From an uncultured Bacteroidaceae bacterium (lineage in GTDB: Bacteria > Bacteroidota > Bacteroidia > Bacteroidales > Bacteroidaceae), in the NCBI GenBank assembly GCA_944320955.1, contig CALUJL010000017.1, forward strand, positions 1-64,000: DNA of 64,000 bases. The letters are read 5' to 3'. Positions within the stretch are counted from its first letter, which is position 1. Each line of letters begins with the position of its first letter. A program made the position numbers and the translations under genes. The notes under the pieces were generated by a model that was not told the origin of the DNA, ran no database searches, and saw nothing but the letters and a program-made list of their open reading frames with translations. Shown here piece by piece: positions 1 to 64,000 of this stretch.

Positions 1-415
1 ATTTGTTACGTGCCATGACACGCTCGTGTTCCAATATCCGCTTCTGTACAAGCTCTGCCCGGCGTGTCTGTACTGCGAAATAGTTTTGTGCGAATGCCAC
101 CTGCGGTTTGCGCGGATCTCCATTTTGCGCGACAAGATAGCAGGCATAGCGCGTCAACATATAGTCATCTATCTCACGCTGAGCACCTTTGGCAAGTGCT
201 ATCATTTTCCCCACGCGGGGAAAATGATTATCAGGATTCTCCCCTGCATTGATACAAGCCTCCTGTGCTTTTTCCAAGACATTGCAAAATTTATCCCATT
301 TAGCATATCCTAACAGGGACGATAACTCTCTTGCGCTCCAACATTCCACACCCTCATATTCGTTTGCGATGGATTCAAACTGGCGGAACAGTTCTATGAT
401 TTCTTCGGCTTTCAT
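1..415 (-). CDS. dinD: DinD-like DNA-damage-inducible protein, N-terminal part (cut by window edge)
   Basis: The minus-strand reading frame starts at the ATG at 415-413 and runs open to the window edge, giving about 138 residues. The translation has [12 protein letters not shown], then [16 protein letters not shown], then [17 protein letters not shown] and [15 protein letters not shown], which I recognise as the conserved N-terminal half of DinD/BRO-N-type proteins. DinD family members are SOS- or mobile-element-associated; E. coli DinD inhibits RecA filament activity. The start overlaps the stop of the upstream small frame in an ATGA arrangement, so translation may be coupled. Base composition is visibly more AT-rich than the genes to the right, suggesting transfer. 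The C-terminal half lies outside the window, so completeness is unknown. Confidence 0.85.
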
Positions 416-687
416 TGCTTTTTGATTTTGCGAATCAATATTCTCTTATACACGGAATGCACAATTTCACCATTTGGACCAAGGTAATATGTCTTTTTGT
501 TACCTCTTCCTTTTAGGACAGCATTTTCATTTGTTTTACCTCCACCTTGTCCTGTAGGGATATCAGTAGCACGGTCTATTTCTTTATAATCATTGTATTT
601 CTTCGTGTCTGGACACAAATCATGACACCCAAGTTGCGTTAACCCTAAATCTTGTTGGCCATTTTTCCTAATCCATGCGCTTCCGGA
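412..687 (-). pseudogene. Low-GC open frame remnant upstream of dinD
   Basis: This frame is open directly after the in-frame TAA of the GH28-like gene (690-688) and ends at the TGA at 414-412. It has no ATG or GTG; the only near-standard start is a TTG at 618, giving 68 residues. The product is basic and rich in Lys, Gly and Asn (for example GQGGGKTNENAVLKGRGN and [19 protein letters not shown]). I do not recognise a family. The lack of a proper start, AT-richer composition and abrupt change of codon use at about 620-690 suggest the surviving 3' end of a foreign gene at an integration or recombination boundary. It could still be a short leader cistron for dinD, since the two overlap by ATGA. 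Confidence 0.4.
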
Positions 688-2109
688 TTATTCTATCGTC
701 ACATCCCGGACATATTCGTTGGTACGGAAATAGTCCATGCTGTCCAGGCGCTCGCCCCGTACCTCCACGTTCTCGAAACGGACGCCCTGCACCAGACGGT
801 CCGGCCCGTAGCCGCACAGCACGGAAGGGTTGGCATCCTTGTCGCCCGTGTAGCGGATCTTGCGGAAAACGATCTGCTCCACGCCCCGGCCCGGGCCGGT
901 GTTGTACTTCTCGTTATACATCACCCGCAGGTGGAAGAGCTGCCCTTCCTGGATGTTCTCCACGCGGATGTTCTCGAAGGTGATGCGCCGTGCCAGATTG
1001 TGGTCGCCCACGTTGATGGCCATGCAGCCCTGATAGTCCGGATCGTCCTCATCGTGCTCCAGGATGTCAATGTCGCTGAAGAGAAAGTCCTCCAGCACTT
1101 CCCCTTCGGTCTGCGTATTGCCGTGCGTCCCTATGTTGATGGGGTGGGCGATGTCGGCCCAAAGGATGGAGCGCTGCACTCTCACGTTGCGCGCGTCGCC
1201 GTAAAAATCCCAACGGTGCGTATAAAAGGCCAGACAGTCGTCGGAATTGCGCAAAAACACGTCGTCTATCTCAATGTCGGAGCAGGACATGAAGTCGAGG
1301 CCGTCGCTCCATCCCTGATAGCTGAAGCTCTTCAGGTTGCGGATGCGGATGTTTTCCGACTGTCCTCCCGACAAGGTGTAATGGCGCGGGTTGATGACGG
1401 TGATTCCCTCTACGGTCACGTTCTTCGAGTAGGTGACAGCTATGCCCTGCGGAGGCGTCAGCAGGAAACCGCGCCCCCGGATCGTCACATCTTCGGCCCT
1501 GTCCACGGTGAGACGCCCCTTCAGCACGGCGCCGGGAGCCAGGTAAACCGTCGTATGCGAGGGGATCGGGAAGCTCTGCGTGGCCGTATCCGTAGGCTCG
1601 TGCAGCCCGGCTTCGAAGTAGAGCACTCCGGGATCACCCTTCTGCGGTACGTTTTCTTCCAACGCATTGGCAAAGAGGTGAAGATTGTGGAGGCGGTCGC
1701 CGTCGAACTCTATGGAGAGTTTCTGGGGACGGTCGAGGGTAAAATAGACATTGTTGCCCTCTCTCCGGTATTCTATGCCCTTCGAATGCGGACGGATGTC
1801 CACCTCTCCGACCCTACCGTTGTTCTTCGACACCCATACCTCTACCTCGCCGGAGAAGTCGAACTGCACCATCGTGGCCACGGCGGGGTCGTCCATGTCG
1901 ACATTCACCTTGTATTCATACAGGTCCAGCCAGTCCCGGCTGCCCTTCTGCCGCACCTTGACGGTATAATCGTCGCAATGCCAGGCATAATAGATGCCCT
2001 GGGGTACGGGATAAATCACAACTTCCGCCCGCGCGGTCCACAACGCGCAACACAAGGCTGCGCAGAAAGCCATCAGTTTCTTCATATTCGTATATCTTTT
2101 TGTTTTCAT
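688..2109 (-). CDS. Exported right-handed beta-helix glycoside hydrolase, GH28-like
   Basis: Predicted exported protein of about 473 residues. An N-terminal signal peptide (MKKLMAFCAALCCALWTARA from the ATG at 2085) is followed by a beta-sandwich-like region and a pectin-lyase-fold beta-helix. SDGLDFMSCSDIEIDD, then RNSDDCLAFY, then HPINIGTHGN resemble the Asp-Asp and His-Gly active-site strands of GH28-type polygalacturonases. An ATG at 2109 is preceded by GGAGGA; the ATG at 2085 starts the classical signal peptide, and either may be used. It lies 22 bp downstream of the lyase gene in the same direction, so the two are probably co-transcribed. Substrate is not decidable; GH28-like, GH49-like and related beta-helix families share these features. 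Confidence 0.7.
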   Translation of the reverse strand: MKTKRYTNMKKLMAFCAALCCALWTARAEVVIYPVPQGIYYAWHCDDYTVKVRQKGSRDWLDLYEYKVNVDMDDPAVATMVQFDFSGEVEVWVSKNNGRVGEVDIRPHSKGIEYRREGNNVYFTLDRPQKLSIEFDGDRLHNLHLFANALEENVPQKGDPGVLYFEAGLHEPTDTATQSFPIPSHTTVYLAPGAVLKGRLTVDRAEDVTIRGRGFLLTPPQGIAVTYSKNVTVEGITVINPRHYTLSGGQSENIRIRNLKSFSYQGWSDGLDFMSCSDIEIDDVFLRNSDDCLAFYTHRWDFYGDARNVRVQRSILWADIAHPINIGTHGNTQTEGEVLEDFLFSDIDILEHDEDDPDYQGCMAINVGDHNLARRITFENIRVENIQEGQLFHLRVMYNEKYNTGPGRGVEQIVFRKIRYTGDKDANPSVLCGYGPDRLVQGVRFENVEVRGERLDSMDYFRTNEYVRDVTIE

Positions 2110-2131
2110 CGGATTGTATTTTCCTCCCACT

Positions 2132-4897
2132 CTATCTTCCCACTTCCCCGGGCAAATCGCTCATCTGGCTTGAGGCTTCCAGCCGGAATTCTTGCCCGAA
2201 AAGTTCCAGCCTGCAAGGCCCGGAAGCCGAATAACGCCACTTTCCGCCGCGTTTCTCCAGCAACACGTCGGCCCGCCCGGCAGCGCTTTCGAGCAAAACG
2301 CCCGGCACTTCCAGACTGCTGCCCGAGCCCAGGAACAGCAAACAAGCTTCCGCCTGCGGGCTGCCGCTCCACAGGGCATAGGCCGCACGGGCCTCCATCG
2401 AGTCCATCCGGCAGAGGCAGGAGGCCGAATCGCTGGAGAGGATACGGTCTTCCCGCCCGTCCCGGTGCAAGACACGGATGCCGACCGCGCTCTCCGCCCC
2501 GCCCCCGTCGACCGGGGGGAAGAGGACTTCCCGGATCGTGCCCGGCACGCGCTCCGAAGCCGGCTCGAACACGGCCACAAACGGCCGCTTCCAGGCTTCG
2601 CCCCGCTGGCGGGCCACAAAGGTCAGCGTGGGCTGTCCCTTTATATCGTAGGGCATGTCCGGGATCCGGCTCAGCCCCTCGGTCATCGGGCTGAGGGCGG
2701 AAAACACGCTCCGCTCCCCGCTTCCCTTCATCCAGAGGGTCATCGTGACATCGTCGCCGCCCCCGGGCATCCGGACGCGGAAGCCGGCGCGGACATCGAG
2801 CGCCGTGGTGGCCGACTTCTTGTCGAAGAGATAGGAATAAGCATAGAGATGGGCCCCGGCAAAGGCCAGCTCTTCGGTCGGCTGCAAGCCGAGGTCGGAA
2901 CCGTCGGCCGCCGCGAGGGTCATCTCCTGACCCAGGTTATGATAAAAATAGTCGTGCATCTTGTCGCGCCCGTCCCTGCGGCGGCTGCGGAAGATGTCGA
3001 CGTAGTAGCCCAGCGTATCCTGCACGGTGACGATACTCGTCAGGCGCTGCTGGTCGGACTGCGTCTCCGGCTCACAAAAAGCCACTTCCCCATAGCTGAC
3101 GGGCGAGTAGCTCCCCGTGCGAACTCCTGCGGCGGGAAAACATCCGAGGAGGCGGAAGGCGTGGTTGCTCTTCATGACGGGATAGGAAGAGACGCCGTCC
3201 ACGCATACGGTATTGTGCGCCGGAAACTGGCTGTAGTACTCCAGATAGTCCAAACCCGAGTAGAGCGTCTGCCCGATGCCTGCATCCGGCGCCAGGACGA
3301 GGCCGCGCCCGTAGAGTTCCATGCTGATGCCGTTGGCATGCATGTGGTTCCCTTCGCTGCCGTTGAGGGAGACCATCAGGCTGCGGCGGGGGTTCATCCC
3401 GTTGCGCTGCACGAACCAGCTGGCGTTGGGGGCGTAGAAGGTGGGTGTCACGCAGCTGTCTATGCAGGCCGCCGGGACTTCCGGGTCGGGCAAAAGGGGC
3501 TTCTGCGTGAAAAACGAGGTGACAGCCACGGGCACACGCCCCTCCCGGGAAGAAAGCGCGGCAGCCGCTGCCGGGTCGAAGAGCTTCCAGAGCGCCGTGA
3601 AGCGGCGTTCCTGGGCGGGTTTGCCATAGCGGCGGGCGTTTTCCACCATGCGGCGGAAGATGTCGCCACGCAGCGGACCGGGATGGGTATCGCCGAAACC
3701 GACTACCATGCGGTTCGGAAAAAGGTATTGCGGCATGGCCTCCACGGCACGGGGCAAGACGGGAATCAGGCGGGTCAGGTCGATGTGGAGACTGCGCGCC
3801 GCCAAGTCCGTGAAATCGGCAAAGTCGCCCACCACGACACCGGCATACCCCGGCGCTTCGGCCCATATCCCGGTGAGGGAATCGAAGCCATAGTCGGCCA
3901 GGTCACGCAGCGACCACTGCCGGATGGAGGAACGGTTCAGGAGACGATCTACATAGTAATCGCGCCCCTTCCCGTCGGCATAGGCCGAATCGGGCTCCAG
4001 GATCAAGGCTATGTCCAGGATGAAACGGGCCTCGATGAGGTTCCAGTTGTTGTGGGGCACGCCGTTGTCTATGATGTTGTCCGCCCACTTCTTGAATGCC
4101 GCGGCATAAATGTCCATCTTCTGCGGCAGGGTGTCCTGCAGATAGCCGTAGAGAAAGTCGTAAAGCGGCACAAGGGCTTTCAGCGCATCCTCGTGGATTA
4201 CCTCGAAAGTGGTCATCCCCACGAGCGTCTGCTGGTGCCCGTGGTTGAGGTCTTGCGGGACCCGGCGGTAGTAGATGCCCGTCATGTACGTATCGAACAC
4301 GCCGGCGGCCAGCCGGGCATAGGGCTCTTCGCCCGTCATCCACCAGAGGAATGCGGCATCGCGGGCTATGCCCAGGATTTCGGCATTGATGCTCTGGATC
4401 ATCGTCCCCGTCTTGCCGATGCTCACCCACTCGCGCTTCTCCGGGTCGCGCTTCGGCGCAAGCAGGAGGCCCCGGGGATCTTCGGCATAAGGCTCCAGCT
4501 GTTCCAGCGGGGGACGTACATAGTCGGTCGCATGGCTGCGGGCGCCGGAAAGCATGACCGTAGGGGCGGGCGCCTTCGCTCCTCCGGCATGGTCGAAATA
4601 TTCTCCGCGGATGAATACCTCCGTGGCATGGGTCTTCCAATACATCTGCAGGCGGGAGACGAGCCACTCCTCGCCCCGCTCCACGTAGGCATCCGTCCGT
4701 TCGCGCAGGCGGCGGAAGACTTCGCCGGCCCACGGCTCGGTACGGATCAGTTCCCACGTAGCCTCCTTGCCCGCGGGGGTGGTCAGATAGCGCGGATGCC
4801 CCGCCTCCGGCGGCAAGACAGCAGCCTCCTCCCCGGCCGCAGGAACAGAACCGGAAGAAAGGAAGAGGAGAAAAAGGAAAAACTTGCAGAACTTCAT
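2132..4897 (-). CDS. Exported heparinase II/III-like polysaccharide lyase
   Basis: About 921 residues with signal peptide MKFCKFFLFLLFLSSGSVPA. An (alpha/alpha) toroid region comes first, with HNNWNLIEARF near residue 284. It is followed by the heparinase II/III-like beta-sandwich: GSEGNHMHANGISMELYG near 515, APDAGIG, then YYSQFPAHNTVCVDG near 560. The His, Asn and Tyr in these stretches match those used by PL12/15/17/21-type lyases to cleave uronic-acid-containing chains by beta-elimination. The in-frame start at 4927 is rejected because it lies inside the terminator hairpin of the upstream GH16 gene; 4897 starts the signal peptide. Exact lyase family and substrate (uronan, alginate or glycosaminoglycan) are uncertain. 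Confidence 0.8.
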   Translation of the reverse strand: MKFCKFFLFLLFLSSGSVPAAGEEAAVLPPEAGHPRYLTTPAGKEATWELIRTEPWAGEVFRRLRERTDAYVERGEEWLVSRLQMYWKTHATEVFIRGEYFDHAGGAKAPAPTVMLSGARSHATDYVRPPLEQLEPYAEDPRGLLLAPKRDPEKREWVSIGKTGTMIQSINAEILGIARDAAFLWWMTGEEPYARLAAGVFDTYMTGIYYRRVPQDLNHGHQQTLVGMTTFEVIHEDALKALVPLYDFLYGYLQDTLPQKMDIYAAAFKKWADNIIDNGVPHNNWNLIEARFILDIALILEPDSAYADGKGRDYYVDRLLNRSSIRQWSLRDLADYGFDSLTGIWAEAPGYAGVVVGDFADFTDLAARSLHIDLTRLIPVLPRAVEAMPQYLFPNRMVVGFGDTHPGPLRGDIFRRMVENARRYGKPAQERRFTALWKLFDPAAAAALSSREGRVPVAVTSFFTQKPLLPDPEVPAACIDSCVTPTFYAPNASWFVQRNGMNPRRSLMVSLNGSEGNHMHANGISMELYGRGLVLAPDAGIGQTLYSGLDYLEYYSQFPAHNTVCVDGVSSYPVMKSNHAFRLLGCFPAAGVRTGSYSPVSYGEVAFCEPETQSDQQRLTSIVTVQDTLGYYVDIFRSRRRDGRDKMHDYFYHNLGQEMTLAAADGSDLGLQPTEELAFAGAHLYAYSYLFDKKSATTALDVRAGFRVRMPGGGDDVTMTLWMKGSGERSVFSALSPMTEGLSRIPDMPYDIKGQPTLTFVARQRGEAWKRPFVAVFEPASERVPGTIREVLFPPVDGGGAESAVGIRVLHRDGREDRILSSDSASCLCRMDSMEARAAYALWSGSPQAEACLLFLGSGSSLEVPGVLLESAAGRADVLLEKRGGKWRYSASGPCRLELFGQEFRLEASSQMSDLPGEVGR

Positions 4898-4923
4898 AGG
4901 GAGAAATATAGCGGCCGAAAAAG

Positions 4924-4963
4924 ACAACTCTTACCGCTCCCCGAAAGGGGCGGCAAGAGTTGT
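4924..4963 (-). terminator. Intrinsic terminator after the GH16 gene
   Basis: Arms 4924-4932 (ACAACTCTT) and 4955-4963 (AAGAGTTGT) enclose a second inner GC-rich stem with a GAAA tip. On the minus strand the stem is followed by CTTTTTC. It begins 12 bp beyond the GH16 stop codon. Confidence 0.75.
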
Positions 4964-4974
4964 ATCGAAAAGGG

Positions 4975-5832
4975 TCACTGCTTCTGGTAAACGCGCACGT
5001 AGTCGATCTCGTACCTCATGGGGAAAGCCGTATCGTCTATCGTACCGCCGTTGATGCCGCCCAGCGCCAGATTCAGCAAGATGTAGTGCGGCTGCTTGAA
5101 AGGGTTCGTACCTTTGCCCAGCGAGCCGTTGATTGTTTCGGAGAGGGGTATCTCGTTCAGCAATTCATCGTCCAGATAAAGCCGTATGGCCTCTTCGTCC
5201 CAATCCATTCTCCATACGTGGAATTTCTCTGCCCACTGGGGATCCTTGTCCGTGAAGTGGCTGAAAGGCACGGCCTGGCTGTCCCATTTGGCCACATAGC
5301 GGCGGTCGGTGCCCCAGGCGGCATTGGCCAGTATGTGCGGCACGCCGTCGATCCGGTAGTATTCCATGATGTCTATCTCGCCGTTGGAGGGCCACTCCTG
5401 CTCGCGCCCCAGCGTCCAGATGGCAGGCCACGAGCCGCCGGCCACCGGAATGCGGGCGCGGATCTCAAACCGCCCGTAGAGGAACTCCTTCTTCCCGGCC
5501 GTGATGACGCACGAGGAGGTATAGCCCACTTCTTTCCGCTTGCGCCGCCAGTCGCTGCTCCCTTCCTGGTAGAGGGGATTGGGGCGCCCCGTTTCCTTGC
5601 GGCCCTCGATCACCAGGCTGCCTCCGGTGCAGAAAGCATTCTGCGGCTGATACCACTGCGCCTCTTCGTTGCGCACAAATCCGTTTTCGTAGCTCCACAC
5701 GGTGGAGTCCAGACGGCCCTCCTGGTTGAATTCGTCGCTCCATACCAGTTTCCATTCCCCGCTTTCCTGGGCAGAAAGGCTTCCTGCCAGAAAAAGGGAA
5801 AGGGCCAGAAATTTAAATCGTTGCATATCCAT
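4975..5832 (-). CDS. Exported GH16 beta-glucanase-type glycoside hydrolase
   Basis: 285 residues with signal peptide MQRFKFLALSLFLAGSLSA. A single GH16 jelly-roll domain fills the protein. The catalytic motif GEIDIMEYY places the nucleophile Glu152, Asp154 and acid/base Glu157 in the E-x-D-x-x-E pattern, and WPAIWTLG precedes it as in laminarinase-type members. GH16 enzymes are retaining endo-hydrolases of beta-1,3/1,4-glucans or galactans. The overall form (Asp-Glu-Phe-Asn start, C-terminal MRYEIDYVRVYQ) fits the laminarinase-like subgroup, but the substrate is inferred only. It starts about 40 bp after the GH43 gene, in line with one transcript ending at the hairpin at 4924-4963. Confidence 0.88.
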   Translation of the reverse strand: MDMQRFKFLALSLFLAGSLSAQESGEWKLVWSDEFNQEGRLDSTVWSYENGFVRNEEAQWYQPQNAFCTGGSLVIEGRKETGRPNPLYQEGSSDWRRKRKEVGYTSSCVITAGKKEFLYGRFEIRARIPVAGGSWPAIWTLGREQEWPSNGEIDIMEYYRIDGVPHILANAAWGTDRRYVAKWDSQAVPFSHFTDKDPQWAEKFHVWRMDWDEEAIRLYLDDELLNEIPLSETINGSLGKGTNPFKQPHYILLNLALGGINGGTIDDTAFPMRYEIDYVRVYQKQ

Positions 5833-5872
5833 GATGGTGTCTATAAGTTTCAGGTGAAAAAGACATGAAGAT

Positions 5873-6874
5873 TCAAGGCTTGTATTCCTCCCCGAGTACC
5901 AGTTTGTCGCCGGAGAGGTCTATTTTGAAGAGGCGCGGATGGCGGATGTAGCGCCCCTGTACGCTCCGGTGGCTGTGGACCGACATGAGCCACTGCCCGT
6001 CCAGCGTGCGGAAGAGCATGCCGTGGCCGAAGTTGGGCGGCGTGACCGGCTCCTCCTCCTGCACCCAGGGCCCGTCGAGCGTGCCGCTCTCGGAATAGGC
6101 CACGCCCTGCGTGTAGACATCGTATATCCAACTGGTCCAGATCATGCCCAGCCGCCCCGTGCCGGTGCGGAACAGCCAAGGGCCGTCGGTCACGCGGTTC
6201 GGCCCTACCCTGCCGCCCTCAAAACGCTCGCGGCTCCACGGCGAATCGCTGGCGCGGAACAGGAGTTTCCCCTCGCCCACGCTACCGCTCAGGTCGGGCT
6301 TCAGTTCTATCTTTTCTATCGTGCCGTTGTTGTTCTGCAGCCACTCGTAGCAGTAGACCATGTAGGGCTTCCCGTCGGTATCCACCCAGAGCGTGCCGTC
6401 CAGCGTAGGCTTGTCGGCCGGCAGATACTGCGCGTCCTGCATCGGGACATAAGGGCCCGCCGCACGGTCGCTCACCAGCACGTGGCAGGCGCGCCGCTCG
6501 ATGGGCGTACCGCCCACGGTATCGATACGCACGGCCTGGTTCGTAAACGTGGCGAAGTAGTAATATTTCCCCTTGTAGGCATGGAGCTCCGCAGCCCATA
6601 TCATCGGGCGCGGGCCCATCCACGACTCCGGGTCGGTCTCGGCCACGCGGTAAGGCCCTTCCCACAGGCGCAGGTCGGCGCTCTTCCAGAGCATTCCGCC
6701 CGTCCCGGTCATGTAGTACATGCGAGTGGCCGAGTCGGCCAGGATACACGGGTCGCTCAGCACGATGGAGTCCAGCGGAACATCTTTCCGCACAGGCACT
6801 TCGCCCGACATACGGGCCGGACTGCCCCATAACAGGGACAAAGCGCACAGAAAACACAAATACGTTTTTTTCAT
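5873..6874 (-). CDS. Exported GH43-like five-bladed beta-propeller hydrolase
   Basis: 333 residues from the ATG at 6874 (MKKTYLCFLCALSLLWGSPA signal peptide). Upstream in-frame codons to 7048 only translate the 22-bp repeat array and are not coding. The propeller motifs of GH43 are visible: VLSDPCILADSATRMYYMTG with the likely base Asp in blade 1, then IWAAELHAYKGKYYYFATF, then TLDGTLWVDTDGKPYMVYC, then GPWLFRTGTGRLGMIWTSW and GHGMLFRTLDGQWLMSVHS. GH43 members are inverting arabinofuranosidases, xylosidases or galactanases. It is first in a run of polysaccharide-degrading genes on the minus strand (GH43, GH16, lyase, GH28-like). Confidence 0.8.
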   Translation of the reverse strand: MKKTYLCFLCALSLLWGSPARMSGEVPVRKDVPLDSIVLSDPCILADSATRMYYMTGTGGMLWKSADLRLWEGPYRVAETDPESWMGPRPMIWAAELHAYKGKYYYFATFTNQAVRIDTVGGTPIERRACHVLVSDRAAGPYVPMQDAQYLPADKPTLDGTLWVDTDGKPYMVYCYEWLQNNNGTIEKIELKPDLSGSVGEGKLLFRASDSPWSRERFEGGRVGPNRVTDGPWLFRTGTGRLGMIWTSWIYDVYTQGVAYSESGTLDGPWVQEEEPVTPPNFGHGMLFRTLDGQWLMSVHSHRSVQGRYIRHPRLFKIDLSGDKLVLGEEYKP

Positions 6875-6962
6875 CGTTTCGTCATTTTTCCCGGCAAGTC
6901 CGGGGATGTCAAGTCGTTCTTTCTGCGGCGAATTTAAGAAAGTCCTGAAGAAAAAGAAAGAA

Positions 6963-7072
6963 ACGAGGGCACTTTTTCCGAAAAGTGCAGCATCTTTTTG
7001 GAAAAAGCGGCAGGACTTCTCAAAAAAAGCCCTTGCACTTTCCTCCAAAAGTGCAAGGGCTCTCTTCCATTA
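6963..7072. repeat. 22-bp degenerate tandem array, five units
   Basis: Units begin at 6963, 6985, 7007, 7029 and 7051, all exactly 22 bp. Each ends in an A-rich run after a CTTTTTCC-like core, for example ACTTTTTCCG then AAAA in unit 1. Units 4 and 5 carry complementary GC-rich halves (CCCTTGCAC and GTGCAAGGG), and their junction forms the terminator at 7028-7061. The array lies between the 3' end of the DPP IV gene and the GH43 start. Confidence 0.85.
7028..7061 (-). terminator. Intrinsic terminator of the DPP IV gene
   Basis: A 14-bp perfect stem (7028-7041 with 7048-7061, six-base loop) is followed on the minus strand by seven T residues. It lies 30 bp past the DPP IV stop and is composed of two adjacent 22-bp repeat units. 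Confidence 0.88.
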
Positions 7073-7091
7073 AGGGGAATGGAACGGGACC

Positions 7092-9329
7092 CTACAGGTT
7101 GGCCTTGAAGAAATCGGCGATGCGGCGGTAGAGATGAGCACGCGTGGCGCCGCCGTAGATGCCGTGGTCGCGGTTCGTATAGACCTGCATGTCGAATTGC
7201 TTTTCGGCCTGCACGAGCGCCTCGCTGAGCTGGGCGGCATTCTGATAGTGCACATTGTCGTCGGCCAGGCCGTGCACCAGGAGATATTTTCCCTCCAGAT
7301 TGTTTACGCGCGAGAGCACGGAGGCCTCGTCATAGCCCTCGGCATTTTCCTCCGGGGTGCGCATGTAGCGCTCGGTATATGCAGTGTCGTAGAAACGCCA
7401 GTCCGTAACCGGCGCCACGGAGACTGCCGCCTTGAACACGTGCGAGGGGTGCATGATGCTCATACCGGCCACCGTTCCGCCGAAACTCCAGCCCCAGATG
7501 CCGATGCGGCCGGGGTCTACGTAGGAAAGCGTGCCCAGATATTGGGCGGCGGCCACCTGGTCGTCCGACTCCAGCACGCCCAGTCTCATGTACGTGGCAC
7601 CGCTGAAGTCCGCCCCCCGGCCGCCCGTGCCGCGCGGGTCTACGCAAGCCACGAGGAAGCCCTGCGTCGTCAGCCATCCGTCGAAGCCGAGCGGATGGCC
7701 GCTGAAGCCGATTTGCCAGGAGTCGGCCACTTGTTGCGTCTTGGGGCCGCTGTATTGGAACATGATGAGGGGGTAACGGCGCGAAGGGTCGAAGTCTGCC
7801 GGTTTCATGAGCCACCCGTTCAGCACCGTGCCGTCGGAAATCGTAAATTGGAACAGCTCGCACGTGGGCCGCCCTGCCAGATTCTCCGCCTGGCGGGCCA
7901 GTTCTTCGTTGCGCGAGGGGAGATCGGAAAGTTTCTTCCCCTTCTGGTTGTAAATGGCCGAGGCCGGGACTTTATCCAATGCGGAGTAAGTATCGATAAA
8001 GTAGGAACAATCGCTCGAAAAGGAAGCCCGGTGCGTTCCCGGCTCAGGGGTCAGGTTGGAAACCTTTCCGCTTTTCAGATTTGCGGCATAGACTGCCGTC
8101 CGAAGCGGGTCGCCGGGCAGCGTGGAGCGGTAATAGAAATTTCCATTCTCCGGGTTATATCCGTAGAACTCCTGCACTTCTGCCTCGCCGCTCGTCAGCT
8201 GTTTGCGCAGCGTGCCGCCGGGAGCGTAGAAGTAGAGTTGGTTGTAGCCGTCTTTCTCGCTCAAATAGGTAAAACCGTCTGCATAAAACCGGATGGCATC
8301 CAGATGGTCCGGATTGATGTAGTACTTGGCCTGGTCGCGCAGCAGCAACTTGCACTCGCCCGAGCGGGGGTTGGCCACGTAGAGGTCCAGCGTCGTCTGG
8401 TTCCGGTCGAGCACCATCATGGCCAGGCGGTCGGCGCTTTCCGTAAAGCGGATGCGCGGCACGTAGTCCGTGTCCTTCAACGGCAATTTTATGGTGCGGG
8501 TCACGCGGGATTTGATGTCATACGAGAGCACGCTGACGCGGGAGTTGGCCGTACCGGCCTTGGGGTATTTCAGATTGTAGATGCCGGGATATTCGGCATA
8601 CTGCGGCATTTCGGGCGCCGCGCCGGCATACAGCGGGAAAGAGTAGGTGCCCACTGCCGATTCGTCCCAGCGTATCCAGCAGATCATCTGCCCGTCCGGG
8701 CTGAAGCAGAGGCCGCTCGTGGCGGCAAACTCTTCCTCGTAGACCCAATCGGGCTTGCCGTTGAGCACTTGCCCCGGCGCGCCGTCTTTTGTGACTTGCG
8801 ATTCGCTGTTGTTGAAGAGCAGTTTGATCAAAAAGATGTTGCCCTCGCGCACAAAGGCCACCAGGTTTCCGTCCTGCGAGAAGACCGGACACTCCTGAGG
8901 GCCGCCGTCGCTCAGAGGAGCCACGGTGGAATTCCCGATGATATATATATAATAGGTGGCAGTCATGGAGCGCCGGAAACCTTTCCGGGTAGCGGTACGG
9001 AGCAGCATCTTGCTGCCGTCGGGCGAAACGACGTAGCCTTCGGCCGTTTCGAACGGGCAATCCTCGATTTGCGCCACATCGAAGAGCACACCGTCCTGCT
9101 TGCCGGTTTGGAAGTCGTAGCGCAACACTTGTTTACCGTCGGGGGAAAGCCGGGCGAAATGCTGCCCGCCGGGCAAAGGGGTTACTTCCCCTACCGAAGA
9201 CGGGGCATACGTATTGCGGACGGCGGCCTCGAACGTCAGGCTGTTCTGCGCATCCGCCGGAGAAGAGAGGCTCATAGTCATACCGAAAAGGCCGGAAAAT
9301 AAGAAAGTTCGTAGATTCATTTTTATCAT
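7092..9329 (-). CDS. Dipeptidyl peptidase IV (S9B family)
   Basis: 745 residues with an N-terminal signal sequence ending near ADAQ. An eight-bladed propeller comes first (repeated SPDG strands and the S9B hallmark DWVYEEEF that binds the substrate amino terminus), then an alpha/beta-hydrolase domain. The catalytic triad is approximately Ser615 in GWSFGG (Tyr is more usual than Phe at this place), Asp690/691 in HGLADDNVH and His722 in RDHGIYGG. The enzyme removes X-Pro dipeptides from oligopeptides in the periplasm or at the cell surface. The gene ends at its own terminator. Upstream, TAATTTTG on the minus strand at 9378-9371 fits the Bacteroidetes -7 element. Confidence 0.93.
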   Translation of the reverse strand: MIKMNLRTFLFSGLFGMTMSLSSPADAQNSLTFEAAVRNTYAPSSVGEVTPLPGGQHFARLSPDGKQVLRYDFQTGKQDGVLFDVAQIEDCPFETAEGYVVSPDGSKMLLRTATRKGFRRSMTATYYIYIIGNSTVAPLSDGGPQECPVFSQDGNLVAFVREGNIFLIKLLFNNSESQVTKDGAPGQVLNGKPDWVYEEEFAATSGLCFSPDGQMICWIRWDESAVGTYSFPLYAGAAPEMPQYAEYPGIYNLKYPKAGTANSRVSVLSYDIKSRVTRTIKLPLKDTDYVPRIRFTESADRLAMMVLDRNQTTLDLYVANPRSGECKLLLRDQAKYYINPDHLDAIRFYADGFTYLSEKDGYNQLYFYAPGGTLRKQLTSGEAEVQEFYGYNPENGNFYYRSTLPGDPLRTAVYAANLKSGKVSNLTPEPGTHRASFSSDCSYFIDTYSALDKVPASAIYNQKGKKLSDLPSRNEELARQAENLAGRPTCELFQFTISDGTVLNGWLMKPADFDPSRRYPLIMFQYSGPKTQQVADSWQIGFSGHPLGFDGWLTTQGFLVACVDPRGTGGRGADFSGATYMRLGVLESDDQVAAAQYLGTLSYVDPGRIGIWGWSFGGTVAGMSIMHPSHVFKAAVSVAPVTDWRFYDTAYTERYMRTPEENAEGYDEASVLSRVNNLEGKYLLVHGLADDNVHYQNAAQLSEALVQAEKQFDMQVYTNRDHGIYGGATRAHLYRRIADFFKANL

Positions 9330-9370
9330 AGAGTTTAAGGGTAAACGGACGAAAAGACTTCATTCGGAGG

Positions 9371-9378
9371 CAAAATTA
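9371..9378 (-). promoter_or_regulatory. -7 element for DPP IV gene
   Basis: Minus-strand TAATTTTG matches TAnnTTTG, about 42 bp before the ATG at 9329. I see no clear TTTG at -33, so this is only moderately supported. Confidence 0.4.
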
Positions 9379-9540
9379 CACTTTTATCTCCCAATCCGCG
9401 TTACACCGTTGTAACAAAAAAGCAGCATTTTTGCAGACTTTCGCAGGCGAAACAAAAAAAGGAAGGGCTTTTTTCTGCGGAGAGCAGGAAAAAACAGATA
9501 TTTGCGGCAGTTTATAAATCCCAAACCCCAGGATAGGAAG

Positions 9541-10227
9541 ATGAAGAAATACCGCATTCTTGTCGTCGACGATGAGGAAGATTTGTGTGAGATACTGAAG
9601 TTTAACTTAGAGAACGAGGGCTACGAAGTAGACACGGCCCACTCTTCCGAAGAAGCGCTGAAGTTGGACCTGAAAGAGTACGACTTATTGCTATTGGACG
9701 TGATGATGGGCGAGATTTCCGGCTTCAAACTGGCCAATATGCTCAAGAAAAAGAAAGACACGGCGCAGATTCCCATCATTTTCATTACCGCAAAAGACAC
9801 GGAGGACGACACTATGACGGGTTTCAGCCTCGGCGCCGACGACTACATCTCCAAGCCTTTCTCCCTTCGTGAAGTACAGGCCCGCATCAAGGCTGTGCTG
9901 CGCCGCACCGCCCCGCAGGAAAGCCGGCTGGAAGAGCCGATTATCTACAAAGGCCTATGCGTGGACCCCGCGCGCAAGAGCGTGACGATCGATGGCGAGG
10001 AAGTCAGTCTGACAAAGAAGGAGTACGAAATCCTGGCCCTGCTGCTGCAAAACAAAGGGAGGGTCTTCTCGCGCGAAGAAATCCTCTCGAAAGTATGGAG
10101 CGACGAAGTATATGTCGTAGACCGCACCATAGACGTCAACATCACCCGCCTGCGGAAAAAGATAGGAGCCTACGGCAAGTGTATCGGCACACGCCTCGGC
10201 TACGGTTATTTCTTTGAGCAAGACTGA
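9541..10227 (+). CDS. OmpR/PhoB-family response regulator
   Basis: 228 residues from the ATG at 9541; the upstream in-frame extension to 9502 has no homologous look. The receiver domain shows the acidic pair in VVDDEED, phospho-acceptor Asp53 in LLLDVMM, Thr/Ala in FITAKD and Lys105 in YISKPF. The C-terminal winged helix has LTKKEYEILALLLQNKGRVF and ends with the usual RLGYGYFF hairpin. It is followed seven bases later by the ATG of its sensor kinase, so the two form an operon. The signal and targets are unknown; the form resembles PhoB/RprY-type regulators. Confidence 0.92.
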   Translation: MKKYRILVVDDEEDLCEILKFNLENEGYEVDTAHSSEEALKLDLKEYDLLLLDVMMGEISGFKLANMLKKKKDTAQIPIIFITAKDTEDDTMTGFSLGADDYISKPFSLREVQARIKAVLRRTAPQESRLEEPIIYKGLCVDPARKSVTIDGEEVSLTKKEYEILALLLQNKGRVFSREEILSKVWSDEVYVVDRTIDVNITRLRKKIGAYGKCIGTRLGYGYFFEQD

Positions 10228-10234
10228 GAGCGCC

Positions 10235-11746
10235 ATGAACCTGAATAGGAAAAACAAGCACTCCACCTTTGCGCTGACCCTGTTCCTTTCGGTCTTTTTC
10301 CTTTTCCTCGTATTCTTCGGCTGCACCCTCTGGTACCAATACCACCGGGAGAGAGACTACAAAGTGAGCCTCCTCTACCAGAAACTGGAAGACTACAACC
10401 AGATTCTCATCGACGAACTGGAACAAGTCAGCCTTCCGAAAAACAGCAGCCAGGAGGAAAGGAGGACGATCCTCGGCCAGAAGCTCGACGAATACCTGCC
10501 CCGCCACGACCTGCGCGGCATACGCTTCACGCTGATCACCGGGGACGGGAACGTATTCTACGACAGCGAAGAAAAAAACTTCGACAAGTTTGAGAACCAC
10601 CTGGGCCGCCCCGAGATACAAGAGGCCGGGCAGCGGGGCAGCGGCTACGACGTGCGGCGCGTTTCCCAATCCGTCAACCACGAATTCTTCTACGTCGCCA
10701 CACAAGCGCCCGAGGGCTACTATGTGCGGACGGCGCTCCCCTACGACACGCAGCTGGCCGCTTCGCTCAAGGTGGACTACCACTTCATCGGATTCTCCGG
10801 CTTCCTGCTGCTCGTGGTGGCCGCTTTCTTCGGCCTCATCATGCGCCGTATCGACATCACCATCATCAAGTTGCGCAGTTTCGTACGCAAAGTGGACAGC
10901 GGCGCCCGCATCGGAGAGAATGAATACCAGGACTTCCCCAACAACGAGCTGGGCGAAATCTCGCAGCACCTCGTCCATATCTACAAGAAGCTGAGCGATG
11001 CCAAACTGGAACTGCTCGACGGGCGCGAACGCCTGCTCGAACAGAAAGCCCTCCAAGTGCAACAGCGGAAAGAACTGACCCAAAACATCGCCCACGAGCT
11101 GAAAACACCCGTGACCAGCATACAAGGCTATCTGGAGATCATCGTGAATACGCCCAACCTGCCCGCCGAGAAGCGCGACACCTTCCTCCGGCAGTGTTAC
11201 TCGCAGAGCACGCGCCTGGCCAACCTGCTGAAGGACATCTCCCAGCTTACCCTCCTGGACGAAGCCTCCGAGATGATTTCCAAGGAGCTCATCGACATAC
11301 GCCTCGTCGTCTCGCGCCTGGAGGAAGAACTGCGCATGAACTACGAAGAGCGCGGCATACGGTTCGAAAACGAGCTTCCCGCCCGCTCCCTGCTCATGCG
11401 GGGCAACCCGTCGCTCATCTACTCCATCTTCCGCAACCTGATGGACAACTCCATAGCTTACGCCGGGGCAAACTCCACCATGAGGCTCGAACTGCTCTCC
11501 GAAGCGGAAGCCCCCTTCTTCCGCTTCCGCTACTCCGACAACGGGCCGGGCGTGGGCGAAGAACACCTGGGCCGCCTCTTCGAACGGTTTTACCGGGTAG
11601 ACAAAGGACGCTCCCGCAAGCTGGGCGGCACGGGGCTGGGGCTGGCCATCGTGAAGAATGCCGTACTTTTCCACAACGGCACCATACAGGCTTATGCCAA
11701 CAAGCCGCACGGGCTCTGTTTCGAGTTTACCCTGCAAGCACAATAA
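10235..11746 (+). CDS. PhoR-type membrane sensor histidine kinase
   Basis: 503 residues. TM1 spans about 11-31, a periplasmic sensor domain about 35-185, and TM2 about 190-210. A HAMP-like linker follows, then the DHp domain with NIAHELKTPVTS (His287), and an HATPase domain with NLMDNSIAYA (N box), SDNGPGVGEEH (G1) and GGTGLGLAIVKN (G2). It phosphorylates the response regulator encoded just upstream. An in-frame TTG at 10214 would overlap the regulator stop; the ATG at 10235 is preferred. The gene ends ahead of a repeat-derived terminator. Confidence 0.92.
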   Translation: MNLNRKNKHSTFALTLFLSVFFLFLVFFGCTLWYQYHRERDYKVSLLYQKLEDYNQILIDELEQVSLPKNSSQEERRTILGQKLDEYLPRHDLRGIRFTLITGDGNVFYDSEEKNFDKFENHLGRPEIQEAGQRGSGYDVRRVSQSVNHEFFYVATQAPEGYYVRTALPYDTQLAASLKVDYHFIGFSGFLLLVVAAFFGLIMRRIDITIIKLRSFVRKVDSGARIGENEYQDFPNNELGEISQHLVHIYKKLSDAKLELLDGRERLLEQKALQVQQRKELTQNIAHELKTPVTSIQGYLEIIVNTPNLPAEKRDTFLRQCYSQSTRLANLLKDISQLTLLDEASEMISKELIDIRLVVSRLEEELRMNYEERGIRFENELPARSLLMRGNPSLIYSIFRNLMDNSIAYAGANSTMRLELLSEAEAPFFRFRYSDNGPGVGEEHLGRLFERFYRVDKGRSRKLGGTGLGLAIVKNAVLFHNGTIQAYANKPHGLCFEFTLQAQ

Positions 11747-11874
11747 CCTACACCAGACACGACAAAACCTTTCTTTTCTCCGCGACAACGCCGGACAGAC
11801 CGCACAGGACCGTCCGGCGTTTCCCGCATCTCCCCCGCCTCCGGCGGACAAAGCAGAAGGGGAAAACCGGAAAA

Positions 11875-11940
11875 GCGGCAGTACTTTTTCCAGAAAGCGG
11901 CAGCGCTCCGCGGGAAAAGCGCTGCCGCTTTCCTACGGCC
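11875..11940. repeat. 22-bp array, three units, forming a terminator
   Basis: Units begin at 11875, 11897 and 11919, all exactly 22 bp. The second unit (GCGGCAGCGC start) and third (GCGCTGCCGC start) are complementary, giving a 14-bp stem 11894-11907 with 11918-11931. It sits about 150 bp beyond the kinase stop and before GH97, and probably acts as a terminator in either direction, although no strong T-run follows on the plus strand. The rest of this 337-bp gap (11747-12083) holds a GC-rich stretch with no frame I trust and the -7 element at 12032. Confidence 0.8.
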
Positions 11941-12031
11941 GGTGCGGGGCGCTCCACCCGCCGGGAAGCCGTCTTTTCTACTTTTTGCACGGGATTTCCC
12001 GCCACAACCCGGCATTTTGCAAAAAAAAGGA

Positions 12032-12039
12032 TATATTTG
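12032..12039 (+). promoter_or_regulatory. -7 element for GH97 gene
   Basis: TATATTTG matches TAnnTTTG. Transcription would begin around 12045-12047, directly at the ATG at 12048, so that codon would be leaderless. This favours the ATG at 12084, which begins a clean signal peptide. Confidence 0.55.
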
Positions 12040-12083
12040 CCCGAACAATGAAAGCAGAACCTAAAAACTTAACCCTAACCTCT

Positions 12084-14081
12084 ATGAGAAAAACACTCCT
12101 CTTCTGGACCCTCGGCACGCTGCTCCTGGCCACCTCCGCCGCAGCGAAGCCGAAAGAAATCAAACTCTCCTCCCCCGACGGGCGCATCGCCGTGGACTTC
12201 TCCCTCGGCCAGACCCTCGGCTACTCCGTATCCCTCGACGGGAAAACCCTCGTCTCCGACCCCGCCATTGCCCTCCGCCTGCAGGACGGCACCGTGCTGG
12301 GCCAGAATCCCCGCCTCGCCAAGCAGAAGACGCGGGAAGCGGACGAGACCGTGGAGGCCCCCTTCCAGCGCAATCCCCAAATGCGGAACCACTACAACGA
12401 GCTCGACCTGAAGATGAAGGGCGGCTACGGCGTCATCTTCCGCGCCTACGACAACGGCGTGGCCTACCGCTTCTACACACAGATGAAGGACTCCATCGTC
12501 ATTGCCGCCGAAGACCTCAACCCCACTTTCCCCGCCGACTGCAAGAGCTGGCTGGCCTACTCCACAAACCCCAAGAAGCCCATGGCCATGGCCTTCCAGA
12601 ACTACTTTACCGAAGCCCCCCTCTCGCAGGCCGATGCGCAGCAGCTGGCCTTCCCCCCCTTCGCAGTGGAAATCGGGGGAGCGGCCAAGGTGGTTTTCGC
12701 CGAGTCCGACCTCGAAGCCTACCCGGGCCTCTTCTTCCGCCCGCAGCCCGGGCGGCACGGAGTGCAAGGCGTTTTCCCCGGATACCCCGAGAAAATGGGC
12801 GTTTACCCCGGGCGCGTGCAGGACTACGTAGAGACGGCCGCGGAAAACTGCATAGCCCGCTGCGCCGGCACGCGGCAGTTCCCCTGGAGAGTCTGGGCCA
12901 TAGCGGAAGAAGACACCGAGCTTCCCGCCAACAACCTCGTCTACCTGCTCGCCTCCCCCAGCCGCGTGGGCGACATCTCGTGGGTCAAGCCCGGCAAAGT
13001 GGCCTGGGACTGGTGGAACGACTGGGGCCTGAGCGGCGTGGACTTCAAGGCCGGCATCAATACGGAGACCTACAAATACTACATCGACTTCGCCGCCCGC
13101 TACGGACTGGAGTACATCGTGCTCGACGAGGGCTGGTATAATCCCCGGAGCGGCGACATGCTCACCGTAATCCCCGGGCTCGATCTGGAAAAGGTCGTGG
13201 CCTACGGCCGGGAGAAGGGCGTGGGCGTCGTCTTGTGGACGGTCTTCAACGTCATCGACCGCCAGCTCGAAGCCGCCTGCCGCAAGTATTCCGAGATGGG
13301 CGTCAAGGGCTTCAAGATAGACTTCCTCGACCGCTGCGACCAACCGGCCGTCGAACGCCTCTACCGCATAGCGGAAGCCACGGCCCGCCACCGCCTTTTC
13401 GTCGACTACCACGGCGTCTTCACCCCCACGGGGCTGCAGCGCACCTATCCGCACATCCTGAATTTCGAAGGCGTCTTCGGCCAGGAAGAAGTGAAGTGGG
13501 AGCCTGTGGAAAAAGACATACCGCGCTACGACGTGACCTTCCCCTATCTGCGCATGATGTGCGGCCCGGTGGACTACACGCCCGGCGCCATGCGCAACGC
13601 GACGAAGCAAGACTGGCGCCCGATGTACTACACGCCGCAAAGCATGGGCACCCGCGCGCACCAGGCGGCCTGCTACGTGGTGTTCGACTCGCCGTTTACC
13701 ATGCTCTGCGATGCCCCCACCGAGTATGAGCGCGAGCCGGAATACACAAAGTTCATAGCCTCCATCCCCACCGTCTTCGACGAAACCCGCATCCTCGCCG
13801 GGCGCATGGGCGAATCCATCGTCACCGCCCGCCGCAAGGGCAGCGACTGGTACGTAGGCGCCCTCACCAATTGGGACGGACGCACGCTCCAGGTGCCCCT
13901 TTCCTTCCTGCCCGAGGGAAAAACCTACGAGGCTGAATATCTGGAAGACGGCATCAACGCAGGCAAACGCGCCAACGACTACAAGATTACCCGCACGGGG
14001 CACGTCAATTCCACCGGCACCGCCACCCTGAAATTGGCCTCCGGAGGCGGAGCCGTGCTGAAGCTGAGGGCAGTCGAGTAA
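12084..14081 (+). CDS. Exported GH97 alpha-glycosidase
   Basis: 665 residues with signal peptide MRKTLLFWTLGTLLLATSAAA. The GH97 N-terminal beta-sandwich (LSSPDGRIAVDFSLGQTLGY) is followed by a TIM barrel with VAWDWWNDWG, then KFKIDFLDR-type strand FKIDFLDRCDQ (Asp413) and ILNFEGVFGQE (Glu462), and a C-terminal beta domain. In GH97 the Asp of the KIDFLDR strand is the nucleophile of retaining members such as the B. thetaiotaomicron alpha-galactosidase; inverting SusB-type members use Glu instead. I therefore infer a retaining, alpha-galactosidase-like member. Loaded with calcium-binding acidic residues, it is expected in the periplasm. It is followed by its own hairpin and a repeat array before the next GH43 gene. 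Confidence 0.88.
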   Translation: MRKTLLFWTLGTLLLATSAAAKPKEIKLSSPDGRIAVDFSLGQTLGYSVSLDGKTLVSDPAIALRLQDGTVLGQNPRLAKQKTREADETVEAPFQRNPQMRNHYNELDLKMKGGYGVIFRAYDNGVAYRFYTQMKDSIVIAAEDLNPTFPADCKSWLAYSTNPKKPMAMAFQNYFTEAPLSQADAQQLAFPPFAVEIGGAAKVVFAESDLEAYPGLFFRPQPGRHGVQGVFPGYPEKMGVYPGRVQDYVETAAENCIARCAGTRQFPWRVWAIAEEDTELPANNLVYLLASPSRVGDISWVKPGKVAWDWWNDWGLSGVDFKAGINTETYKYYIDFAARYGLEYIVLDEGWYNPRSGDMLTVIPGLDLEKVVAYGREKGVGVVLWTVFNVIDRQLEAACRKYSEMGVKGFKIDFLDRCDQPAVERLYRIAEATARHRLFVDYHGVFTPTGLQRTYPHILNFEGVFGQEEVKWEPVEKDIPRYDVTFPYLRMMCGPVDYTPGAMRNATKQDWRPMYYTPQSMGTRAHQAACYVVFDSPFTMLCDAPTEYEREPEYTKFIASIPTVFDETRILAGRMGESIVTARRKGSDWYVGALTNWDGRTLQVPLSFLPEGKTYEAEYLEDGINAGKRANDYKITRTGHVNSTGTATLKLASGGGAVLKLRAVE

Positions 14082-14091
14082 GCAGTACAAA

Positions 14092-14133
14092 AAACGGCGC
14101 AGGGACTTGCCGGAAGAAGTCCCTGCGCCGTTT
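14092..14133 (+). terminator. Terminator after GH97
   Basis: A 17-bp perfect stem (14092-14108 with 14117-14133, eight-base loop) lies 11 bp past the stop codon. The plus-strand 3' side ends in TTT only, while on the minus strand four T residues follow. The stem is made of the first two 22-bp units of the adjoining array. Confidence 0.75.
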
Positions 14134-14250
14134 GCAGAAAGTGCAGGCACTTTTCCCGAAAAGCCTTGCCGCTTTTTCCCGAAACCCCAGCCACTTTTTC
14201 CATAACCCCCTGCCGTCTTTTCCCAGAGGCGGAAAGCCTTCCCGCCGGAA
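14097..14250. repeat. 22-bp degenerate tandem array, seven units in exact phase
   Basis: Units start at 14097, 14119, 14141, 14163, 14185, 14207 and 14229, with a possible further degenerate unit from 14251. Units 3-6 show the typical core (CACTTTTCCC, CGCTTTTTCC, CACTTTTTCC, CGTCTTTTCC) at the same offset. It fills the gap between GH97 and GH43. This is among the longest arrays in the window. Confidence 0.88.
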
Positions 14251-14276
14251 GCGGCAGACAACCCCATCCCTACACC

Positions 14277-17200
14277 ATGAAGAAAAGACTCCTCACCTCC
14301 CTGCTCCTCACTGGAGCGCTGCTACAGCCCGCCACGGCACAAAAGGCCGCCTGGAACTCCCCCGGCGCGGGCAACCCCATCCTGCCCGGATACTTCGCCG
14401 ACCCGACGGTGAAAAAATTCGGCGACACCTACTATATCTACGCCACCACCGACGGAAACGGCGGCGGCCTCGGGCCTTCGCAGGTATGGACCTCGAAGGA
14501 TTTCGTAAACTGGACGCTCATGCCCATGAACTGGCCGCGCACCCACTGGATATGGGCGCCGGACGTGATGGAAAAAGACGGCCGTTTCTATCTTTACTAC
14601 TGCCAACCCTGCCAGGTCTACTGCGGAGTGGGCGAGACGCCCCGCGGCCCCTGGCAGAACATCTTGGGCGAGGACGAAGCGGTGCTCGTCCCCGACCGGT
14701 TCGTGACCAACGCCATCACACTCGACGGCCAGACTTTCACAGACGACGACGGGAAAACCTATCTCTACTTCGGCACTTGGGGAATTTACCCCGGCTTTGG
14801 CTGCGGAGTGGCCGAGCTTTCGCCGGATCTCAAGGGCTTTGTGCGAAAACGCCTCATCGTCAACACAGAAGCGACCGAGTTTTTCGAAGCGCCCTTCATC
14901 GTAAAGAAAAACGGCATATACTACTTCATGTATTCCTCCGGCTCTTGCCACGACGACACCTACCGCGTGCAGTATGCCACCAGCACCGAAGGCCCGATGG
15001 GGCCCTACGTTTACGGAAAGAACAACCCCATCCTGGCCACCAATGCGGACAAAACCATAGACGGCCCGGGACATCACAGCGTCCTGCAGGAGGGAGACGA
15101 CTATTACATCGTATATCACCGCCACAACCTGCCAGGCTCCACGCGCGGCATGCACCGCCAGATTGCCGTAGACCGCCTGGTTTTCGGCCCCGACGGCACG
15201 ATTGAAAAGGTGGACGCAGGGCACGACGGCATCGGATGCCTGCAACCCAACACCAACCCCTTCGCCAACCTGGCTTTCTGCAAGCCGGTGACGGCCTCTT
15301 CCTACTATGGCGACGACTTCCGCCCCGCATACGCCGTGGACGACAACAACGCCACGCTCTGGCGGCCCCGCACCACGGGGACGGAATGGCTGCAGGTGGA
15401 CCTCGGGAAGGTAGAGCCCATCGAGCGGATCTGGACCCAATTTGAATACGCCACTTCCTACTATCAGTATTACATCGAGACCTCTGTCGACGGGAAGCAG
15501 TGGACGCTCTTCAGCGACCGGCGCGACAATCTCCAGTCCGGCAGCCCGATGGTCGACTACGGCTCGGCCCGCGCCCGATACGTGCGCCTCACCGTGACCG
15601 GAAATGAGAAGAACGGACTGAGGGGCGCCGTGTGGAACTTCAAGGTCTTCTCGGCCTACAAGGAAGACCCCCCGCAGCAACTCGTCTGCCTGCCCGCCTC
15701 TTCCTTCCGGGACGGGGTATGGAAAAACAACATGGGCATGCTCGGCCGCGGCTTCCGCCTGGCCGCCGGAAAGGCTTCGGCGCACACCATCGAGCAAACC
15801 GTGGGCAACGTCCGCCAGGAAGCCCTCCTCCTCCAGCCGAACACGCAGCTCATAATGGACCGGATGCCTGCCCACTTCTACGAAAAGAAGCCCTATACGC
15901 TGAGCTACAAGGTGTACGCTTCGCCCGAAGAGAGCCTCAACACGCTCTTCACGTGGCATCCCTCACAAAAAAGGCACAAGACTAAGAGCGCCGCGGACAG
16001 CCACCGGGTGTTCCATTCGGTAGCCATCGTGGCCGACGGGAGCAAGGTTTCCTACTACGTGGACGGGGAGTTGAAGCGCTCCGAGCGGCAAGTGGCCTAC
16101 GACCGCGCCACATCGCCCGGCCTGACGCTGCAGAGCGGGGACGGGCTGGTGGCAGTGGCCGACGTGCGCCTCTACAACTGGAAGCAGGAACCGGCCGAGA
16201 TAAACTTCGACGCGGCCACGCCGATAGTCCCCATTGCCCCCGCATCCAAGGAACGGAAGGGGCTGATCGTGGACCTCTCGGCCGATGACTATCTGGTCGG
16301 GAGCAGCACGGCTTCGCTCGCAAACCGGGCCCCGACGGGCGGAGAGTTCAGCAGCAACGGCATCAACCTGCCGGTAGTCTTGAAAGCCGACCGCAGCGCT
16401 TTCGCCTTCAACGGCAGCCAGCAGTTCCGCTCCGACTTCGGGCTTCCGCCGACGATGGCCGGCAATTCTCCCTACACCATCGAGGCCTGGGTCCTGAATC
16501 CCGAAGCGGACGACACGGAGTGCATCGTGGATCTCGTGGCCGCCTACGGCGAACTGGAGAAAATCTCCTTCGGCAACGGCACCAATCCCGACCGCGGACT
16601 CGTCGGGCACAACGGCTCTTTTGAAGACATGGGCCTGCCCGAAGCCGCCCGTCCCACGGGGCAGTGGAAGCACATCGCCGTCACCTTCGACGGATACATG
16701 GAGCGCATCTACATCGACGGGCAGCAGGTCAAAGAGAAAGACATCGTGCTCCGCCTGCCGGAGAAGAGCGACTTCATCACCCTCGGCCAGCAACTGACGG
16801 GCGAATCCCCCTTCAGCGGTTACCTCCACAGCCTGAAGATCTACGACACGCCCCGCAGCGCCGAAGAGATTGCCGCCGATGCCGCGGCCGGAAGCGCCTC
16901 GCCCATCGCCCTGCTCTGCCCGGCCCAAGACATCTCCGGCACGCACTTTGCCAACGAAGGCAGCTGGGGCGGACGGGCACAGATGCCTGCCCAGCCCGGC
17001 GCCTATGCCGGGAAAATAGCCCTGACACAGCCGCTCACCGTAGACTCCATAGCCCCGGCGGGAAAACCGATGAAGGCCTTGGCCCTGCAGTTTGCACCGC
17101 AAGGAAAAATAAAGAAAGAAGTTTCCCTCCTCTCCTGCGGCGACTTCTCCCTCCTCCTCACCAAGAAAGGCATCGCCTGCCAAGGCAAATCGTGGGAAAC

Positions 17201-18407
17201 GACTTGGGAAAGCGACAAGAAAGCAGCCTGGACTCCGGACAAGTGGCACCAAATCGTCCTCACCGAGCGCTCCGGCAAGTGGATTCTCTACCTCGACGGG
17301 CAGCAAACGGCAGAATTTCCCGACCTCCCCATAGCCTCCATGGCCCCTGCGACGCAGCTCACCCTGGGCAACGCCGCAACGAAGAAACCCCAGCCCGCCA
17401 TCGCTTCCGCACAAATCTACACCCGGAGCCTGGACGAAGCGCAAGTGAAGGAGCTCCACGCGACAGCCACCCGCAACGACCTGGCGGGCAAAGCCTTCAC
17501 CCTCGGGGCGCTCCCCTTGTCGCCCGAGCTGGTGCGCCTCACCGTCTTCGAGAGCGGAAAACCTGCCGACGCAGGCACCTGCTCCTTCAGCTTCTACACC
17601 GCCGACGGCAAACAGGCCACGCCCTGGACCCTCGCGCCCGACCATCTGATGACCCTCCCCGCAGGCACCACCGGCCCGGCCTTCCACTTTGCGGTAAAAG
17701 ACGCATACGGAAACATCTACCGCACGCAGGAAGCCACGACGTGCGACGCATCGCCCGAAGCATTCACCTCCTTCACTGACGGATTTGAGGCAGAAGCCAA
17801 CTACCTCTCCGCCCCCGTTTCCGGCGGATGGGACGGCCTACTCTACACGCCCGGCGAGCACTACGCCGTGGAAGCCACTGCGGCCGGCGGCCAACTGACC
17901 CTCGCCTCGCAGAACTGCTACTTCAACCCCGACGGGAAAGACCCCGGCCCCGTGCTCTACAAGACCGTAGAGGGCGACTTCCTGATGCAAGTCCGCGTGA
18001 GCGACTTCACCGGGCGCGCCAACCGCCGCCCCGTGGCTTACGACGAGGGAGGCCTCATGGTGCTCGACGTGCGGCAGGACAGCACGCTGAGCGGCCTGCA
18101 CATCGGCGTCTTCCCCCACTACAACGTAGGCAACATCCTGACCCACCTCCGCCGCGGACAGCGCCTCCAACAGCAGAACAACGCCGCATGGGACTACCGT
18201 CCCTACCTCCAGATCGAACGGCGGGGCGATACGTTCCACGTCCGTTGCAGCAAGGACGGCAAGGAATGGGAGGAGATGATCGGTTCGCCCGTGGAGCGCC
18301 CCGACCTGGCCGGACGCCCGTTGAAGGCAGGCATCTACCAAGTGACTTACGGACTGAACAAGGCCTCTTTCTCCTTCGACGACTTCCAACTCTGGCAGCG
18401 CCGGTAG
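14277..18407 (+). CDS. Exported multi-domain GH43 with F5/8 type C and LamG-like modules
   Basis: 1376 residues from the ATG at 14277; upstream codons belong to the repeat array. Order: signal peptide (about 1-22); GH43 propeller (about 25-330) with GYFADPTV (likely catalytic base Asp), WIWAPDVMEKDGRFYLYYC and DGPGHHSVLQEGDDYYIVYHR; F5/8 type C/CBM32-like domain (about 330-470) with AVDDNNATLWRPRTTGTEW; three concanavalin/LamG-like regions (about 500-1110, for example YTIEAWVLNPEADDTE and GQWKHIAVTFDGYMERIYID); and a C-terminal beta-sandwich (about 1160-1376) like that of GH43 xylosidases. It probably releases arabinose or xylose side groups from a cell-surface-bound polysaccharide. It is unusually long for GH43. 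No type IX C-terminal sorting domain is visible. Confidence 0.85.
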   Translation: MKKRLLTSLLLTGALLQPATAQKAAWNSPGAGNPILPGYFADPTVKKFGDTYYIYATTDGNGGGLGPSQVWTSKDFVNWTLMPMNWPRTHWIWAPDVMEKDGRFYLYYCQPCQVYCGVGETPRGPWQNILGEDEAVLVPDRFVTNAITLDGQTFTDDDGKTYLYFGTWGIYPGFGCGVAELSPDLKGFVRKRLIVNTEATEFFEAPFIVKKNGIYYFMYSSGSCHDDTYRVQYATSTEGPMGPYVYGKNNPILATNADKTIDGPGHHSVLQEGDDYYIVYHRHNLPGSTRGMHRQIAVDRLVFGPDGTIEKVDAGHDGIGCLQPNTNPFANLAFCKPVTASSYYGDDFRPAYAVDDNNATLWRPRTTGTEWLQVDLGKVEPIERIWTQFEYATSYYQYYIETSVDGKQWTLFSDRRDNLQSGSPMVDYGSARARYVRLTVTGNEKNGLRGAVWNFKVFSAYKEDPPQQLVCLPASSFRDGVWKNNMGMLGRGFRLAAGKASAHTIEQTVGNVRQEALLLQPNTQLIMDRMPAHFYEKKPYTLSYKVYASPEESLNTLFTWHPSQKRHKTKSAADSHRVFHSVAIVADGSKVSYYVDGELKRSERQVAYDRATSPGLTLQSGDGLVAVADVRLYNWKQEPAEINFDAATPIVPIAPASKERKGLIVDLSADDYLVGSSTASLANRAPTGGEFSSNGINLPVVLKADRSAFAFNGSQQFRSDFGLPPTMAGNSPYTIEAWVLNPEADDTECIVDLVAAYGELEKISFGNGTNPDRGLVGHNGSFEDMGLPEAARPTGQWKHIAVTFDGYMERIYIDGQQVKEKDIVLRLPEKSDFITLGQQLTGESPFSGYLHSLKIYDTPRSAEEIAADAAAGSASPIALLCPAQDISGTHFANEGSWGGRAQMPAQPGAYAGKIALTQPLTVDSIAPAGKPMKALALQFAPQGKIKKEVSLLSCGDFSLLLTKKGIACQGKSWETTWESDKKAAWTPDKWHQIVLTERSGKWILYLDGQQTAEFPDLPIASMAPATQLTLGNAATKKPQPAIASAQIYTRSLDEAQVKELHATATRNDLAGKAFTLGALPLSPELVRLTVFESGKPADAGTCSFSFYTADGKQATPWTLAPDHLMTLPAGTTGPAFHFAVKDAYGNIYRTQEATTCDASPEAFTSFTDGFEAEANYLSAPVSGGWDGLLYTPGEHYAVEATAAGGQLTLASQNCYFNPDGKDPGPVLYKTVEGDFLMQVRVSDFTGRANRRPVAYDEGGLMVLDVRQDSTLSGLHIGVFPHYNVGNILTHLRRGQRLQQQNNAAWDYRPYLQIERRGDTFHVRCSKDGKEWEEMIGSPVERPDLAGRPLKAGIYQVTYGLNKASFSFDDFQLWQRR

Positions 18408-18421
18408 CCCCCGCGCCGGAA

Positions 18422-18509
18422 GCGGCAGCGCTTTCCTAAAAAAGCGGCTCGGCTTTTTCCGAAAAGATGCAGCACTTTTCCGAAAAAGCCGAGCCAGTTT
18501 TTTCTGCCC
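18422..18509. repeat. 22-bp array, four units, with long hairpin between convergent genes
   Basis: Units start at 18422, 18444, 18466 and 18488. Units 2 and 4 pair (GGCTCGGCTTTTTC at 18446-18459 with its complement at 18482-18495), and with one mismatch the pairing extends into unit 3, leaving a short loop. It lies between the GH43 stop (plus) and the glycosyltransferase stop (minus), so it may end both transcripts. Confidence 0.85.
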
Positions 18510-18511
18510 CC

Positions 18512-19630
18512 TCAGCGGCACACGGCGGAAGTCTCTTCCCGAATCTCCAGGAACTGCCGCGCGGAATAGACATTGGAGAGCCGCTCGCGGTAAGCCACAC
18601 AGCGGCGCACGAACTCCGCGTTGCCGTCCACCATCTGCCGCAGCTCGTCCGGCCCCCACGCGGCGCAGGCGATGCCCAGCCCCTCCCGGCGGATATATCC
18701 GGCCGAGGCAGGCTCCATATTGGTCAGCACGGGGGTTCCGGACACGATGGCCTCAGGAATGGACACCATGTTGAGGTCCCGCCGCGTATTCACCAGCAGC
18801 GCCATCGACTCGCGCATGTGCCGGTTCAGTTCCGTGCGGGGCAAAAAGCCGAGAAACTCTACGCAATCCTCCAAAGCCCAGTCCTTTACCATCTGCCGCA
18901 GCCGCACTTCCTCTTCCCCCCTGCCGGCAATGAGCAGGCGCACGTCGGCATAATCCGGCAAGGCATGGAAGTCCCGGAAAATGCGGATGATGCCCTCCAC
19001 ATTCTTGCGGTGGATAAGTTGAGAAGAACTGATGAATTGCCGCTTCTTCGCCTCAGAACAGGCAAATTTGTCGAGGTCGATGCCGTGGTCCACCACGCGG
19101 TCCACCGTCATCGGCATATAACGGCGGATGAAGTCGTAAGCCGGTTTCGAACGGGGCACTACGGCCCGCACCCTCTTCATGCCCCACCGCGCCGCCACCG
19201 CGTGCCAGAAGCGGGAAGGGAGCTCGTGCATCTTGCGCTGATGCGCCGTGAGTTCCTGCCAGATGATAGTCTTTTCCGGACAGATCCGGGCCGCCTCCCA
19301 CGTAAGGAGCGAGAAGGTTTCGCTCGCAAGCACCAGATCGTATTCCCCCGAGCGCTCCCGCAAGAAACGCCTCAGGCCGGGCAAACAGGGCAGAACCGTA
19401 GGGGGACACAAGCGCCGCCATGCCGTCGGGAAAAACAAGACCTCGAAGTCGTATTGCTCCGCCCCGCCCCGGGGACAATAATCGGCAGCGGCCACGAGCG
19501 TCACCTCATGCCCCAACCGCCGGAAGCCCCGGCAGATGCCGTAAATCATCGTGTCCTTTATGGTAGAAACCTCGGGTATCCGCCCGTTGTCTGCCGTATA
19601 GAGTATGGCATTCAAGACCAGTATTTTCAT
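18512..19630 (-). CDS. GT4-family glycosyltransferase
   Basis: 372 residues, GT-B fold. The N-terminal half starts MKILVLNAILYTADNGRIPE with the expected loop for acceptor binding, and FRRLGHEVTLV. The C-terminal half has RLLIAGRGEEEVRLRQMV and then VSIPEAIVSGTPVLTNMEPAS, the E-x7-E type nucleotide-sugar motif region of GT4. Cytoplasmic and probably membrane-peripheral. The start is 6 bp from the stop of the next GT4 gene, which lies 8 bp from purT, so all three probably share a transcript. The sugar and acceptor are unknown; a role in capsule, lipopolysaccharide or exopolysaccharide assembly is likely from family knowledge. Confidence 0.85.
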   Translation of the reverse strand: MKILVLNAILYTADNGRIPEVSTIKDTMIYGICRGFRRLGHEVTLVAAADYCPRGGAEQYDFEVLFFPTAWRRLCPPTVLPCLPGLRRFLRERSGEYDLVLASETFSLLTWEAARICPEKTIIWQELTAHQRKMHELPSRFWHAVAARWGMKRVRAVVPRSKPAYDFIRRYMPMTVDRVVDHGIDLDKFACSEAKKRQFISSSQLIHRKNVEGIIRIFRDFHALPDYADVRLLIAGRGEEEVRLRQMVKDWALEDCVEFLGFLPRTELNRHMRESMALLVNTRRDLNMVSIPEAIVSGTPVLTNMEPASAGYIRREGLGIACAAWGPDELRQMVDGNAEFVRRCVAYRERLSNVYSARQFLEIREETSAVCR

Positions 19631-19636
19631 CTTCTG

Positions 19637-20707
19637 CTACTGTTTTCCGGATTTATCGGCCAGACAGGTGCGGTACTCCCGCAGGTAGTTGCGCGCCGTC
19701 TGCCGTATGTCGAACGTCTCCGCCACGTGCCGGTACGCCTTTTCCGCCAAGGCCTCCCGGTCGGGGCGCTGCATGATGCCGCGTATGGCGGCCGCGCACT
19801 GCTCCACATCGCCCGAGGGGAAGTGGAAACCATAAGCCCCGCTTCCGATTACCTCCATCGGTCCTTCCCGGTCGGAGACCAGGACGGGCACTTTCGCGGC
19901 CATCGCTTCGGCCACAGTCAGCCCGAATCCTTCCCAGCGCGAGGGCTGTACGAAAAGGTCGTAGTCCTTCAGGTGATTTTCTATATAGGAAGGCGGCTGC
20001 GCCCCAAGGAAACGGACGCGGCCGGAGAGCCCGAGTTCGGAAGAGAGGCTCTTCAAGTACTGCTCGGAGGCCCCGGAACCGATGAAGTCGAGGCGGAAAT
20101 CGCGGATTCCCCAGCGTTCTTCCAGCAATGCGCAGGCACGCAGCAGCAGGTCCTGCCCCTTTTTCTCGTGAAAGAGGCGGCTCACCTGCACCATGCGGAA
20201 GCACCCGTCCGCCCGTCCGCCCGTGCGCGGGGCGAAATCTTCGGGCACAATACCGTTGTAGACCACCTCCGAGCGGTATCCGCGCTGCGCCAAAGCCTGC
20301 CGCACGCTGCCGGATATGGCAAAAAGGCGGGCATACTTTCGCAAGAAAGGCAAGTCGGCCGCGAGCGGGATGTCGTGCATCGTGAGCAACAGGCGGCTCT
20401 TCCGCAGGCTAGGGAGGCACAGGAAGCGCACGATGCCCGGATGATGCACATGGATCACCTCCGCCCGCTCCCGGCGGAGCAGGCGGTTCAGGCGAAACAG
20501 GTAAAGCGGGTTCTTCGACCCTATGGGCCTCTTCACTTCCACCACCCGCACTCTCCCGTCGAGCGCCGCACGCAGGGTAGGCTCCACGCGGTCGTTTATC
20601 AAATACACGGCCACTTCCGCCTGCCCGGCCTGCTCGTTGGCTATGTGCACGAGCATGGTTTCGATGCCCCCGTAGTCGAGCGTGTAGGTGAGATGGACTA
20701 CTTTCAT
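19637..20707 (-). CDS. GT4-family glycosyltransferase
   Basis: 356 residues. MKVVHLTYTLDYGGIETML has the GG-x-E acceptor loop typical of GT4. VIHVHHPGIVRFLCLPSL is the end of the N-terminal Rossmann domain. The C-terminal domain has MVQVSRLFHEKKGQDLLL, RFLGAQPPSYIENHLKDYD and VQPSRWEGFGLTVAEAMAA, with the E-x7-E motif for nucleotide-sugar binding. It sits between purT and the other GT4 in a tight minus-strand operon. Substrate cannot be told from sequence. Confidence 0.88.
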   Translation of the reverse strand: MKVVHLTYTLDYGGIETMLVHIANEQAGQAEVAVYLINDRVEPTLRAALDGRVRVVEVKRPIGSKNPLYLFRLNRLLRRERAEVIHVHHPGIVRFLCLPSLRKSRLLLTMHDIPLAADLPFLRKYARLFAISGSVRQALAQRGYRSEVVYNGIVPEDFAPRTGGRADGCFRMVQVSRLFHEKKGQDLLLRACALLEERWGIRDFRLDFIGSGASEQYLKSLSSELGLSGRVRFLGAQPPSYIENHLKDYDLFVQPSRWEGFGLTVAEAMAAKVPVLVSDREGPMEVIGSGAYGFHFPSGDVEQCAAAIRGIMQRPDREALAEKAYRHVAETFDIRQTARNYLREYRTCLADKSGKQ

Positions 20708-20715
20708 ACCCCTCC

Positions 20716-21885
20716 TCAGCCGATTTCCACTTTCTCCGCCAGGGCTTTCACCTCTTCGCGCAGGGGCTCCACGCCGTCGGCCAGGGGGCCGTAGCAGAAG
20801 GCCACGCCCATCCGCCGGTTCGGACGCGCCACGGGCTTGCCGAAGAGGCGCAGGTCGGCGTTAGCCACGCCCAGGATATTCTCGATGCCGCGGTATTCGG
20901 GCACTTTTTCCTCCGCACACGAAGCCAGGAGCGCCGCGCAGGCTCCGGCACGGTCCTGCCGGATGCCGGGAATAGGCCAGCCCATGAAGGCGCGCAGGTG
21001 CAGTTCGAACTCGTTCAGGTTCTGCGTTCCGGCCAAAGTCACCATGCCCGTGTCGTGCGGGCGCGGGGAAAGTTCGGAAAAGTAGACGCCTTTTCCCGAA
21101 ACGAGGAAGAATTCCACGCCCCAGATGCCCGCGCCTCCCAAGGCGCGCGTCACCTTTTCGGCCATCATCTGCGCCTCGCGCAAGAAGTCCTCGCCGATGG
21201 GCGCAGGCTGGAAGCTCTCTCGGAAATCGCCGCTCTTCTGCACGTGGCCCACGGGAGGGCAAAAAAGCGTGGGGCGCCCCCCTTCCTGCGTCACGGTGAG
21301 CAGCGTGATTTCGCTATCGAAGCGGATAAATTCCTCTACTATCATCTCTTTCAGGTCGCCGCGGCTGCCCCGCATGGCATAGTCCCAGGCCTTTTCCAGT
21401 TCGGCGGCCTCCCGGACGACAGACTGCCCCTTGCCGGAGGAAGACATGAGCGGCTTTACGACACAGGGGAAGCCCACTTCGGAGGCGGCCTGCTTCAGCC
21501 CTTCGAAAGTGGTGACGTAGCGGTAGTTTGCCGTGCGCAGGCCCAACTCCCGGGCCGCCAGTTCGCGGATGGCCTTGCGGTTCATCGTGTAGTTCACGGC
21601 GCGGGCGCTGGGCACCACGTGCATCCCCTGCTGCTCCAGGTCGTAGAGCTTTTCGGTACGGATGGCCTCGATTTCCGGCACCACGTAGTCCGGCCGGTGC
21701 CTGGCGGCCACGCGCTCCAGGGCTTCGCCGTCGAGCATGTTGAAAACCTCGGCCTCGTCGGCCACTTGCATGGCGGGGGCGCCGGCATACGAGTCGCAGG
21801 CCACGACGTAAAGCCCCATCCGTTTGGCGGCGATCACGAGCTCTTTGCCCAACTCGCCGGAACCTAATAAGAGTATCTTCTTCAT
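20716..21885 (-). CDS. purT: Formate-dependent phosphoribosylglycinamide formyltransferase
   Basis: 389 residues, normal length for PurT. It begins [20 protein letters not shown] (N-terminal PurK-like Rossmann domain). [17 protein letters not shown] is a GAR-binding stretch, [18 protein letters not shown] is the ATP-grasp lid, and [29 protein letters not shown] is the metal-binding core, seen here in two parts. It converts GAR, formate and ATP to formyl-GAR in purine synthesis. The start at 21885 is chosen because codons upstream translate the repeat array. TAACTTTG on the minus strand at 21938-21931 provides a -7 element 46 bp upstream. Co-directional and nearly contiguous with two glycosyltransferase genes, an odd pairing. 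Confidence 0.93.
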
Positions 21886-21930
21886 GTGTCTCCTTGTTTG
21901 CGCCCCGCGAGTCCGATCCCGGGGCAAGGG

Positions 21931-21938
21931 CAAAGTTA
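21931..21938 (-). promoter_or_regulatory. purT: -7 element for purT
   Basis: Minus-strand TAACTTTG fits TAnnTTTG, 46 bp before the purT ATG. No clear -33 TTTG is seen; the first repeat units lie where it would be. Confidence 0.5.
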
Positions 21939-21964
21939 CGAAGTTATTCCGGAACGGGAAGAAA

Positions 21965-22118
21965 GCCCTGCCACTTTTCCCGAAAACCGGCAGCACTTTT
22001 CCGAAAAAGCGGCAGGACTTTTCCCTATTACACGCAAGTCTTTTCCCTATTACACGCAAGTCCAATCCCGGCGTCAGGCAAGTCTTTTTCCCGGGAAATG
22101 CCGGGCGGCGGAAAAAAA
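21965..22118. repeat. 22-bp array, seven units, with a perfect tandem duplication
   Basis: Units begin at 21965, 21987, 22009, 22031, 22053, 22075 and 22097. Bases 22019-22040 and 22041-22062 are identical 22-mers (TTTTCCCTATTACACGCAA plus GTC), showing recent duplication of exactly one period. A further 22-bp block (21943-21964) may be a decayed unit. The array lies between the divergent purT and ECF sigma genes and ends just before the ECF promoter. Confidence 0.85.
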
Positions 22119-22131
22119 GTGCCCCCACAGG

Positions 22132-22161
22132 TGTTACAAAACGCCCCCGTTTTGCGTCTTA
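22132..22161 (+). promoter_or_regulatory. ECF-sigma-type promoter for the sigma operon
   Basis: TGTTACA at 22132-22138 and CGTCTTA at 22155-22161 are separated by 16 bp. The pair resembles ECF promoters, which have a -35 with AAC/TAC and a -10 with CGTC. The ATG of the sigma gene is 32 bp further on. This suggests the sigma factor transcribes its own operon. Confidence 0.6.
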
Positions 22162-22193
22162 CCCTATAGAGACACTTCCCAAGACCCACGCCC

Positions 22194-22697
22194 ATGGACG
22201 CACAGAGCTTCAAGGAAACATTCCTCCCCTGCCAGGGCCGCCTCTACCGAGCGGCGCTCCGGATGACGGAAGACGGGGAGGAAGCCGCCGACCTCGTGCA
22301 GGAAACCTACCTGAGGCTCTGGGAATGCCGCCACAAGCTGCCCCCTGCGGAAAACGCGGAGGCCTATGCCGTGCGCACGCTCTGCAACCTCCACCTCTCC
22401 CTGCGCCGCAGCGCCGCCCCCGAGGCCGGCACCCTGGCGGCCGAAGACCTGCCCCTGGCCGACCCCTCCACGCCCGCCCTGATCCTGGAGCGGACGGAGG
22501 AAGGCGAAAGGATGCGGCAGCTGATGGCCCTGTTGGGCGAGCCGCAGCAGACGGTCGTCCGCATGCGCGACGCGGAGGGCTGCGAGATGGCCGAAATCGA
22601 GCAGGCCACGGGGCTGAAAGGCGCCCGCCTGCGCATGACGCTCTCGCGGGGAAGGAGAAAACTGAGAGAACTGTTCCTGAAAAGCCGAGACCTATGA
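22194..22697 (+). CDS. ECF-family RNA polymerase sigma factor
   Basis: 167 residues. Region 2 (about 1-75) has YRAALRMTEDGEEAADLVQETYLRLWE, the usual DLVQET-type helix that contacts the beta' subunit. Region 4 (about 105-160) has RMRDAEGCEMAEIEQATGL and then RMTLSRGRRKLRELF, the -35-binding helix-turn-helix. The stop overlaps the next start as ATGA, coupling it to the membrane anti-sigma-like protein. An ECF-like promoter lies upstream, so autoregulation is likely. Confidence 0.92.
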   Translation: MDAQSFKETFLPCQGRLYRAALRMTEDGEEAADLVQETYLRLWECRHKLPPAENAEAYAVRTLCNLHLSLRRSAAPEAGTLAAEDLPLADPSTPALILERTEEGERMRQLMALLGEPQQTVVRMRDAEGCEMAEIEQATGLKGARLRMTLSRGRRKLRELFLKSRDL

Positions 22698-23539
22698 CCG
22701 AAAAAGAACTTGACCGACTCCTCCGGCGCTACTACGAGGGTGCCACTTCTCCTGCCGAGGAAGCTGCCCTGCGCCGCTACTTCCGCCGCCCGGAGGCCGA
22801 CGTCGCGCCCCGATGGCGCGGGGAGCAGGCCTACTTCCGCGCCCTCGACGCGGCCCGCCCTGCCGCCGTGCCGCCCGAGCTGGGCCGCCGCATCGGCGAG
22901 CTGCTGGACTGGCTGGCCGAAAGCGAAGCCCCCGCAGCCCCTTCCCCCGCCGGAGAAGAGCCGGACGCGCCCCGGGCATCGCAAAACATGCTGCGCCGCA
23001 TCCGCCTGCGCCGTGCGCTCTGGGCGGGAGGCGCGGCAGCCTGCCTCGTGCTGGCCCTCGCTTTCGGCTGGCAACGCTTCGGCCAGCGCACGCAACCGGC
23101 AGAACCGCCCGTGGCCCGCGCCGTGCTTCCCTCCCGTAGTCCTTTGCCCGCGGCTGAAAGCCCTTCGTCCGCAACCGCCGGAATCCAGCCCCCCACCCCG
23201 AAGGCACAGCCCGCCTCTCCCTCCTCCCCTGCCGCCCCGGCCTGCGAGCCCCGCCCCGCGGCAGAGCCTGCCTCCCGGCCTACGCCCGAGGAGCTGGCCC
23301 AAGTGCGCAGAGGGCTGCAGCTCTATGCCGAAGCCCTGCGGACATACCGGGAATCGCTTGCCGCCATCGACCGCCAGGTCCGCCACACCGAGGCCGAGCT
23401 GCAAGCCTCCGTCCGCCAAGCCCGGGCCCTTTGCGCCACGGCCAGAGAGGGACACCGCGGACTCCTCGGCCGCAGTATGGAAAGCGGGCAGGAGACCCAC
23501 CGGAAACTGCAAGAAATCATCCAACAACTTAATCCCTAA
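22694..23539 (+). CDS. Membrane anti-sigma-factor-like protein
   Basis: 281 residues from the ATG that overlaps the sigma stop. Residues 1-75 form a small cytoplasmic helical domain (MTEKELDRLLRRYYEGATSP, PEEAALRRYF-like), as in Bacteroidetes anti-sigma proteins. One TM helix spans about 109-127 (WAGGAAACLVLALAFGW). A Pro/Ala-rich linker (about 133-195) leads to a periplasmic helical, probably coiled-coil, region (about 200-281) rich in Glu, Arg and Gln. No zinc His-x3-Cys-x2-Cys motif is seen. By position and topology it probably holds the sigma factor at the membrane; function is inferred, not seen. Confidence 0.7.
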   Translation: MTEKELDRLLRRYYEGATSPAEEAALRRYFRRPEADVAPRWRGEQAYFRALDAARPAAVPPELGRRIGELLDWLAESEAPAAPSPAGEEPDAPRASQNMLRRIRLRRALWAGGAAACLVLALAFGWQRFGQRTQPAEPPVARAVLPSRSPLPAAESPSSATAGIQPPTPKAQPASPSSPAAPACEPRPAAEPASRPTPEELAQVRRGLQLYAEALRTYRESLAAIDRQVRHTEAELQASVRQARALCATAREGHRGLLGRSMESGQETHRKLQEIIQQLNP

Positions 23540-23544
23540 ATCCT

Positions 23545-24042
23545 ATGAAACACACCCCGTTTTTCCTCGCCCTGCTGCTTCTGGCAGCACTCTCCTCCCC
23601 CGGATTCGCCCAAAAGAAGCTGATCGACGACGTGCGCCGCGCATGCCCCAACGAGAGCGAATACGTGCATCTCAAAGGCGCGATGCTGGAGAAAGGAAAA
23701 GACTACCTCAAGAGTCTCGACGAAGACCTGATACCCCAAGGCGCAAAGCTGGAGGAAATCAGCACCCTCTTGCTCAACGACAAAGGAGGCGCCGAGTATC
23801 TTGCCAACCAACTGCCTTCGCTTACAGAAAAAGAAGGCTACGAAGTGAACATGGCGGTACAAATGAAAGGAGAAGTCATCTTCATCCTCAGCAAGAGCGA
23901 ACCGCTGAAGAACGCGTCGGACTACCGCTACCGCAACCACTACATCGTCTACAACCAGGACGGACCCGAGGCGCAACTGGTCTGGTGCGTCTTCCTTTCT
24001 GCCGACAAGCCCGAGGGCATGAAAACAGAAGAGCCTCAATAA
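23545..24042 (+). CDS. Small exported protein of the sigma operon
   Basis: 165 residues with signal peptide MKHTPFFLALLLLAALSSPGFA. The mature part has helix-rich sequence (AMLEKGKDYLKSLDEDLIPQ), then EEISTLLLNDKGGAEYLANQ and a beta-rich end (VNMAVQMKGEVIFILSKSE; YIVYNQDGPEAQLVWCVFL). Length and operon position resemble the DUF4252 proteins that follow sigma/anti-sigma pairs in Bacteroides, but I cannot confirm the family. It starts 5 bp after the anti-sigma stop, so it is third in the operon and may be a sensed or protective envelope component. Confidence 0.65.
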   Translation: MKHTPFFLALLLLAALSSPGFAQKKLIDDVRRACPNESEYVHLKGAMLEKGKDYLKSLDEDLIPQGAKLEEISTLLLNDKGGAEYLANQLPSLTEKEGYEVNMAVQMKGEVIFILSKSEPLKNASDYRYRNHYIVYNQDGPEAQLVWCVFLSADKPEGMKTEEPQ

Positions 24043-24053
24043 GAAACTAAATG

Positions 24054-24089
24054 ACAAGGGGCTTCGCCATCGCCGGTGAAGCCCCTTGT
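24054..24089. terminator. Bidirectional terminator between convergent operons
   Basis: A 12-bp stem (24054-24065 with 24078-24089; ACAAGGGGCTTC and its complement) with partial inner pairing. On the plus strand it is followed by TCTTTATT. It separates the sigma operon (plus) from the kinase gene (minus). Confidence 0.8.
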
Positions 24090-24092
24090 TCT

Positions 24093-25394
24093 TTATTCCC
24101 CGCCGCCGGGCAGGGTAAGCGTGAAGCAACTGCCGCGCCCCGGCGCCGAATGCAGGTAGATGTAGCCCCCGTGTTGCAGCATGATCTGCATGCAGAGCGT
24201 CAGGCCGATGCCCGAACCACCGGGTTTCGTGGTGAAAAACGGGACAAACGCCTGCTCTTGCACCTCGGGCGCCATGCCCGGCCCGCGGTCGGCCACGCTG
24301 ATCTCCACCTCCCCGCCCGCCTTGCGGCGCAGGGCGACGCGGATGTCCGTGCCCTCCGGCGCGGCGGCCTCGCGGGCGTTCTTGATGAGATTGATGAGCA
24401 CCTGCTCCATCTGGCCGCGGTCGGCACGGAAGGTGAAGCCGGCGTAGGGCAGGTCGAACGAAAGCCGCCCGTCGCGGAACAGTCCGGCCAGGTCCGCGAA
24501 AAACTCTGCGGCGTCTATTTCCTCCGGTTGCGGAGGAGGAATGCGCGTCAGCTTCCGGTAGTTTTGCGTGAAGTCCAGCAGCCCGCGGCTGCGGCGGTAG
24601 ATGGTCTGCATGGCGCGGTGCAGGCGCTTCTGCATCCGCTCGTCGGGTTGGGACGGAAGCGGCTGCGCGCCCAGCGTCTCGCTCAGGGAGAGTATCGGGG
24701 TGAGGCTGTTCATTATCTCGTGGGTCAAGACGGTGATGAGCTTCCGCCACGAGGCATTTTGCCGTTCCTCCAGCAGGTTGCGTATGTTCTTCAGCGCAAA
24801 GGCGATGCGCACGCGCCCCTCGCCCGCCAGTTCCGTGGCCGAAAGGAGCAGTTCCCCCTCCGCCCCGCCCCCGGCGGCAGGCACCACACAGGCCTCGCCC
24901 CCGCGCCTTTGCGCCAGCCACGCCTCGGGCACACGGCGGAAGTCATGCCCCATCTGCCGCAAAGCAGCCCGGTTGCACCACTCCACCGTGCCCTCTTCCG
25001 TGGCCACCAGCAGCCCCGTGTCCACGCGGTCCAGCAGCATCTCGTAGTAGCGCAGGCGCTCGGCCTCCTCCCACTGCCGCTTCCGCTCCAGAGCGAAGAA
25101 GTATTCCAATTCGCGGCCTATCTCCCGCATCACTCCGCCGCCACGCACGGACGAAAGCGCATCGCCTCCCCCGCCGCCGGCCTCGCAAATCCGGCAGACC
25201 ATCTGCTGCAAGGCGCGCAGACTGCCCACCTGCATCCTATAAAGCGCCAGCGCGCACCCCCCGACGGCCAGCGCGCACAGCCCCGCGCTGCACCACATCT
25301 GCCGCAGCGCGAAGGCATATATCCCGGCAAAGGCCGCCAGCATCAGCAGGCAGGCAGCCGCAAAACGCAATCCCATCGGCCACATTCTCTTCAT
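24093..25394 (-). CDS. NtrB-like membrane histidine kinase
   Basis: 433 residues. The start at 25394 is set by the ATGA overlap with the regulator stop (25393-25391). Two TM helices lie at about 9-28 and 35-52, then a HAMP/PAS-like region (LERKRQWEEAERLRYYEMLLDR and TGLLVATEEGTVEWCNRAAL, seen as neighbouring stretches). The DHp helix has VLTHEIMNSLTPI (His225). The ATPase domain has NLIKNAREAA, ADRGPGMAPE and GSGIGLTLCMQI. The HEIMNSLTPI form is typical of kinases paired with NtrC-type regulators in Bacteroidetes. Co-transcribed with that regulator; the signal is unknown. Confidence 0.9.
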   Translation of the reverse strand: MKRMWPMGLRFAAACLLMLAAFAGIYAFALRQMWCSAGLCALAVGGCALALYRMQVGSLRALQQMVCRICEAGGGGGDALSSVRGGGVMREIGRELEYFFALERKRQWEEAERLRYYEMLLDRVDTGLLVATEEGTVEWCNRAALRQMGHDFRRVPEAWLAQRRGGEACVVPAAGGGAEGELLLSATELAGEGRVRIAFALKNIRNLLEERQNASWRKLITVLTHEIMNSLTPILSLSETLGAQPLPSQPDERMQKRLHRAMQTIYRRSRGLLDFTQNYRKLTRIPPPQPEEIDAAEFFADLAGLFRDGRLSFDLPYAGFTFRADRGQMEQVLINLIKNAREAAAPEGTDIRVALRRKAGGEVEISVADRGPGMAPEVQEQAFVPFFTTKPGGSGIGLTLCMQIMLQHGGYIYLHSAPGRGSCFTLTLPGGGE

Positions 25395-26767
25395 AAGCCC
25401 CATTTCTCCATCTTCCGGTACAGCGCATAGCGCGTGATGCCCAGCATCTCCGCCGCGCGGGTCACGTTCATTCCGCACAATTCCAAAGCCCTCTTCACCG
25501 CGTTCCGCTCCAGTTCTTCCAGATTGAGCACCTCCGAGGCCGACTTGCGGGGCGGCGCGGGCGCATCGAGCAGGAAGTCGGAGGCATGGAGCACGTAGCT
25601 TCCGCAGAGAATCACTGCCCGCTCCACGGCATGCTGCAGCTCCCTCACGTTGCCCGGCCAGGGGTATCGCTCCAGTTTAGCATAGGCTTCGCGGCTGATG
25701 CCCCGTATCTCTTCCTTATTATACTTGCGCACGTAGCGCCCGAGGAAGTAGTCGGCCAGCAAACGCACGTCGCCCTCCCGCTCCCGGAGCGGGGGAATGC
25801 GGATTTCCACCGTATTGATGCGGTAAAAGAGGTCTTGCCTGAAGGTTTCCTCCTGTACGCGGCGGCGCAAGTCGGCATTCGTGGCGCAAATCAGGCGCAC
25901 ATCGATGGGCTTCTCCTGCGTCCCGCCGAGACGGACTATGCGCTTTTTCTCCAGCGCGGTCAGCAGTTTGACCTGCGCGGGGAGGGAAAGGTTGCCTATC
26001 TCGTCCAGAAAGAGCGTGCCGCCCTGCGCCAGTTCCATACGCCCCGGCTTGCCCGAGCGGCGCGCGTCGGTGAAAGCGCCTTTTTCGTAGCCGAAGAGTT
26101 CGCTTTCGAAGAGACTTTCGGGCACGCTCCCCAGGTCTATTTCCACAAAGGGCGCCGCGCTGCGCCGCGAGGCCTTCCACAATCGCCGGGCGAGGACGTC
26201 TTTTCCCGTCCCGTTCTCCCCCAAGAGGAGAATGGGGGCGTCCGTGTCGCGCAACTTGCCGATGGTTTCGCCAATCTGCTTCATGGCCGCCGACTCCCCG
26301 ATGAGGGGCGGCAGCGCTTCGCCCGCATCGGCGCTCAAGGCCTCCACGCGTTCTTCCAGCCGGTCCACCGCGTCTTGCGAGGCGCGCAAGCGCATGGCGG
26401 AAAAGAGCGTGGCCAGGAGTTTCTCTTTCTCCCACGGTTTGGACACGAAGTCCACGGCGCCCGCCTTGATGGCCTGCACCGCCTTGTCCGTATCGGCATA
26501 GGCCGTCATCATGACCACCGCCGCCCGCGCGTCGAGGCGCAGGATTTTCTGCAGGCAGTCCAGCCCCTCGCGGCCATTCACCGTGTCGAGCGTGAAATTC
26601 ATGTCCAGCAAGACGACGTCCGGCCTAAAGTCCTTGATAAAATGCTCGATGCGCTCGGGCGAAAGCATTACCTTTATCTTCTCGGCATGCGGCTCGAGCA
26701 GCAGGCGGAGCGCAAAGAGCACGTCGCGGTTGTCGTCGATTATCAGAATCTTCCCTAACTTGTCCAT
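25391..26767 (-). CDS. NtrC-family sigma-54-dependent response regulator
   Basis: 458 residues. The receiver domain (1-120) has ILIIDDNRD, Asp55 in VVLLDMNF and Lys in FVSKPWEKE. The AAA+ domain (about 150-380) has Walker A LGENGTGKDV, ELFGYEKGAFTDA (the sigma-54 contact loop, GAFTDA in place of the common GAFTGA), and Walker B GGTLFLDEIGNL. The C-terminal Fis-type helix-turn-helix has NVTRAAEMLGITRYALYRK. It should activate a sigma-54 promoter, and such a sequence lies at 26911-26926 ahead of the divergent exporter operon. The start at 26767 is chosen from the MDKLGKILIIDD alignment and the -7 element just upstream. Confidence 0.93.
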   Translation of the reverse strand: MDKLGKILIIDDNRDVLFALRLLLEPHAEKIKVMLSPERIEHFIKDFRPDVVLLDMNFTLDTVNGREGLDCLQKILRLDARAAVVMMTAYADTDKAVQAIKAGAVDFVSKPWEKEKLLATLFSAMRLRASQDAVDRLEERVEALSADAGEALPPLIGESAAMKQIGETIGKLRDTDAPILLLGENGTGKDVLARRLWKASRRSAAPFVEIDLGSVPESLFESELFGYEKGAFTDARRSGKPGRMELAQGGTLFLDEIGNLSLPAQVKLLTALEKKRIVRLGGTQEKPIDVRLICATNADLRRRVQEETFRQDLFYRINTVEIRIPPLREREGDVRLLADYFLGRYVRKYNKEEIRGISREAYAKLERYPWPGNVRELQHAVERAVILCGSYVLHASDFLLDAPAPPRKSASEVLNLEELERNAVKRALELCGMNVTRAAEMLGITRYALYRKMEKWGL

Positions 26768-26789
26768 GGGTCGTGCAGTCATACGTCGG

Positions 26790-26797
26790 CAAAGATA
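26790..26797 (-). promoter_or_regulatory. -7 element of the NtrC-like regulator gene
   Basis: Minus-strand TATCTTTG fits TAnnTTTG, 23 bp before the ATG at 26767. The palindromes at 26820-26854 cover its -33 and further upstream region, so the regulator may control itself. Confidence 0.5.
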
Positions 26798-26819
26798 CGA
26801 AGAAAAGCGATGCCCGCGC

Positions 26820-26854
26820 GTGCGTTTTCGCACGAAAAACGTGCAATTCCGCAC
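26820..26854. promoter_or_regulatory. Paired operator palindromes, likely NtrC-type activator sites
   Basis: Two copies of GTGC-N6-GCAC, at 26820-26833 (GTGCGTTTTCGCAC) and 26841-26854 (GTGCAATTCCGCAC), have centres exactly 21 bp apart, two helical turns. They stand 57-91 bp upstream of the sigma-54-like element, the normal place for enhancer sites of NtrC-type dimers, and next to the regulator gene itself. Confidence 0.65.
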
Positions 26855-26910
26855 AAAAGCCGCAGCATTCAGAACGACCCAATAAGCTGGTTTACAAACA
26901 AATGCAGGAT

Positions 26911-26926
26911 TGGCACGGATTTTGAA
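26911..26926 (+). promoter_or_regulatory. Sigma-54-like -24/-12 promoter of the ABC exporter operon
   Basis: TGGCACGGATTTTGAA matches TGGCACG-N4-TTGCW at all fixed positions but one (the C of the -12 GC is A). It ends 26 bp before the ATG at 26953. Position between an NtrC-family regulator and the operon supports function. Confidence 0.6.
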
Positions 26927-26952
26927 CCTTGTTTTCCCAAAAAGTCACCCGT

Positions 26953-28479
26953 ATGACCTGCCGAAAACACCTCTACCTGCTGCTCTCCCTCCTGCTCCCC
27001 ACCGCAGGCCTCCCAGCCGCCCCTCCGGCCGACAGCTGCGCCACGCGGGAGTGGACGCTGGAGGAGACCATAGAGCGCGCCTGCACCGCCTCGCCCGACG
27101 CGCAGGCCGCACGCCACTCCTTCCGCGCCGCCTACTGGGACTGGCGCGCCTACAAGGCCAACTACCTGCCGGCCCTGACGCTTACCTCCAACCCAAACCT
27201 CAACCGGGCCATCAACTCCGTCACGATGAGCGACGGCAGTGTGCGCTTCGTGGAGCAGAATCTGCTGACGAGCGACCTCTCCCTACAGCTCACCCAGCAG
27301 ATACCCTGGACGGGCGGCAGCGTTTCGCTCGAAACCTCCCTGCAGCGCGTCGACCTCTTCAGCGAAGGCAGCGCCTCGTGGAAGAGCATTCCCGCCAACA
27401 TCAGCTACAGCCAGTCGCTCTTCGGCTACAACTCGCAGAAATGGGAGCGCCGCATCGAACCCCTCCGCTACGAAGAGGCGCAAAAGAGCTACCTCGAAAC
27501 GATGGAGCTCGTGGCCGCCCGCGCCGTAGACCTCTTCTTCGCCCTAGCCTCGGCGCAGAGCAATTACGAAACGGCCTGCCAAAACTACGCCTACGCCGAC
27601 ACACTCTACCAATTCGCCCGCGGCCGCTACGAAATCGGCACCATCACCGAGAGCGAGATGCTCCAGTTGGAGATAAACCGCCTGAGCGAAGAGACAAACC
27701 GCCTGGACGCCCGCATAGAAGTGGAAGAGGCCACGCAGGAACTCTGCTCCTACCTGGGATTCCAGGAAGGCGAAGGGCCGAAAGCCGTGCGCATCCGCAC
27801 GGAACTGCCGGAGGTAAGCGTCGACGCCGCCCGCGCCCTCCTCTGGGCACGGGCACAAAATCCCGACATGGCCTCGCTGAAACGGCAGGCCATCGAGGCC
27901 GAGAGCGCCGTGGCGCAGGCCAAAGCCAACGCGGGCTTCAAGGCCGACCTCTACCTGCGCTTCGGACTGACGCAGACGGCCGACAATCTGGGCGAAGCCT
28001 ACCGCCGACTGCTCGACCAGCAGGTGGTCAGCGTAGGATTCACCCTCCCCCTGCTCGACTGGGGCAGGGGGCGCGGCCGCGTGCGCGTGGCCCAGTCGCA
28101 GCGCGACCTGGTGAATACACAAGTGGAGCAGAGCCGCACGGATTTCGACCAGAACGTCCGCAAGATCGTGGGCCAGTTCAACCTGCAGAACCTGCGCGTG
28201 CGCGTGGCGGGCCGCACCGACAGCACCGCCCGGCGGCGCGGCGAAGTGGCCCGCAGGCTCTACCTCCTGGGCCGTTCCAGCGTGCTCGACCTCAACGCCT
28301 CCATCACCGAAAAAGACGACGCCCGCCGCGGCTACCTCAGCGCGCTCCATACCTACTGGAGCCTCTACTACACCCTGCGCAGCCTGACGCTCTACGACTT
28401 CCTCGCCGACCGCCCCCTGCGCGCCGACTACGAAGCGCTCCTCGCCGACCGGCCCGCACCCCCAGCCCCCGCCCCCTGA
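26953..28479 (+). CDS. TolC-family outer-membrane efflux protein
   Basis: 508 residues with signal peptide (MTCRKHLYLLLSLLLPTAGLPAA). Two outer-membrane-efflux repeats are visible, each with long helices: WTLEETIERACTASPDAQAA at the start, YEEAQKSYLETMELVAARAV midway, then VGFTLPLLDWGRGRGRVRVA and RARELYLLG-like RRLYLLGRSSVLDLNASI in the second half. It forms a trimeric outer-membrane channel for the ABC exporter encoded by the next three genes. First gene after the sigma-54-like promoter. A start at TTG 26929 is possible but lies inside the expected leader. The next gene is 117 bp away, with a 22-bp repeat array in the gap. Confidence 0.88.
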   Translation: MTCRKHLYLLLSLLLPTAGLPAAPPADSCATREWTLEETIERACTASPDAQAARHSFRAAYWDWRAYKANYLPALTLTSNPNLNRAINSVTMSDGSVRFVEQNLLTSDLSLQLTQQIPWTGGSVSLETSLQRVDLFSEGSASWKSIPANISYSQSLFGYNSQKWERRIEPLRYEEAQKSYLETMELVAARAVDLFFALASAQSNYETACQNYAYADTLYQFARGRYEIGTITESEMLQLEINRLSEETNRLDARIEVEEATQELCSYLGFQEGEGPKAVRIRTELPEVSVDAARALLWARAQNPDMASLKRQAIEAESAVAQAKANAGFKADLYLRFGLTQTADNLGEAYRRLLDQQVVSVGFTLPLLDWGRGRGRVRVAQSQRDLVNTQVEQSRTDFDQNVRKIVGQFNLQNLRVRVAGRTDSTARRRGEVARRLYLLGRSSVLDLNASITEKDDARRGYLSALHTYWSLYYTLRSLTLYDFLADRPLRADYEALLADRPAPPAPAP

Positions 28480-28494
28480 GGCGGCGGGCGGAAA

Positions 28495-28583
28495 GATGCG
28501 GCACTTCTCCAAAAAAGATGCAGCGCTTTTCCCGAAAAGGTGCGGCACTTTTTCCAAAAAACCACGCAACTCTCACCGAAAAA
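28495..28583. repeat. 22-bp array, four units, inside an operon
   Basis: Units start at 28495, 28517, 28539 and 28562 (the third has one extra A, 23 bp). They read GATGCGGCACTTCTCC, GATGCAGCGCTTTTCCC, GGTGCGGCACTTTTTCC and a decayed copy, each followed by an A-run. All units have the GC-rich half in the same orientation, so no strong terminator hairpin is formed. It lies between the TolC-like and HlyD-like genes of one operon. Confidence 0.85.
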
Positions 28584-28596
28584 CCTATAGACACAC

Positions 28597-29850
28597 ATGG
28601 ACATAAAGCTAAAGAAACGGCCGTGGCTCCTGCGCCACAAGGGCTACCTCATAGGCGGGGCGTTCTTCCTGGGCCTGGCCGCCTACACCGTCAGCCTGCA
28701 GTTCGGCGCGCAGGCCATGCACGTCCCGGCCGAAAGCCTCGGCATAGCCACCGTGGAGGAGCAGGACTTCCTGGAATACATCGAGACCGAGGGGCTCGTG
28801 GAGCCCATGATTTCGCTGAAGGTCAACAGCCGAGTCAGCGGATACGTGGCGCGCATCGTGGCCGACGAGGGGATGCAGGTCGAGCAGGGCGACACTCTGC
28901 TCGTCCTCTCCAACCCCGACCTCCTCGACGACATAGAGCAGCAGGAAGCCGAGCTGCAGAAACAGCTCATCACCTACCGCCGCGAAGAACTGGAGATGGA
29001 GCAGAAATCCATCACCCTGCGCAAGCAGGTGCTCGAAAACCAGTATGAACTCCGCCGCCTGGCCGACAATTTCCGCGTCAGCCAGGAGGAATTCCGCATG
29101 GGCATCAAGAGCAAAGCCCAACTCGAGCTGGACCGCCAGGAATACGACTACAAGACGCGCGCCGCCGCCCTCGAACAGGAAAGCCTGCGCCACGACTCGG
29201 CGGCCACCGTCTTGCGCCGCTCGCTCATCGCCGCCGCCCGCCGCCAGGAAATCGAGAAGTTCCGCCGCGCCCGCGGGCGGCTGGAAGAGCTCGTCGTGCG
29301 GGCTCCCGCCTCAGGACAGCTGAGCAGCCTGCAGATAGTGCCGGGGCAACAGCTGCAGGCCGGCGGGGAAATCGGCGAAATCAAGGTGCTCGACCGCTTC
29401 AAGGTGCGCATCAATCCCAGCGAGTACTACATCGACCGCATCGCCGCGGGCCTCCCGGCGCGGGCCGTGGTGCGCGGCAAGGAGTATCCCATGGCCGTCC
29501 GCCGCGTAGTGCCCGAGGTCGTGGAGCGGAGTTTCGTGGCCGAACTCGGCTTCACGGGCGCGCCGCCCGAGGCGTTGCGCATCGGGCAGCGGATCCGCGT
29601 GCAGATCGAGATAGGCAGCCCGGAGGAGACGCTCTCCCTGCCGCGCGGCGATTTCTACAACGCCACGGGAGGACGGTGGATCTTCAAGGTGGACGAGAGC
29701 GGACACCGCGCCGTCCGCACCTACATACGCCTCGGACGGCAAAACCCCAAGCGCTACGAAGTGGTCGAAGGACTGAAAAAGGGCGACCGCGTAATAACTT
29801 CGGGCTACGCGCGTTTTGAAAATGCGGAAGCCCTGACCTGGAGCAAATGA
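28597..29850 (+). CDS. HlyD/MacA-type periplasmic adaptor of ABC exporter
   Basis: 417 residues. The N-terminus has basic residues then one TM helix (about 17-36, YLIGGAFFLGLAAYTVSL). A lipoyl-like half (LKVNSRVSGYVARIVADEGM) is followed by a long coiled-coil hairpin (about 110-230) rich in Glu, Gln and Arg, the second lipoyl half (LVVRAPASGQLSSLQIVPGQ) and beta-barrel and membrane-proximal domains (IVVRGKEYPMAV-like strands). It bridges the inner-membrane ABC permease and the TolC-like channel. Its stop overlaps a possible ABC start (ATGA at 29847-29850). Confidence 0.88.
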   Translation: MDIKLKKRPWLLRHKGYLIGGAFFLGLAAYTVSLQFGAQAMHVPAESLGIATVEEQDFLEYIETEGLVEPMISLKVNSRVSGYVARIVADEGMQVEQGDTLLVLSNPDLLDDIEQQEAELQKQLITYRREELEMEQKSITLRKQVLENQYELRRLADNFRVSQEEFRMGIKSKAQLELDRQEYDYKTRAAALEQESLRHDSAATVLRRSLIAAARRQEIEKFRRARGRLEELVVRAPASGQLSSLQIVPGQQLQAGGEIGEIKVLDRFKVRINPSEYYIDRIAAGLPARAVVRGKEYPMAVRRVVPEVVERSFVAELGFTGAPPEALRIGQRIRVQIEIGSPEETLSLPRGDFYNATGGRWIFKVDESGHRAVRTYIRLGRQNPKRYEVVEGLKKGDRVITSGYARFENAEALTWSK

Positions 29851-29888
29851 ATTCCCCAAGCAGTATAATCCTAAAACACATAAGCATC

Positions 29889-30581
29889 ATGATCAAAACC
29901 ACCGACCTTACCAAAATCTTCCGTACCGAAGAAATCGAAACCTGGGCGCTCAACCGCGTGAACATCGAGATCGAGAGCGGAGAGTTCGTAGCCGTCATGG
30001 GGCCCTCGGGCTGCGGAAAGTCCACCCTGCTCCACATACTCGGGCTGCTCGACAGCCCCTCTTCCGGAAAGCTCCTCCTCGACGGGCGCGACGTCTCCGC
30101 CCTGGGCGAAGCCGAGCGCAACAAACTCCGCAAAGGCCTGCTCGGATTCGTATTCCAGAGCTTCAATCTCATAGACGAGCTCACCGTCAGGGAAAACATC
30201 GGCCTCCCCCTGCTCTACATGGGCATCCCCCGCGAAGAACGCCAAGAGCGCGTGGAAAAAGCCATGCGCCGCATGAACATACTCCACCGCGCGGGCCACT
30301 TCCCCCAGCAGCTCTCCGGCGGACAGCAGCAGCGCACGGCCATCGCGCGCGCCGTGGTCACACGGCCCAAGCTCATACTGGCCGACGAACCCACGGGCAA
30401 CCTCGACTCAAAGAACGGCACCGAGGTGATGAACCTCCTCAGCCAGCTCCACGAGGAGGGCACCACCATCGTCATGGTCACGCACTCACGCCGCGATGCC
30501 GACTACGCCGGGCGCATCATCCACCTCTTCGACGGGAAAGTCCTGACCGACGAGACACAGAAACCCTACCGGGAATCCTGA
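29889..30581 (+). CDS. ABC exporter ATPase, MacB/LolD type
   Basis: 230 residues from the ATG at 29889 ([20 protein letters not shown]). Walker A is [12 protein letters not shown]-loop FVFQSFNLI, signature [14 protein letters not shown], Walker [13 protein letters not shown] and H-loop VTHSRRDA. All catalytic residues are present. It powers the FtsX-like permease encoded next. A start at 29847 would overlap the adaptor stop by four bases and add 14 residues; the shorter form aligns with the family. Confidence 0.93.
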
Positions 30582-30600
30582 AAACACGGAGGAAAAAACC

Positions 30601-33165
30601 ATGAGACTCTTCGCACAAAACCTCCTGCAGGCCCTGCGCGACCTGAAGAAACACGCCGCACAAGCCTCCGTCTCCGCCCTCGGGATAGCCATCTCCTCCG
30701 TGTGCCTCGCCTTCTCCCTCAACTGGCTCTGGAGCGAGACCCACCGCGACTACTTCCGCCCGGACTACGAAAACATCCACCACCTGCGCTTCCGCACCAC
30801 GGATTCTACCGCGCAATGGAAAAACTACGACCCACACATCAGCTACTACTACCAGCCGCAGCTCGACAGCCTGCTGCGCGGGGCGCGAGTGCCCTACGCC
30901 CTCTATCGGCCCTCCTGGGTGACTCAGAAACTCACCTGCGCCGACAGGCCGGAAGCCAAGGTCTACATCTCCAGCACGGATGCGGACACCGCCTTCCTGC
31001 GCATGGCGGGCCTGAAAACCCTGGCCGGCGACGCCCGACAAGCCCTCCTCCAGCCCGACAAGGCCGTCATCACCGCCTCCGTGGCGCAGAAGCTCTTCGG
31101 CTGCAGCCCGGCGGAAGCCATCGGGCGGAGCTTCGTAAGCCAGAGAATCTACCCCTCGATCTACTTCACGGAGTACGGCCACACGGTGGGAGCCGTAGTG
31201 GAAGACTGCAAAGACCCGGAGGCCACCAACCTCGGCTTCGAGGCAATCTTCCCCCTCACCGTATCGGATGACGACCGGCTGCCCAACAACAGCAATTTCC
31301 GCGTGCTCATCCATACCGACCGGCCGGAAGAAGTGACGGAAACGCTGCGCCGCATGCAAATGCACGAGCAGGACGCCGCCACCTACTGCGACCTCACGCC
31401 CCTGCGCACGCTGCACAACCTGGGCCGCGGCAAGCCGCTCCTCTCGGTATGCTTCTACCCGATCGCCTTTTGCTGCATATCGCTCATCCTGTTGCTCAGC
31501 GCGCTGGTCAACCTGACGGCCACTTACACCTCCATCTTCCTGAGCCGCTCGCGCGAATATGCCCTCCGCCACTGCCTCGGGGCTACGCGCTGGCAAAACG
31601 CGGCATGGATGCTGACGGAGACCGCTCCCGTCCTGCTCGCCGGCCTCTTCCTCGCCGCGCTCGGGACGGAGTGGTGCGACCGGTTGGACAGCGTGCCCGG
31701 CATACGGAACCACTCCTACACGGCGCTCGCCTGGGTCTATGCCCTGGCCGCCGCGCTCTACCTCGCCGGAATGGCCTACCCCGTCCATAAGATGCAGCGC
31801 CTCTACCGCGCCTCCTTCGGGCAGGGCGGCGGACGGGGCGGCAGCTCCCACGCCTGGCTGCTGGCCGTGCAGTGCTTTGCCTGCGCGCTGCTGCTCTTCG
31901 TATCCCTCGGTATGCAGCGGCAACTCTCGGGCATGATCGGCCAAGACCTCGGCTACGACCGCGAAAACCTCCTGCGCCTCCACACGGGACGGGAGAACCG
32001 CACGGGAAAAGCCGAACCCTTCAGCTACATGGGGCTGTTCTACACCTTGCCCGACGAACTGCGCAAGGAGCGAAGCGCGGGCATCACGGACGTGCTGGCC
32101 ATGCCCGCCGACATATTCAACAGCTTCACCCGCCGGCGCATGCGCGTCTACACCGAAGAAGAGGGGAACGATACGAGCGTAGGGCGGTACAACACTTCCG
32201 GAACGTTAGTAGACCGGATGAAAGACGAATTCGAGAAAGACGGCCTGCGCGTCCTGTCGCTCATCGAAGTGCCCTACCGCGCCATCGACTTCTTCCACAT
32301 CCGCGTCGGGGGCGCCGCCTCGCCCGTATGGTCCGAAGAGGGGGAACGCGAGGGCCGGGTACAGGTCATCGTCAACCCCGCCGCCGCCCGGCTATTAGGC
32401 ATAGGCGAGAAGGGCGAACGCCGGGCGCAGGCCCCGACCTATTACTCCACCCTGTACGGGGCAAACAACGCCGTCATTTTCACCGGCAGTGACCACATCA
32501 GCGAGCGGGCGCTTGATATACGCGGCGTGGCGCCGCTGCGCCTGACGGACTTCCACGAGGGGGACGACGCGCTCATGCTGGCAGGCATACCCGAGGGGAA
32601 GCACAAGTGCAACTTCGTGGAGTACGACGCCATCTACGTGCGCCACGAACCCGGCCGCCGCGAGGAGGCCGAAGAGGCCATGCGCCGTGTGCTCCGGAAG
32701 TTCGACGTGCCGGAAGACGAAATCATCATCGAACCGCTCGATGAGTACATTGCCGGGAGCTACAAGGAGGAAGCCTACTACGCCCGCCTGCTCAATGCCC
32801 TGACCGTATTCAGCCTGCTCATCACGCTCTCCGGCGTGGCCTCCATGATGCTCTACTCCCTGCGCCTGCGCCGCCGCAGCCTGGCCATCCACCGCATCAT
32901 GGGTGCCGACTTCCGCACCGTCTTCCGCCGCGAGGCGCGCACTTACCTGTGGCTCACGGCAGCCGGGTGCGCCGCCGCCTTCCTGCCGGGCTACCTGCTG
33001 ATGCGCAAATGGATGGAATATTTCCACTACGGATCCGTGCCCGGCATCGGGCTGATGCTCGCCATTTTCGCGGGGATGCTCGCCCTCGTCTGGGCAATCG
33101 TCTACCTGCAAGTACGGAAGGCCATGAACGAGAAACCCGTCGAAGTGCTCCGGCCCGAGTCGTGA
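30601..33165 (+). CDS. MacB/FtsX-type ABC exporter permease
   Basis: 854 residues. TM1 near residues 21-41 is followed by a periplasmic MacB-like core, then a group of TM helices around 283-310, 340-365 and 380-400 with the FtsX motif REYALRHCLGATRWQ. A second half begins with a TM near 420-440, has another large periplasmic part, and ends in three TM helices (about 730-850) with RRRSLAIHRIMGADFRTVF. This duplicated FtsX layout (about 800 residues) is normal in Bacteroidetes, where such operons often sit next to an NtrC-like pair. The export substrate is unknown; peptides, lipids or antimicrobials are possible. Confidence 0.9.
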   Translation: MRLFAQNLLQALRDLKKHAAQASVSALGIAISSVCLAFSLNWLWSETHRDYFRPDYENIHHLRFRTTDSTAQWKNYDPHISYYYQPQLDSLLRGARVPYALYRPSWVTQKLTCADRPEAKVYISSTDADTAFLRMAGLKTLAGDARQALLQPDKAVITASVAQKLFGCSPAEAIGRSFVSQRIYPSIYFTEYGHTVGAVVEDCKDPEATNLGFEAIFPLTVSDDDRLPNNSNFRVLIHTDRPEEVTETLRRMQMHEQDAATYCDLTPLRTLHNLGRGKPLLSVCFYPIAFCCISLILLLSALVNLTATYTSIFLSRSREYALRHCLGATRWQNAAWMLTETAPVLLAGLFLAALGTEWCDRLDSVPGIRNHSYTALAWVYALAAALYLAGMAYPVHKMQRLYRASFGQGGGRGGSSHAWLLAVQCFACALLLFVSLGMQRQLSGMIGQDLGYDRENLLRLHTGRENRTGKAEPFSYMGLFYTLPDELRKERSAGITDVLAMPADIFNSFTRRRMRVYTEEEGNDTSVGRYNTSGTLVDRMKDEFEKDGLRVLSLIEVPYRAIDFFHIRVGGAASPVWSEEGEREGRVQVIVNPAAARLLGIGEKGERRAQAPTYYSTLYGANNAVIFTGSDHISERALDIRGVAPLRLTDFHEGDDALMLAGIPEGKHKCNFVEYDAIYVRHEPGRREEAEEAMRRVLRKFDVPEDEIIIEPLDEYIAGSYKEEAYYARLLNALTVFSLLITLSGVASMMLYSLRLRRRSLAIHRIMGADFRTVFRREARTYLWLTAAGCAAAFLPGYLLMRKWMEYFHYGSVPGIGLMLAIFAGMLALVWAIVYLQVRKAMNEKPVEVLRPES

Positions 33166-33359
33166 GCCTCCCCCGCCCCGTCCGGCGCAGGCACTTGTCC
33201 CCGCGGCAACCGCCGCCCCCGCCGCGCCCCCATCCGCCTCTCCCCGCCGGGAGGGGCGGATTTTCCATTCCTCCGCACCACCCGCTTCCCCCGGCCGCCG
33301 GGCCGGGAAAAGAAGTCCCCGCCCGCCCCGGAGAAAGAAGCAGGCAAACAAAAGAAAAA

Positions 33360-33512
33360 CCTTACCGCTTTTTCCCAAAAGCGCCATATCTTTTTCCGGA
33401 AAGTGCTGCATCCTTTTCCAAAAAGTGCTGCATGTTTTTCCGAAAAGCCCAGCCACTTTTTCCGAAAAGCCCCAGTGCCGTCTGCAGACGGCGCAAGGAC
33501 TTTTCCATCCGC
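33360..33512. repeat. 22-bp array, about seven units
   Basis: Exact 22-bp units start at 33381, 33403, 33425, 33447, 33469 and 33491; a 21-bp copy precedes them at 33360. Units two and three are nearly identical (GTGCTGCATCCTTTTCC and GTGCTGCATGTTTTTCC). Across the last boundary lies the 16-bp perfect palindrome GCCGTCTGCAGACGGC. The array occupies the middle of the 634-bp gap between the ABC permease and ispF; 33166-33359 is very GC-rich and I see nothing in it. Confidence 0.85.
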
Positions 33513-33598
33513 GGCACAAACCACCGAACATTTCCCTCTGCGGCAAAGCCCGCAAAGCATAACAAAATGCTACGTCTCCGGATGTATAAAAACAAAAA

Positions 33599-33630
33599 AA
33601 TAGAGACGCAACATTTTTGCGTCTCTACAA
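33599..33630. repeat. Dispersed-type hairpin (11-bp stem)
   Basis: Perfect inverted repeat TAGAGACGCAA (33601-33611) and TTGCGTCTCTA (33617-33627) with a five-base loop, preceded by A-rich sequence. It is AT-richer than the surroundings. I recall near-identical hairpins dispersed through Bacteroides and some cyanobacterial genomes, so this is probably a REP-like or MITE-type insertion. Confidence 0.65.
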
Positions 33631-33715
33631 AACTGTATTCTTTCATTCGGCGGATGCTGTCTGAGCCCCGCAGGGGCGAGTTTCGTCCGCCGCCGGTGCA
33701 GCCCCCTTCTTTTTG

Positions 33716-33751
33716 GTTCGTTTTTCTTCGGGGCAGCGAAGAAAAATGAAC
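33716..33751. repeat. Long hairpin GTTCGTTTTTCTTCG, second dispersed-type element
   Basis: Arms 33716-33730 and 33737-33751 (15 bp, one G-T mismatch) with loop GGGCAG. Together with the hairpin at 33601 and short stems around 33649-33800 it makes a block of about 200 bp of inverted repeats without coding sense. Such TTTTTGGTTCGTTTTTC-type sequences recur in Bacteroidales intergenic regions, as far as I remember. Confidence 0.55.
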
Positions 33752-33782
33752 GGAACAAGCCCCGCAGGCCGCAGGGCTGCAA

Positions 33783-33800
33783 GGGGGCAAGGATGCCCCC
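33783..33800 (-). terminator. Possible hairpin terminator after ispF
   Basis: GGGGGCA (33783-33789) and TGCCCCC (33794-33800) form a tight stem that touches the ispF stop codon. On the minus strand it is followed by CTTGCAG with only short T content, so termination efficiency is doubtful. Confidence 0.4.
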
Positions 33801-34279
33801 TACTCTTTTGTGATTAGCACTACGGCATAGGCCGAGATGCCCTCCTCGCGGCCCGTGAAGCCGAGGTGCTCCGTGGTGGTGGCCTTGATGGAGATGTCCT
33901 CCTCGTCGGCCCCCATGGCGCGGGCGAGGGCGGCTTTCATGGCGGGGATGTGGGGATTGAGCTTGGGCCGCTCGGCGCAGACGGTGATGTCGGCATTGCC
34001 CAGCTCCCAGCCGCGGCTGCGCACGAGCTCCATGGTGCGGGCCAGGAGGAGCTTGCTGTCTATGCCTTCGAACTCGGAGGCCGTGTCGGGGAAGTGGAAA
34101 CCGATGTCGCGCAGGTTGGCCGCCCCGAGCAGGGCGTCGCAGAGGGCATGGATGAGCACGTCGGCATCGCTGTGGCCCTGCAGGCCGAGCGTGTGGGGAA
34201 TCAGCACGCCGCCTATCCAGAGCTGGCGGCCGGAGGCGAGGGCATGGACATCGTAGCCCAGTCCGGTACGGATCTTCAT
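33800..34279 (-). CDS. ispF: 2-C-methyl-D-erythritol 2,4-cyclodiphosphate synthase
   Basis: 159 residues, standard length. The metal-binding GYDVHAL (Asp10, His12) is at the start. GGVLIPHTLGLQGHSDADVL and HALCDALLGA carry the conserved His and Asp, and the C-terminal DEEDISIKATTTEHLGFTGR binds the nucleotide. It cyclises CDP-ME 2-phosphate in the non-mevalonate isoprenoid pathway. It follows porV on the minus strand with a 43-bp gap, a porU-porV-ispF order I also associate with Porphyromonas. Confidence 0.96.
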   Translation of the reverse strand: MKIRTGLGYDVHALASGRQLWIGGVLIPHTLGLQGHSDADVLIHALCDALLGAANLRDIGFHFPDTASEFEGIDSKLLLARTMELVRSRGWELGNADITVCAERPKLNPHIPAMKAALARAMGADEEDISIKATTTEHLGFTGREEGISAYAVVLITKE

Positions 34280-34322
34280 GAGGGAAACGGGATTTTGAGG
34301 GTTAGGGATTCAGGGCGGCGGG

Positions 34323-35510
34323 TCAGCGGCGGCCGAAGAGGTCGCGTATGCCGTCCATGTCGAAGGAGAGGGTGAAACGCAGCGTCTGGTCGAGCGGATT
34401 GCTCTGCGAGGCGGAGAGCAGGTAGCCGGCATCGAGCGAGAAGACGCTCATGCGGAAGCCCGCGCCGAAAGTGTAGTACTTGCGGTTGCCCTTGCTCTCG
34501 CTCTCGTGGTGGTAGCCCGCACGCAGGGAGAACTGGTTGTGGTAGATGTATTCGGCGCCGACGGACCACTGTATCTCTTCGAGTTCTTCCTTGAATCCGC
34601 CGGGGGCATCGCCGAAGGACTTGAAGATGCCGGAGATGGAGGAGATGTTGTAGTAGTCCTCGTCGAGGCGGCGCTGGTAGTCTTCGTCGGACTCGCCGTC
34701 TTCCTTGCGCGGCATGGTGGGGACGAGGAGTTTGTTGATGTCGGCGCTGATGCCGAAGACGTTGTATTCGTTGATCGGGTAGAGGAGCGATCCGCCGAGA
34801 CGCAGGTTGGTGGGGATGAAGACGCTGCGGTCGCCGGAATAGGATATCTTGCTTCCGATGTTGGATATGTTCATTCCGAATGCCAGGTTGCACTCGCGCT
34901 GGCCGATCATGATGTACTTGTTCCAATACATGGCCAAGTCGGCGGCAAAGGCGGAGCCGGGATGCACGTCCGACTCATCGCCGAGGTTGCCCATGTCGGA
35001 GTGGATGAAGCGCAGGGCTACGGCGGCGGAGAAGTTTTCCGACAGCATGCGGGAGTAGGCCAGGTCGATGCTCATCTCGTAGGGGCGCACGTTGTAGCTG
35101 GCTTCGCCCTGGCGGGAGACGGCCACGTCGCCGAGGGAGAAATAATAGATGGAGGCGCTGAGGGCCTGGTAGTCGCCGATGCGGTAGTAGCCTGCGGCAT
35201 TCATGAGGGCGATGTCGTTGACCAGCTTGCGGAGCCAGGGGGTATAGGAAAAGGCGAAGCCGGCACGGCTTATGGTGAAGGGGTATTTGGCCGGGTTCCA
35301 GTACTGCGAGTTGACGTCGGGCTCGGTGGCCGCACCCACGTCGCCCATCGATCCGGCACGGGCGTCGGGGGCAATGTTGAGGGAGCTTACGCCGTATTGC
35401 ACGGGATTGAAGTCGCTGGCCTTGTCCTGGCCGCGCAGGGGGATGAAAGTGAAGGTGAGGAGAACGATGCCAAGCAGGACGGTGCGGCAGGAGGGGAAGG
35501 GATATTTCAT
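34323..35510 (-). CDS. porV: Type IX secretion outer-membrane protein PorV
   Basis: 395 residues from the ATG at 35510 with a signal peptide (CRTVLLGIVLLTFTFIPLRG). The mature protein begins PVQYGVSSLNIAPDARAGSM, the hallmark opening of the PorV/PorQ branch of FadL-like barrels, and has YWNPAKYPF, then FSYTPWLRKLVNDIALMNAA, ending in a barrel strand (LRFTLSFDMDGIRDLFGRR). PorV shuttles type IX cargo from the translocon to the PorU sortase. An in-frame start at 35579 would overlap porU and is less likely. It directly follows porU, and no other type IX component is in the window. Confidence 0.93.
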   Translation of the reverse strand: MKYPFPSCRTVLLGIVLLTFTFIPLRGQDKASDFNPVQYGVSSLNIAPDARAGSMGDVGAATEPDVNSQYWNPAKYPFTISRAGFAFSYTPWLRKLVNDIALMNAAGYYRIGDYQALSASIYYFSLGDVAVSRQGEASYNVRPYEMSIDLAYSRMLSENFSAAVALRFIHSDMGNLGDESDVHPGSAFAADLAMYWNKYIMIGQRECNLAFGMNISNIGSKISYSGDRSVFIPTNLRLGGSLLYPINEYNVFGISADINKLLVPTMPRKEDGESDEDYQRRLDEDYYNISSISGIFKSFGDAPGGFKEELEEIQWSVGAEYIYHNQFSLRAGYHHESESKGNRKYYTFGAGFRMSVFSLDAGYLLSASQSNPLDQTLRFTLSFDMDGIRDLFGRR

Positions 35511-35559
35511 CTTCGGTGCGGTTGTTTCTGTCTTTTCTATAAGCGGAAAAAAGGGGCGT

Positions 35560-38500
35560 TTATTGTGCGAGGACCACAAATTTTAGCACCTCGGAGGTCT
35601 CGCTGCTGCCGTTTTCGGAGACGTGCACGCGGTAGAGGTAGACTCCCTGCGGCAGGCGGGCGCCGTTGGAGGCCGTGAGGTCCCAGGTATAGGTATAGAC
35701 GGTGGAGGAAGTGCGGTCCGCGACGGTCGTTTCCCAGAGGGGACGGCCGGAGAGGTCGAAGACTTCGAAGCGCAGGGTGAGGGCCGAGCCGGGACGGTCG
35801 TGGACGAAACTGAAGGTGACGTGGTCCGTGGCGGGCACGGGGTAGCACGTCAGTTGCCCGAGGGCCGGGGCTTCGGACGAGGAGACGCTGAAGGGGTAGG
35901 AAACGGTGGTGGAGTTGTTCTTCGTGTCCCAGGCGGTGAGGTAGAGGGTATGCTCGCCGTCGGGCAGGGAGGAGAACTGGTATTGCAGCGTGCCCTGGCG
36001 GTAGTCGCCGGAGAGGAGCTGGAAGTAGTCGTTGAGCACGTAGGTATAGTCGGGATCGCGGTCGATGCTGACCGTGAGGTCATGGCCTATGCCGTTTCCG
36101 GCCACATTGATTCCCTCCTCGTCGAAGAGCGTGGCGAAAAGCACGGGGTTCGGCCCTACGGGACGCCAGGGGTCGCGGTCGAAAGCGTTGAGGAAGAGGT
36201 CTATTTCGGGGCCGAGGGAGTCGGTCTGCAGGCCGCCTTCGGCCGTGCCGCCCACGCGGAAGTTGGAAAAGGCGCCCTGCCCTTCCCGACCGTCGAGAGC
36301 ACGGGCGTAGAAGTTGATCATCCCCTGCTCGTCGGAGTAGCTGATGTCGAGCGGAACGGGGAAGCTGATGGAGAAAGCGCCGCCCCGCACGGAGTCGGAA
36401 CCTACGAAGAGGCGGTTGTTGTACTGGTCGAATTCGAAAGCTTCCAGGTCGGTGTCCTTATGGGCGTTGTTGTAGCAGACGACGTGCTCCTTGGCATCGT
36501 AGACCGTGGGGTAGACCAGTCCGGAAAAGTCGGGCACGGGATCGCCCTGCCACGTCTCGATATGGCCTTTGAGCGTGACCAACCCGCCGGCCTGCATCAG
36601 CAAATCGGCCGAAGCGGCGCTCCGCCCGTCGATGGAGTCGAGCACGACGCGGTATTGCGGGAAGGAAAGGCGCAGGGCGGGGTCGCCGATGAGGGAAAAG
36701 TTGAGCTTGTTGGAGTCGTTGCTCAAGTAGACCTCGTTCTTGGCCAGGCGCATGATGTCGCCCAGACGGGGGCTCCGGCCCTCGGAGTCGCGGTCGAAGA
36801 TATGGCCGTTGAAGGCCGTGTTGAGCATATCGTTGTTGGAAGAGAATACGGTGCGGGAGGTGGTGAACAGGGCCACTGCCCCACCCTGCGGATTGAGAAA
36901 GGCGTCTTCGCCGGCGGTGGTGGCCACGTCGTCGTAGCGGCAGAAGTCGCACGTGGCCGTGACCCAGAGTCCCTGGCGGTCGTTGCGCATTGCGCGGATC
37001 TGGGCTCCGGTCAGGAGAAACTCGGCGCTCCATCCGTTCGTGCCGCCATGGCCGGTATAGTTGAGCATCATGAGTCCGTCGTCCACGAGCTCCAGCAACC
37101 GGGCCGTGGCCTGCGGGTAAGTGTGGCCCGCGGCAGTGGAAACGCGCGGATAGGCGTCCTGGTAAAGCCGGACTACGGAGAAAGCGGGGCTCTCCTCTTC
37201 CACCGTCGCAGACAGCTCTTCGGCGGCTTCCATAAAGAGGTTGGAAAGGCGGTTTTCCTCGTCGTCGGCAGCGTAACAGATGCGGTTTTTCCAGACTCCG
37301 CCCTCCTGATTTTCAATATAGGCCACCGTCTTGGCCACCATGTCGGCCGCTTCCTGCTCCGTGCGCACGGGGAATCGGCCCACGCCGAGGTCCATTTTGT
37401 CGGCGCGCAGGTTGACTCCCTCGCCTTCGTCCATCATTCCGAGATAATCGTCGGTCACATAGGAATTGATCTCGGAGACACTGTTCTTCGACTGGTAGCA
37501 GAGCAGGAAATCATCGGGGTCGGAAGAGGACCAGGCCTGGGAGAGCATCCGGTTGTCGTAGGCACAATCGCCCATGAGCAGCAGGTAGGACGGCGATTTG
37601 CCGCCGCTCTCTGCGCGGTCGTAGAACATCTTCATGAAGCGGCGGTAGGCCGTGGCATCGGGAGTGCCGGAGGAAAACTCATTGTAGACCTGGTCGGCCC
37701 GCACCACATGCACCACCATCCCGTCGTGCGCCCTGTGGGCCTCGGCCAGTTGCCCGGCGCTTTCCCGGAAAAGCCCGGAGGCGGGCGTGATAATGACGAG
37801 GTCGGGCTGTTCGAGGCCGTGGAGGTCCTGGTTGTCGACGGTGCCGACAACCGCAGGACTGTCGAAACTTCCGGCAGGATTCACCACCACGTATTCGCGC
37901 AAAGTCGTATTGTCTCCCTTGAACGTGAGCACATCGCCCTCCAGAGTGGCCGGCACCTGGGCATACTCGCCCGGTGTCGTAACATCCCACACAACGGAAG
38001 AAGAAGACGCCCCCGCCACACGATACAGGACGGAAGCCCGCCCGACAGTGGGGAGGCTGCGGAAAGCGGTATAAGACCCGTAGAGACGGAGGTCGCGGCT
38101 ATAGTTGAGCGCCAGATAGTTGAGCCGCCCGCTGACGGAAGTGGGGCGCTCGTGGGTCAACGTCAAGGTGTTTTGCTCGGCAAGGCCGGGGCAATCGTAG
38201 GTAGCGGAAGCGGTAGAGGCCTTATAATATGAATAATAGGAATCGCCCGGGTTGAGCCGTGGCACAGTGAGGCGGCCGATCTGGCTGCCGTTGGCCTCGA
38301 CTTGGAGATAAGTGGCCGCCGTATGGTGTGCGGCGAAGTCGACCGTACAATAGGCCGGCAGGTCGGCACGCAATCCGGGGCAGGAAAAGGAATAAGTGCG
38401 GGTATTGCCCTGGGCAAAGTCGTAGCTGTCATACATTTCGCGGCCGGAAGAGGCCCAATTGTAGCCGTCGACTTCGTAAAGCGCATAGTCGTTGAATACA

Positions 38501-39384
38501 TCTGCCGTATCCGTCGGTAGCCCGGACGGCTCGCCGGACTGGGGAAAGGAGGCTGATTCGGCTGCTTCGGTCAGGAAATAATAGCCGGCGCGGGCATAAA
38601 AATTCTGTTGGCGGCTGAAGTATTCGCGCCGGGCGGAGAGAATCCACTTGACTGTGCCCTGGCCATAGAAAAGAATGCCGTCGGAAACCCGCCAAAGGGG
38701 CACTTCGCAAAGGTCATCGGGCGGCAGTTGATTCAATCCCTCGGGCAGGAGATAGCCCCCGTAGCCATAGAGACGGACGCGGGAGGGGTCGGAAAAGCCC
38801 AATTCACGCAGGCGGCTGTCGGAAAGTTTATAGATTCCAGTAGAGGGAACGCTGATTTTCACCCACCGCCCTTCGGCAAGGAGGGAGTGGGCCGCATAGG
38901 CCTGCACCTTGGGAGCCGCGGCACGCAACGAGGTGCTGCGCGCACTCCGCTTGGCGGCAACTGTCCCCTCGCAGAGAGCCAGGCGGAAAGAGTTGAGGCG
39001 CATGAGCTTTCCCTCCCGATAGACAAAGGGAACGAGGCTGACCTGCAAGCCCCCCTCGTGGCGGGAGCGGGACAAGGCGGTACGGGCCACCGGCTCGGAA
39101 GGAAGCGCCGCAGCCCACTGCTTCAGCGAGGCGGGGAGCTTGACGACTTGGTATTCAGGATAGTCGACCGAGACGGTGTACTGTTTCCCATCGTAGCTGC
39201 GGCCAAGGTTGAAATCGGTGCAGTATTGCGGAAAAGGACTCTCCCCTTGTCGGACAGCGCCTGCGAAAGTAATGCCCAGCGCTGTGGTATCGGCCTGCCA
39301 GCGCAGGGTGACGAAATCACCGGCCCGGAGGCAGACAATCGCCAGCAGAAAGAGAGTGAGAAGACTGAGGCGCAATTTATTCAT
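35560..39384 (-). CDS. porU: Type IX secretion system sortase PorU
   Basis: 1274 residues with signal peptide (LRLSLLTLFLLAIVCLRA). An N-terminal region of about 480 residues is followed by a gingipain-like C25 peptidase domain: DLVIITPASGLFRESAGQLA, SYLLLMGDCAYDNR, the catalytic His779 in NYTGHGGTNGW and Cys812 in VTATCDFCRYDD. A C-terminal Ig-like and type IX sorting-domain-like end follows (LTCYPVPATDHVTFSF, GRPLWETTV, LPQGVYLYRVHVSENG). PorU removes the C-terminal signal of secreted proteins and links them to anionic LPS at the surface. Catalytic residues are intact. Encoded just before porV with a 49-bp gap. Confidence 0.94.
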   Translation of the reverse strand: MNKLRLSLLTLFLLAIVCLRAGDFVTLRWQADTTALGITFAGAVRQGESPFPQYCTDFNLGRSYDGKQYTVSVDYPEYQVVKLPASLKQWAAALPSEPVARTALSRSRHEGGLQVSLVPFVYREGKLMRLNSFRLALCEGTVAAKRSARSTSLRAAAPKVQAYAAHSLLAEGRWVKISVPSTGIYKLSDSRLRELGFSDPSRVRLYGYGGYLLPEGLNQLPPDDLCEVPLWRVSDGILFYGQGTVKWILSARREYFSRQQNFYARAGYYFLTEAAESASFPQSGEPSGLPTDTADVFNDYALYEVDGYNWASSGREMYDSYDFAQGNTRTYSFSCPGLRADLPAYCTVDFAAHHTAATYLQVEANGSQIGRLTVPRLNPGDSYYSYYKASTASATYDCPGLAEQNTLTLTHERPTSVSGRLNYLALNYSRDLRLYGSYTAFRSLPTVGRASVLYRVAGASSSSVVWDVTTPGEYAQVPATLEGDVLTFKGDNTTLREYVVVNPAGSFDSPAVVGTVDNQDLHGLEQPDLVIITPASGLFRESAGQLAEAHRAHDGMVVHVVRADQVYNEFSSGTPDATAYRRFMKMFYDRAESGGKSPSYLLLMGDCAYDNRMLSQAWSSSDPDDFLLCYQSKNSVSEINSYVTDDYLGMMDEGEGVNLRADKMDLGVGRFPVRTEQEAADMVAKTVAYIENQEGGVWKNRICYAADDEENRLSNLFMEAAEELSATVEEESPAFSVVRLYQDAYPRVSTAAGHTYPQATARLLELVDDGLMMLNYTGHGGTNGWSAEFLLTGAQIRAMRNDRQGLWVTATCDFCRYDDVATTAGEDAFLNPQGGAVALFTTSRTVFSSNNDMLNTAFNGHIFDRDSEGRSPRLGDIMRLAKNEVYLSNDSNKLNFSLIGDPALRLSFPQYRVVLDSIDGRSAASADLLMQAGGLVTLKGHIETWQGDPVPDFSGLVYPTVYDAKEHVVCYNNAHKDTDLEAFEFDQYNNRLFVGSDSVRGGAFSISFPVPLDISYSDEQGMINFYARALDGREGQGAFSNFRVGGTAEGGLQTDSLGPEIDLFLNAFDRDPWRPVGPNPVLFATLFDEEGINVAGNGIGHDLTVSIDRDPDYTYVLNDYFQLLSGDYRQGTLQYQFSSLPDGEHTLYLTAWDTKNNSTTVSYPFSVSSSEAPALGQLTCYPVPATDHVTFSFVHDRPGSALTLRFEVFDLSGRPLWETTVADRTSSTVYTYTWDLTASNGARLPQGVYLYRVHVSENGSSETSEVLKFVVLAQ

Positions 39385-39405
39385 AACCCTTCGATAGACT
39401 CTTTT

Positions 39406-40020
39406 TTAGCGAATATGGAAGTCGAGTAGTTTCTCGCCGTCCAAATATCCTTCCAGACGGTCGCCGATCTGCAACGGGGCCGGAACGCCGGGCGAACCGG
39501 TATAGACAAGATCGCCGGTCTTGAGGATATAATAACGGCTGAGGAAGGAGATTCCCTCGTCGACGCCGGTGATCAGCCGGTCGGTGCTGCCGGACTGGAC
39601 AACCTGCCCGTTGATGCGCAGTTCGAACGCCAAGTTCTTCTCCCCTACCGGAGCGACCGGGACGAACCGCCCCACCACCGCCGATCCGTCGAAGCCGACG
39701 GCCAGATCCCACGGGAGGCCCTGCGAAGAGAGCTGCCCGGCATCGCCCCGGGCGAAAAGGTCGACCCCAACGGTGGCTTCCGCATAGTAACGGGAAGCAA
39801 AACGGGCGGGAACGGACTTTCCCAGGCGATTCAAACGGACGACTACCGCCGCCGAAGCGCAGACATCCGTAAGGAAATCCGGGAGAAAGAAAGGCTTCCC
39901 GTCTTTCAGCAGCGCGGAGTCCGGCTTCATATAGAGGTAAGGAACTCCCCGATTAGGAAACGGATTAAAAGCGGGTTTATTGTCCAAGGGATAATTGCTT
40001 CCCCACACGAATATCTTCAT
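39406..40020 (-). CDS. Fumarylacetoacetate hydrolase (FAH) family protein
   Basis: 204 residues from the ATG at 40020. SNYPLDNKPAFNPFPNRGVP and PYLYMKPDSAL open the FAH fold. RYYAEATVGVDLFARGD carries acidic metal ligands, and WDLAVGFDGSAVVGRFVPV, then LKTGDLVYTGSPGVPAPLQIGD close it. Related enzymes hydrolyse or decarboxylate acylpyruvates or oxaloacetate with Mg2+. The first 15 codons overlap the 3' end of rex (44 bp), so the two are translated from one message. Small size fits the FAHD1-like group in Bacteroidetes; the substrate is not known. Confidence 0.85.
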   Translation of the reverse strand: MKIFVWGSNYPLDNKPAFNPFPNRGVPYLYMKPDSALLKDGKPFFLPDFLTDVCASAAVVVRLNRLGKSVPARFASRYYAEATVGVDLFARGDAGQLSSQGLPWDLAVGFDGSAVVGRFVPVAPVGEKNLAFELRINGQVVQSGSTDRLITGVDEGISFLSRYYILKTGDLVYTGSPGVPAPLQIGDRLEGYLDGEKLLDFHIR

Positions 40021-40675
40021 CGCACGAAAGTTGGATGGATTGCATACGGTTGAACATGACGGCCAGATGGGCATAGAGCGAGGTGTTCTGGACCACTACG
40101 TTCCGCGGGGCGCGGATGCGGACCGGCGTAAAGTTCCAGATGGCCCGGATGCCGCTCCGGGCTATGCGGTCCGTAATGGTCTGCGAAACCTCGATGGGTA
40201 CGGTCAGAATGCCGATGTGCACTTCCCGGCAGGAGAAGTACTTCTCGAAAGAATCGATGTGATAAATGGGAATCCCGCTCAATTCGCAGCCGACAAGGGC
40301 CGGGTTGACGTCGAAAGCGGCCACAATCTCCATGCCGAACTGGGCCAGACCGCCGTCGCGCAGGAGGGCGCCGCCCAAATTGCCCACACCGAAGAGAAAA
40401 GCCTTGTGGATCCGGCGAAAACCCAGGCAACTCTCCAACGCTTCCTTCAGCACTTTTATCTCATAGCCCACACGAGTGCGCCCGCTGATCTGCACATACG
40501 ACAGATCCTTGGCTATCTGCGAGGCATCGATGCCCGTGGCCTTGGACATTTGGGTAGAAGAGACAAAACGCTCCCCCTCGTGCTCCAAAAGTTTCACGCA
40601 AGAGAGATACCACGGAAGCCTGCGCAGGGAAGGCTCCGGGATTTTGTTTTCAAAAACTTCATTCTTGAGTGCCAT
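39977..40675 (-). CDS. rex: Redox-sensing transcriptional repressor Rex
   Basis: 232 residues from the ATG at 40675 (MALKNEVFENKIPEPSLRRL). The N-terminal winged helix has LPWYLSCVKLL, SSTQMSKATGIDASQIAKDL and YVQISGRTRVGYEI. The NAD(H)-binding Rossmann domain has AFLFGVGNLGGALL, and the C-terminal helix is for dimer swapping (NTSLYAHLAVMFNRMQ). It represses fermentation and respiration genes until the NADH/NAD ratio rises. A -7 element TATATTTG lies at 40731-40724. No clear Rex operator (TTGTGA-type palindrome) is seen at its own promoter. Confidence 0.93.
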   Translation of the reverse strand: MALKNEVFENKIPEPSLRRLPWYLSCVKLLEHEGERFVSSTQMSKATGIDASQIAKDLSYVQISGRTRVGYEIKVLKEALESCLGFRRIHKAFLFGVGNLGGALLRDGGLAQFGMEIVAAFDVNPALVGCELSGIPIYHIDSFEKYFSCREVHIGILTVPIEVSQTITDRIARSGIRAIWNFTPVRIRAPRNVVVQNTSLYAHLAVMFNRMQSIQLSCDEDIRVGKQLSLGQ

Positions 40676-40723
40676 CTTTTTTCTTTTGGGATTGCAAGAC
40701 GTAGGCAAGCCGCCATAGCACGA

Positions 40724-40731
40724 CAAATATA
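40724..40731 (-). promoter_or_regulatory. rex: -7 element of rex
   Basis: Minus-strand TATATTTG matches TAnnTTTG, 49 bp before the rex ATG. The opposite -7 element of the SUI1-like gene lies 43 bp away, so the two promoters share a short divergent region. Confidence 0.55.
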
Positions 40732-40773
40732 CGGCTTTTTTCCAGAACGGGCAGGAATATGGAAAAAGTTTGC

Positions 40774-40781
40774 TACCTTTG
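40774..40781 (+). promoter_or_regulatory. -7 element of the SUI1-like gene
   Basis: TACCTTTG on the plus strand, 46 bp before the ATG at 40827. No clear TTTG at -33. Confidence 0.5.
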
Positions 40782-40826
40782 AAAGGTAAATCAACATATA
40801 TTCATTTTTTCAATACGGACATCAAA

Positions 40827-41165
40827 ATGAAAAGCAACGACTGGAAAGGACGACTGAACGTGCTCTATTCCACCAACCCGGACTTCCAATACGAATACGA
40901 TGAAACGCCGGAAGCGGAAACCCTCGCCCCCGGGCAGCAGAAACTGCGAGTACAGATCGAGAAAAAGGGCCGGGGAGGCAAGACGGTGACTATCGTGCGG
41001 GGCTTCGTGGGCAAGGACGACGACCTGAAGTCGCTGGCCCGCCTGCTGAAGAACCGCTGCGGAGTGGGCGGCAGCACGAAGGACGGGGAAATCCTGATAC
41101 AGGGAGAACTGAAAGAGAAGGTCTTGGGAATACTCCGGGAGAGCGGCTATACGAACAGCAAATAG
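40827..41165 (+). CDS. SUI1/eIF1-like translation factor (YciH family)
   Basis: 112 residues. GQQKLRVQIEKKGRGGKTVT, then IVRGFVGKDDDLKSLARLLK, then CGVGGSTKDGEILIQGE match the SUI1 fold in order, including the GRGGKTVT beta-hairpin and the KNRCGVGGS loop seen in eIF1 and E. coli YciH. YciH is proposed to affect start-site fidelity and stress translation. The start at 40827 follows the -7 element; an upstream start at 40770 would lie inside the promoter. Single gene, ended by the terminator at 41206. Confidence 0.92.
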   Translation: MKSNDWKGRLNVLYSTNPDFQYEYDETPEAETLAPGQQKLRVQIEKKGRGGKTVTIVRGFVGKDDDLKSLARLLKNRCGVGGSTKDGEILIQGELKEKVLGILRESGYTNSK

Positions 41166-41205
41166 CATCGGGAACCACCAGCCTCCCGGCCGGGAGAAAA
41201 CGAAA

Positions 41206-41241
41206 AGAGCACCGCAGGGCGTGAGGCGTCTGCGGTGCTCT
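41206..41241. terminator. Bidirectional terminator between the SUI1-like gene and tsf
   Basis: 12-bp perfect stem AGAGCACCGCAG (41206-41217) with its complement (41230-41241), 12-base loop, T residues after it on the plus strand and TTTTCG on the minus strand. Confidence 0.85.
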
Positions 41242-41277
41242 TTATGATTGGGAACTTCCGATTTTATGCGGAAAGGC

Positions 41278-42102
41278 TTACTCCTGATTGAGCGTGAAGC
41301 GGCCGAAGGAAAGAACCGTCAGTTCCTTGTCCACGCTCTTGAGGTAATCGGCCACGGTCTTCTTCGGGTCTTTCACATACTCCTGGTTGAGCAGGCAGAC
41401 TTCCTTGTAGAACTTGCTGATGCGGCCTTGCGCAATCCGCTCGATCAGATTCTCCGGCTTACCCTCTTCGCGGGCCTTGTCGGCGGCAATCTCTTTCTCG
41501 CGGGCTATCAGCTCGGCGGGAACTCCGGCCTCGTCTACGGCCACGGGAGCCATGGCAGCAATCTGCATGGCAATCTCATGCGTAACCTCGGCGGGAACAC
41601 CGGCCTTGTTGAAAGCTACGATGGTAGCCAGACGATTTCCCGGGTGGATATAAACTGCGGTCGTGGGGCCTTCTACTACGGAATAGCCGTCCAGTTCCAT
41701 CTTCTCACCCGTCACACCGCTGCGGTCTACCACTGCATCCTGGACAGTGCCTTTGCCCAAGGGCAGAGCTTTCACCTCGTCCAGCGTCTTGCAGCCTGCG
41801 GCCAAAGCGGCATCGATAATATTATTGGTCAGCTCCACAAAGTCGGCATTCTTGGCCACGAAGTCCGTTTCGCACTTCAGGGCGATCATTGCGGCAAAAC
41901 CGTCTTTGTTCTTAGCCATAACGCATCCTTCCGAAGCATCGCGGTCGGAACGTTTTGCTGCGACAGCCTGTCCTTTCTTGCGGATGATCTCCATCGCTTT
42001 CTCAAAATCGTTGCCCGCCTCGGTCAAAGCGTTCTTGCAATCCATCATGCCAGCACCGGTCATCTTGCGCAGGTGCTGGATATCAGCCATTGTAACTGCC
42101 AT
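41278..42102 (-). CDS. tsf: Translation elongation factor Ts
   Basis: 274 residues. The UBA-like N-terminus is MADIQHLRKMTGAGMMDCKN, then the invariant CETDFVAKN motif that contacts EF-Tu. It catalyses GDP release from EF-Tu. It is last in the rplM-rpsI-rpsB-tsf run with 52 bp after rpsB, and is followed by the terminator at 41206. An ATG slightly downstream (42093) is an alternative start. Confidence 0.96.
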   Translation of the reverse strand: MAVTMADIQHLRKMTGAGMMDCKNALTEAGNDFEKAMEIIRKKGQAVAAKRSDRDASEGCVMAKNKDGFAAMIALKCETDFVAKNADFVELTNNIIDAALAAGCKTLDEVKALPLGKGTVQDAVVDRSGVTGEKMELDGYSVVEGPTTAVYIHPGNRLATIVAFNKAGVPAEVTHEIAMQIAAMAPVAVDEAGVPAELIAREKEIAADKAREEGKPENLIERIAQGRISKFYKEVCLLNQEYVKDPKKTVADYLKSVDKELTVLSFGRFTLNQE

Positions 42103-42154
42103 ATCTTGCGACTATTTTTTCGTGATTAACTTGTTTATAGCTTATTTTCTGTTC

Positions 42155-42994
42155 TTACTCGGCGGGAGTCTCTTCCGCTTCGGGAGCAGCCTGCCCGGCC
42201 ACAGCCTCTGCCTCGCCCTCTTCGGCCTCTTTCTCTACGCGGGCCTTGCTTACTCTCTTTTTCTTGGGAGCAGCTTCGCCGGCGGCCTCGGCATCCACTT
42301 TCTCAGCCTTGCGCTCTTCCAGGCCTTCGGCTATTGCAGCGCAGCAGGCATCGAGGATTACCTCGATGGACTTCGTGGCATCGTCGTTTGCCGGAATCAC
42401 GAAATCCACCTCATTCGGGTTGGAGTTGGTGTCGACAACACCGAATACGGGAATACCCAGACGGTTGGCCTCGCGTACGGCGATGTTCTCCTTCAGCACG
42501 TCGATCACGAACAGAGCGGAGGGAAGACGGGTCAGGTCGGCGATAGAACCGAGGTTCTTCTCCAGTTTTGCACGCTGGCGGGAAATCTGGAGGATTTCGC
42601 GTTTGGAGAGATTGGCATAAGTGCCGTCGTTCGTCAGCTTGTCGATGTTGGCCATCTTCTTCACTGCCTTGCGGATGGTGGGGAAGTTGGTGAGCATACC
42701 GCCCGGCCAGCGCTCGATGACGTAAGGCATATTGATGGAAGCTGCTTTTTCTGCGACGATTTCCTTGGCTTGTTTTTTAGTAGCGACAAAAAGAATCTTC
42801 TTGCCCGATTTTGCGATTTGCTTGAGTGCATCGGCAGCTTCATCGATTTTGGCAACAGTCTTGTGCAAATCTATGATGTGTATCCCGTTGCGCTCCATGA
42901 AAATGTAAGGAGCCATCGCGGGATTCCATTTACGTTTCAGATGTCCGAAATGACAACCGGCCTCCAAGAGGGTATCAAATGTTGTACGTGCCAT
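42155..42994 (-). CDS. rpsB: 30S ribosomal protein S2
   Basis: 279 residues. It begins TTFDTLLEAGCHFGHLKRKW, with RNGIHIIDLHKTV, WPGGMLTNFPTIRKAVKK and LIPANDDA-type FVIPANDDATKSIEVIL, all S2 signatures. The last 45 residues are an acidic/Lys-Ala tail (AAPKKKRVSKARVEKEAEE) longer than in E. coli and common in Bacteroidetes. The gap to rpsI (194 bp) holds no clear TAnnTTTG; this AT-richer stretch may hold a leader or S2 control site that I cannot define. Confidence 0.97.
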   Translation of the reverse strand: MARTTFDTLLEAGCHFGHLKRKWNPAMAPYIFMERNGIHIIDLHKTVAKIDEAADALKQIAKSGKKILFVATKKQAKEIVAEKAASINMPYVIERWPGGMLTNFPTIRKAVKKMANIDKLTNDGTYANLSKREILQISRQRAKLEKNLGSIADLTRLPSALFVIDVLKENIAVREANRLGIPVFGVVDTNSNPNEVDFVIPANDDATKSIEVILDACCAAIAEGLEERKAEKVDAEAAGEAAPKKKRVSKARVEKEAEEGEAEAVAGQAAPEAEETPAE

Positions 42995-43188
42995 GATAAT
43001 AAATAATTCGTTTTTCGTTTACTTTCTTTTTTGTTCTTGTTACTTTCACAGTTTAAAAACCAATCCGCGAGTAGCCGTAAACCGAAAGCGAGTCTCACGG
43101 ATTTAGATACTAAACGTGTCTTGAAGCATCCAAAAGCTCCACTTCCTTCCTTCAGGCGCAAGCCCTATATAGATACAGGTATAGGATA

Positions 43189-43575
43189 TTAACGCTTGCT
43201 GAACTGGAATCTTTTGCGTGCTTTGGGGCGGCCCGGCTTCTTACGCTCCACTTCGCGGGGATCGCGCGTAACGAATCCTTCGCTGCGCAGGAGCTTCTTG
43301 TCTTCTGCGTTGATTTTCACCAGCGCGCGGGCTATAGCCAGACGGAGCGCCTGCGACTGTCCCGTGAAACCGCCGCCGCACAAGTTGACCTTGATGTCGT
43401 ACTTTTCGGCCACATTCAGGGCATTCAACGGCTGCTTTACCACATACTGAAGAATAGAAGAGGGGAAATATTCCTCAAGGGCCTTCTTGTTAATCGTAAT
43501 CTTACCCGAGCCTTCGGTCAAATAAATCCGCGCTACAGCACTTTTACGACGGCCTAATGCGTTTATGATTTCCAT
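43189..43575 (-). CDS. rpsI: 30S ribosomal protein S9
   Basis: 128 residues. NALGRRKSAVARIYLTEGSG at the start, GGGFTGQSQALRLAIARAL in the middle, and the basic C-terminal tail ending KPGRPKARKRFQFSKR that reaches the ribosomal P site. It lies 11 bp after rplM in the normal order. Confidence 0.97.
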   Translation of the reverse strand: MEIINALGRRKSAVARIYLTEGSGKITINKKALEEYFPSSILQYVVKQPLNALNVAEKYDIKVNLCGGGFTGQSQALRLAIARALVKINAEDKKLLRSEGFVTRDPREVERKKPGRPKARKRFQFSKR

Positions 43576-43586
43576 TGATTTCGTCC

Positions 43587-44048
43587 TTATTTAAGAGTGT
43601 TTATATCAATCATCTTGGGGTTTTGAGCCACCTGCTTGTGTTCCGAACCTTCGTACACATACATATTGTTCAGCAGCTTTGCGCCCAGCTTGTTCTTGGG
43701 GAGCATGCCTTTCACCACCCGGCGCAGGAGCTTCTCCGTACCGTTGGGGCGCGCTTTCAGCTCAGCAGGGGTGAATTTGCGCTGACCGCCGGGATAGCCC
43801 GTAAAGTTCAGGTAGATCCGGTCATTCCACTTGTTTCCGGAGAGTTTCACCTTGTCGGCGTTGATAATAATCACGTTGTCGCCGCAATCCACATGCGGGG
43901 TAAAGCTCGGTTTGTATTTCCCGCGAAGCAATTTGGCGACTTTAGAGCCCAGACGACCCAGAATCTGGTCGGTAGCATCTACGATGACCCACTCTTTCTG
44001 CACAGTAGCTTTGTTGGCAGAGATGGTCTTGTAACTTAAAGTATCCAC
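43587..44048 (-). CDS. rplM: 50S ribosomal protein L13
   Basis: 153 residues. WVIVDATDQILGRLGSKVAK, then LLRGKYKPSFTPHVDCGDN, then GYPGGQRKFTPAELKAR and KGMLPKNKLG show L13. First gene of the ribosomal operon. TTTG (44146-44143) and TACCTTTG (44123-44116) on the minus strand, 19 bp apart, form an excellent Bacteroidetes promoter about 70 bp upstream. Confidence 0.97.
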   Translation of the reverse strand: MDTLSYKTISANKATVQKEWVIVDATDQILGRLGSKVAKLLRGKYKPSFTPHVDCGDNVIIINADKVKLSGNKWNDRIYLNFTGYPGGQRKFTPAELKARPNGTEKLLRRVVKGMLPKNKLGAKLLNNMYVYEGSEHKQVAQNPKMIDINTLK

Positions 44049-44115
44049 TTCTTTAAATCCTTTTGTTTGTTTAAACTACTAAAAAACTAAATCTTCTCAG
44101 ATAATAATCGGCCTG

Positions 44116-44146
44116 CAAAGGTACTACTTTTCTGCTTCCCGGCAAA
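44116..44146 (-). promoter_or_regulatory. rplM: Promoter of the rplM-rpsI-rpsB-tsf operon
   Basis: -33 TTTG at 44146-44143, 19-bp spacer, -7 TACCTTTG at 44123-44116. This is the best match to TTTG-N19-TAnnTTTG in the window. The rest of the 423-bp gap 44049-44471 contains the repeat array and terminator at 44256-44347; nothing else is seen. Confidence 0.75.
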
Positions 44147-44255
44147 GGAAACGGACTTTTTTTGCACCTTTCCGGCGTCCGGACCGCCCAAATCCGGCCC
44201 CGTTCGGCCCCAGCCCCCGCACTACCGGCAGCCGTGGCCTGCAGCGCCCTCCTCA

Positions 44256-44295
44256 AAAAGTGCCTGCGCGGTTTGCAGACGGCGCAGGCGCTTTT
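44256..44295 (-). terminator. Terminator of the RND efflux operon
   Basis: Arms 44256-44269 and 44282-44295 (14 bp, one G-T pair, 12-base loop), followed by TTTTT on the minus strand. It is about 175 bp past the last gene of the operon and is built from two neighbouring 22-bp units. Confidence 0.75.
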
Positions 44296-44347
44296 CCGGA
44301 AAACTCCCTGCACTTTTCAGGAAAAGTCCTGCCGCTTTTTTCTGGAA
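44260..44347. repeat. 22-bp array, four units
   Basis: Units start at 44260, 44282, 44304 and 44326 and show cores GCGCGGTTTGCAG, GCGCTTTTCCGG, GCACTTTTCAGG and CCGCTTTTTTCTGG. Possible decayed units flank it at 44238 and 44348. The TGCAGACGGCGCA string in units 1-2 recurs in the array near 33480. It lies between the efflux operon end and the rplM promoter. Confidence 0.82.
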
Positions 44348-44471
44348 GCCTTATGGAAACAGGCACAAAATAACGGGGAAGAACGCAATGTTCCTCCCCG
44401 CTTCTGCTTCATGTCCGGCTAAAGTCCGCTCCGGCAAGCCGTGCAAGAGTTTATCCCTTAGCGCCTGAAGA

Positions 44472-45797
44472 CTACTCCAGCAGGTAGCGCGTGATTTTGC
44501 CGCTTATCTGGAGCAGGGAGACTTCGCACATCTTCGTGTCGTACTCGGCGGTGAGCAGGCGGTCTTCGGCGTCGAGCAGGCTGTTTTGCGCCTCGCGCAT
44601 CTCGATTCCGGCCAAGTCGCCCAGGAGGAAACGCTCGTAGGCGATGGCGTAGTTCTCGCGGGCCACGATGAGGTTTTCGCGCTCCAGGTTGAGCAGGCGG
44701 CGGTTGTTGCAGTAGGCCTGCCACAGGTCGGCCAACTGGGCGCGCAGGGAGAGCTCCAGGTCGTAGCGTTCCCACTCGGCGTTTTCCACGGCCAGGCGGG
44801 CGTTGCGGCGCTCGCGCTTGCGGTTTCCGTCGAAGAGGTTGAAGCCAATGGTCGCCCCGAAGTCGAAGCCGAAGTTGTTGCGCCGGGAAGTGCTGCCCAT
44901 GTCGTAGCGGTTGTGGGTATAGCCGTAGCCGGCATTGAGGCGGAGGTAGGGGTAGTCGCGCGAGCGGACGGCCTTGAGTTCTATCTCGGCCAGCTGGCGG
45001 TTGTGGTCCATGTTGAGGAGCTGGCTGTTGCTGCGTAGCATTCCGCTGAGGAGCGAGTCGTAATTCAGGTCCATGTCGATGCGGATGGTCGTGTCGGCCG
45101 TCACGATGCGGCGGTTGATGTCGGCCGAGGCTATCAGCTCGTTGATGCGGATGCGCGAGGTGGCCAGCACTTCGATCTGCTTCAGGCAGTCGGCGCTGTC
45201 GGCATTGAAGTCCACGCCGGCCTGGCGGTAGTCGAGGCGCGAGTTGGAACCGATGATGTAGCGCTCCTCGGCTATGCGGAGGCGCTCCTTGGAGAGCTTT
45301 ACGGCATAGAGGAGGTTTTTGAAGCGGATTTCCTGCTGGACGAGGTTGAAGTACTCGCTGGCCAGATTGGCTATGTAGTCTTCGATGGCTATGCGGGTCA
45401 GTGTCTCGCCCTGGCGTTGCAGTTCGCGCAGGCGGCTGCGCTCGGTCTGTATCTTGAAGCCGTCGAAGAGGGTCCAGTCGGCCGTGATGCCTGCCGTCAG
45501 GGTGTGGTCGAGGTCGTTGCGGTCGGTGGCGGTGGAGCCGTCGGCGCGGCTTGTTGTCTCGGTGGTGGCCAGGCTTCCGGCGTATCCGGCCGAGAGGTCG
45601 ACTGTGGGCAGGGCGCCGGCATTGGCCAGGGTGTTGTTGTTGGCCGCAATCTGCTCTTCGTTGCGCACGATTTTGAGCGAATAGTTGTTCTGCAAGCCTT
45701 CCTGCAGGAACTCACGCAGCGTGCTTTCCTGGGAAACGGCCGGCAGGGCGGACAAAAGCAGAAGAAGGGCGGAAAGTATGCACTGTCTTTTCATCAC
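44472..45797 (-). CDS. TolC-family outer-membrane channel of RND pump
   Basis: 441 residues with signal peptide MKRQCILSALLLLLSALPAVS. Two efflux repeats contain long helices (TLREFLQEGLQNNYSLKIVRN; RERRNARLAVENAEWERYDL) and a TNRYDMGSTSRR-type strand region. It forms the outer-membrane exit duct for the RND pump encoded upstream. The start overlaps the pump stop by four bases (45797-45794), so it is translationally coupled. Last gene of the operon. Confidence 0.9.
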   Translation of the reverse strand: MMKRQCILSALLLLLSALPAVSQESTLREFLQEGLQNNYSLKIVRNEEQIAANNNTLANAGALPTVDLSAGYAGSLATTETTSRADGSTATDRNDLDHTLTAGITADWTLFDGFKIQTERSRLRELQRQGETLTRIAIEDYIANLASEYFNLVQQEIRFKNLLYAVKLSKERLRIAEERYIIGSNSRLDYRQAGVDFNADSADCLKQIEVLATSRIRINELIASADINRRIVTADTTIRIDMDLNYDSLLSGMLRSNSQLLNMDHNRQLAEIELKAVRSRDYPYLRLNAGYGYTHNRYDMGSTSRRNNFGFDFGATIGFNLFDGNRKRERRNARLAVENAEWERYDLELSLRAQLADLWQAYCNNRRLLNLERENLIVARENYAIAYERFLLGDLAGIEMREAQNSLLDAEDRLLTAEYDTKMCEVSLLQISGKITRYLLE

Positions 45798-48700
45798 TGT
45801 TTCTTCGTTTTAGCAGTTTCTTTGGCCAGGTCCGTGGAGAGGTAAGAGTAGATGGCCGGTACTATGAATAAGGTGAGGAAGGTGGAGATGAGCATACCGC
45901 CCACCACGGCGATGCCCATGGAGTTCCGGCCGTTGGCTCCCTCTCCGTTGGCGTAGACCAGGGGGACGAGGCCGAGGATCGTGGCGGCGCTCGTCATCAG
46001 GATGGGGCGCAGGCGCTGGGCTGCCGCATCGCGGATGGCCTGGAGCTTCGGCTCGCCGGCTTTCTGCTTCTGGTTGGCAAACTCCACGATGAGGATGCCG
46101 TTTTTGGCCACCAGGCCGATGAGCATGATGATGCCGATCTGGCTGAAGATGTTCATCGTCTGTCCCGAAGCGGCCATGAAGATCAGCGCCCCGCAGATGG
46201 CCAGCGGCACGGTGAGCATGATGATGAAGGGATCCTTGAAGCTCTCGAACTGGGCGGCCAGGATGAGGTAAATCAGGATGAGCGCCAGTGTGAAGGCGAA
46301 GAGCAGGCTGGAGGAACTCTCGCTAAACTCTTTTGAGTCGCCGGCCAATGCGGTGCGGAAGGTGTCGTCGAGCGTGTTCTTGGCTATCTTGTCCATCTCG
46401 GCGATGCCCTGCCCGATGGTCTTCCCGTCGGCCAGGCCGGCGGAGATCGTGGCCGAGACGAAGCGGTTGTAGCGGTAGAGCTTGGGCGGGGCTATGCCTT
46501 CGACCAGTTCCACCAGGTTGTCCATCTGCACCATCTCGTCCTTGTCGCTGCGCACGTAGAGGGAGCGCAGGTGCATCGGCTCGTTGCGCTGCTGGCGGTT
46601 GATCTCCCCTACGATCTCATATTGTTTTCCGTTGAGGTAGAGGTAGCCCATGCGCTGCCCGCTCAGCCCGTACTGCAGGGTCTGGGCTATGTCCTGTGTG
46701 CTCACGCCCATGAGATTGGCCTTGTCGCGGTTGATGTGGATGCGGATTTCGGGGTTGCTGAACTTCAGGTCCACGTCGGCCATCTGGAAGGTGGGGTTGT
46801 CATACACTTGGGCCATGAACTTGGGGAGCACTTCCTGGAGCTTCTCGATGTTCGTGGCCTGGAGCACGTACTGCACCGGCATCGAGCCGCGCCGTCCGCC
46901 GAAGGTGGACTGCTGCTGCACGAAGGAGCGGGCGTCGGTCTTCGTCCTGATGGCCTGCGAGAGGCGTTCGGCCACTTCCATCTGCGTATAGTCGCGGTCC
47001 TTGATGTCCTTCAGGGTGATCTGTATGTTTCCCGAGCCGTCGGAGACGCGTGCGGTGATGAATTCCGCGTCGGGCATGAGCGAGTCGGCCAGGCGGTTGA
47101 TGTCTTCCGTATAGTCGCGCATATACTCGTAGGTGGCTCCTTCGGGGCCGGTGGTGCGGATGGTGATGCTCGAACGGTCTTCCAGCGGGGCCATCTCGCT
47201 GGGGATGGCCGTCCAGAGCCAGCCGATGAGGGCCACGGCCACGACCATGATGACGATGGACCACGTGCGGTGGCGCAGGAAAGCGTCGAGCCCCCGGGCA
47301 TACCAGCGGTTCATGCCGGCGAAGAAGGGCTCCGTCCGGTTGTAAAACCAGCTCTGCTTGTCGCGGTGAATCAGCAGTTTGGTGGCCAGCATGGGCGTAA
47401 AGGTGAGGGCGGCGAAGGCGGAGATGATGACCGAGCCGGCCACCACGAAACTGAATTCCCGGAACAGGCGCCCCGTGGTGCCCTCCATGAAGACGATCGG
47501 GAAGAAGACGGAAACGAGCGTGATCGTCGTGGAAACAACGGCGAAGAATATCTCCTTGGCCCCCTCGATGCCCGCCTCCTTGGGCGACATGCCCTGCTCG
47601 ATGCGGATGTAGATGTTCTCCGTCATCACGATGGCGTCGTCCACCACAAGCCCCACGGCCAGGACGATGGCCAGCATGGAGAGCACGTTGATGGAGAATC
47701 CCGCCACGTACATCACGAAGAAGGCGCCGATGAGCGATACGGGTATCACGATGCAGGGCACGAGCGTCACGCGCCAGTCCCTAAGGAAAAGGAAGATGAT
47801 AATGATAACCAGCACGAAGGCCTCGTAGACCGTGTCCTTCACCTCATTGATGGAGGCGCGGATGAACTTCGTGTTGTCAAATCCGTAGCTGTAGTGCACA
47901 TCGTCGGGCAGGTCCTTCTCCATCTGCTCCATGCGCTTGTAGACGGCTTCGGCTATGTTGATGTGGTTGGCACCCGGCTGGGGAATGACCACCACGCCCA
48001 CCATGGGCACGCCGTTCATCTTCATGTAGCTCTTCAGGTCGCGGGCGCTGAGCTCGGCGCGGCCGATGTCGCTGAAGCGGATGATGCGCCCGTCCGACTC
48101 TTTGACCACGAGATTGTTGAATTCCTCCGTCGTGTGCATCTGGCCCAGCGTCCGTATGGTCAGCTCCACGGTGTTGCCCTCGATGCTCCCCGAGGGGAGC
48201 TCCACGTTTTCGCGGTCCAGGGCGTTCTTCACGTCGAGCGGCGTCAGCCCGTAGCCCGACATCTTGACCGGGTCGATCCACAGGCGCATGCAATAGCGCT
48301 TCTCGCCCCAGATCGACACGCTGCTCACCTCCGGTATGGTCTGCAGCTGCTCCTTGACCGTCAGGTCGGCTATCTCGCTCAGCTCCAGCAGCGAGCGCTT
48401 GTCGCTCTGGATGGCCACCATCAGGATGGGCTGCGCGTCGGCGTCGGCCTTCGAGACGGTAGGCGGATCGCAGTCGCGGGGCAGGTTGCGCTGTGCGCGC
48501 GACACCTTGTCGCGCACGTCGTTGGCCGCCGTCTCCAGGTCCACGGAGAGCTCGAACTCCACCGTGATGCGGCTCTGCCCTTGCTGGCTGACGCTCGTGA
48601 GCGAGCGGATGCCCGGTATGCCGTTGATGTTCTGCTCCAGCGGCTCGGTAATCTGGTTCTCTATCACGTCCGCGTTGGCTCCCGGGTAGGAGCAGCTCAC

Positions 48701-48838
48701 CGAGATGATCGGGTTGTCCACCGAGGGGTACTCCCTCACCCCCAGGCTCAGGTAGCCGATGCCGCCGAAGAGCAGTATGATGAGCGTCAGCACCGTGGCC
48801 AGCACCGGGCGGCGTATGCTTAATTCCGAAATATTCAT
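45794..48838 (-). CDS. RND-family multidrug efflux pump (HAE1, AcrB-like)
   Basis: 1014 residues, 12 TM helices expected in the usual pattern. It begins NISELSIRRPVLATVLTLII with the first TM helix and has periplasmic PYPGANADVIENQI-type porter sequence (SCSYPGANADVIENQITEP). TM4 has GLVVDDAIVMTENI, in which the two Asp residues match the proton-relay pair of AcrB. The second half repeats the fold (AQFESFKDPFIIMLTVPLAI; NGILIVEFANQ). It uses proton flow to expel hydrophobic compounds. Second in the adaptor-pump-channel operon. Confidence 0.95.
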   Translation of the reverse strand: MNISELSIRRPVLATVLTLIILLFGGIGYLSLGVREYPSVDNPIISVSCSYPGANADVIENQITEPLEQNINGIPGIRSLTSVSQQGQSRITVEFELSVDLETAANDVRDKVSRAQRNLPRDCDPPTVSKADADAQPILMVAIQSDKRSLLELSEIADLTVKEQLQTIPEVSSVSIWGEKRYCMRLWIDPVKMSGYGLTPLDVKNALDRENVELPSGSIEGNTVELTIRTLGQMHTTEEFNNLVVKESDGRIIRFSDIGRAELSARDLKSYMKMNGVPMVGVVVIPQPGANHINIAEAVYKRMEQMEKDLPDDVHYSYGFDNTKFIRASINEVKDTVYEAFVLVIIIIFLFLRDWRVTLVPCIVIPVSLIGAFFVMYVAGFSINVLSMLAIVLAVGLVVDDAIVMTENIYIRIEQGMSPKEAGIEGAKEIFFAVVSTTITLVSVFFPIVFMEGTTGRLFREFSFVVAGSVIISAFAALTFTPMLATKLLIHRDKQSWFYNRTEPFFAGMNRWYARGLDAFLRHRTWSIVIMVVAVALIGWLWTAIPSEMAPLEDRSSITIRTTGPEGATYEYMRDYTEDINRLADSLMPDAEFITARVSDGSGNIQITLKDIKDRDYTQMEVAERLSQAIRTKTDARSFVQQQSTFGGRRGSMPVQYVLQATNIEKLQEVLPKFMAQVYDNPTFQMADVDLKFSNPEIRIHINRDKANLMGVSTQDIAQTLQYGLSGQRMGYLYLNGKQYEIVGEINRQQRNEPMHLRSLYVRSDKDEMVQMDNLVELVEGIAPPKLYRYNRFVSATISAGLADGKTIGQGIAEMDKIAKNTLDDTFRTALAGDSKEFSESSSSLLFAFTLALILIYLILAAQFESFKDPFIIMLTVPLAICGALIFMAASGQTMNIFSQIGIIMLIGLVAKNGILIVEFANQKQKAGEPKLQAIRDAAAQRLRPILMTSAATILGLVPLVYANGEGANGRNSMGIAVVGGMLISTFLTLFIVPAIYSYLSTDLAKETAKTKKQ

Positions 48839-48866
48839 GGCGCGTACAAAAAAAGGACTTACAAGA

Positions 48867-49952
48867 TTAGTCTACACTGTCCAAAGTCACCCGCTGCCCC
48901 GTACGCAGCTGCATCGTGCCGCTGACGATGACCGTGTCCCCCGCGCTCACGCCGCGCAAGACCTGCACCTGCGACTCCGTGCGCAGCCCCTTGGTTATCT
49001 CTGCCGGCTGCGCCACGCCCCCCTTGTAGAGGAACACCTTGTCCACGCCCATCTCCGAGACGATCGCCTCGCTCGGCACGGCCAACGTGTTCTCGTACTG
49101 CCGGGCCTCGAGCTCCACGTTGACGAAGCGCCCCGGCATCAGCCTGCCGTCGGCATTCGGGTAGCGGGCGCGTATGGTGTAGGTGTGCGTCTCGGCGTCC
49201 ACCCTGGAGTCCGTGGCGTACACCTGGGCCCCGAAGGCGTCCATCTCCCCCTCCACCCTGAAGGAAAGCCCCGCCCCGGGCTTGAGCAGGCCCGCGTAGC
49301 GCTCCGGCACGGAGAACTCCACTTTCAGGGGCTGTATCTTGGTCAGCGTGGCCACCACTGTCGAGGGCGAAGCGTATGCCCCCTGGCTCACCTGCCGGAG
49401 GCCTATCACCCCGTCAAACGGGGCGCGCAGCTCCGTCTGGTCTATGTTGGCCCGTATCATGTCTATCTCCGCGTGCAGCGTGGCCAGGTTCGTCTGCGCC
49501 TCCTGGAAAGCCTCGCGGCTGACGGCCTCCTTCTCCAGCAGGGCGTTTTGGCGGTAGACGCGGTCGCCCGCCAGCTTGAGCTGCGACTGCAGCTTGCGAA
49601 GCTCGGCCTGGAGCGGCGCGTCGTTCACCTTGGCCAGCAGCTGCCCGCGCTTCACCTCGGCGCCCTCCACGAAGTGAATGCCGGTAATCTTCCCCGAGGT
49701 CTCGAAGGAGAGCTCCACCTCCTCGTCGGGCAGGAGCACGCCGCTGACCAGCAGGTTGTCGTCCAGCGTCTGGCGTTTCACTGTCACCGCCCTCACGTTC
49801 AGCCCCCGGGCTACCTGTTTACCCTCGGGGGCCGGGCCCCCTGCCTGCTCCTCGAGCTCCTCGTTCGGGCGCGGGGTAAAGGTGTGGATGCCCAGCCCTG
49901 CCAGGCCGGCCACCACCGCCCCCACTATGCCCCATCGTACGTATTTCTTCAT
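48867..49952 (-). CDS. RND periplasmic adaptor (membrane fusion protein)
   Basis: 361 residues. N-terminal anchor helix (about 7-24, WGIVGAVVAGLAGLGIHTF), no lipobox Cys. The lipoyl half ELSFETSGKITGIHFVEGAEV is followed by a short coiled coil (about 115-175), the second half ELRAPFDGVIGLRQVSQGAY, a beta-barrel region (VEFSVPERYAGLLKPG) and a membrane-proximal domain (LAVPSEAIVSEMGVDKVFL). First gene of the efflux operon. A -7 element TACTTTTG lies 38 bp upstream. No regulator gene is adjacent. Confidence 0.92.
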   Translation of the reverse strand: MKKYVRWGIVGAVVAGLAGLGIHTFTPRPNEELEEQAGGPAPEGKQVARGLNVRAVTVKRQTLDDNLLVSGVLLPDEEVELSFETSGKITGIHFVEGAEVKRGQLLAKVNDAPLQAELRKLQSQLKLAGDRVYRQNALLEKEAVSREAFQEAQTNLATLHAEIDMIRANIDQTELRAPFDGVIGLRQVSQGAYASPSTVVATLTKIQPLKVEFSVPERYAGLLKPGAGLSFRVEGEMDAFGAQVYATDSRVDAETHTYTIRARYPNADGRLMPGRFVNVELEARQYENTLAVPSEAIVSEMGVDKVFLYKGGVAQPAEITKGLRTESQVQVLRGVSAGDTVIVSGTMQLRTGQRVTLDSVD

Positions 49953-49989
49953 AATATGCTATTCATTATTATCCATACTTGTTACGACA

Positions 49990-49997
49990 CAAAAGTA
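49990..49997 (-). promoter_or_regulatory. -7 element of the RND operon
   Basis: Minus-strand TACTTTTG fits TAnnTTTG, 38 bp before the adaptor ATG. The -33 box is not clear. Confidence 0.5.
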
Positions 49998-50204
49998 GTG
50001 GAAAAGTTTAATTTTAGCGTACTTTTTTCCACAAAAAGCACGCAGGAATATCAGATAGGGACTGTTCCTTCGCTCCGTCCTCTATTTCCCGGGCCGGAAC
50101 GGCCGTGCACCCGTTTTTCCAGCCCCGCGGGTCCACCTTCGCCCCTACATATATAAATACAGGCTCTTATAGTGAACTATCCCCTCCCACCCCGATCCAC
50201 GAAA

Positions 50205-50296
50205 AAAAGCGGCAGGGGAAACCTCTCTTTCCCCTGCCGCTTTTCGCAAAAAGTGCCTGCGCTTTTTCGCTTTTGGAGCAACGCTTTTTCCGCCCG
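50205..50296. repeat. 22-bp array with a 17-bp hairpin between divergent genes
   Basis: Units start at 50209, 50231, 50253 and 50275. The first two pair as a 17-bp perfect stem (50205-50221 with 50228-50244, six-base loop). The gap 49953-50411 is bounded by divergent starts, so no gene ends here. The rest of the gap holds the RND -7 element, a short ATATATAAATA stretch near 50150 and the uvrA-like -7 element at 50310. Confidence 0.8.
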
Positions 50297-50309
50297 GCGC
50301 TTTTTTCCG

Positions 50310-50317
50310 TACCTTTG
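50310..50317 (+). promoter_or_regulatory. -7 element of the UvrA-like gene
   Basis: TACCTTTG on the plus strand 95 bp before the ATG at 50412. It directly follows the last repeat unit, whose T-run stands near -20 to -30. Confidence 0.5.
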
Positions 50318-50411
50318 CCCCCGGGACTAAGCCGCGCGGCAGGGAGCGGCAGGCCGCTCCGGCCCCTGCCCTACCGCATCCGGCTTACACGAAAAACACT
50401 GAAAGAAACAG

Positions 50412-52760
50412 ATGGATACAGACCTAAAAAGCACAGGCGGGTATATCCGCGTGCGGGACGCGTATGAGAACAACCTGAGGCACGTCTCGCTGGACATCCC
50501 GAAAGGGAAAATCACGGTATTCACGGGGGTGAGCGGCTCAGGCAAGTCGTCGCTCGTGATGGACACGGTGGCGGCGCGCTCGCGGCGGGAGCTGAACGAG
50601 ACGTTCCCCTCCTTCGTGCAGCAGTACCTGCCCAAGTACGGGCGCCCGCACGTGGGTAGCATCGAGGGGTTGCCGGTGGCCATCGTCATAGACCAGCGCA
50701 AGCCGGCTCCCAACGCGCGCTCCACGGTGGGGACGTACACGGACGTCTACGCGCTGATGCGCCTGCTCTTCTCGCGGGTGGGGAGCCCGTTTGTGGGCTA
50801 TTCGGACACGTTTTCCTTCAACCACCCCCAAGGGCGATGCCCGCGCTGCGACGGGCTGGGGGAGGTGACGGAGCTCGACGTGCACAAGCTGGTGGACTTC
50901 GACAAGTGCCTCAACGACGCGGGAGTCATACACTACGTGGCTTTCGAGCCGGGACAATGGCGGTGGATACGCTATGCGCGCAGCGGCCTTTTCGACCTGG
51001 ATAAGAAGATACGCGACTACTCGCCCGAGGAGCTCGACCTCTTCCTCTACTCTCCCCAGATCCGCCTGAAGAACCCGCCCCAAGGATGGCCCAAGACGGC
51101 CAAGTACGAGGGGCTGATGACACGCATGTACCGCAGCATCATACGCAGCGAGGAGGGCAAGCTCCACCGGCAGCTGCTCGACCCGATGACGACCACGGGG
51201 CCCTGCCCCGACTGCGGCGGCACGCGACTGAACCCGGCCGTGCTCTCCTGCCGCATCGGGGGGCTCAACATAGCCCAGGCCACGGCGCTCCCCCTGCCGG
51301 AGCTGCGCCGGTGGCTGGCGGAGATAGCCGACCCCAGGGCGGCTGACCTGCGCCGCACCATCGACGTGCGCCTGGCGGCGCTGGAAGAGATAGGCCTGGG
51401 CTACCTGACGCTCGACCGCGGCATGGGCACGCTCTCGGGCGGCGAGGCGCAGCGCTGCAAGATTGCGAAATACATCAACTCGGGACTCTCGGACATCCTC
51501 TACATCCTGGACGAGCCGAGCGTGGGGCTGCACAGCCACGACATACGGCGGCTGCAGCGCTCCGTGCGCCGGCTCAGGGATGGGGGGAACACGGTGATCC
51601 TCGTGGAGCACCACAAGGAAATGATCTCCACGGCCGACCACATAGTCGACATGGGCCCCGGGGCGGGCATAGAGGGTGGCACGATCCTCTACCAGGGGAC
51701 ACCCGGGGGGCTGCTACAAAGTGGCACGCCGACAGGGCGTTTTCTCTCGATCCGCCAGCCCCTGAAGAAAAATCCCCGCCACCCGAAAGGATGGTTCGGC
51801 ATAAAAGGCGCCACGATGCACAACCTGCAGGACATTTCCGTAGACCTCCCGCTGGGCACGCTATGCGTGATAGCCGGTGTGGCGGGCTCGGGCAAGTCGT
51901 CGCTGATGGGATGTTTCCTGAACGAAGCCGCGCGAAAGAGGGAAAGGGGGGAATTGGGCGGATACGGCGAACCCATCTACATCAGCCAGCGCAACATCGG
52001 CGCCAGCCTGCGCTCCACTCCGGCCACGTACATGGGCGTGGCCGACGACCTGCGCAAGCTCTTCGCCAAGCGGTGCGGCGCGCGGGCGGACCTCTTCACG
52101 TTCAACGGGCGGGGAGCCTGCCCGGTATGCAAGGGGCGGGGAGTGATTGTCTCGGAGATGGCCTTCATGGATTCGATAGAGACGACGTGCGAGGCCTGCG
52201 GGGGGCTGCGCTATTCGCCCGAAGTGCTGGAATACCGCGTCGACGGGCTCAACATTGCGGAGACGATGGACCTCACCGTGCGCCAGGCCACACGCCGCTT
52301 TGCGGGGACGGTGGTGGAGGAAAAGCTGCGCCCCCTGATGCAGGTCGGCCTGGTCTACCTGCACCTAAACCAAGCCCTCTCCACCCTTTCCGGAGGAGAG
52401 CTGCAACGCTTAAAGCTAGCCTCTTACCTGGCCTCGGCATCCGCAGGGGAAAAAGGTGCGGGAAAGCAGGGAAATGCCCCGAAACGCATCTTCATCCTGG
52501 ACGAGCCCACCGACGGGCTGCACGCCAAGGACATCCAAAACCTTGTGGCGCTGCTGGAGGGGATGGTGGACAGCGGGGACAGCATCTTCCTCATCGAGCA
52601 CAACCTAGAGGTGCTGAAGGCGGCTGACTATGTAGTGGAGCTGGGCCCGGGAGGAGGCCAAGAAGGGGGAAAGCTGCTCTTCTGCGGCACGCCGCAGGAG
52701 ATGCTGCAGGCCCCCGGCTCCGTGACGGCGCCCTACCTGCGCGCCGAGCTACCGCAGTAG
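50412..52760 (+). CDS. UvrA-like ABC protein without UvrB-binding domain
   Basis: 782 residues versus about 940 for UvrA. Both ABC cassettes are complete: Walker A TGVSGSGKSSLVM (about 38-50) and AGVAGSGKSSL (about 487), signatures LSGGEAQRCKIA and LSGGELQRLKLA, Walker B DEPSVGLH and DEPTDGLH. Zinc-type motifs CPRCDGLG (Cys143, Cys146), CPDCGGTRL, CPVCKGRG and CEACGGLRY are present. Walker A to CPRC is about 104 residues, against about 222 in E. coli UvrA, so the UvrB-binding domain is missing. Such UvrA2/DrrC-like proteins are linked to tolerance of DNA-binding drugs rather than to classical excision repair. Single-gene unit, terminator at 52811. Confidence 0.88.
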   Translation: MDTDLKSTGGYIRVRDAYENNLRHVSLDIPKGKITVFTGVSGSGKSSLVMDTVAARSRRELNETFPSFVQQYLPKYGRPHVGSIEGLPVAIVIDQRKPAPNARSTVGTYTDVYALMRLLFSRVGSPFVGYSDTFSFNHPQGRCPRCDGLGEVTELDVHKLVDFDKCLNDAGVIHYVAFEPGQWRWIRYARSGLFDLDKKIRDYSPEELDLFLYSPQIRLKNPPQGWPKTAKYEGLMTRMYRSIIRSEEGKLHRQLLDPMTTTGPCPDCGGTRLNPAVLSCRIGGLNIAQATALPLPELRRWLAEIADPRAADLRRTIDVRLAALEEIGLGYLTLDRGMGTLSGGEAQRCKIAKYINSGLSDILYILDEPSVGLHSHDIRRLQRSVRRLRDGGNTVILVEHHKEMISTADHIVDMGPGAGIEGGTILYQGTPGGLLQSGTPTGRFLSIRQPLKKNPRHPKGWFGIKGATMHNLQDISVDLPLGTLCVIAGVAGSGKSSLMGCFLNEAARKRERGELGGYGEPIYISQRNIGASLRSTPATYMGVADDLRKLFAKRCGARADLFTFNGRGACPVCKGRGVIVSEMAFMDSIETTCEACGGLRYSPEVLEYRVDGLNIAETMDLTVRQATRRFAGTVVEEKLRPLMQVGLVYLHLNQALSTLSGGELQRLKLASYLASASAGEKGAGKQGNAPKRIFILDEPTDGLHAKDIQNLVALLEGMVDSGDSIFLIEHNLEVLKAADYVVELGPGGGQEGGKLLFCGTPQEMLQAPGSVTAPYLRAELPQ

Positions 52761-52810
52761 AAGAAAGCCCCCTGCCCGCGCTAAGGGGAGAGGGAGGCCG
52801 CCGGCAAAGA

Positions 52811-52858
52811 ATACGAAAATCCCGCCATTCCGTTAGGAATCCGGCGGGATTTCCGTAT
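52811..52858. terminator. Bidirectional terminator between UvrA-like gene and tRNA-Ser
   Basis: AAATCCCGCC (52817-52826) pairs with GGCGGGATTT (52843-52852). An inner ATTCC/GGAAT stem and an outer ATACG/CGTAT stem extend it, and the plus strand continues with CTTTTTCC. Confidence 0.8.
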
Positions 52859-52873
52859 CTTTTTCCAAATTTG

Positions 52874-52958
52874 CGGAAAGGGAGGGATTCGAACCCCCGG
52901 TACGTTTCCGTACGGCGGTTTTCAAGACCGCTGTAATCGACCACTCTACCACCTTTCC
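52874..52958 (-). tRNA. tRNA-Ser (anticodon TGA)
   Basis: Minus strand. The 7-bp acceptor stem GGAAAGG pairs with CCTTTCC, followed by a G discriminator (complement of 52874). Anticodon stem-loop GCGGTCTTGAAAACCGC gives TGA. The long variable arm (GTACGGAAACGTACC-type) and T-arm GGTTCGAATCC are typical of class II serine tRNA. CCA is not encoded. Confidence 0.95.
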
Positions 52959-53039
52959 ATCGGGGGAGGATACGCTTGTGGCATCCACCTCCCCCAGAAA
53001 TGCGCTGCAAAGGTAGGCCTTTCTTTCGGAATATGCAAG

Positions 53040-53714
53040 TCACTTCTTCAGGAAACGATAGTCCAACTCTTCCAAGGCGGGTATTTCGAGCCTTCGGCGC
53101 GAGGTCTGGACAAGGCCGGCAATCCTCCACCCGTTTAGAGTGCGCGAGATGGAAAGGCGGGTCTCGCTGATAAGCGCCCCCAGGTCTTCCATCCGCATGT
53201 AGAAGACTTTGCGCCCCTCCAGCGTGTTGCACACCCGATAGAGCCAGCTCTTTATTTTCTCCTCCGTAGTGTGCCCCACGGGGCAGAGCAGTTTCTCGCC
53301 CAGCACCTGCGCCCGGCGCGAAAGGATGTTCAGCAGGTTCATCCGCACGATGGGGTAGTCGCACAGATGGTCGAGCACCTCGCCCTTGCGCAGGGCGAAG
53401 AAGCTGGAGGCTTCCTCTGCCCGGTAGGTGGAGACGTAGCTGCCGCTGTAGCCCATCAGCGAATAGGGCTCGATGAGCAGCGGGCCGGACACCTGCTCTT
53501 CCATCGTAAACTTTTCCCGCTCCGTAGTGACGGAAAATGTCCCTTTTATCAGGTATAGCAATTCTTGACACGTGTCGCCCTGGCGGGCCACGACTTCCCC
53601 GGCCTCCACTTTCCGGAAGTCAAAGGGGCATTTCTCCAGTATCCGGGTGAAATCTTCGAACGAAATCCCCTGCAAGAGAGGCATCAGGCGCAACAAATCG
53701 TAGGTACTGTTCAT
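53040..53714 (-). CDS. Crp/Fnr-family transcriptional regulator
   Basis: 224 residues from the ATG at 53714. The N-terminal cyclic-nucleotide-binding-like barrel has VEAGEVVARQGDTCQELLYL and GTFSVTTEREKFTME, but the Arg-Ser/Thr phosphate-binding cassette of true CRP is not seen (PYSLMGYSGSY instead). A dimer helix is followed by a winged helix (MRMEDLGALISETRLSISRT, with TRLSISRTL as the recognition helix). No FNR-type Cys cluster. The effector is unknown. The minus-strand -7 element TATATTTG at 53746-53739 supports this start rather than 53804. Confidence 0.88.
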   Translation of the reverse strand: MNSTYDLLRLMPLLQGISFEDFTRILEKCPFDFRKVEAGEVVARQGDTCQELLYLIKGTFSVTTEREKFTMEEQVSGPLLIEPYSLMGYSGSYVSTYRAEEASSFFALRKGEVLDHLCDYPIVRMNLLNILSRRAQVLGEKLLCPVGHTTEEKIKSWLYRVCNTLEGRKVFYMRMEDLGALISETRLSISRTLNGWRIAGLVQTSRRRLEIPALEELDYRFLKK

Positions 53715-53738
53715 AGCATCAGGCTTTACGGTTGGAGG

Positions 53739-53769
53739 CAAATATAGCGATTCTTTTTCGAACCGGCAA
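53739..53769 (-). promoter_or_regulatory. Promoter of the Crp-family gene
   Basis: -7 TATATTTG at 53746-53739. TTG at 53769-53767 lies 20 bp upstream as a weak -33. Confidence 0.5.
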
Positions 53770-53823
53770 TATTTTACTACTTTAACATGCCCCCACCCGG
53801 GCATTACGCCTGCCCGTGCGGCC

Positions 53824-56172
53824 TCATACTCCGCCCTCCCCGCCGGCGGGGCTGCTCTCCTGGCTGCCTGCGGAGGAGGATTTCACGTCGTCGTTGGAGA
53901 CTCCCCGGCGCGCTTTCTTCACCGCGGCCTTCAGCTCGCCGATGCGGTAGCTGACGCGCAGGCCGAAGCGGCACTGGAACGTGCGCGAAGAGGAGGAGGA
54001 GACGAAGTCGGCCGTCTGCTGCGTCGAGCCCGAGGTCTGGTAGGGATTGAGGAATCCGTTCAGGGCAAGGGTGAAGTTGAGGCGTTTCTCGAGGAATTCC
54101 TTGCTGAGCGTCAGCGAGTTCCAGAAATAGCCGTCCGACTTGCCCTGCAGCGAGATGCCCTTTCCCGAGCCGCCCATGAAGACGCCGGCGCGGAAGCCCC
54201 AGGGCAGTTGCTGCTGGAGGCCGCCGAAGAGGCGGAAGGTGAAGCCGTGGTTGCGCAGCCCCATCTCCTCGCTCTGGTAGTCGCTGTAAGACACGGAGGC
54301 GTTGCCGAAGAGGCGCGTCCCGGTGAAGGGGCTGTAGTTCACGTAGCCCGACAGGCCGGTGGAGCGGTTCTTGCCGATGTTGGCATACGTGGTGCAGAGC
54401 GTGTCGTTCTGAAGATATGAGTAGGACTCGATGCTGTTGTTGACAAACGTATAGAAGGCCGAGAGGTTCATGAAGAACTTGGCGGAGAAATAGCTGTAGG
54501 AGAGGTTGAAGGAGTGGCTCTTCTCCGTCTCCAGGTCGGGATTGCCGAAGCTCAGGTAGCCCGGGGTGTTGCGGTCGACATAGGGATCGAGGTACCAGAT
54601 TCCGGGACGGCTGATGCGCATGCTGTAACCGGCCCGCACGTTGCTGCCGTCGTTTATCTTGTACGTCAGCTGCACGGTGGGCACCACGTCGTCAAAGCCC
54701 ACACTGAAGTCCGGACGGCCGGCCTGATAGTACTTCATCTTCTGGAACGTATGCTCATAGCGCCCGCCGGCGGTGGCCGTCAGCCGCTTCCAGGTCAGCT
54801 GGTAGCTCAGGTAGGCGGCCAGGATGTCCTGGTTGTGGTCGTATTTCGAGCTACGGTCGGCGTCGTATTCGTAATTCCCTTTTCCCAGATCAGAGGAGTA
54901 ATAGTTTCCCTCGCTGCCGTTGCGGCGGATAATGTACTTCACGCCGGTCTCTATCTGGTGCATGTCGGTGATGGGATTCACGTAGTCGGCCTGGAAGGTA
55001 TGCTCCCAGCTGCTGCTCTCGTTGGTCGAACGCAGGTCCTGCAGGGAGGAGAGTATCGTCTGCTCCAGGGGACGCCCCGTCGGAATCGTGTCGTAGCGGT
55101 TCTCGTAGCGGCTGTCGCTGGGGCTGGAACTCAGGTAATAGGAGATGGTCAGGAGCTCGTCCTTGTTGCGCTTGAAGGTGCGCTGGTAGTCGATACTGGC
55201 GTTGATGTAGGTGTTCGTGCTGCGCGTCTTGCCTGTCCCGCGGTAGGAATAGGTGTGCGGCAGGCGTCCCGTCAGGGCATCCGGCGTCCTTCCCCACATG
55301 TCCGAGGTGCTCTGCGAGAGGCTGTGGGCATTGATCGAGAAAAGGTCGGCCGAGACGGTCAGCAGCCTCAGCGTGTCTATCTCGTAGCTGGCCTCCAGCC
55401 CGCCCATGTGCAGGTTGTTGCGCCGGTCGGAGTGGCTCTCGGAGAGCATGTAGTGGTTGTCTTCCGAGTCAAAGGCCGTGCGCTCCTGGCGGGAGTGGGA
55501 GGTGAAACCCTCGTCATGGATATAGTTGTAGCGCACGGTAGTGGTGAATTTCCCCTTCTGCACCGTGGCATACACTCCCCCGCCCTGCGCGTTGTTGGCC
55601 ACGATGCCGTTCAGGTTGACCAGATAGCCGCCCATCCGGCCTACGGTCACGATGTTCAGGATGCCCGTCACGCCCTCCGCGTCGTAGCGCGCCCCGGGAT
55701 TCGTCAAGACCTCTATCTTCTGTATGCTCGACGCGGGCATACTCTGGAGCACTTCCTTCGGGTTGTTCGTCACCATGTTGTTGGGTTTCCCGTTGATGTA
55801 GACCTTGAATTTGGAAGAGCCGTTGACCTGTATGTTGTCCTCCCCGTCCACTGTGACCATGGGCACCTTGCGCAGCATGTCGAGCGTGTTGTCCGTCTTG
55901 GAGTCCGGGTCGCCCTGCACGTCGTAGGCCACCTTGTCGCCCTCCATCTGGATGAGCGGCTTCTGCGCGCGCACCGTCACCACGTTCAGCTGCTCCAGCA
56001 GCGAGTCGCCCATGGCGGCCCAGAGGGAGTCCGAAGCCGCCGCGTCCGCCCCGGCCGGAGAGGCTGTGCCCGTAGAGTCCGGCCGCACGGTCTGGGCCGG
56101 GAGGGAAGCCGCGCCGAGCACACACACGCCCACCCCCATAAGGATTCGTTTCCAACTGTTCGTATCCATCAC
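53824..56172 (-). CDS. TonB-dependent-receptor-like outer-membrane barrel protein
   Basis: 782 residues with signal peptide (MGVGVCVLGAASLPAQ). A short low-complexity stretch is followed by a TonB plug domain (LNVVTVRAQKPLIQMEGDKV; TLDMLRKVPMVTVDGEDNIQ; VYINGKPNNMVTNNPKEVLQ; MPASSIQKIEVLTNPGARYD) and a 22-strand-type barrel of the outer_membrane beta-barrel 3 group. The N-terminal carboxypeptidase-like (CarbopepD_reg) domain common in this group is missing. There is no SusD neighbour, so a role in nutrient glycan uptake is unlikely; such proteins often sit near ABC or regulator genes. A Ser-rich, acidic C-terminal tail (SSSAGSQESSPAGGEGG) follows the barrel. Confidence 0.82.
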   Translation of the reverse strand: MMDTNSWKRILMGVGVCVLGAASLPAQTVRPDSTGTASPAGADAAASDSLWAAMGDSLLEQLNVVTVRAQKPLIQMEGDKVAYDVQGDPDSKTDNTLDMLRKVPMVTVDGEDNIQVNGSSKFKVYINGKPNNMVTNNPKEVLQSMPASSIQKIEVLTNPGARYDAEGVTGILNIVTVGRMGGYLVNLNGIVANNAQGGGVYATVQKGKFTTTVRYNYIHDEGFTSHSRQERTAFDSEDNHYMLSESHSDRRNNLHMGGLEASYEIDTLRLLTVSADLFSINAHSLSQSTSDMWGRTPDALTGRLPHTYSYRGTGKTRSTNTYINASIDYQRTFKRNKDELLTISYYLSSSPSDSRYENRYDTIPTGRPLEQTILSSLQDLRSTNESSSWEHTFQADYVNPITDMHQIETGVKYIIRRNGSEGNYYSSDLGKGNYEYDADRSSKYDHNQDILAAYLSYQLTWKRLTATAGGRYEHTFQKMKYYQAGRPDFSVGFDDVVPTVQLTYKINDGSNVRAGYSMRISRPGIWYLDPYVDRNTPGYLSFGNPDLETEKSHSFNLSYSYFSAKFFMNLSAFYTFVNNSIESYSYLQNDTLCTTYANIGKNRSTGLSGYVNYSPFTGTRLFGNASVSYSDYQSEEMGLRNHGFTFRLFGGLQQQLPWGFRAGVFMGGSGKGISLQGKSDGYFWNSLTLSKEFLEKRLNFTLALNGFLNPYQTSGSTQQTADFVSSSSSRTFQCRFGLRVSYRIGELKAAVKKARRGVSNDDVKSSSAGSQESSPAGGEGGV

Positions 56173-56210
56173 TATTGTTCTCTGCTGTTTCCGTTATATA
56201 AAATGTAGTG

Positions 56211-56218
56211 CAAAGGTA
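56211..56218 (-). promoter_or_regulatory. -7 element of the TonB-receptor-like gene
   Basis: Minus-strand TACCTTTG, 39 bp before the ATG at 56172. No clear -33. Confidence 0.5.
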
Positions 56219-56232
56219 CGCCTTTTTCTCCA

Positions 56233-56262
56233 CGGGCGGGCGGGGAGCCCCTTGCCCGCCCG
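56233..56262. terminator. GC-rich hairpin after the GntR/ABC operon
   Basis: CGGGCGGGC (56233-56241) pairs with GCCCGCCCG (56254-56262) across a 12-base loop, 10 bp beyond the last gene of the operon. The minus strand lacks a T-run, so it may act with Rho or only protect the 3' end. Confidence 0.45.
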
Positions 56263-56271
56263 CAGATTTAT

Positions 56272-57054
56272 TTATTTTTCATACACGATGGAGGCCGGAG
56301 TGCTGCCCAAGGTGACGCGCAGGCGTGCATCTCCGTCCTGCGGGTGCCAGCGCACCTGGCCGACCTCCGTGCCGGATAGGTCGCAGTCCACCTGCCGGTC
56401 GCCCGAGAGGTCCAGCACCCCGATGCGGCAGCCGCCCATCTGCCAGCCGCTTCCCTCCGAGAGGTTCAGGGCCAGCGTGTCCACCCGGCTGTCCGACATG
56501 CGGAGGGACAGGCGCCCCGCGCGCCGCAGGTTGACGAAACGGCAGGAGTCGTACAGGTTCACCATGCCGTCGCCCCGGAGCATGAGCGGCCTGCTGCTGC
56601 TCATCCGCTCCATCAGCAGCAGCATTGCGCCTGCGGCCTCCGCCTCTTCCAGCTGCCCGTCGGGCAGATAGAGCGTGGCCCCCACGCCGGAGAGGTGGAC
56701 CGCACGGCGGGCTTCCTGCAGGGAATCCAGAGACAGGACGCTCAGGTGCAGCGTGTCGCCCTGCGTGTTGAGACGCACGTAAGGCTCCAGTTCGGCCGGA
56801 TACTCCACGTAGGCCTCCCTCTCCCCCTCGGGCAGCGGCCGGAGGGTCAGCTGGAAAAAGCTCCGGTGAAAGTCGGGCGAGAAAGCGGCCAGCCGTTTCA
56901 CGCTCCCCACGGGCTGCCGCTTGAGGGCCGTGTGGTCGAGTTCGTAGACTTCGCGCGCCGAGCGCGCCGTATAGGCCAGGACGGCCAGGAAGCAGAGGCC
57001 CAGGAAGAGCAGGCCCGCGCCTGTGCCAATCAGTATTTTAGTGGTTGTCTTCAT
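56272..57054 (-). CDS. Membrane-anchored protein with beta-helix-like (GIN/DUF2807-like) domain
   Basis: 260 residues. One N-terminal TM helix (about 7-29, ILIGTGAGLLFLGLCFLAVL) and an extracytoplasmic domain with repeated short strands (LMLRGDGMVNLYDSCRFVNL; RAGRLSLRMSDSRVDTLALN; GGCRIGVLDLSGDRQVDCDL). The pattern resembles the GIN/DUF2807 domain, as judged by eye. Its start overlaps the GntR stop by four bases, so it is part of the GntR-ABC operon. Function unknown; possibly a sensor or partner of the ABC transporter. Confidence 0.65.
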   Translation of the reverse strand: MKTTTKILIGTGAGLLFLGLCFLAVLAYTARSAREVYELDHTALKRQPVGSVKRLAAFSPDFHRSFFQLTLRPLPEGEREAYVEYPAELEPYVRLNTQGDTLHLSVLSLDSLQEARRAVHLSGVGATLYLPDGQLEEAEAAGAMLLLMERMSSSRPLMLRGDGMVNLYDSCRFVNLRRAGRLSLRMSDSRVDTLALNLSEGSGWQMGGCRIGVLDLSGDRQVDCDLSGTEVGQVRWHPQDGDARLRVTLGSTPASIVYEK

Positions 57055-57461
57055 GATTTCGTTGTGTCGTTTTTAGAGTTTTCACGTTCTTTTTCTTCTG
57101 CCTCGGCAAGCCACTCCCCGTAGAGCCCGGCCAGGTCGGCGGGCCCGAAGCCCAGCAGCCGGGCCGTGCGGAAACACTCGGGCAGGTCTTCGCCCAGGAA
57201 CTGCCGCCGCCGCATGGCGCGTATGGCCTCCTGCGCCTCGGGGGCCACGAAGTAGCCCAGGCCCCGGCGGTTGTAGATGACGCCCCACTGCTGCAGCTGG
57301 TCGAAGCTGCGCACCACGGTGTTGCTGTTCACCTCCACCACGGCGGCATACTCCCTGACCGAGGGGACGCGCGCCTCCGGCGTATAGCGCCCTGCAAGGA
57401 TCTCGTCGCACAAGCGGTCGGCAATCTGCAGATAGATGGCTTTCGGTTCCTTGAATTTCAT
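57051..57461 (-). CDS. GntR-family regulator, YtrA-like
   Basis: 136 residues. The GntR winged helix is AIYLQIADRLCDEILAGRYT, ARVPSVREYAAVVEVNSNTV and RSFDQLQQWGVIYNRRGLGY. A short helical tail (about 80-136) replaces the ligand domain, as in the YtrA subfamily that controls adjacent ABC transporter genes. It lies 1 bp after the permease gene in one operon, so it probably represses this operon. The inducer is not known; in other bacteria cell-wall-active compounds induce such operons. Confidence 0.9.
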   Translation of the reverse strand: MKFKEPKAIYLQIADRLCDEILAGRYTPEARVPSVREYAAVVEVNSNTVVRSFDQLQQWGVIYNRRGLGYFVAPEAQEAIRAMRRRQFLGEDLPECFRTARLLGFGPADLAGLYGEWLAEAEEKERENSKNDTTKS

Positions 57462-57462
57462 C

Positions 57463-58341
57463 TTACCAGCGGTTTATGATTTCCATTTCTTTCAGCCTGT
57501 AGTAGCCCATGACGAGGAAGTAGAGGCTTCCCGCCCCCGTCAGGCAGTGGAAGATGGCCTCGGCCGCCTCGGGAGAGACAGGCTCCGTCCAGTCCTTTCC
57601 CCAGAGGTAGAAAGCCGTGCTAAATCCGGCCCAGCCGTCGGCAAAGAGCAACTGCACGACCATGTGCCCCACCCAGCCGAAGACCACCCCGACGAGCGCC
57701 AGGCCGGACACCGTCTTGACGAACGCGCCCTTGGGCCACAAAGTGCTCCCGAAGACAAACAGGCTGAAGAGGAGCAGCAAGAGCGAGAGCGCTATCCGGA
57801 ACGACTGACAGTCGCCGAACATCTGGTAGGAAGTGCTCCCCACAAGCAGTTGCGAATAGTCCATCCAGGGTATGTCCAGCCGCGGATAGAGCACCGAGCA
57901 GACCCCCACGCGGAGCACCTCGGAGACGAAGAAACTCAGCGGGATAAGTATCACCATGAAGAGCACCGCCGGAATCAGCGCGCCGAGGTACTTCTCCAGC
58001 GTGGAGGCCGGGGCAGTCAGCCAGCACACCCGCTGCCGCGGCCGGCTCAGCTGGGAGGAAACGTAGGTGGCGGAAAAGAAGAGGAAGACAAACCAAATCA
58101 TGCCCACCTGCATACTCATGTCGCTGAACGTGCCGTTCCAATATCCTCCGATATAGTCCCCGTCCACCGGGAGGCTGTCCATTATCCGGTTGCAGCAGGA
58201 GATGAAACTCGTCCAGGTCGTGACGGCGATGGCCAGAAACGGCGCCCAGAGCCGGGCATAGTAGCCCGGTTTCCAGACCTCCACCCAGTTCTTGCGCAAG
58301 ACGAGCGCCAGGCGCTTCGTGCTGAAGAGTTCGTTGTTCAT
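57463..58341 (-). CDS. ABC transporter membrane protein
   Basis: 292 residues with about six hydrophobic segments (for example WAPFLAIAVTTWTSFISCC, VGMIWFVFLFFSATYVSSQ, LIPAVLFMVILIPLSFFVS, FRIALSLLLLLFSLFVFGS). The amino end MNNELFSTKRLALVLRKNW and the absence of a catalytic motif fit an ABC-2-type permease subunit. Its start overlaps the ATPase stop by four bases. The transported substrate is unknown. Confidence 0.82.
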   Translation of the reverse strand: MNNELFSTKRLALVLRKNWVEVWKPGYYARLWAPFLAIAVTTWTSFISCCNRIMDSLPVDGDYIGGYWNGTFSDMSMQVGMIWFVFLFFSATYVSSQLSRPRQRVCWLTAPASTLEKYLGALIPAVLFMVILIPLSFFVSEVLRVGVCSVLYPRLDIPWMDYSQLLVGSTSYQMFGDCQSFRIALSLLLLLFSLFVFGSTLWPKGAFVKTVSGLALVGVVFGWVGHMVVQLLFADGWAGFSTAFYLWGKDWTEPVSPEAAEAIFHCLTGAGSLYFLVMGYYRLKEMEIINRW

Positions 58342-59228
58342 GCGTTTTCCTCCTTATTTATTATAGGGTCCGTATCCGTACGTTTCTTCTCTATCTGCTC
58401 CACGACGGCAGGGTTCTTCCGCACGGCGTTGAAGAGCAGCTCCAGGTCGAAGCGGCTCTCGGCACCCGTCCCGTTGGGGAGCACCAGGCCGTAGCCGCCG
58501 GCCGAGGGCTGGCTGTAGAGCACGCCGGGGGCGGCGGCCTCCTCGCCCGTGGCGTTGGCCACGAACAGCAGGGCACGGCACGCTTCCTCCACCGTGGCGT
58601 CGAGCCGCACGCCGCCGGAGTCGAGAATCAGCACCTCGTCCAGCATCCGCCCCACGTCGGCCACCTGGTGCGTGGAGACAAGAATGCTCCGCTCGTCGCC
58701 CATGTTGCGCGCGATGAGCTGGCGGAAGACGCTCTTTCCCGGTATGTCCAGCCCGTTCGTCGGCTCGTCCATCAGGAGGAGCGACGTATTGGCGGCCAAG
58801 GCGAAGCTGATCTGCACCTTCTTCCGCTGCCCCATGGAGAGGGCCGCCAGGCGGCAGTCCCACGGGAGGCCGAAGGCTTCCAGGCAGGAGCGCATCTGCT
58901 CGTAGGAAAAGCGGGGGTAAAACGGAGCATAGAGCCCCAGATAGGAACGGAGCTTCACGTCGGGCATCTCGAACTCCTCGGCCAGTAGGAACAGGTCGGC
59001 CAGCTGCTCCGGCCGGCGGCAGAAGGCCTCGGCCCCGTGGAAGCGCACCGAGCCGCCCAGCGGGCGCAGGGCGCCGCAAATCAGGTAGAGAAGTGTGCTC
59101 TTCCCCACCCCGTTTTCGCCCAGCAGGCCGCAGATGCGCCCGGGGCGGAGGCTGAACGAGAGATTGTCGTAGAGCAATCTACTGCGCTTGTAGCCAAATT
59201 TCAGTTTTTTTATCTCAATCATATCCAT
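58338..59228 (-). CDS. ABC transporter ATPase
   Basis: 296 residues from the ATG at 59228 (59222 is an equal option: MIEIKKLKFGYKRSRLLYDN). Walker A is GLLGENGVGKSTLL, signature LSMGQRKKVQI, Walker B LLMDEPTNGLD and H-loop VSTHQVADV. The C-terminal extension (about 215-296) is typical of YtrB/NatA-like exporters. First gene of the four-gene operon with a GntR regulator. A -7 element TACATTTG stands at 59454-59447, more than 200 bp upstream, with a repeat array between. Confidence 0.92.
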   Translation of the reverse strand: MDMIEIKKLKFGYKRSRLLYDNLSFSLRPGRICGLLGENGVGKSTLLYLICGALRPLGGSVRFHGAEAFCRRPEQLADLFLLAEEFEMPDVKLRSYLGLYAPFYPRFSYEQMRSCLEAFGLPWDCRLAALSMGQRKKVQISFALAANTSLLLMDEPTNGLDIPGKSVFRQLIARNMGDERSILVSTHQVADVGRMLDEVLILDSGGVRLDATVEEACRALLFVANATGEEAAAPGVLYSQPSAGGYGLVLPNGTGAESRFDLELLFNAVRKNPAVVEQIEKKRTDTDPIINKEENA

Positions 59229-59298
59229 AAGAATAGGTTTGGTTCTCTTCGTTTCGGGCAGCCGCCGTGGCCGTCCTCGTTTGCACTGCCCTACTGTC

Positions 59299-59430
59299 CC
59301 TGCGCCCCCGCCGGAGAAAAGCCCCGGCACCGTCCGGAAAAAGCGGTAGCACTTTTTGCAAAAAGTGCTTGGGGTTTTCGGGAAAAGCCCTGCCGCTTTT
59401 CGGAAATAGCGGCTGCGCTATGGTGTAATA
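59299..59430. repeat. 22-bp array, five to six units, between divergent genes
   Basis: Units start at 59299, 59321, 59343, 59365, 59387 and (decayed) 59409, all 22 bp. Clear cores are GCACTTTTTGC, then GGGGTTTTCGG and CCGCTTTTCGG, each followed by an A-run. The gap 59229-59572 also holds the two divergent -7 elements at 59447 and 59530; nothing else is seen. If the 59447 promoter drives the ABC operon, the array lies in its leader RNA. Confidence 0.82.
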
Positions 59431-59446
59431 GCTGAGTAGTACACTG

Positions 59447-59454
59447 CAAATGTA
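59447..59454 (-). promoter_or_regulatory. -7 element of the ABC/GntR operon
   Basis: Minus-strand TACATTTG fits TAnnTTTG. It would give a leader of about 215 nt carrying the repeat array. The -33 box is unclear. Confidence 0.45.
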
Positions 59455-59529
59455 CGGCAATATTTTTCAAACGCGCAAGGGGGAGTGGCAATTTTTAACT
59501 TCTTTAAGCAGGAAACCCCGGAAAATTCG

Positions 59530-59537
59530 TACCTTTG
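59530..59537 (+). promoter_or_regulatory. -7 element of the SlyD-like gene
   Basis: TACCTTTG on the plus strand, 36 bp before the ATG at 59573; TTTA near 59503 is a weak -33. Confidence 0.5.
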
Positions 59538-59572
59538 CCCGCCGAAAACCAATCAGACCCATCAAGCAGAAA

Positions 59573-60223
59573 ATGGAAAACACCCCCAACGTATTCTACA
59601 TGGTTGCGTACAAGCTCTACGCAATCGCCCCGGACGGGACGAAAACCCTGCGCGAGGAAGCCACCCTCGCACGCCCCTACCAGTTCATCACGGGCGTGGG
59701 GCTCGTGCTCGAAACCTTCGAAAACCGCATAAAGGCCCTGCGGCAAGGACAGAAATTCGACTTCACCCTCTCCAAAGACGAAGCCTACGGCGACCGCGAC
59801 GAGGAGAGCGTGCTCGACCTGCCCCGCTCGACATTCGAAGTGGACGGCCGGTTCGACAAGGAACAGATATACGAAGGCGCCATCATCCCCCTGCAGGACA
59901 GCGAGGGACACCGCTTCCCGGCCACGGTGGTCAGCGTGGGTGAGAAAACGGTTACGGTCGACCTGAACTATCCCCTGGCCGGTTGCGCCCTGCAATACGT
60001 GGGCGAAGTGATCGAAGCGCGCCCCGCCACGGCAGACGAGGTAAACGGAGTGCTCCGCATGCTCCGCGGCGAGGGATGCGGCTGCTGCGGCGGAGGCGAC
60101 GGATGTGACGGCTGCGGAGGCGGATGCGGCGAGGGCGAAGGGTGCCACCACGGGGAGCACGCCGACGGACACGAAGGCTGCTGCGGAGGCCACGGCGGCT
60201 GCCACGGACACCACCACGCATAG
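59573..60223 (+). CDS. slyD: FKBP-type peptidyl-prolyl isomerase, SlyD-like, with Cys/His tail
   Basis: 216 residues. The FKBP core (about 1-75) and IF chaperone flap follow the SlyD pattern: VGLVLETFENRIKALRQGQK, FDFTLSKDEAYGDRDEESVL, FPATVVSVGEKTVTVDLNYP and LAGCALQYVGEVIEARPAT. From about residue 165 to the end is a Gly-rich tail with 10 Cys and 9 His (GCGCCGGGDGCDGCGGGC, then CHHGEHADGHEGCCGG, ending in HGHHH). In SlyD such tails bind nickel or zinc. The cytoplasmic protein probably aids folding and metal supply. Single gene with its own -7 element. Confidence 0.9.
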   Translation: MENTPNVFYMVAYKLYAIAPDGTKTLREEATLARPYQFITGVGLVLETFENRIKALRQGQKFDFTLSKDEAYGDRDEESVLDLPRSTFEVDGRFDKEQIYEGAIIPLQDSEGHRFPATVVSVGEKTVTVDLNYPLAGCALQYVGEVIEARPATADEVNGVLRMLRGEGCGCCGGGDGCDGCGGGCGEGEGCHHGEHADGHEGCCGGHGGCHGHHHA

Positions 60224-60327
60224 CCCAACACGCGGTTCCTGCCCGCTTTTTTCGATCCGAAAGCGGGGAAAACGAAGAAAACCGCGAAAAATAACGCGAA
60301 AATGCAGGAGGAAATGCAGAAAAGCAT

Positions 60328-60335
60328 TACCTTTG
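60328..60335 (+). promoter_or_regulatory. -7 element of tRNA-Ser(CGA)
   Basis: TACCTTTG, 15 bp before the first base of the mature tRNA. It lies in the 375-bp gap 60224-60598, which holds only this tRNA and the GH78 promoter. Confidence 0.5.
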
Positions 60336-60349
60336 CATCCGAAAAACGA

Positions 60350-60438
60350 GGAAGAATGCCAGAGTGATCGAATGGGGCGGACTCGAAATCCGCTGTACGG
60401 CTTTGTCCGTACCGGGGGTTTGAATCCCTCTTCTTCCG
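60350..60438 (+). tRNA. tRNA-Ser (anticodon CGA)
   Basis: The acceptor stem GGAAGAA pairs with TTCTTCC and is followed by the G discriminator. Anticodon stem-loop GCGGACTCGAAATCCGC gives CGA. A long variable arm (TGTACGGCTTTGTCCGTAC) and T-arm GGTTTGAATCC mark a class II serine tRNA. CCA is not encoded. Confidence 0.95.
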
Positions 60439-60511
60439 CTGCGACGGCTGCCGGGACGCTTCGGCAGCCGTCGTTTTTTTCTGTCCAGCACACGCAAACG
60501 GGGCGCACTCC

Positions 60512-60542
60512 TTGGGAGATAAGCCGAATCTTTCTACATTTG
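60512..60542 (+). promoter_or_regulatory. Promoter of the GH78-like gene
   Basis: -33 TTGG (60512-60515), 19-bp spacer and -7 TACATTTG (60535-60542), 57 bp before the ATG at 60599. Confidence 0.55.
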
Positions 60543-60598
60543 CACACACCCGGACGTGGATTCCCGGAAAGGGAAAAAAGAAAAACTTATTCCTCCCG

Positions 60599-62818
60599 AT
60601 GAAAAGAAACATAACGTTGCTCGCCCTCCTGTGCGCCTGCCTCGCGGCTTGGGCGCAAGTCCTGACCCCCGACACGGAAGGGAGCCCCGCCCCCGGCTCC
60701 TGGTATTGCTTCCGCAATGCCGTCACCCTGCCCGACGAACCGCAATCCCTGCGGCTCGCCCTCGCCGCCGACAGCAAATACTGGCTCTGGGTGAACGGCG
60801 AACTCCAGGTGCGCGAAGGCGGGCTCAAGCGCGGCCCCAACCCGCAAGACACGTATTGCGACATCCTGACCGCGCTCCCCGCGCTCAAAAAGGGGAAGAA
60901 CACGATAGCCGTACTGGTATGGTACTTCGGGAAAGACGGATTCAGCCACCGCAACAGCCCCACGCCGGGGATGACCTTCGACCTGCAGGTCAACGGAGAG
61001 GACATCGCCCCGGGCGGAAAGTGGAAGGCCATACGGCATCCGGCCTTCTACCTGCCCGAAGGCGAAGAGCCCAACTACCGGCTGCCCGAGTCGAACATCG
61101 GCTTCGACGCCGGGCGGGACACAGGTTTTGCCATGCCCGGTTTCGACGACACGGCATGGCCCGAAGCGCGGGAAGTATCCCCGGAAGAGGCCGGGTGGGG
61201 ACGGTTGGTGGAACGGCCGATTCCCCAATGGAAAGACTTCGGCCTGAAACCCTACGGGCGGATAGAGGCCCGGGGCGACACGATGCTCGTGGCCTACCTG
61301 CCCTATAACGCCCAAGTCACCCCCTTCGTCCGGCTCAAGGCCGGGCGGGGGCAGCGCGTCCGGATACTGACCGACAACTACCGCGGCGGATCGGCCACGA
61401 ACGTCTTTGCCGAATACACGACGACCGACGGCGTGCAGCAGTTCGAATGTCCCGGGTGGATGAACGGGCACTACGTCGTCTACCGCTATCCCAAAGGCGT
61501 GGAGATACTCGAAGTGAAATACCGGGAGACGGGATACGCCACCACCTTCGCCGGCAGTTTCTCCTGCGACGACCCGGCCCTGAACCAGCTCTGGGAAAAA
61601 TCGCAGCGCACGCTCTACATTACGATGCGGGACACCTACATGGACTGCCCCGACCGGGAGCGGGCCCAGTGGTGGGGCGACGTGGTGAACGAATCGGGCG
61701 AGGCCTTCTACGCCCTCGACGAACGGGCCCACCGGCTCACCCGCAAGGGAATCCGCGAACTGATGGACTGGCAGCGCGCCGACAGCACCATCTTCTCGCC
61801 CGTCCCGGCCGGCAACTACGACTCGGAGCTTCCGATGCAGATGTTGGCCAGCGTGGGTTACTACGGATTCTGGAACTACTATATGGGAACGGGCGACAGC
61901 GCGACGATGGCCTACGTCTACCCCAAAGTGAAGAAGTACATCCACGTATGGAAGACCGACCCGCAGGGGCTGGTCGTTCCCCGCAAGGGCGGATGGACAT
62001 GGGGCGACTGGGGCGACAACAAGGACATGGAACTGCTCTTCAACCAGTGGTACATCATAGCCCTGCAGGGCTACGGGCAGATGGCCCGCCTCGTGGGCGA
62101 CGGCCCCGAAGCACAATGGGCCGCCGCCACGGCACAACGCACACGAGAAGCATTCCACAAGAAGTATTGGAACGGGAGCTACTACGTCTCGCCCGGCTAT
62201 AAGGGCCAGCCCGACGACCGCGCTCAGGCCCTGGCCGTCGTCTCCGGCACTCTGCCGGAAGAACTCTACCCCACGCTGCGCCCCTTCTTCCGGCAGCAAT
62301 ACCACGCCAGCCCCTATATGGAGAAATATGTGCTCCAGGCCCTGTACCGGATGGGCTACCACCAGGATGCGCTCGACCGGATGAAACTGCGCTACGCGGC
62401 GATGACAGACAGCCCACTGACCACACTGTGGGAAGGTTGGGGCATCGGGGACGAAGGCTTCGGCGGAGGCTCGTACAACCACGCCTGGAGCGGCGGGCCG
62501 CTCACCATCATGAGCCAGTACATTGCCGGCATCGAGACTACCCGGCCGGGCTTCGCTGCCTTCGACGTCAGGCCGCACCCGGCCCACCTGAGCCACATCC
62601 GCACCGTTGTGCCCCTGAGCGGCGGGCGGGAGATACGCTTCGCGCTGGAACGCGATGCCGGGCAGTGCCGCATCCGGCTCGAAGTGCCGGAGGGGAGCGA
62701 AGCCCGCTTCTTCGCTCCCGAGCCGTATTCGCGGATATGGATAAACGGGGAAGAACGGCCCCTCGAAGCGGACGGGACGGTTCTCCCTGCGGGGAAATGG
62801 GAGATTACCCTGCAATAG
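60599..62818 (+). CDS. Exported GH78-like alpha-L-rhamnosidase
   Basis: 739 residues with signal peptide MKRNITLLALLCACLAAWA. N-terminal beta-sandwich domains (about 25-330; for example SLRLALAADSKYWLWVNGEL) precede an (alpha/alpha)6 barrel. The motif DTYMDCPDRERAQWWGDVV is the GH78 active-site signature DCP-x-RDER-like, with likely acid Glu following; GGWTWGDWGDNKDMELLFNQ and LTTLWEGWGIGDEGFGGGSYNHAWSG, in parts, match later barrel helices. The C-terminal beta-domain starts about 640. GH78 enzymes remove alpha-linked rhamnose with inversion; related families act on other deoxy sugars. It is followed by a GH43 gene 53 bp on, probably one operon. Confidence 0.83.
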   Translation: MKRNITLLALLCACLAAWAQVLTPDTEGSPAPGSWYCFRNAVTLPDEPQSLRLALAADSKYWLWVNGELQVREGGLKRGPNPQDTYCDILTALPALKKGKNTIAVLVWYFGKDGFSHRNSPTPGMTFDLQVNGEDIAPGGKWKAIRHPAFYLPEGEEPNYRLPESNIGFDAGRDTGFAMPGFDDTAWPEAREVSPEEAGWGRLVERPIPQWKDFGLKPYGRIEARGDTMLVAYLPYNAQVTPFVRLKAGRGQRVRILTDNYRGGSATNVFAEYTTTDGVQQFECPGWMNGHYVVYRYPKGVEILEVKYRETGYATTFAGSFSCDDPALNQLWEKSQRTLYITMRDTYMDCPDRERAQWWGDVVNESGEAFYALDERAHRLTRKGIRELMDWQRADSTIFSPVPAGNYDSELPMQMLASVGYYGFWNYYMGTGDSATMAYVYPKVKKYIHVWKTDPQGLVVPRKGGWTWGDWGDNKDMELLFNQWYIIALQGYGQMARLVGDGPEAQWAAATAQRTREAFHKKYWNGSYYVSPGYKGQPDDRAQALAVVSGTLPEELYPTLRPFFRQQYHASPYMEKYVLQALYRMGYHQDALDRMKLRYAAMTDSPLTTLWEGWGIGDEGFGGGSYNHAWSGGPLTIMSQYIAGIETTRPGFAAFDVRPHPAHLSHIRTVVPLSGGREIRFALERDAGQCRIRLEVPEGSEARFFAPEPYSRIWINGEERPLEADGTVLPAGKWEITLQ

Positions 62819-62871
62819 CCCCACAAACTTCAATGAATTACCGGATTATACCAAAAAGAAAAGAAACAGCC

Positions 62872-64000
62872 ATGCAAGGGAATAAGAAAATTGCGGCAGC
62901 TCTCTGCTGCCTTCTGGCCATCGGTACGGGCCTCTTTGCGAACACAGCACTACAGGAAACCACGGAGCCGGAATCGCCCATCGGCAACCCGATTATCCGC
63001 AACGGCTACACGGCCGACCCGGCCCCGATGGTCGTAGGGGACACGCTGTGGCTGTTTACCTCGCACGACGACCCCGATCCCGCCCGGCACCTGAAGGACT
63101 GGCGCCTGTTTTCCACCACGGACATGAGGAACTGGACGGAGCATCCCACCCCGCTCCGGCTGTCCGACTTCGCTTGGGACAGGAGCGGACGGGCCTATGC
63201 CGCACAAGCCATCGAGCGGGACGGCAAATACTATCTCTACGTCAGCACGGACGGGTCGGGCATCGGAGTGGCCGTGGCCGACCGGCCGCAGGGGCCCTAT
63301 AAGGACGCGCTGGGCAAGCCGCTGCTGACTCCGGCCGACTGCGCGGGGGCAAACCACTACTGGGTATGCATCGACCCCACGGTCTTCATAGACGACGACG
63401 GGCAGGCCTGGCTCTTCTGGGGCAACGGGAAATGCTACGCCGTGCGGCTGAAGCGGAACATGACAGAGACCGAAGGGGAAATCATGCCGATAGACTTCGA
63501 CGGATTCACCTTCGAGGAAGCACCCTGGATACACAAGTACAACGGAAAATACTACCTGACGTATGCGTCCTACATGCCCGAACGGATAGACTACGCCATG
63601 GCTGACCGCATAGAGGGCCCCTACGAATACCAGGGCATCCTCTGCAGCGAGACGGGGAACAGCACCAGCATACACCCGGGCATAGCGGAATTCAAGGGGC
63701 AATGGTACTTCTTCTACCACAACGGGGCGCTCGGCGGCAACGACACACGCTCCGTCTGCGTAGAACCCTTCCGCTACAATGCCGACGGGACCATCGACCG
63801 CATCCGCCAGACGGCACTGTCGGCCAAAGCCACCAACCCGCTGCTCTATGCCGACCTGCCGGACGTGTCGATGACACGTGCGGACGATACCTATTATATG
63901 AGCACCACCTCCAACCACATGGCGCCGGGCGTGCCCGTCCTGCGATCGGAGAACCTGACGGACTGGAGCATCGTACGCTACTGCTACGACCGGCTGGAGG
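62872..64000 (+). CDS. Exported tandem GH43 protein (cut by window edge)
   Basis: 376 residues seen; no stop before the edge. The frame also allows an ATG at 62833, adding 13 residues. Signal peptide KKIAAALCCLLAIGTGLFA. First GH43 propeller: RNGYTADPAPMVVGDTLWLF (likely base Asp in TADPAP), YAAQAIERDGKYYLYVS, WVCIDPTVFIDDDGQAWLFW, FEEAPWIHKYNGKYYLTYA (likely acid Glu) and SIHPGIAEFKGQWYFFYHN. From about residue 320 a second propeller begins (NPLLYADLPDVSMTRADDTY, YMSTTSNHMAPGVPVL). It follows the GH78-like gene in the same direction. Two-propeller GH43 proteins occur in arabinan/xylan systems; the substrate is unknown. Confidence 0.85.
   Translation, partial: MQGNKKIAAALCCLLAIGTGLFANTALQETTEPESPIGNPIIRNGYTADPAPMVVGDTLWLFTSHDDPDPARHLKDWRLFSTTDMRNWTEHPTPLRLSDFAWDRSGRAYAAQAIERDGKYYLYVSTDGSGIGVAVADRPQGPYKDALGKPLLTPADCAGANHYWVCIDPTVFIDDDGQAWLFWGNGKCYAVRLKRNMTETEGEIMPIDFDGFTFEEAPWIHKYNGKYYLTYASYMPERIDYAMADRIEGPYEYQGILCSETGNSTSIHPGIAEFKGQWYFFYHNGALGGNDTRSVCVEPFRYNADGTIDRIRQTALSAKATNPLLYADLPDVSMTRADDTYYMSTTSNHMAPGVPVLRSENLTDWSIVRYCYDRLE

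Follow-up and report, generated by a model that had tools for sequence, protein, structure and literature searches.

The gap at positions 26820–26926, between the divergent genes of an NtrC-type regulator and a TolC-family channel, very probably serves, on the comparisons that follow, to control an inducible tripartite ABC exporter through that regulator together with sigma-54. It lies in a stretch of 64,000 nucleotides from an uncultured Bacteroidaceae bacterium, which we call the window. That its arrangement of sites is real, and far above chance, is confirmed, and conservation of that arrangement in relatives is decisive. A sequence-only reading of the same DNA had proposed a dedicated two-component system driving the exporter via sigma-54. 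Comparison of sequences, from which the sites, their spacing and linkage, the covariation of HTH and half-site and the presence of RpoN all come, supports that proposal well: the domains of the regulator, RpoN, the fixed spacing and an operator that accompanies the exporter each argue for it. The further suggestion of that reading, that stress or a compound induces the exporter, is an assumption that goes beyond the sequence.

Paired palindromes and a sigma-54-like element

What does the gap contain? Two palindromes of the form GTGC-N6-GCAC, GTGCGTTTTCGCAC at 26820–26833 and GTGCAATTCCGCAC at 26841–26854 (without strand; identified by pattern, genome scan and the relatives' alignment), stand 21 bp apart, start to start, and 91 to 57 bp upstream of the TGG of a sigma-54 element, exactly as had been read off the sequence. 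So placed, they would share one face of the DNA, two helical turns apart.

How unusual is such a pair? Single palindromes are mildly enriched in the 64-kb window (4 against 1.37 expected) and single-site statistics there are weak; the weight lies with the pair and its conservation. Two palindromes with a gap of 0–30 bp occur once in the 2.65-Mb genome, against no match for the reversed-pattern controls, and in none of 100 first-order Markov simulations of the window. The genome search for further pairs that the sequence-only reading had called for returned the window's pair alone.

The predicted sigma-54 promoter TGGCACGGATTTTGAA (TGGCACG-GATT-TTGAA; 26911–26926, + strand) is supported by consensus match, by the relatives' alignment and by the genome pattern scan. 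The G of −24 is at 26913 and the −12 position at 26925, and transcription is predicted to start at about 26937; the first exporter ATG follows at 26953, 26 bp beyond the element as originally described. The single mismatch then reported is, when set against TGGCACG-N4-TTGCW, the C of −12, a base normally strongly conserved in sigma-54 promoters. Across the 64-kb window, matches with one or two mismatches number 13 against 10.2 expected, that is, without enrichment.

Is the missing C an anomaly? Of 43 sequences, 39 have A, G or T in its place, mostly as TTGA or TTGG; the four that keep the C have TTGCT (three) or TCGCA (one). Among 33 non-redundant sequences the −24 GG is invariant and the TTG of −12 nearly so, at the correct spacing. 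The pattern TGGCACR-N3-TTTGNW has two copies in the genome and none in the controls: the window's, and TGGCACGGGCTTTGTT at G000:C29:220806–220821 (L175), 94 bp before the dnaK start codon. The latter carries TTTGTT, and a −12 element without GC therefore seems normal in this genome. This strict match suggests that dnaK may be under RpoN control, in agreement with the inclusion of chaperone genes among the predicted sigma-54 targets of Bacteroidota (PMC12316311). The genome searched has a single RpoN gene (501 aa; PF04552, 2.0e-47; RpoN box ARRTVAKYR). Absence of rpoN had been named beforehand as grounds for abandoning the proposal; one complete RpoN is present, and the proposal survives.

Conservation among relatives

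One scan yielded 52 related loci, nearly all from Bacteroidales (Bacteroides, Phocaeicola, Paraprevotella, Tannerella, Dysgonomonadaceae and others). Without three loci from Alphaproteobacteria and another whose sequence is cut short upstream of the regulator, 48 can be assessed. In 42 of these the palindromes lie 20–21 bp apart and are followed by TGGYAY...TTG at exactly 69 or 70 bp from palindrome 2. Two more (L011 and L054) have the full set before a tolC separated from the regulator, making 44 of 48; in the four exceptions (L046, L048, L050 and L061) the regulator has no exporter next to it. The alignment of the gap in relatives, which had been proposed as a check, thus finds palindromes and −24/−12 conserved, at fixed spacing, across genera. 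Within the palindromes of the 33 non-redundant sequences the outer bases change hardly or not at all; the inner N6, like most of the spacer, is variable.

Does the operator travel with the regulator or with the exporter? The exact pattern, found in three of 393 genomes across the order, is too strict for diverged sites, and a relaxed pattern was used instead at the level of the family. The pair plus TGG is present in 15 of 121 family genomes, all 15 of which carry a regulator at least 51% identical, and in none of the 95 family genomes that have no such regulator (Fisher 1.4e-12, uncorrected for relatedness). In two genomes (G455 and G434) the closest regulators (69–70%) are encoded apart from the exporter, without an adjacent operator; there the operator lies before tolC. 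Since it stays with tolC when the regulator is elsewhere, we conclude that the sites belong to the exporter promoter.

Complete operators were also seen in other settings. At L171 (G502:C58), near 4809–4904, a second full operator with its sigma-54 element precedes two genes for thioredoxin/TlpA-like secreted proteins, not an exporter. One exporter cluster (L170, in G480) has two complete operators, at ~1.3 kb and 16 kb, the second before a separate ABC ATPase gene.

The regulator and a probable promoter of its own

The regulator gene (25391–26767, − strand) encodes an NtrC-family protein with a receiver, an AAA+ domain (PF00158, 1.9e-63) bearing a GAFTDA loop and a Fis-type HTH containing ITRYALYRK, as judged by Pfam, motifs and HTH; the AAA+ and Fis domains had been recognized correctly at the outset. 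The phospho-acceptor Asp, Walker A and B and the arginine finger are present, and the AAA+ machinery is intact. True sigma-54 activators number three in this genome, the regulator included. One of the other two has no receiver domain and lies among housekeeping genes; the second is close to the end of a contig, and neither a kinase nor an exporter is seen around it.

The regulator gene probably has a housekeeping-type promoter of its own. Its probable −7 element, TATCTTTG (26790–26797, − strand), was picked out by the conserved CAAAnnTA, and we take it to be of the Bacteroidetes TAnnTTTG type, of which CAAAnnTA is the reverse. The box lies 30–32 bp from palindrome 1 in 39 of 43 aligned sequences, the window included, and palindrome 1 would adjoin the −33 region of this promoter, which suggests autoregulation. 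Might the palindromes serve mainly that purpose, the exporter promoter using another activator? The 30–31 bp from palindrome 1 to a CAAAnnTA box facing the regulator gene, seen in nearly all orthologs, would fit such a role. On the other hand, G455, G434, L011 and L054 keep the pair before tolC, at the usual sigma-54 spacing, and not at the regulator, and the 69–70 bp from palindrome 2 to the promoter are fixed. An operator that stays with a displaced tolC, at a fixed distance from its promoter, led us to reject autoregulation as the sole function, and as the main function we consider it very improbable.

The palindromes might also act in RNA, as the hairpins of an attenuator or terminator, each being an inverted repeat that could fold into a stem. 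To this we give virtually no credence: both lie upstream of the two predicted promoters, and so should be in neither transcript, and their loop-proximal bases vary, the constant feature being the 21-bp phase. Position and phase together led to its rejection.

What of the GAFTDA loop? It stands in place of GAFTGA in the window's regulator and in all 49 Bacteroidales orthologs scored. Exporter-type paralogs have GAFTDA, GSFTDA or GAYTDA. In the other activators of this genome the loop is GAFTGA or GSFTGA, as it is in the more distant paralogs, L163 excepted. GAFTGA has been called invariant in sigma-54 activators, in a 2025 survey that kept only activators with that motif (PMC12316311), so that its stated filter would drop the GAFTDA group. 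Natural loop variants that function are reported, however, and in Desulfovibrio GAFTDA is listed as tolerated, among those expected to work (PMC4641369). From its sequence we judge that the regulator works like an EBP yet departs from the strict GAFTGA motif.

We consider it very unlikely that the GAFTDA regulator does not work with sigma-54 at all and activates or represses a sigma-70-type promoter, TGGCAC...TTTGA being incidental. Although the loop departs from the canonical one, the −12 C is not conserved, and the authors of a study of VfmH left open whether its Gly-to-Asp change costs the sigma-54 contact (PMC10714721), nothing outside the palindromes is as well conserved as the −24 GG and −12 TTG, which keep a fixed spacing over several families, and the AAA+ machinery is intact. 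Moreover, the TTTGTT at the genome's one other strict match precedes dnaK, and chaperone genes are predicted sigma-54 targets in this phylum (PMC12316311).

A tie between the missing −12 C and GAFTDA was also considered and rejected: the GAFTDA-type promoters L117 and L123–L126 have GC, and the dnaK site has GT.

How might each regulator recognize its own sites? Exporter-linked paralogs of the regulator (~46% and ~40% identity) have other paired or repeated palindromes at the same place, with half-sites that, read by eye, are of the types TGTC(TAAT) or GTCC(AAT), TGTAAA and TGTCCG. The recognition helix changes with them: R[FY]xLYRK accompanies GTGC, RQTLYNK accompanies TGTC/GTCC, RPTLY accompanies TGTAAA and R[AQ]ALYRR accompanies TGTCCG. 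Of the sequence evidence for binding of the palindromes by these regulators, this covariation of helix and half-site is the best.

The exporter operon and the sensor kinase

The operon (+ strand) opens with a TolC-family outer membrane channel (26953–28479; OEP, 1.2e-30), whose orthologs are mostly divergent from the regulator. There follow an HlyD/MacA-type periplasmic adaptor (28597–29850; PF16576, PF13437), an ABC ATPase of the MacB/LolD/DarD type (29847–30581; PF00005, 2.7e-36; Walker A, LSGGQ and Walker B) and an FtsX/MacB-type permease with a duplicated FtsX domain (30601–33165; PF02687 in two stretches, PF12704; matching the ADOP-like duplicated permease below cut-off). A tripartite exporter had been predicted, and these four components, the set expected of a MacAB-TolC-type system, indeed share one operon divergent from the regulator. 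The nearest NCBIfam equivalog of the adaptor is DarC, below cut-off. Scores fall short of the equivalog cut-offs for identity with DarBCD (DarC 133.8 of 450, DarD 276.6 of 375, DarB 30 of 700), the match to the NCBIfam MacB model is below its cut-off, and no solved structure matches the permease by sequence. Across L010–L057, TolC and HlyD are kept with the regulator, the order of the exporter genes varies (tolC-hlyD-ftsX-ftsX-ABC) and the permease shows only weak similarity in most loci, L168 alone having one that is closely orthologous to the window's.

The sensor histidine kinase (24093–25403, − strand; HATPase_c, 1.1e-25) starts with MGLMKRM, overlapping the end of the regulator gene. It has two membrane helices joined by a loop of ~4 aa, a PAS-like region and a HATPase domain; its H, N, G1 and G2 boxes are present. 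By hydropathy, the loop between the helices is 1–13 aa in all ortholog kinases scored but L048, in which a single helix is called. Two TM helices, an outer loop below ~25 aa and no outer sensor domain are the marks of an intramembrane-sensing kinase, and by hydropathy this kinase shows them. Within the literature searched, no paper was found on intramembrane kinases in Bacteroidetes with ABC exporters.

Beyond the kinase gene, at 22194–22697 and 23545–24042 of the window, are an ECF-type sigma factor gene and a gene for a small secreted protein without Pfam match. The window also holds a degenerate 22-bp repeat unit, approximately GGAAAAGTGCGGCACTTTTTCC, in dispersed arrays of one to four units, with 18 copies in the main repeat family. 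The arrays lie at 6957–7052, 11847–11920, 14109–14232, 18438–18489, 21959–22054, 28489–28564, 33353–33494, 44239–44351, 50232–50263 and 59337–59419; one is inside the exporter operon, between tolC and hlyD, and another just after the permease gene. A pair similar to these arrays lies near the activator gene at L155.

A third element, the IHF-like dyad

What lies between palindrome 2 and the promoter? Ortholog columns and paralogs reveal an IHF-like 25-bp dyad, YAWNNNNYTGATWATYARNNNNTTR (26880–26904, centre 26892, without strand), which matches at 13 of 17 positions. Its centre precedes the T of the −24 element by 19 bp, and it occupies columns 60–84 from palindrome 1. The dyad consists of two back-to-back matches to WATCARNNNNTTR, the IHF consensus, at a fixed offset in orthologs and paralogs. 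The control region had been described as complete; that description was right about the palindromes and the sigma-54 element and overlooked both this dyad and the regulator's own promoter. The sequence-only reading also passed over the covariation of helix and half-site, the kinase's near lack of a loop and the GAFTDA of the regulators, together with the absence of the −12 GC from most of the promoters.

The mean score of the dyad is 14.0 of 17 in the orthologs and 7.3 (sd 2.0) in shuffled spacers, a comparison that is partly circular because the motif was derived from the orthologs. The 52 paralog loci provide an independent test: scores of at least 12 of 17 number ten at offset 19 and three at offset 20, where other offsets have ~0.4 each, apart from a smaller peak of six matches at offset 30. 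Paralogous exporter promoters with other enhancers have the dyad at the same offset. Of 27 strict matches to TGGCACG-N3-TTTGCW, only L188 and L191, both before adaptor genes, carry it well. We rejected the dyad as a general feature of sigma-54 promoters, since it is absent from most strict sigma-54-like matches elsewhere; its rarity among them indicates that it belongs to exporter promoters. Matches to 25-bp dyads like TATNNNNTTGATTATCARNNNNTTA, the IHF-like motif again, number 35 and 20 in two family genomes (G418 and G438), often without a sigma-54 site.

We assume that the dyad is a site for an IHF/HU-family protein; the genome has six genes of that family. Bending of the DNA at this position is standard in sigma-54 systems, and a bend at the dyad of this promoter may be expected by inference from its sequence.

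A proposed mechanism

How might these elements work together in an exporter promoter driven by the NtrC-type regulator and sigma-54? The membrane kinase would phosphorylate the regulator, dimers of which would bind both palindromes through their Fis-type HTH, and the bound regulator would form an AAA+ ring. An IHF/HU-family protein would bend the DNA at the dyad, whose centre is ~45 bp upstream of the start, and the bend would bring the ring onto RpoN–RNA polymerase at 26911–26926. Hydrolysis of ATP would then open the promoter at ~26937, leading to transcription of tolC-hlyD-ABC-ftsX. Occupancy of palindrome 1, which abuts the −33 region of the regulator's promoter, would probably also limit synthesis of the regulator. 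Phosphorylation and binding of the regulator, the DNA bend, autoregulation and both the inducing signal and the cargo are what we infer for this system.

Relation to known systems

The arrangement resembles NtrC/ZraR-type systems (E. coli glnAp2, zraP, NtrC1) in its receiver–AAA+–Fis HTH regulator, in a putative paired palindromic enhancer ~100 bp upstream and in the predicted −24/−12 promoter, and the dyad sits where IHF usually does. It differs from them in the GAFTDA loop, in a −12 that is mostly TTTGA/TTTGG, in its symmetric double IHF-like site and in the enhancer distance, which is fixed here and variable there. The operator is GTGC-N6-GCAC, whereas that of NtrC/ZraR-type systems is GCAC-N7-GTGC.

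The exporter combines TolC, an HlyD/MacA adaptor, a MacB/DarD-type ATPase and a MacB/FtsX permease, as do MacAB-TolC and the darobactin exporter DarBCD; compared with these it has a separate ATPase and a permease with a duplicated FtsX domain. The DarBCD proteins are its nearest named relatives, below cut-off.

In the Bce modules of Firmicutes (BceAB–BceRS), intramembrane-sensing kinases are coupled to FtsX-family permeases (PMC10314905). Here too an FtsX-family permease goes with a kinase whose two TM helices have hardly any loop outside the membrane, and signalling through the exporter is plausible by analogy. Unlike the Bce modules, with their OmpR-type regulators, this one has a regulator of NtrC type that is predicted to be sigma-54-dependent; its Pfam domains are NtrC-type, and an OmpR-type regulator is absent. 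The exporter, moreover, is tripartite, with TolC and HlyD. Bce modules are further marked by a complex of kinase and permease, with transporter flux as the signal; the likeness seen here is one of gene content and kinase layout.

A statistical survey has already linked sigma-54 to FtsX/COG0577 ABC antimicrobial-peptide transporters in Bacteroidia, at the level of the class (PMC12316311, 2025). Our system, like those of that set, joins a predicted sigma-54 promoter to an FtsX-type ABC permease; unlike ours, the survey's main text has no palindromes, UAS or IHF. New here are the control region itself with its strict geometry and cognate regulator, the code that operators follow and the clade with GAFTDA.

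Could the pattern be more general? It is possible, though we hold it doubtful, that Bacteroidales have an expanded clade of GAFTDA sigma-54 activators with their own palindrome pairs, a shared IHF-like dyad and near-loopless kinases that read the state of an ABC exporter, a Gram-negative sigma-54 counterpart of Bce in which GAFTDA is matched to promoters without the −12 GC.

What does the finding mean for these bacteria? A large group of regulators without the exact GAFTGA probably still uses sigma-54. What was a statistical association of sigma-54 with FtsX-type exporters in gut Bacteroidia becomes a set of testable base-level operators, regulators and predicted starts. The code that relates recognition helix to operator could assign other regulators to their pumps, and it bears on the envelope defence of gut commensals.
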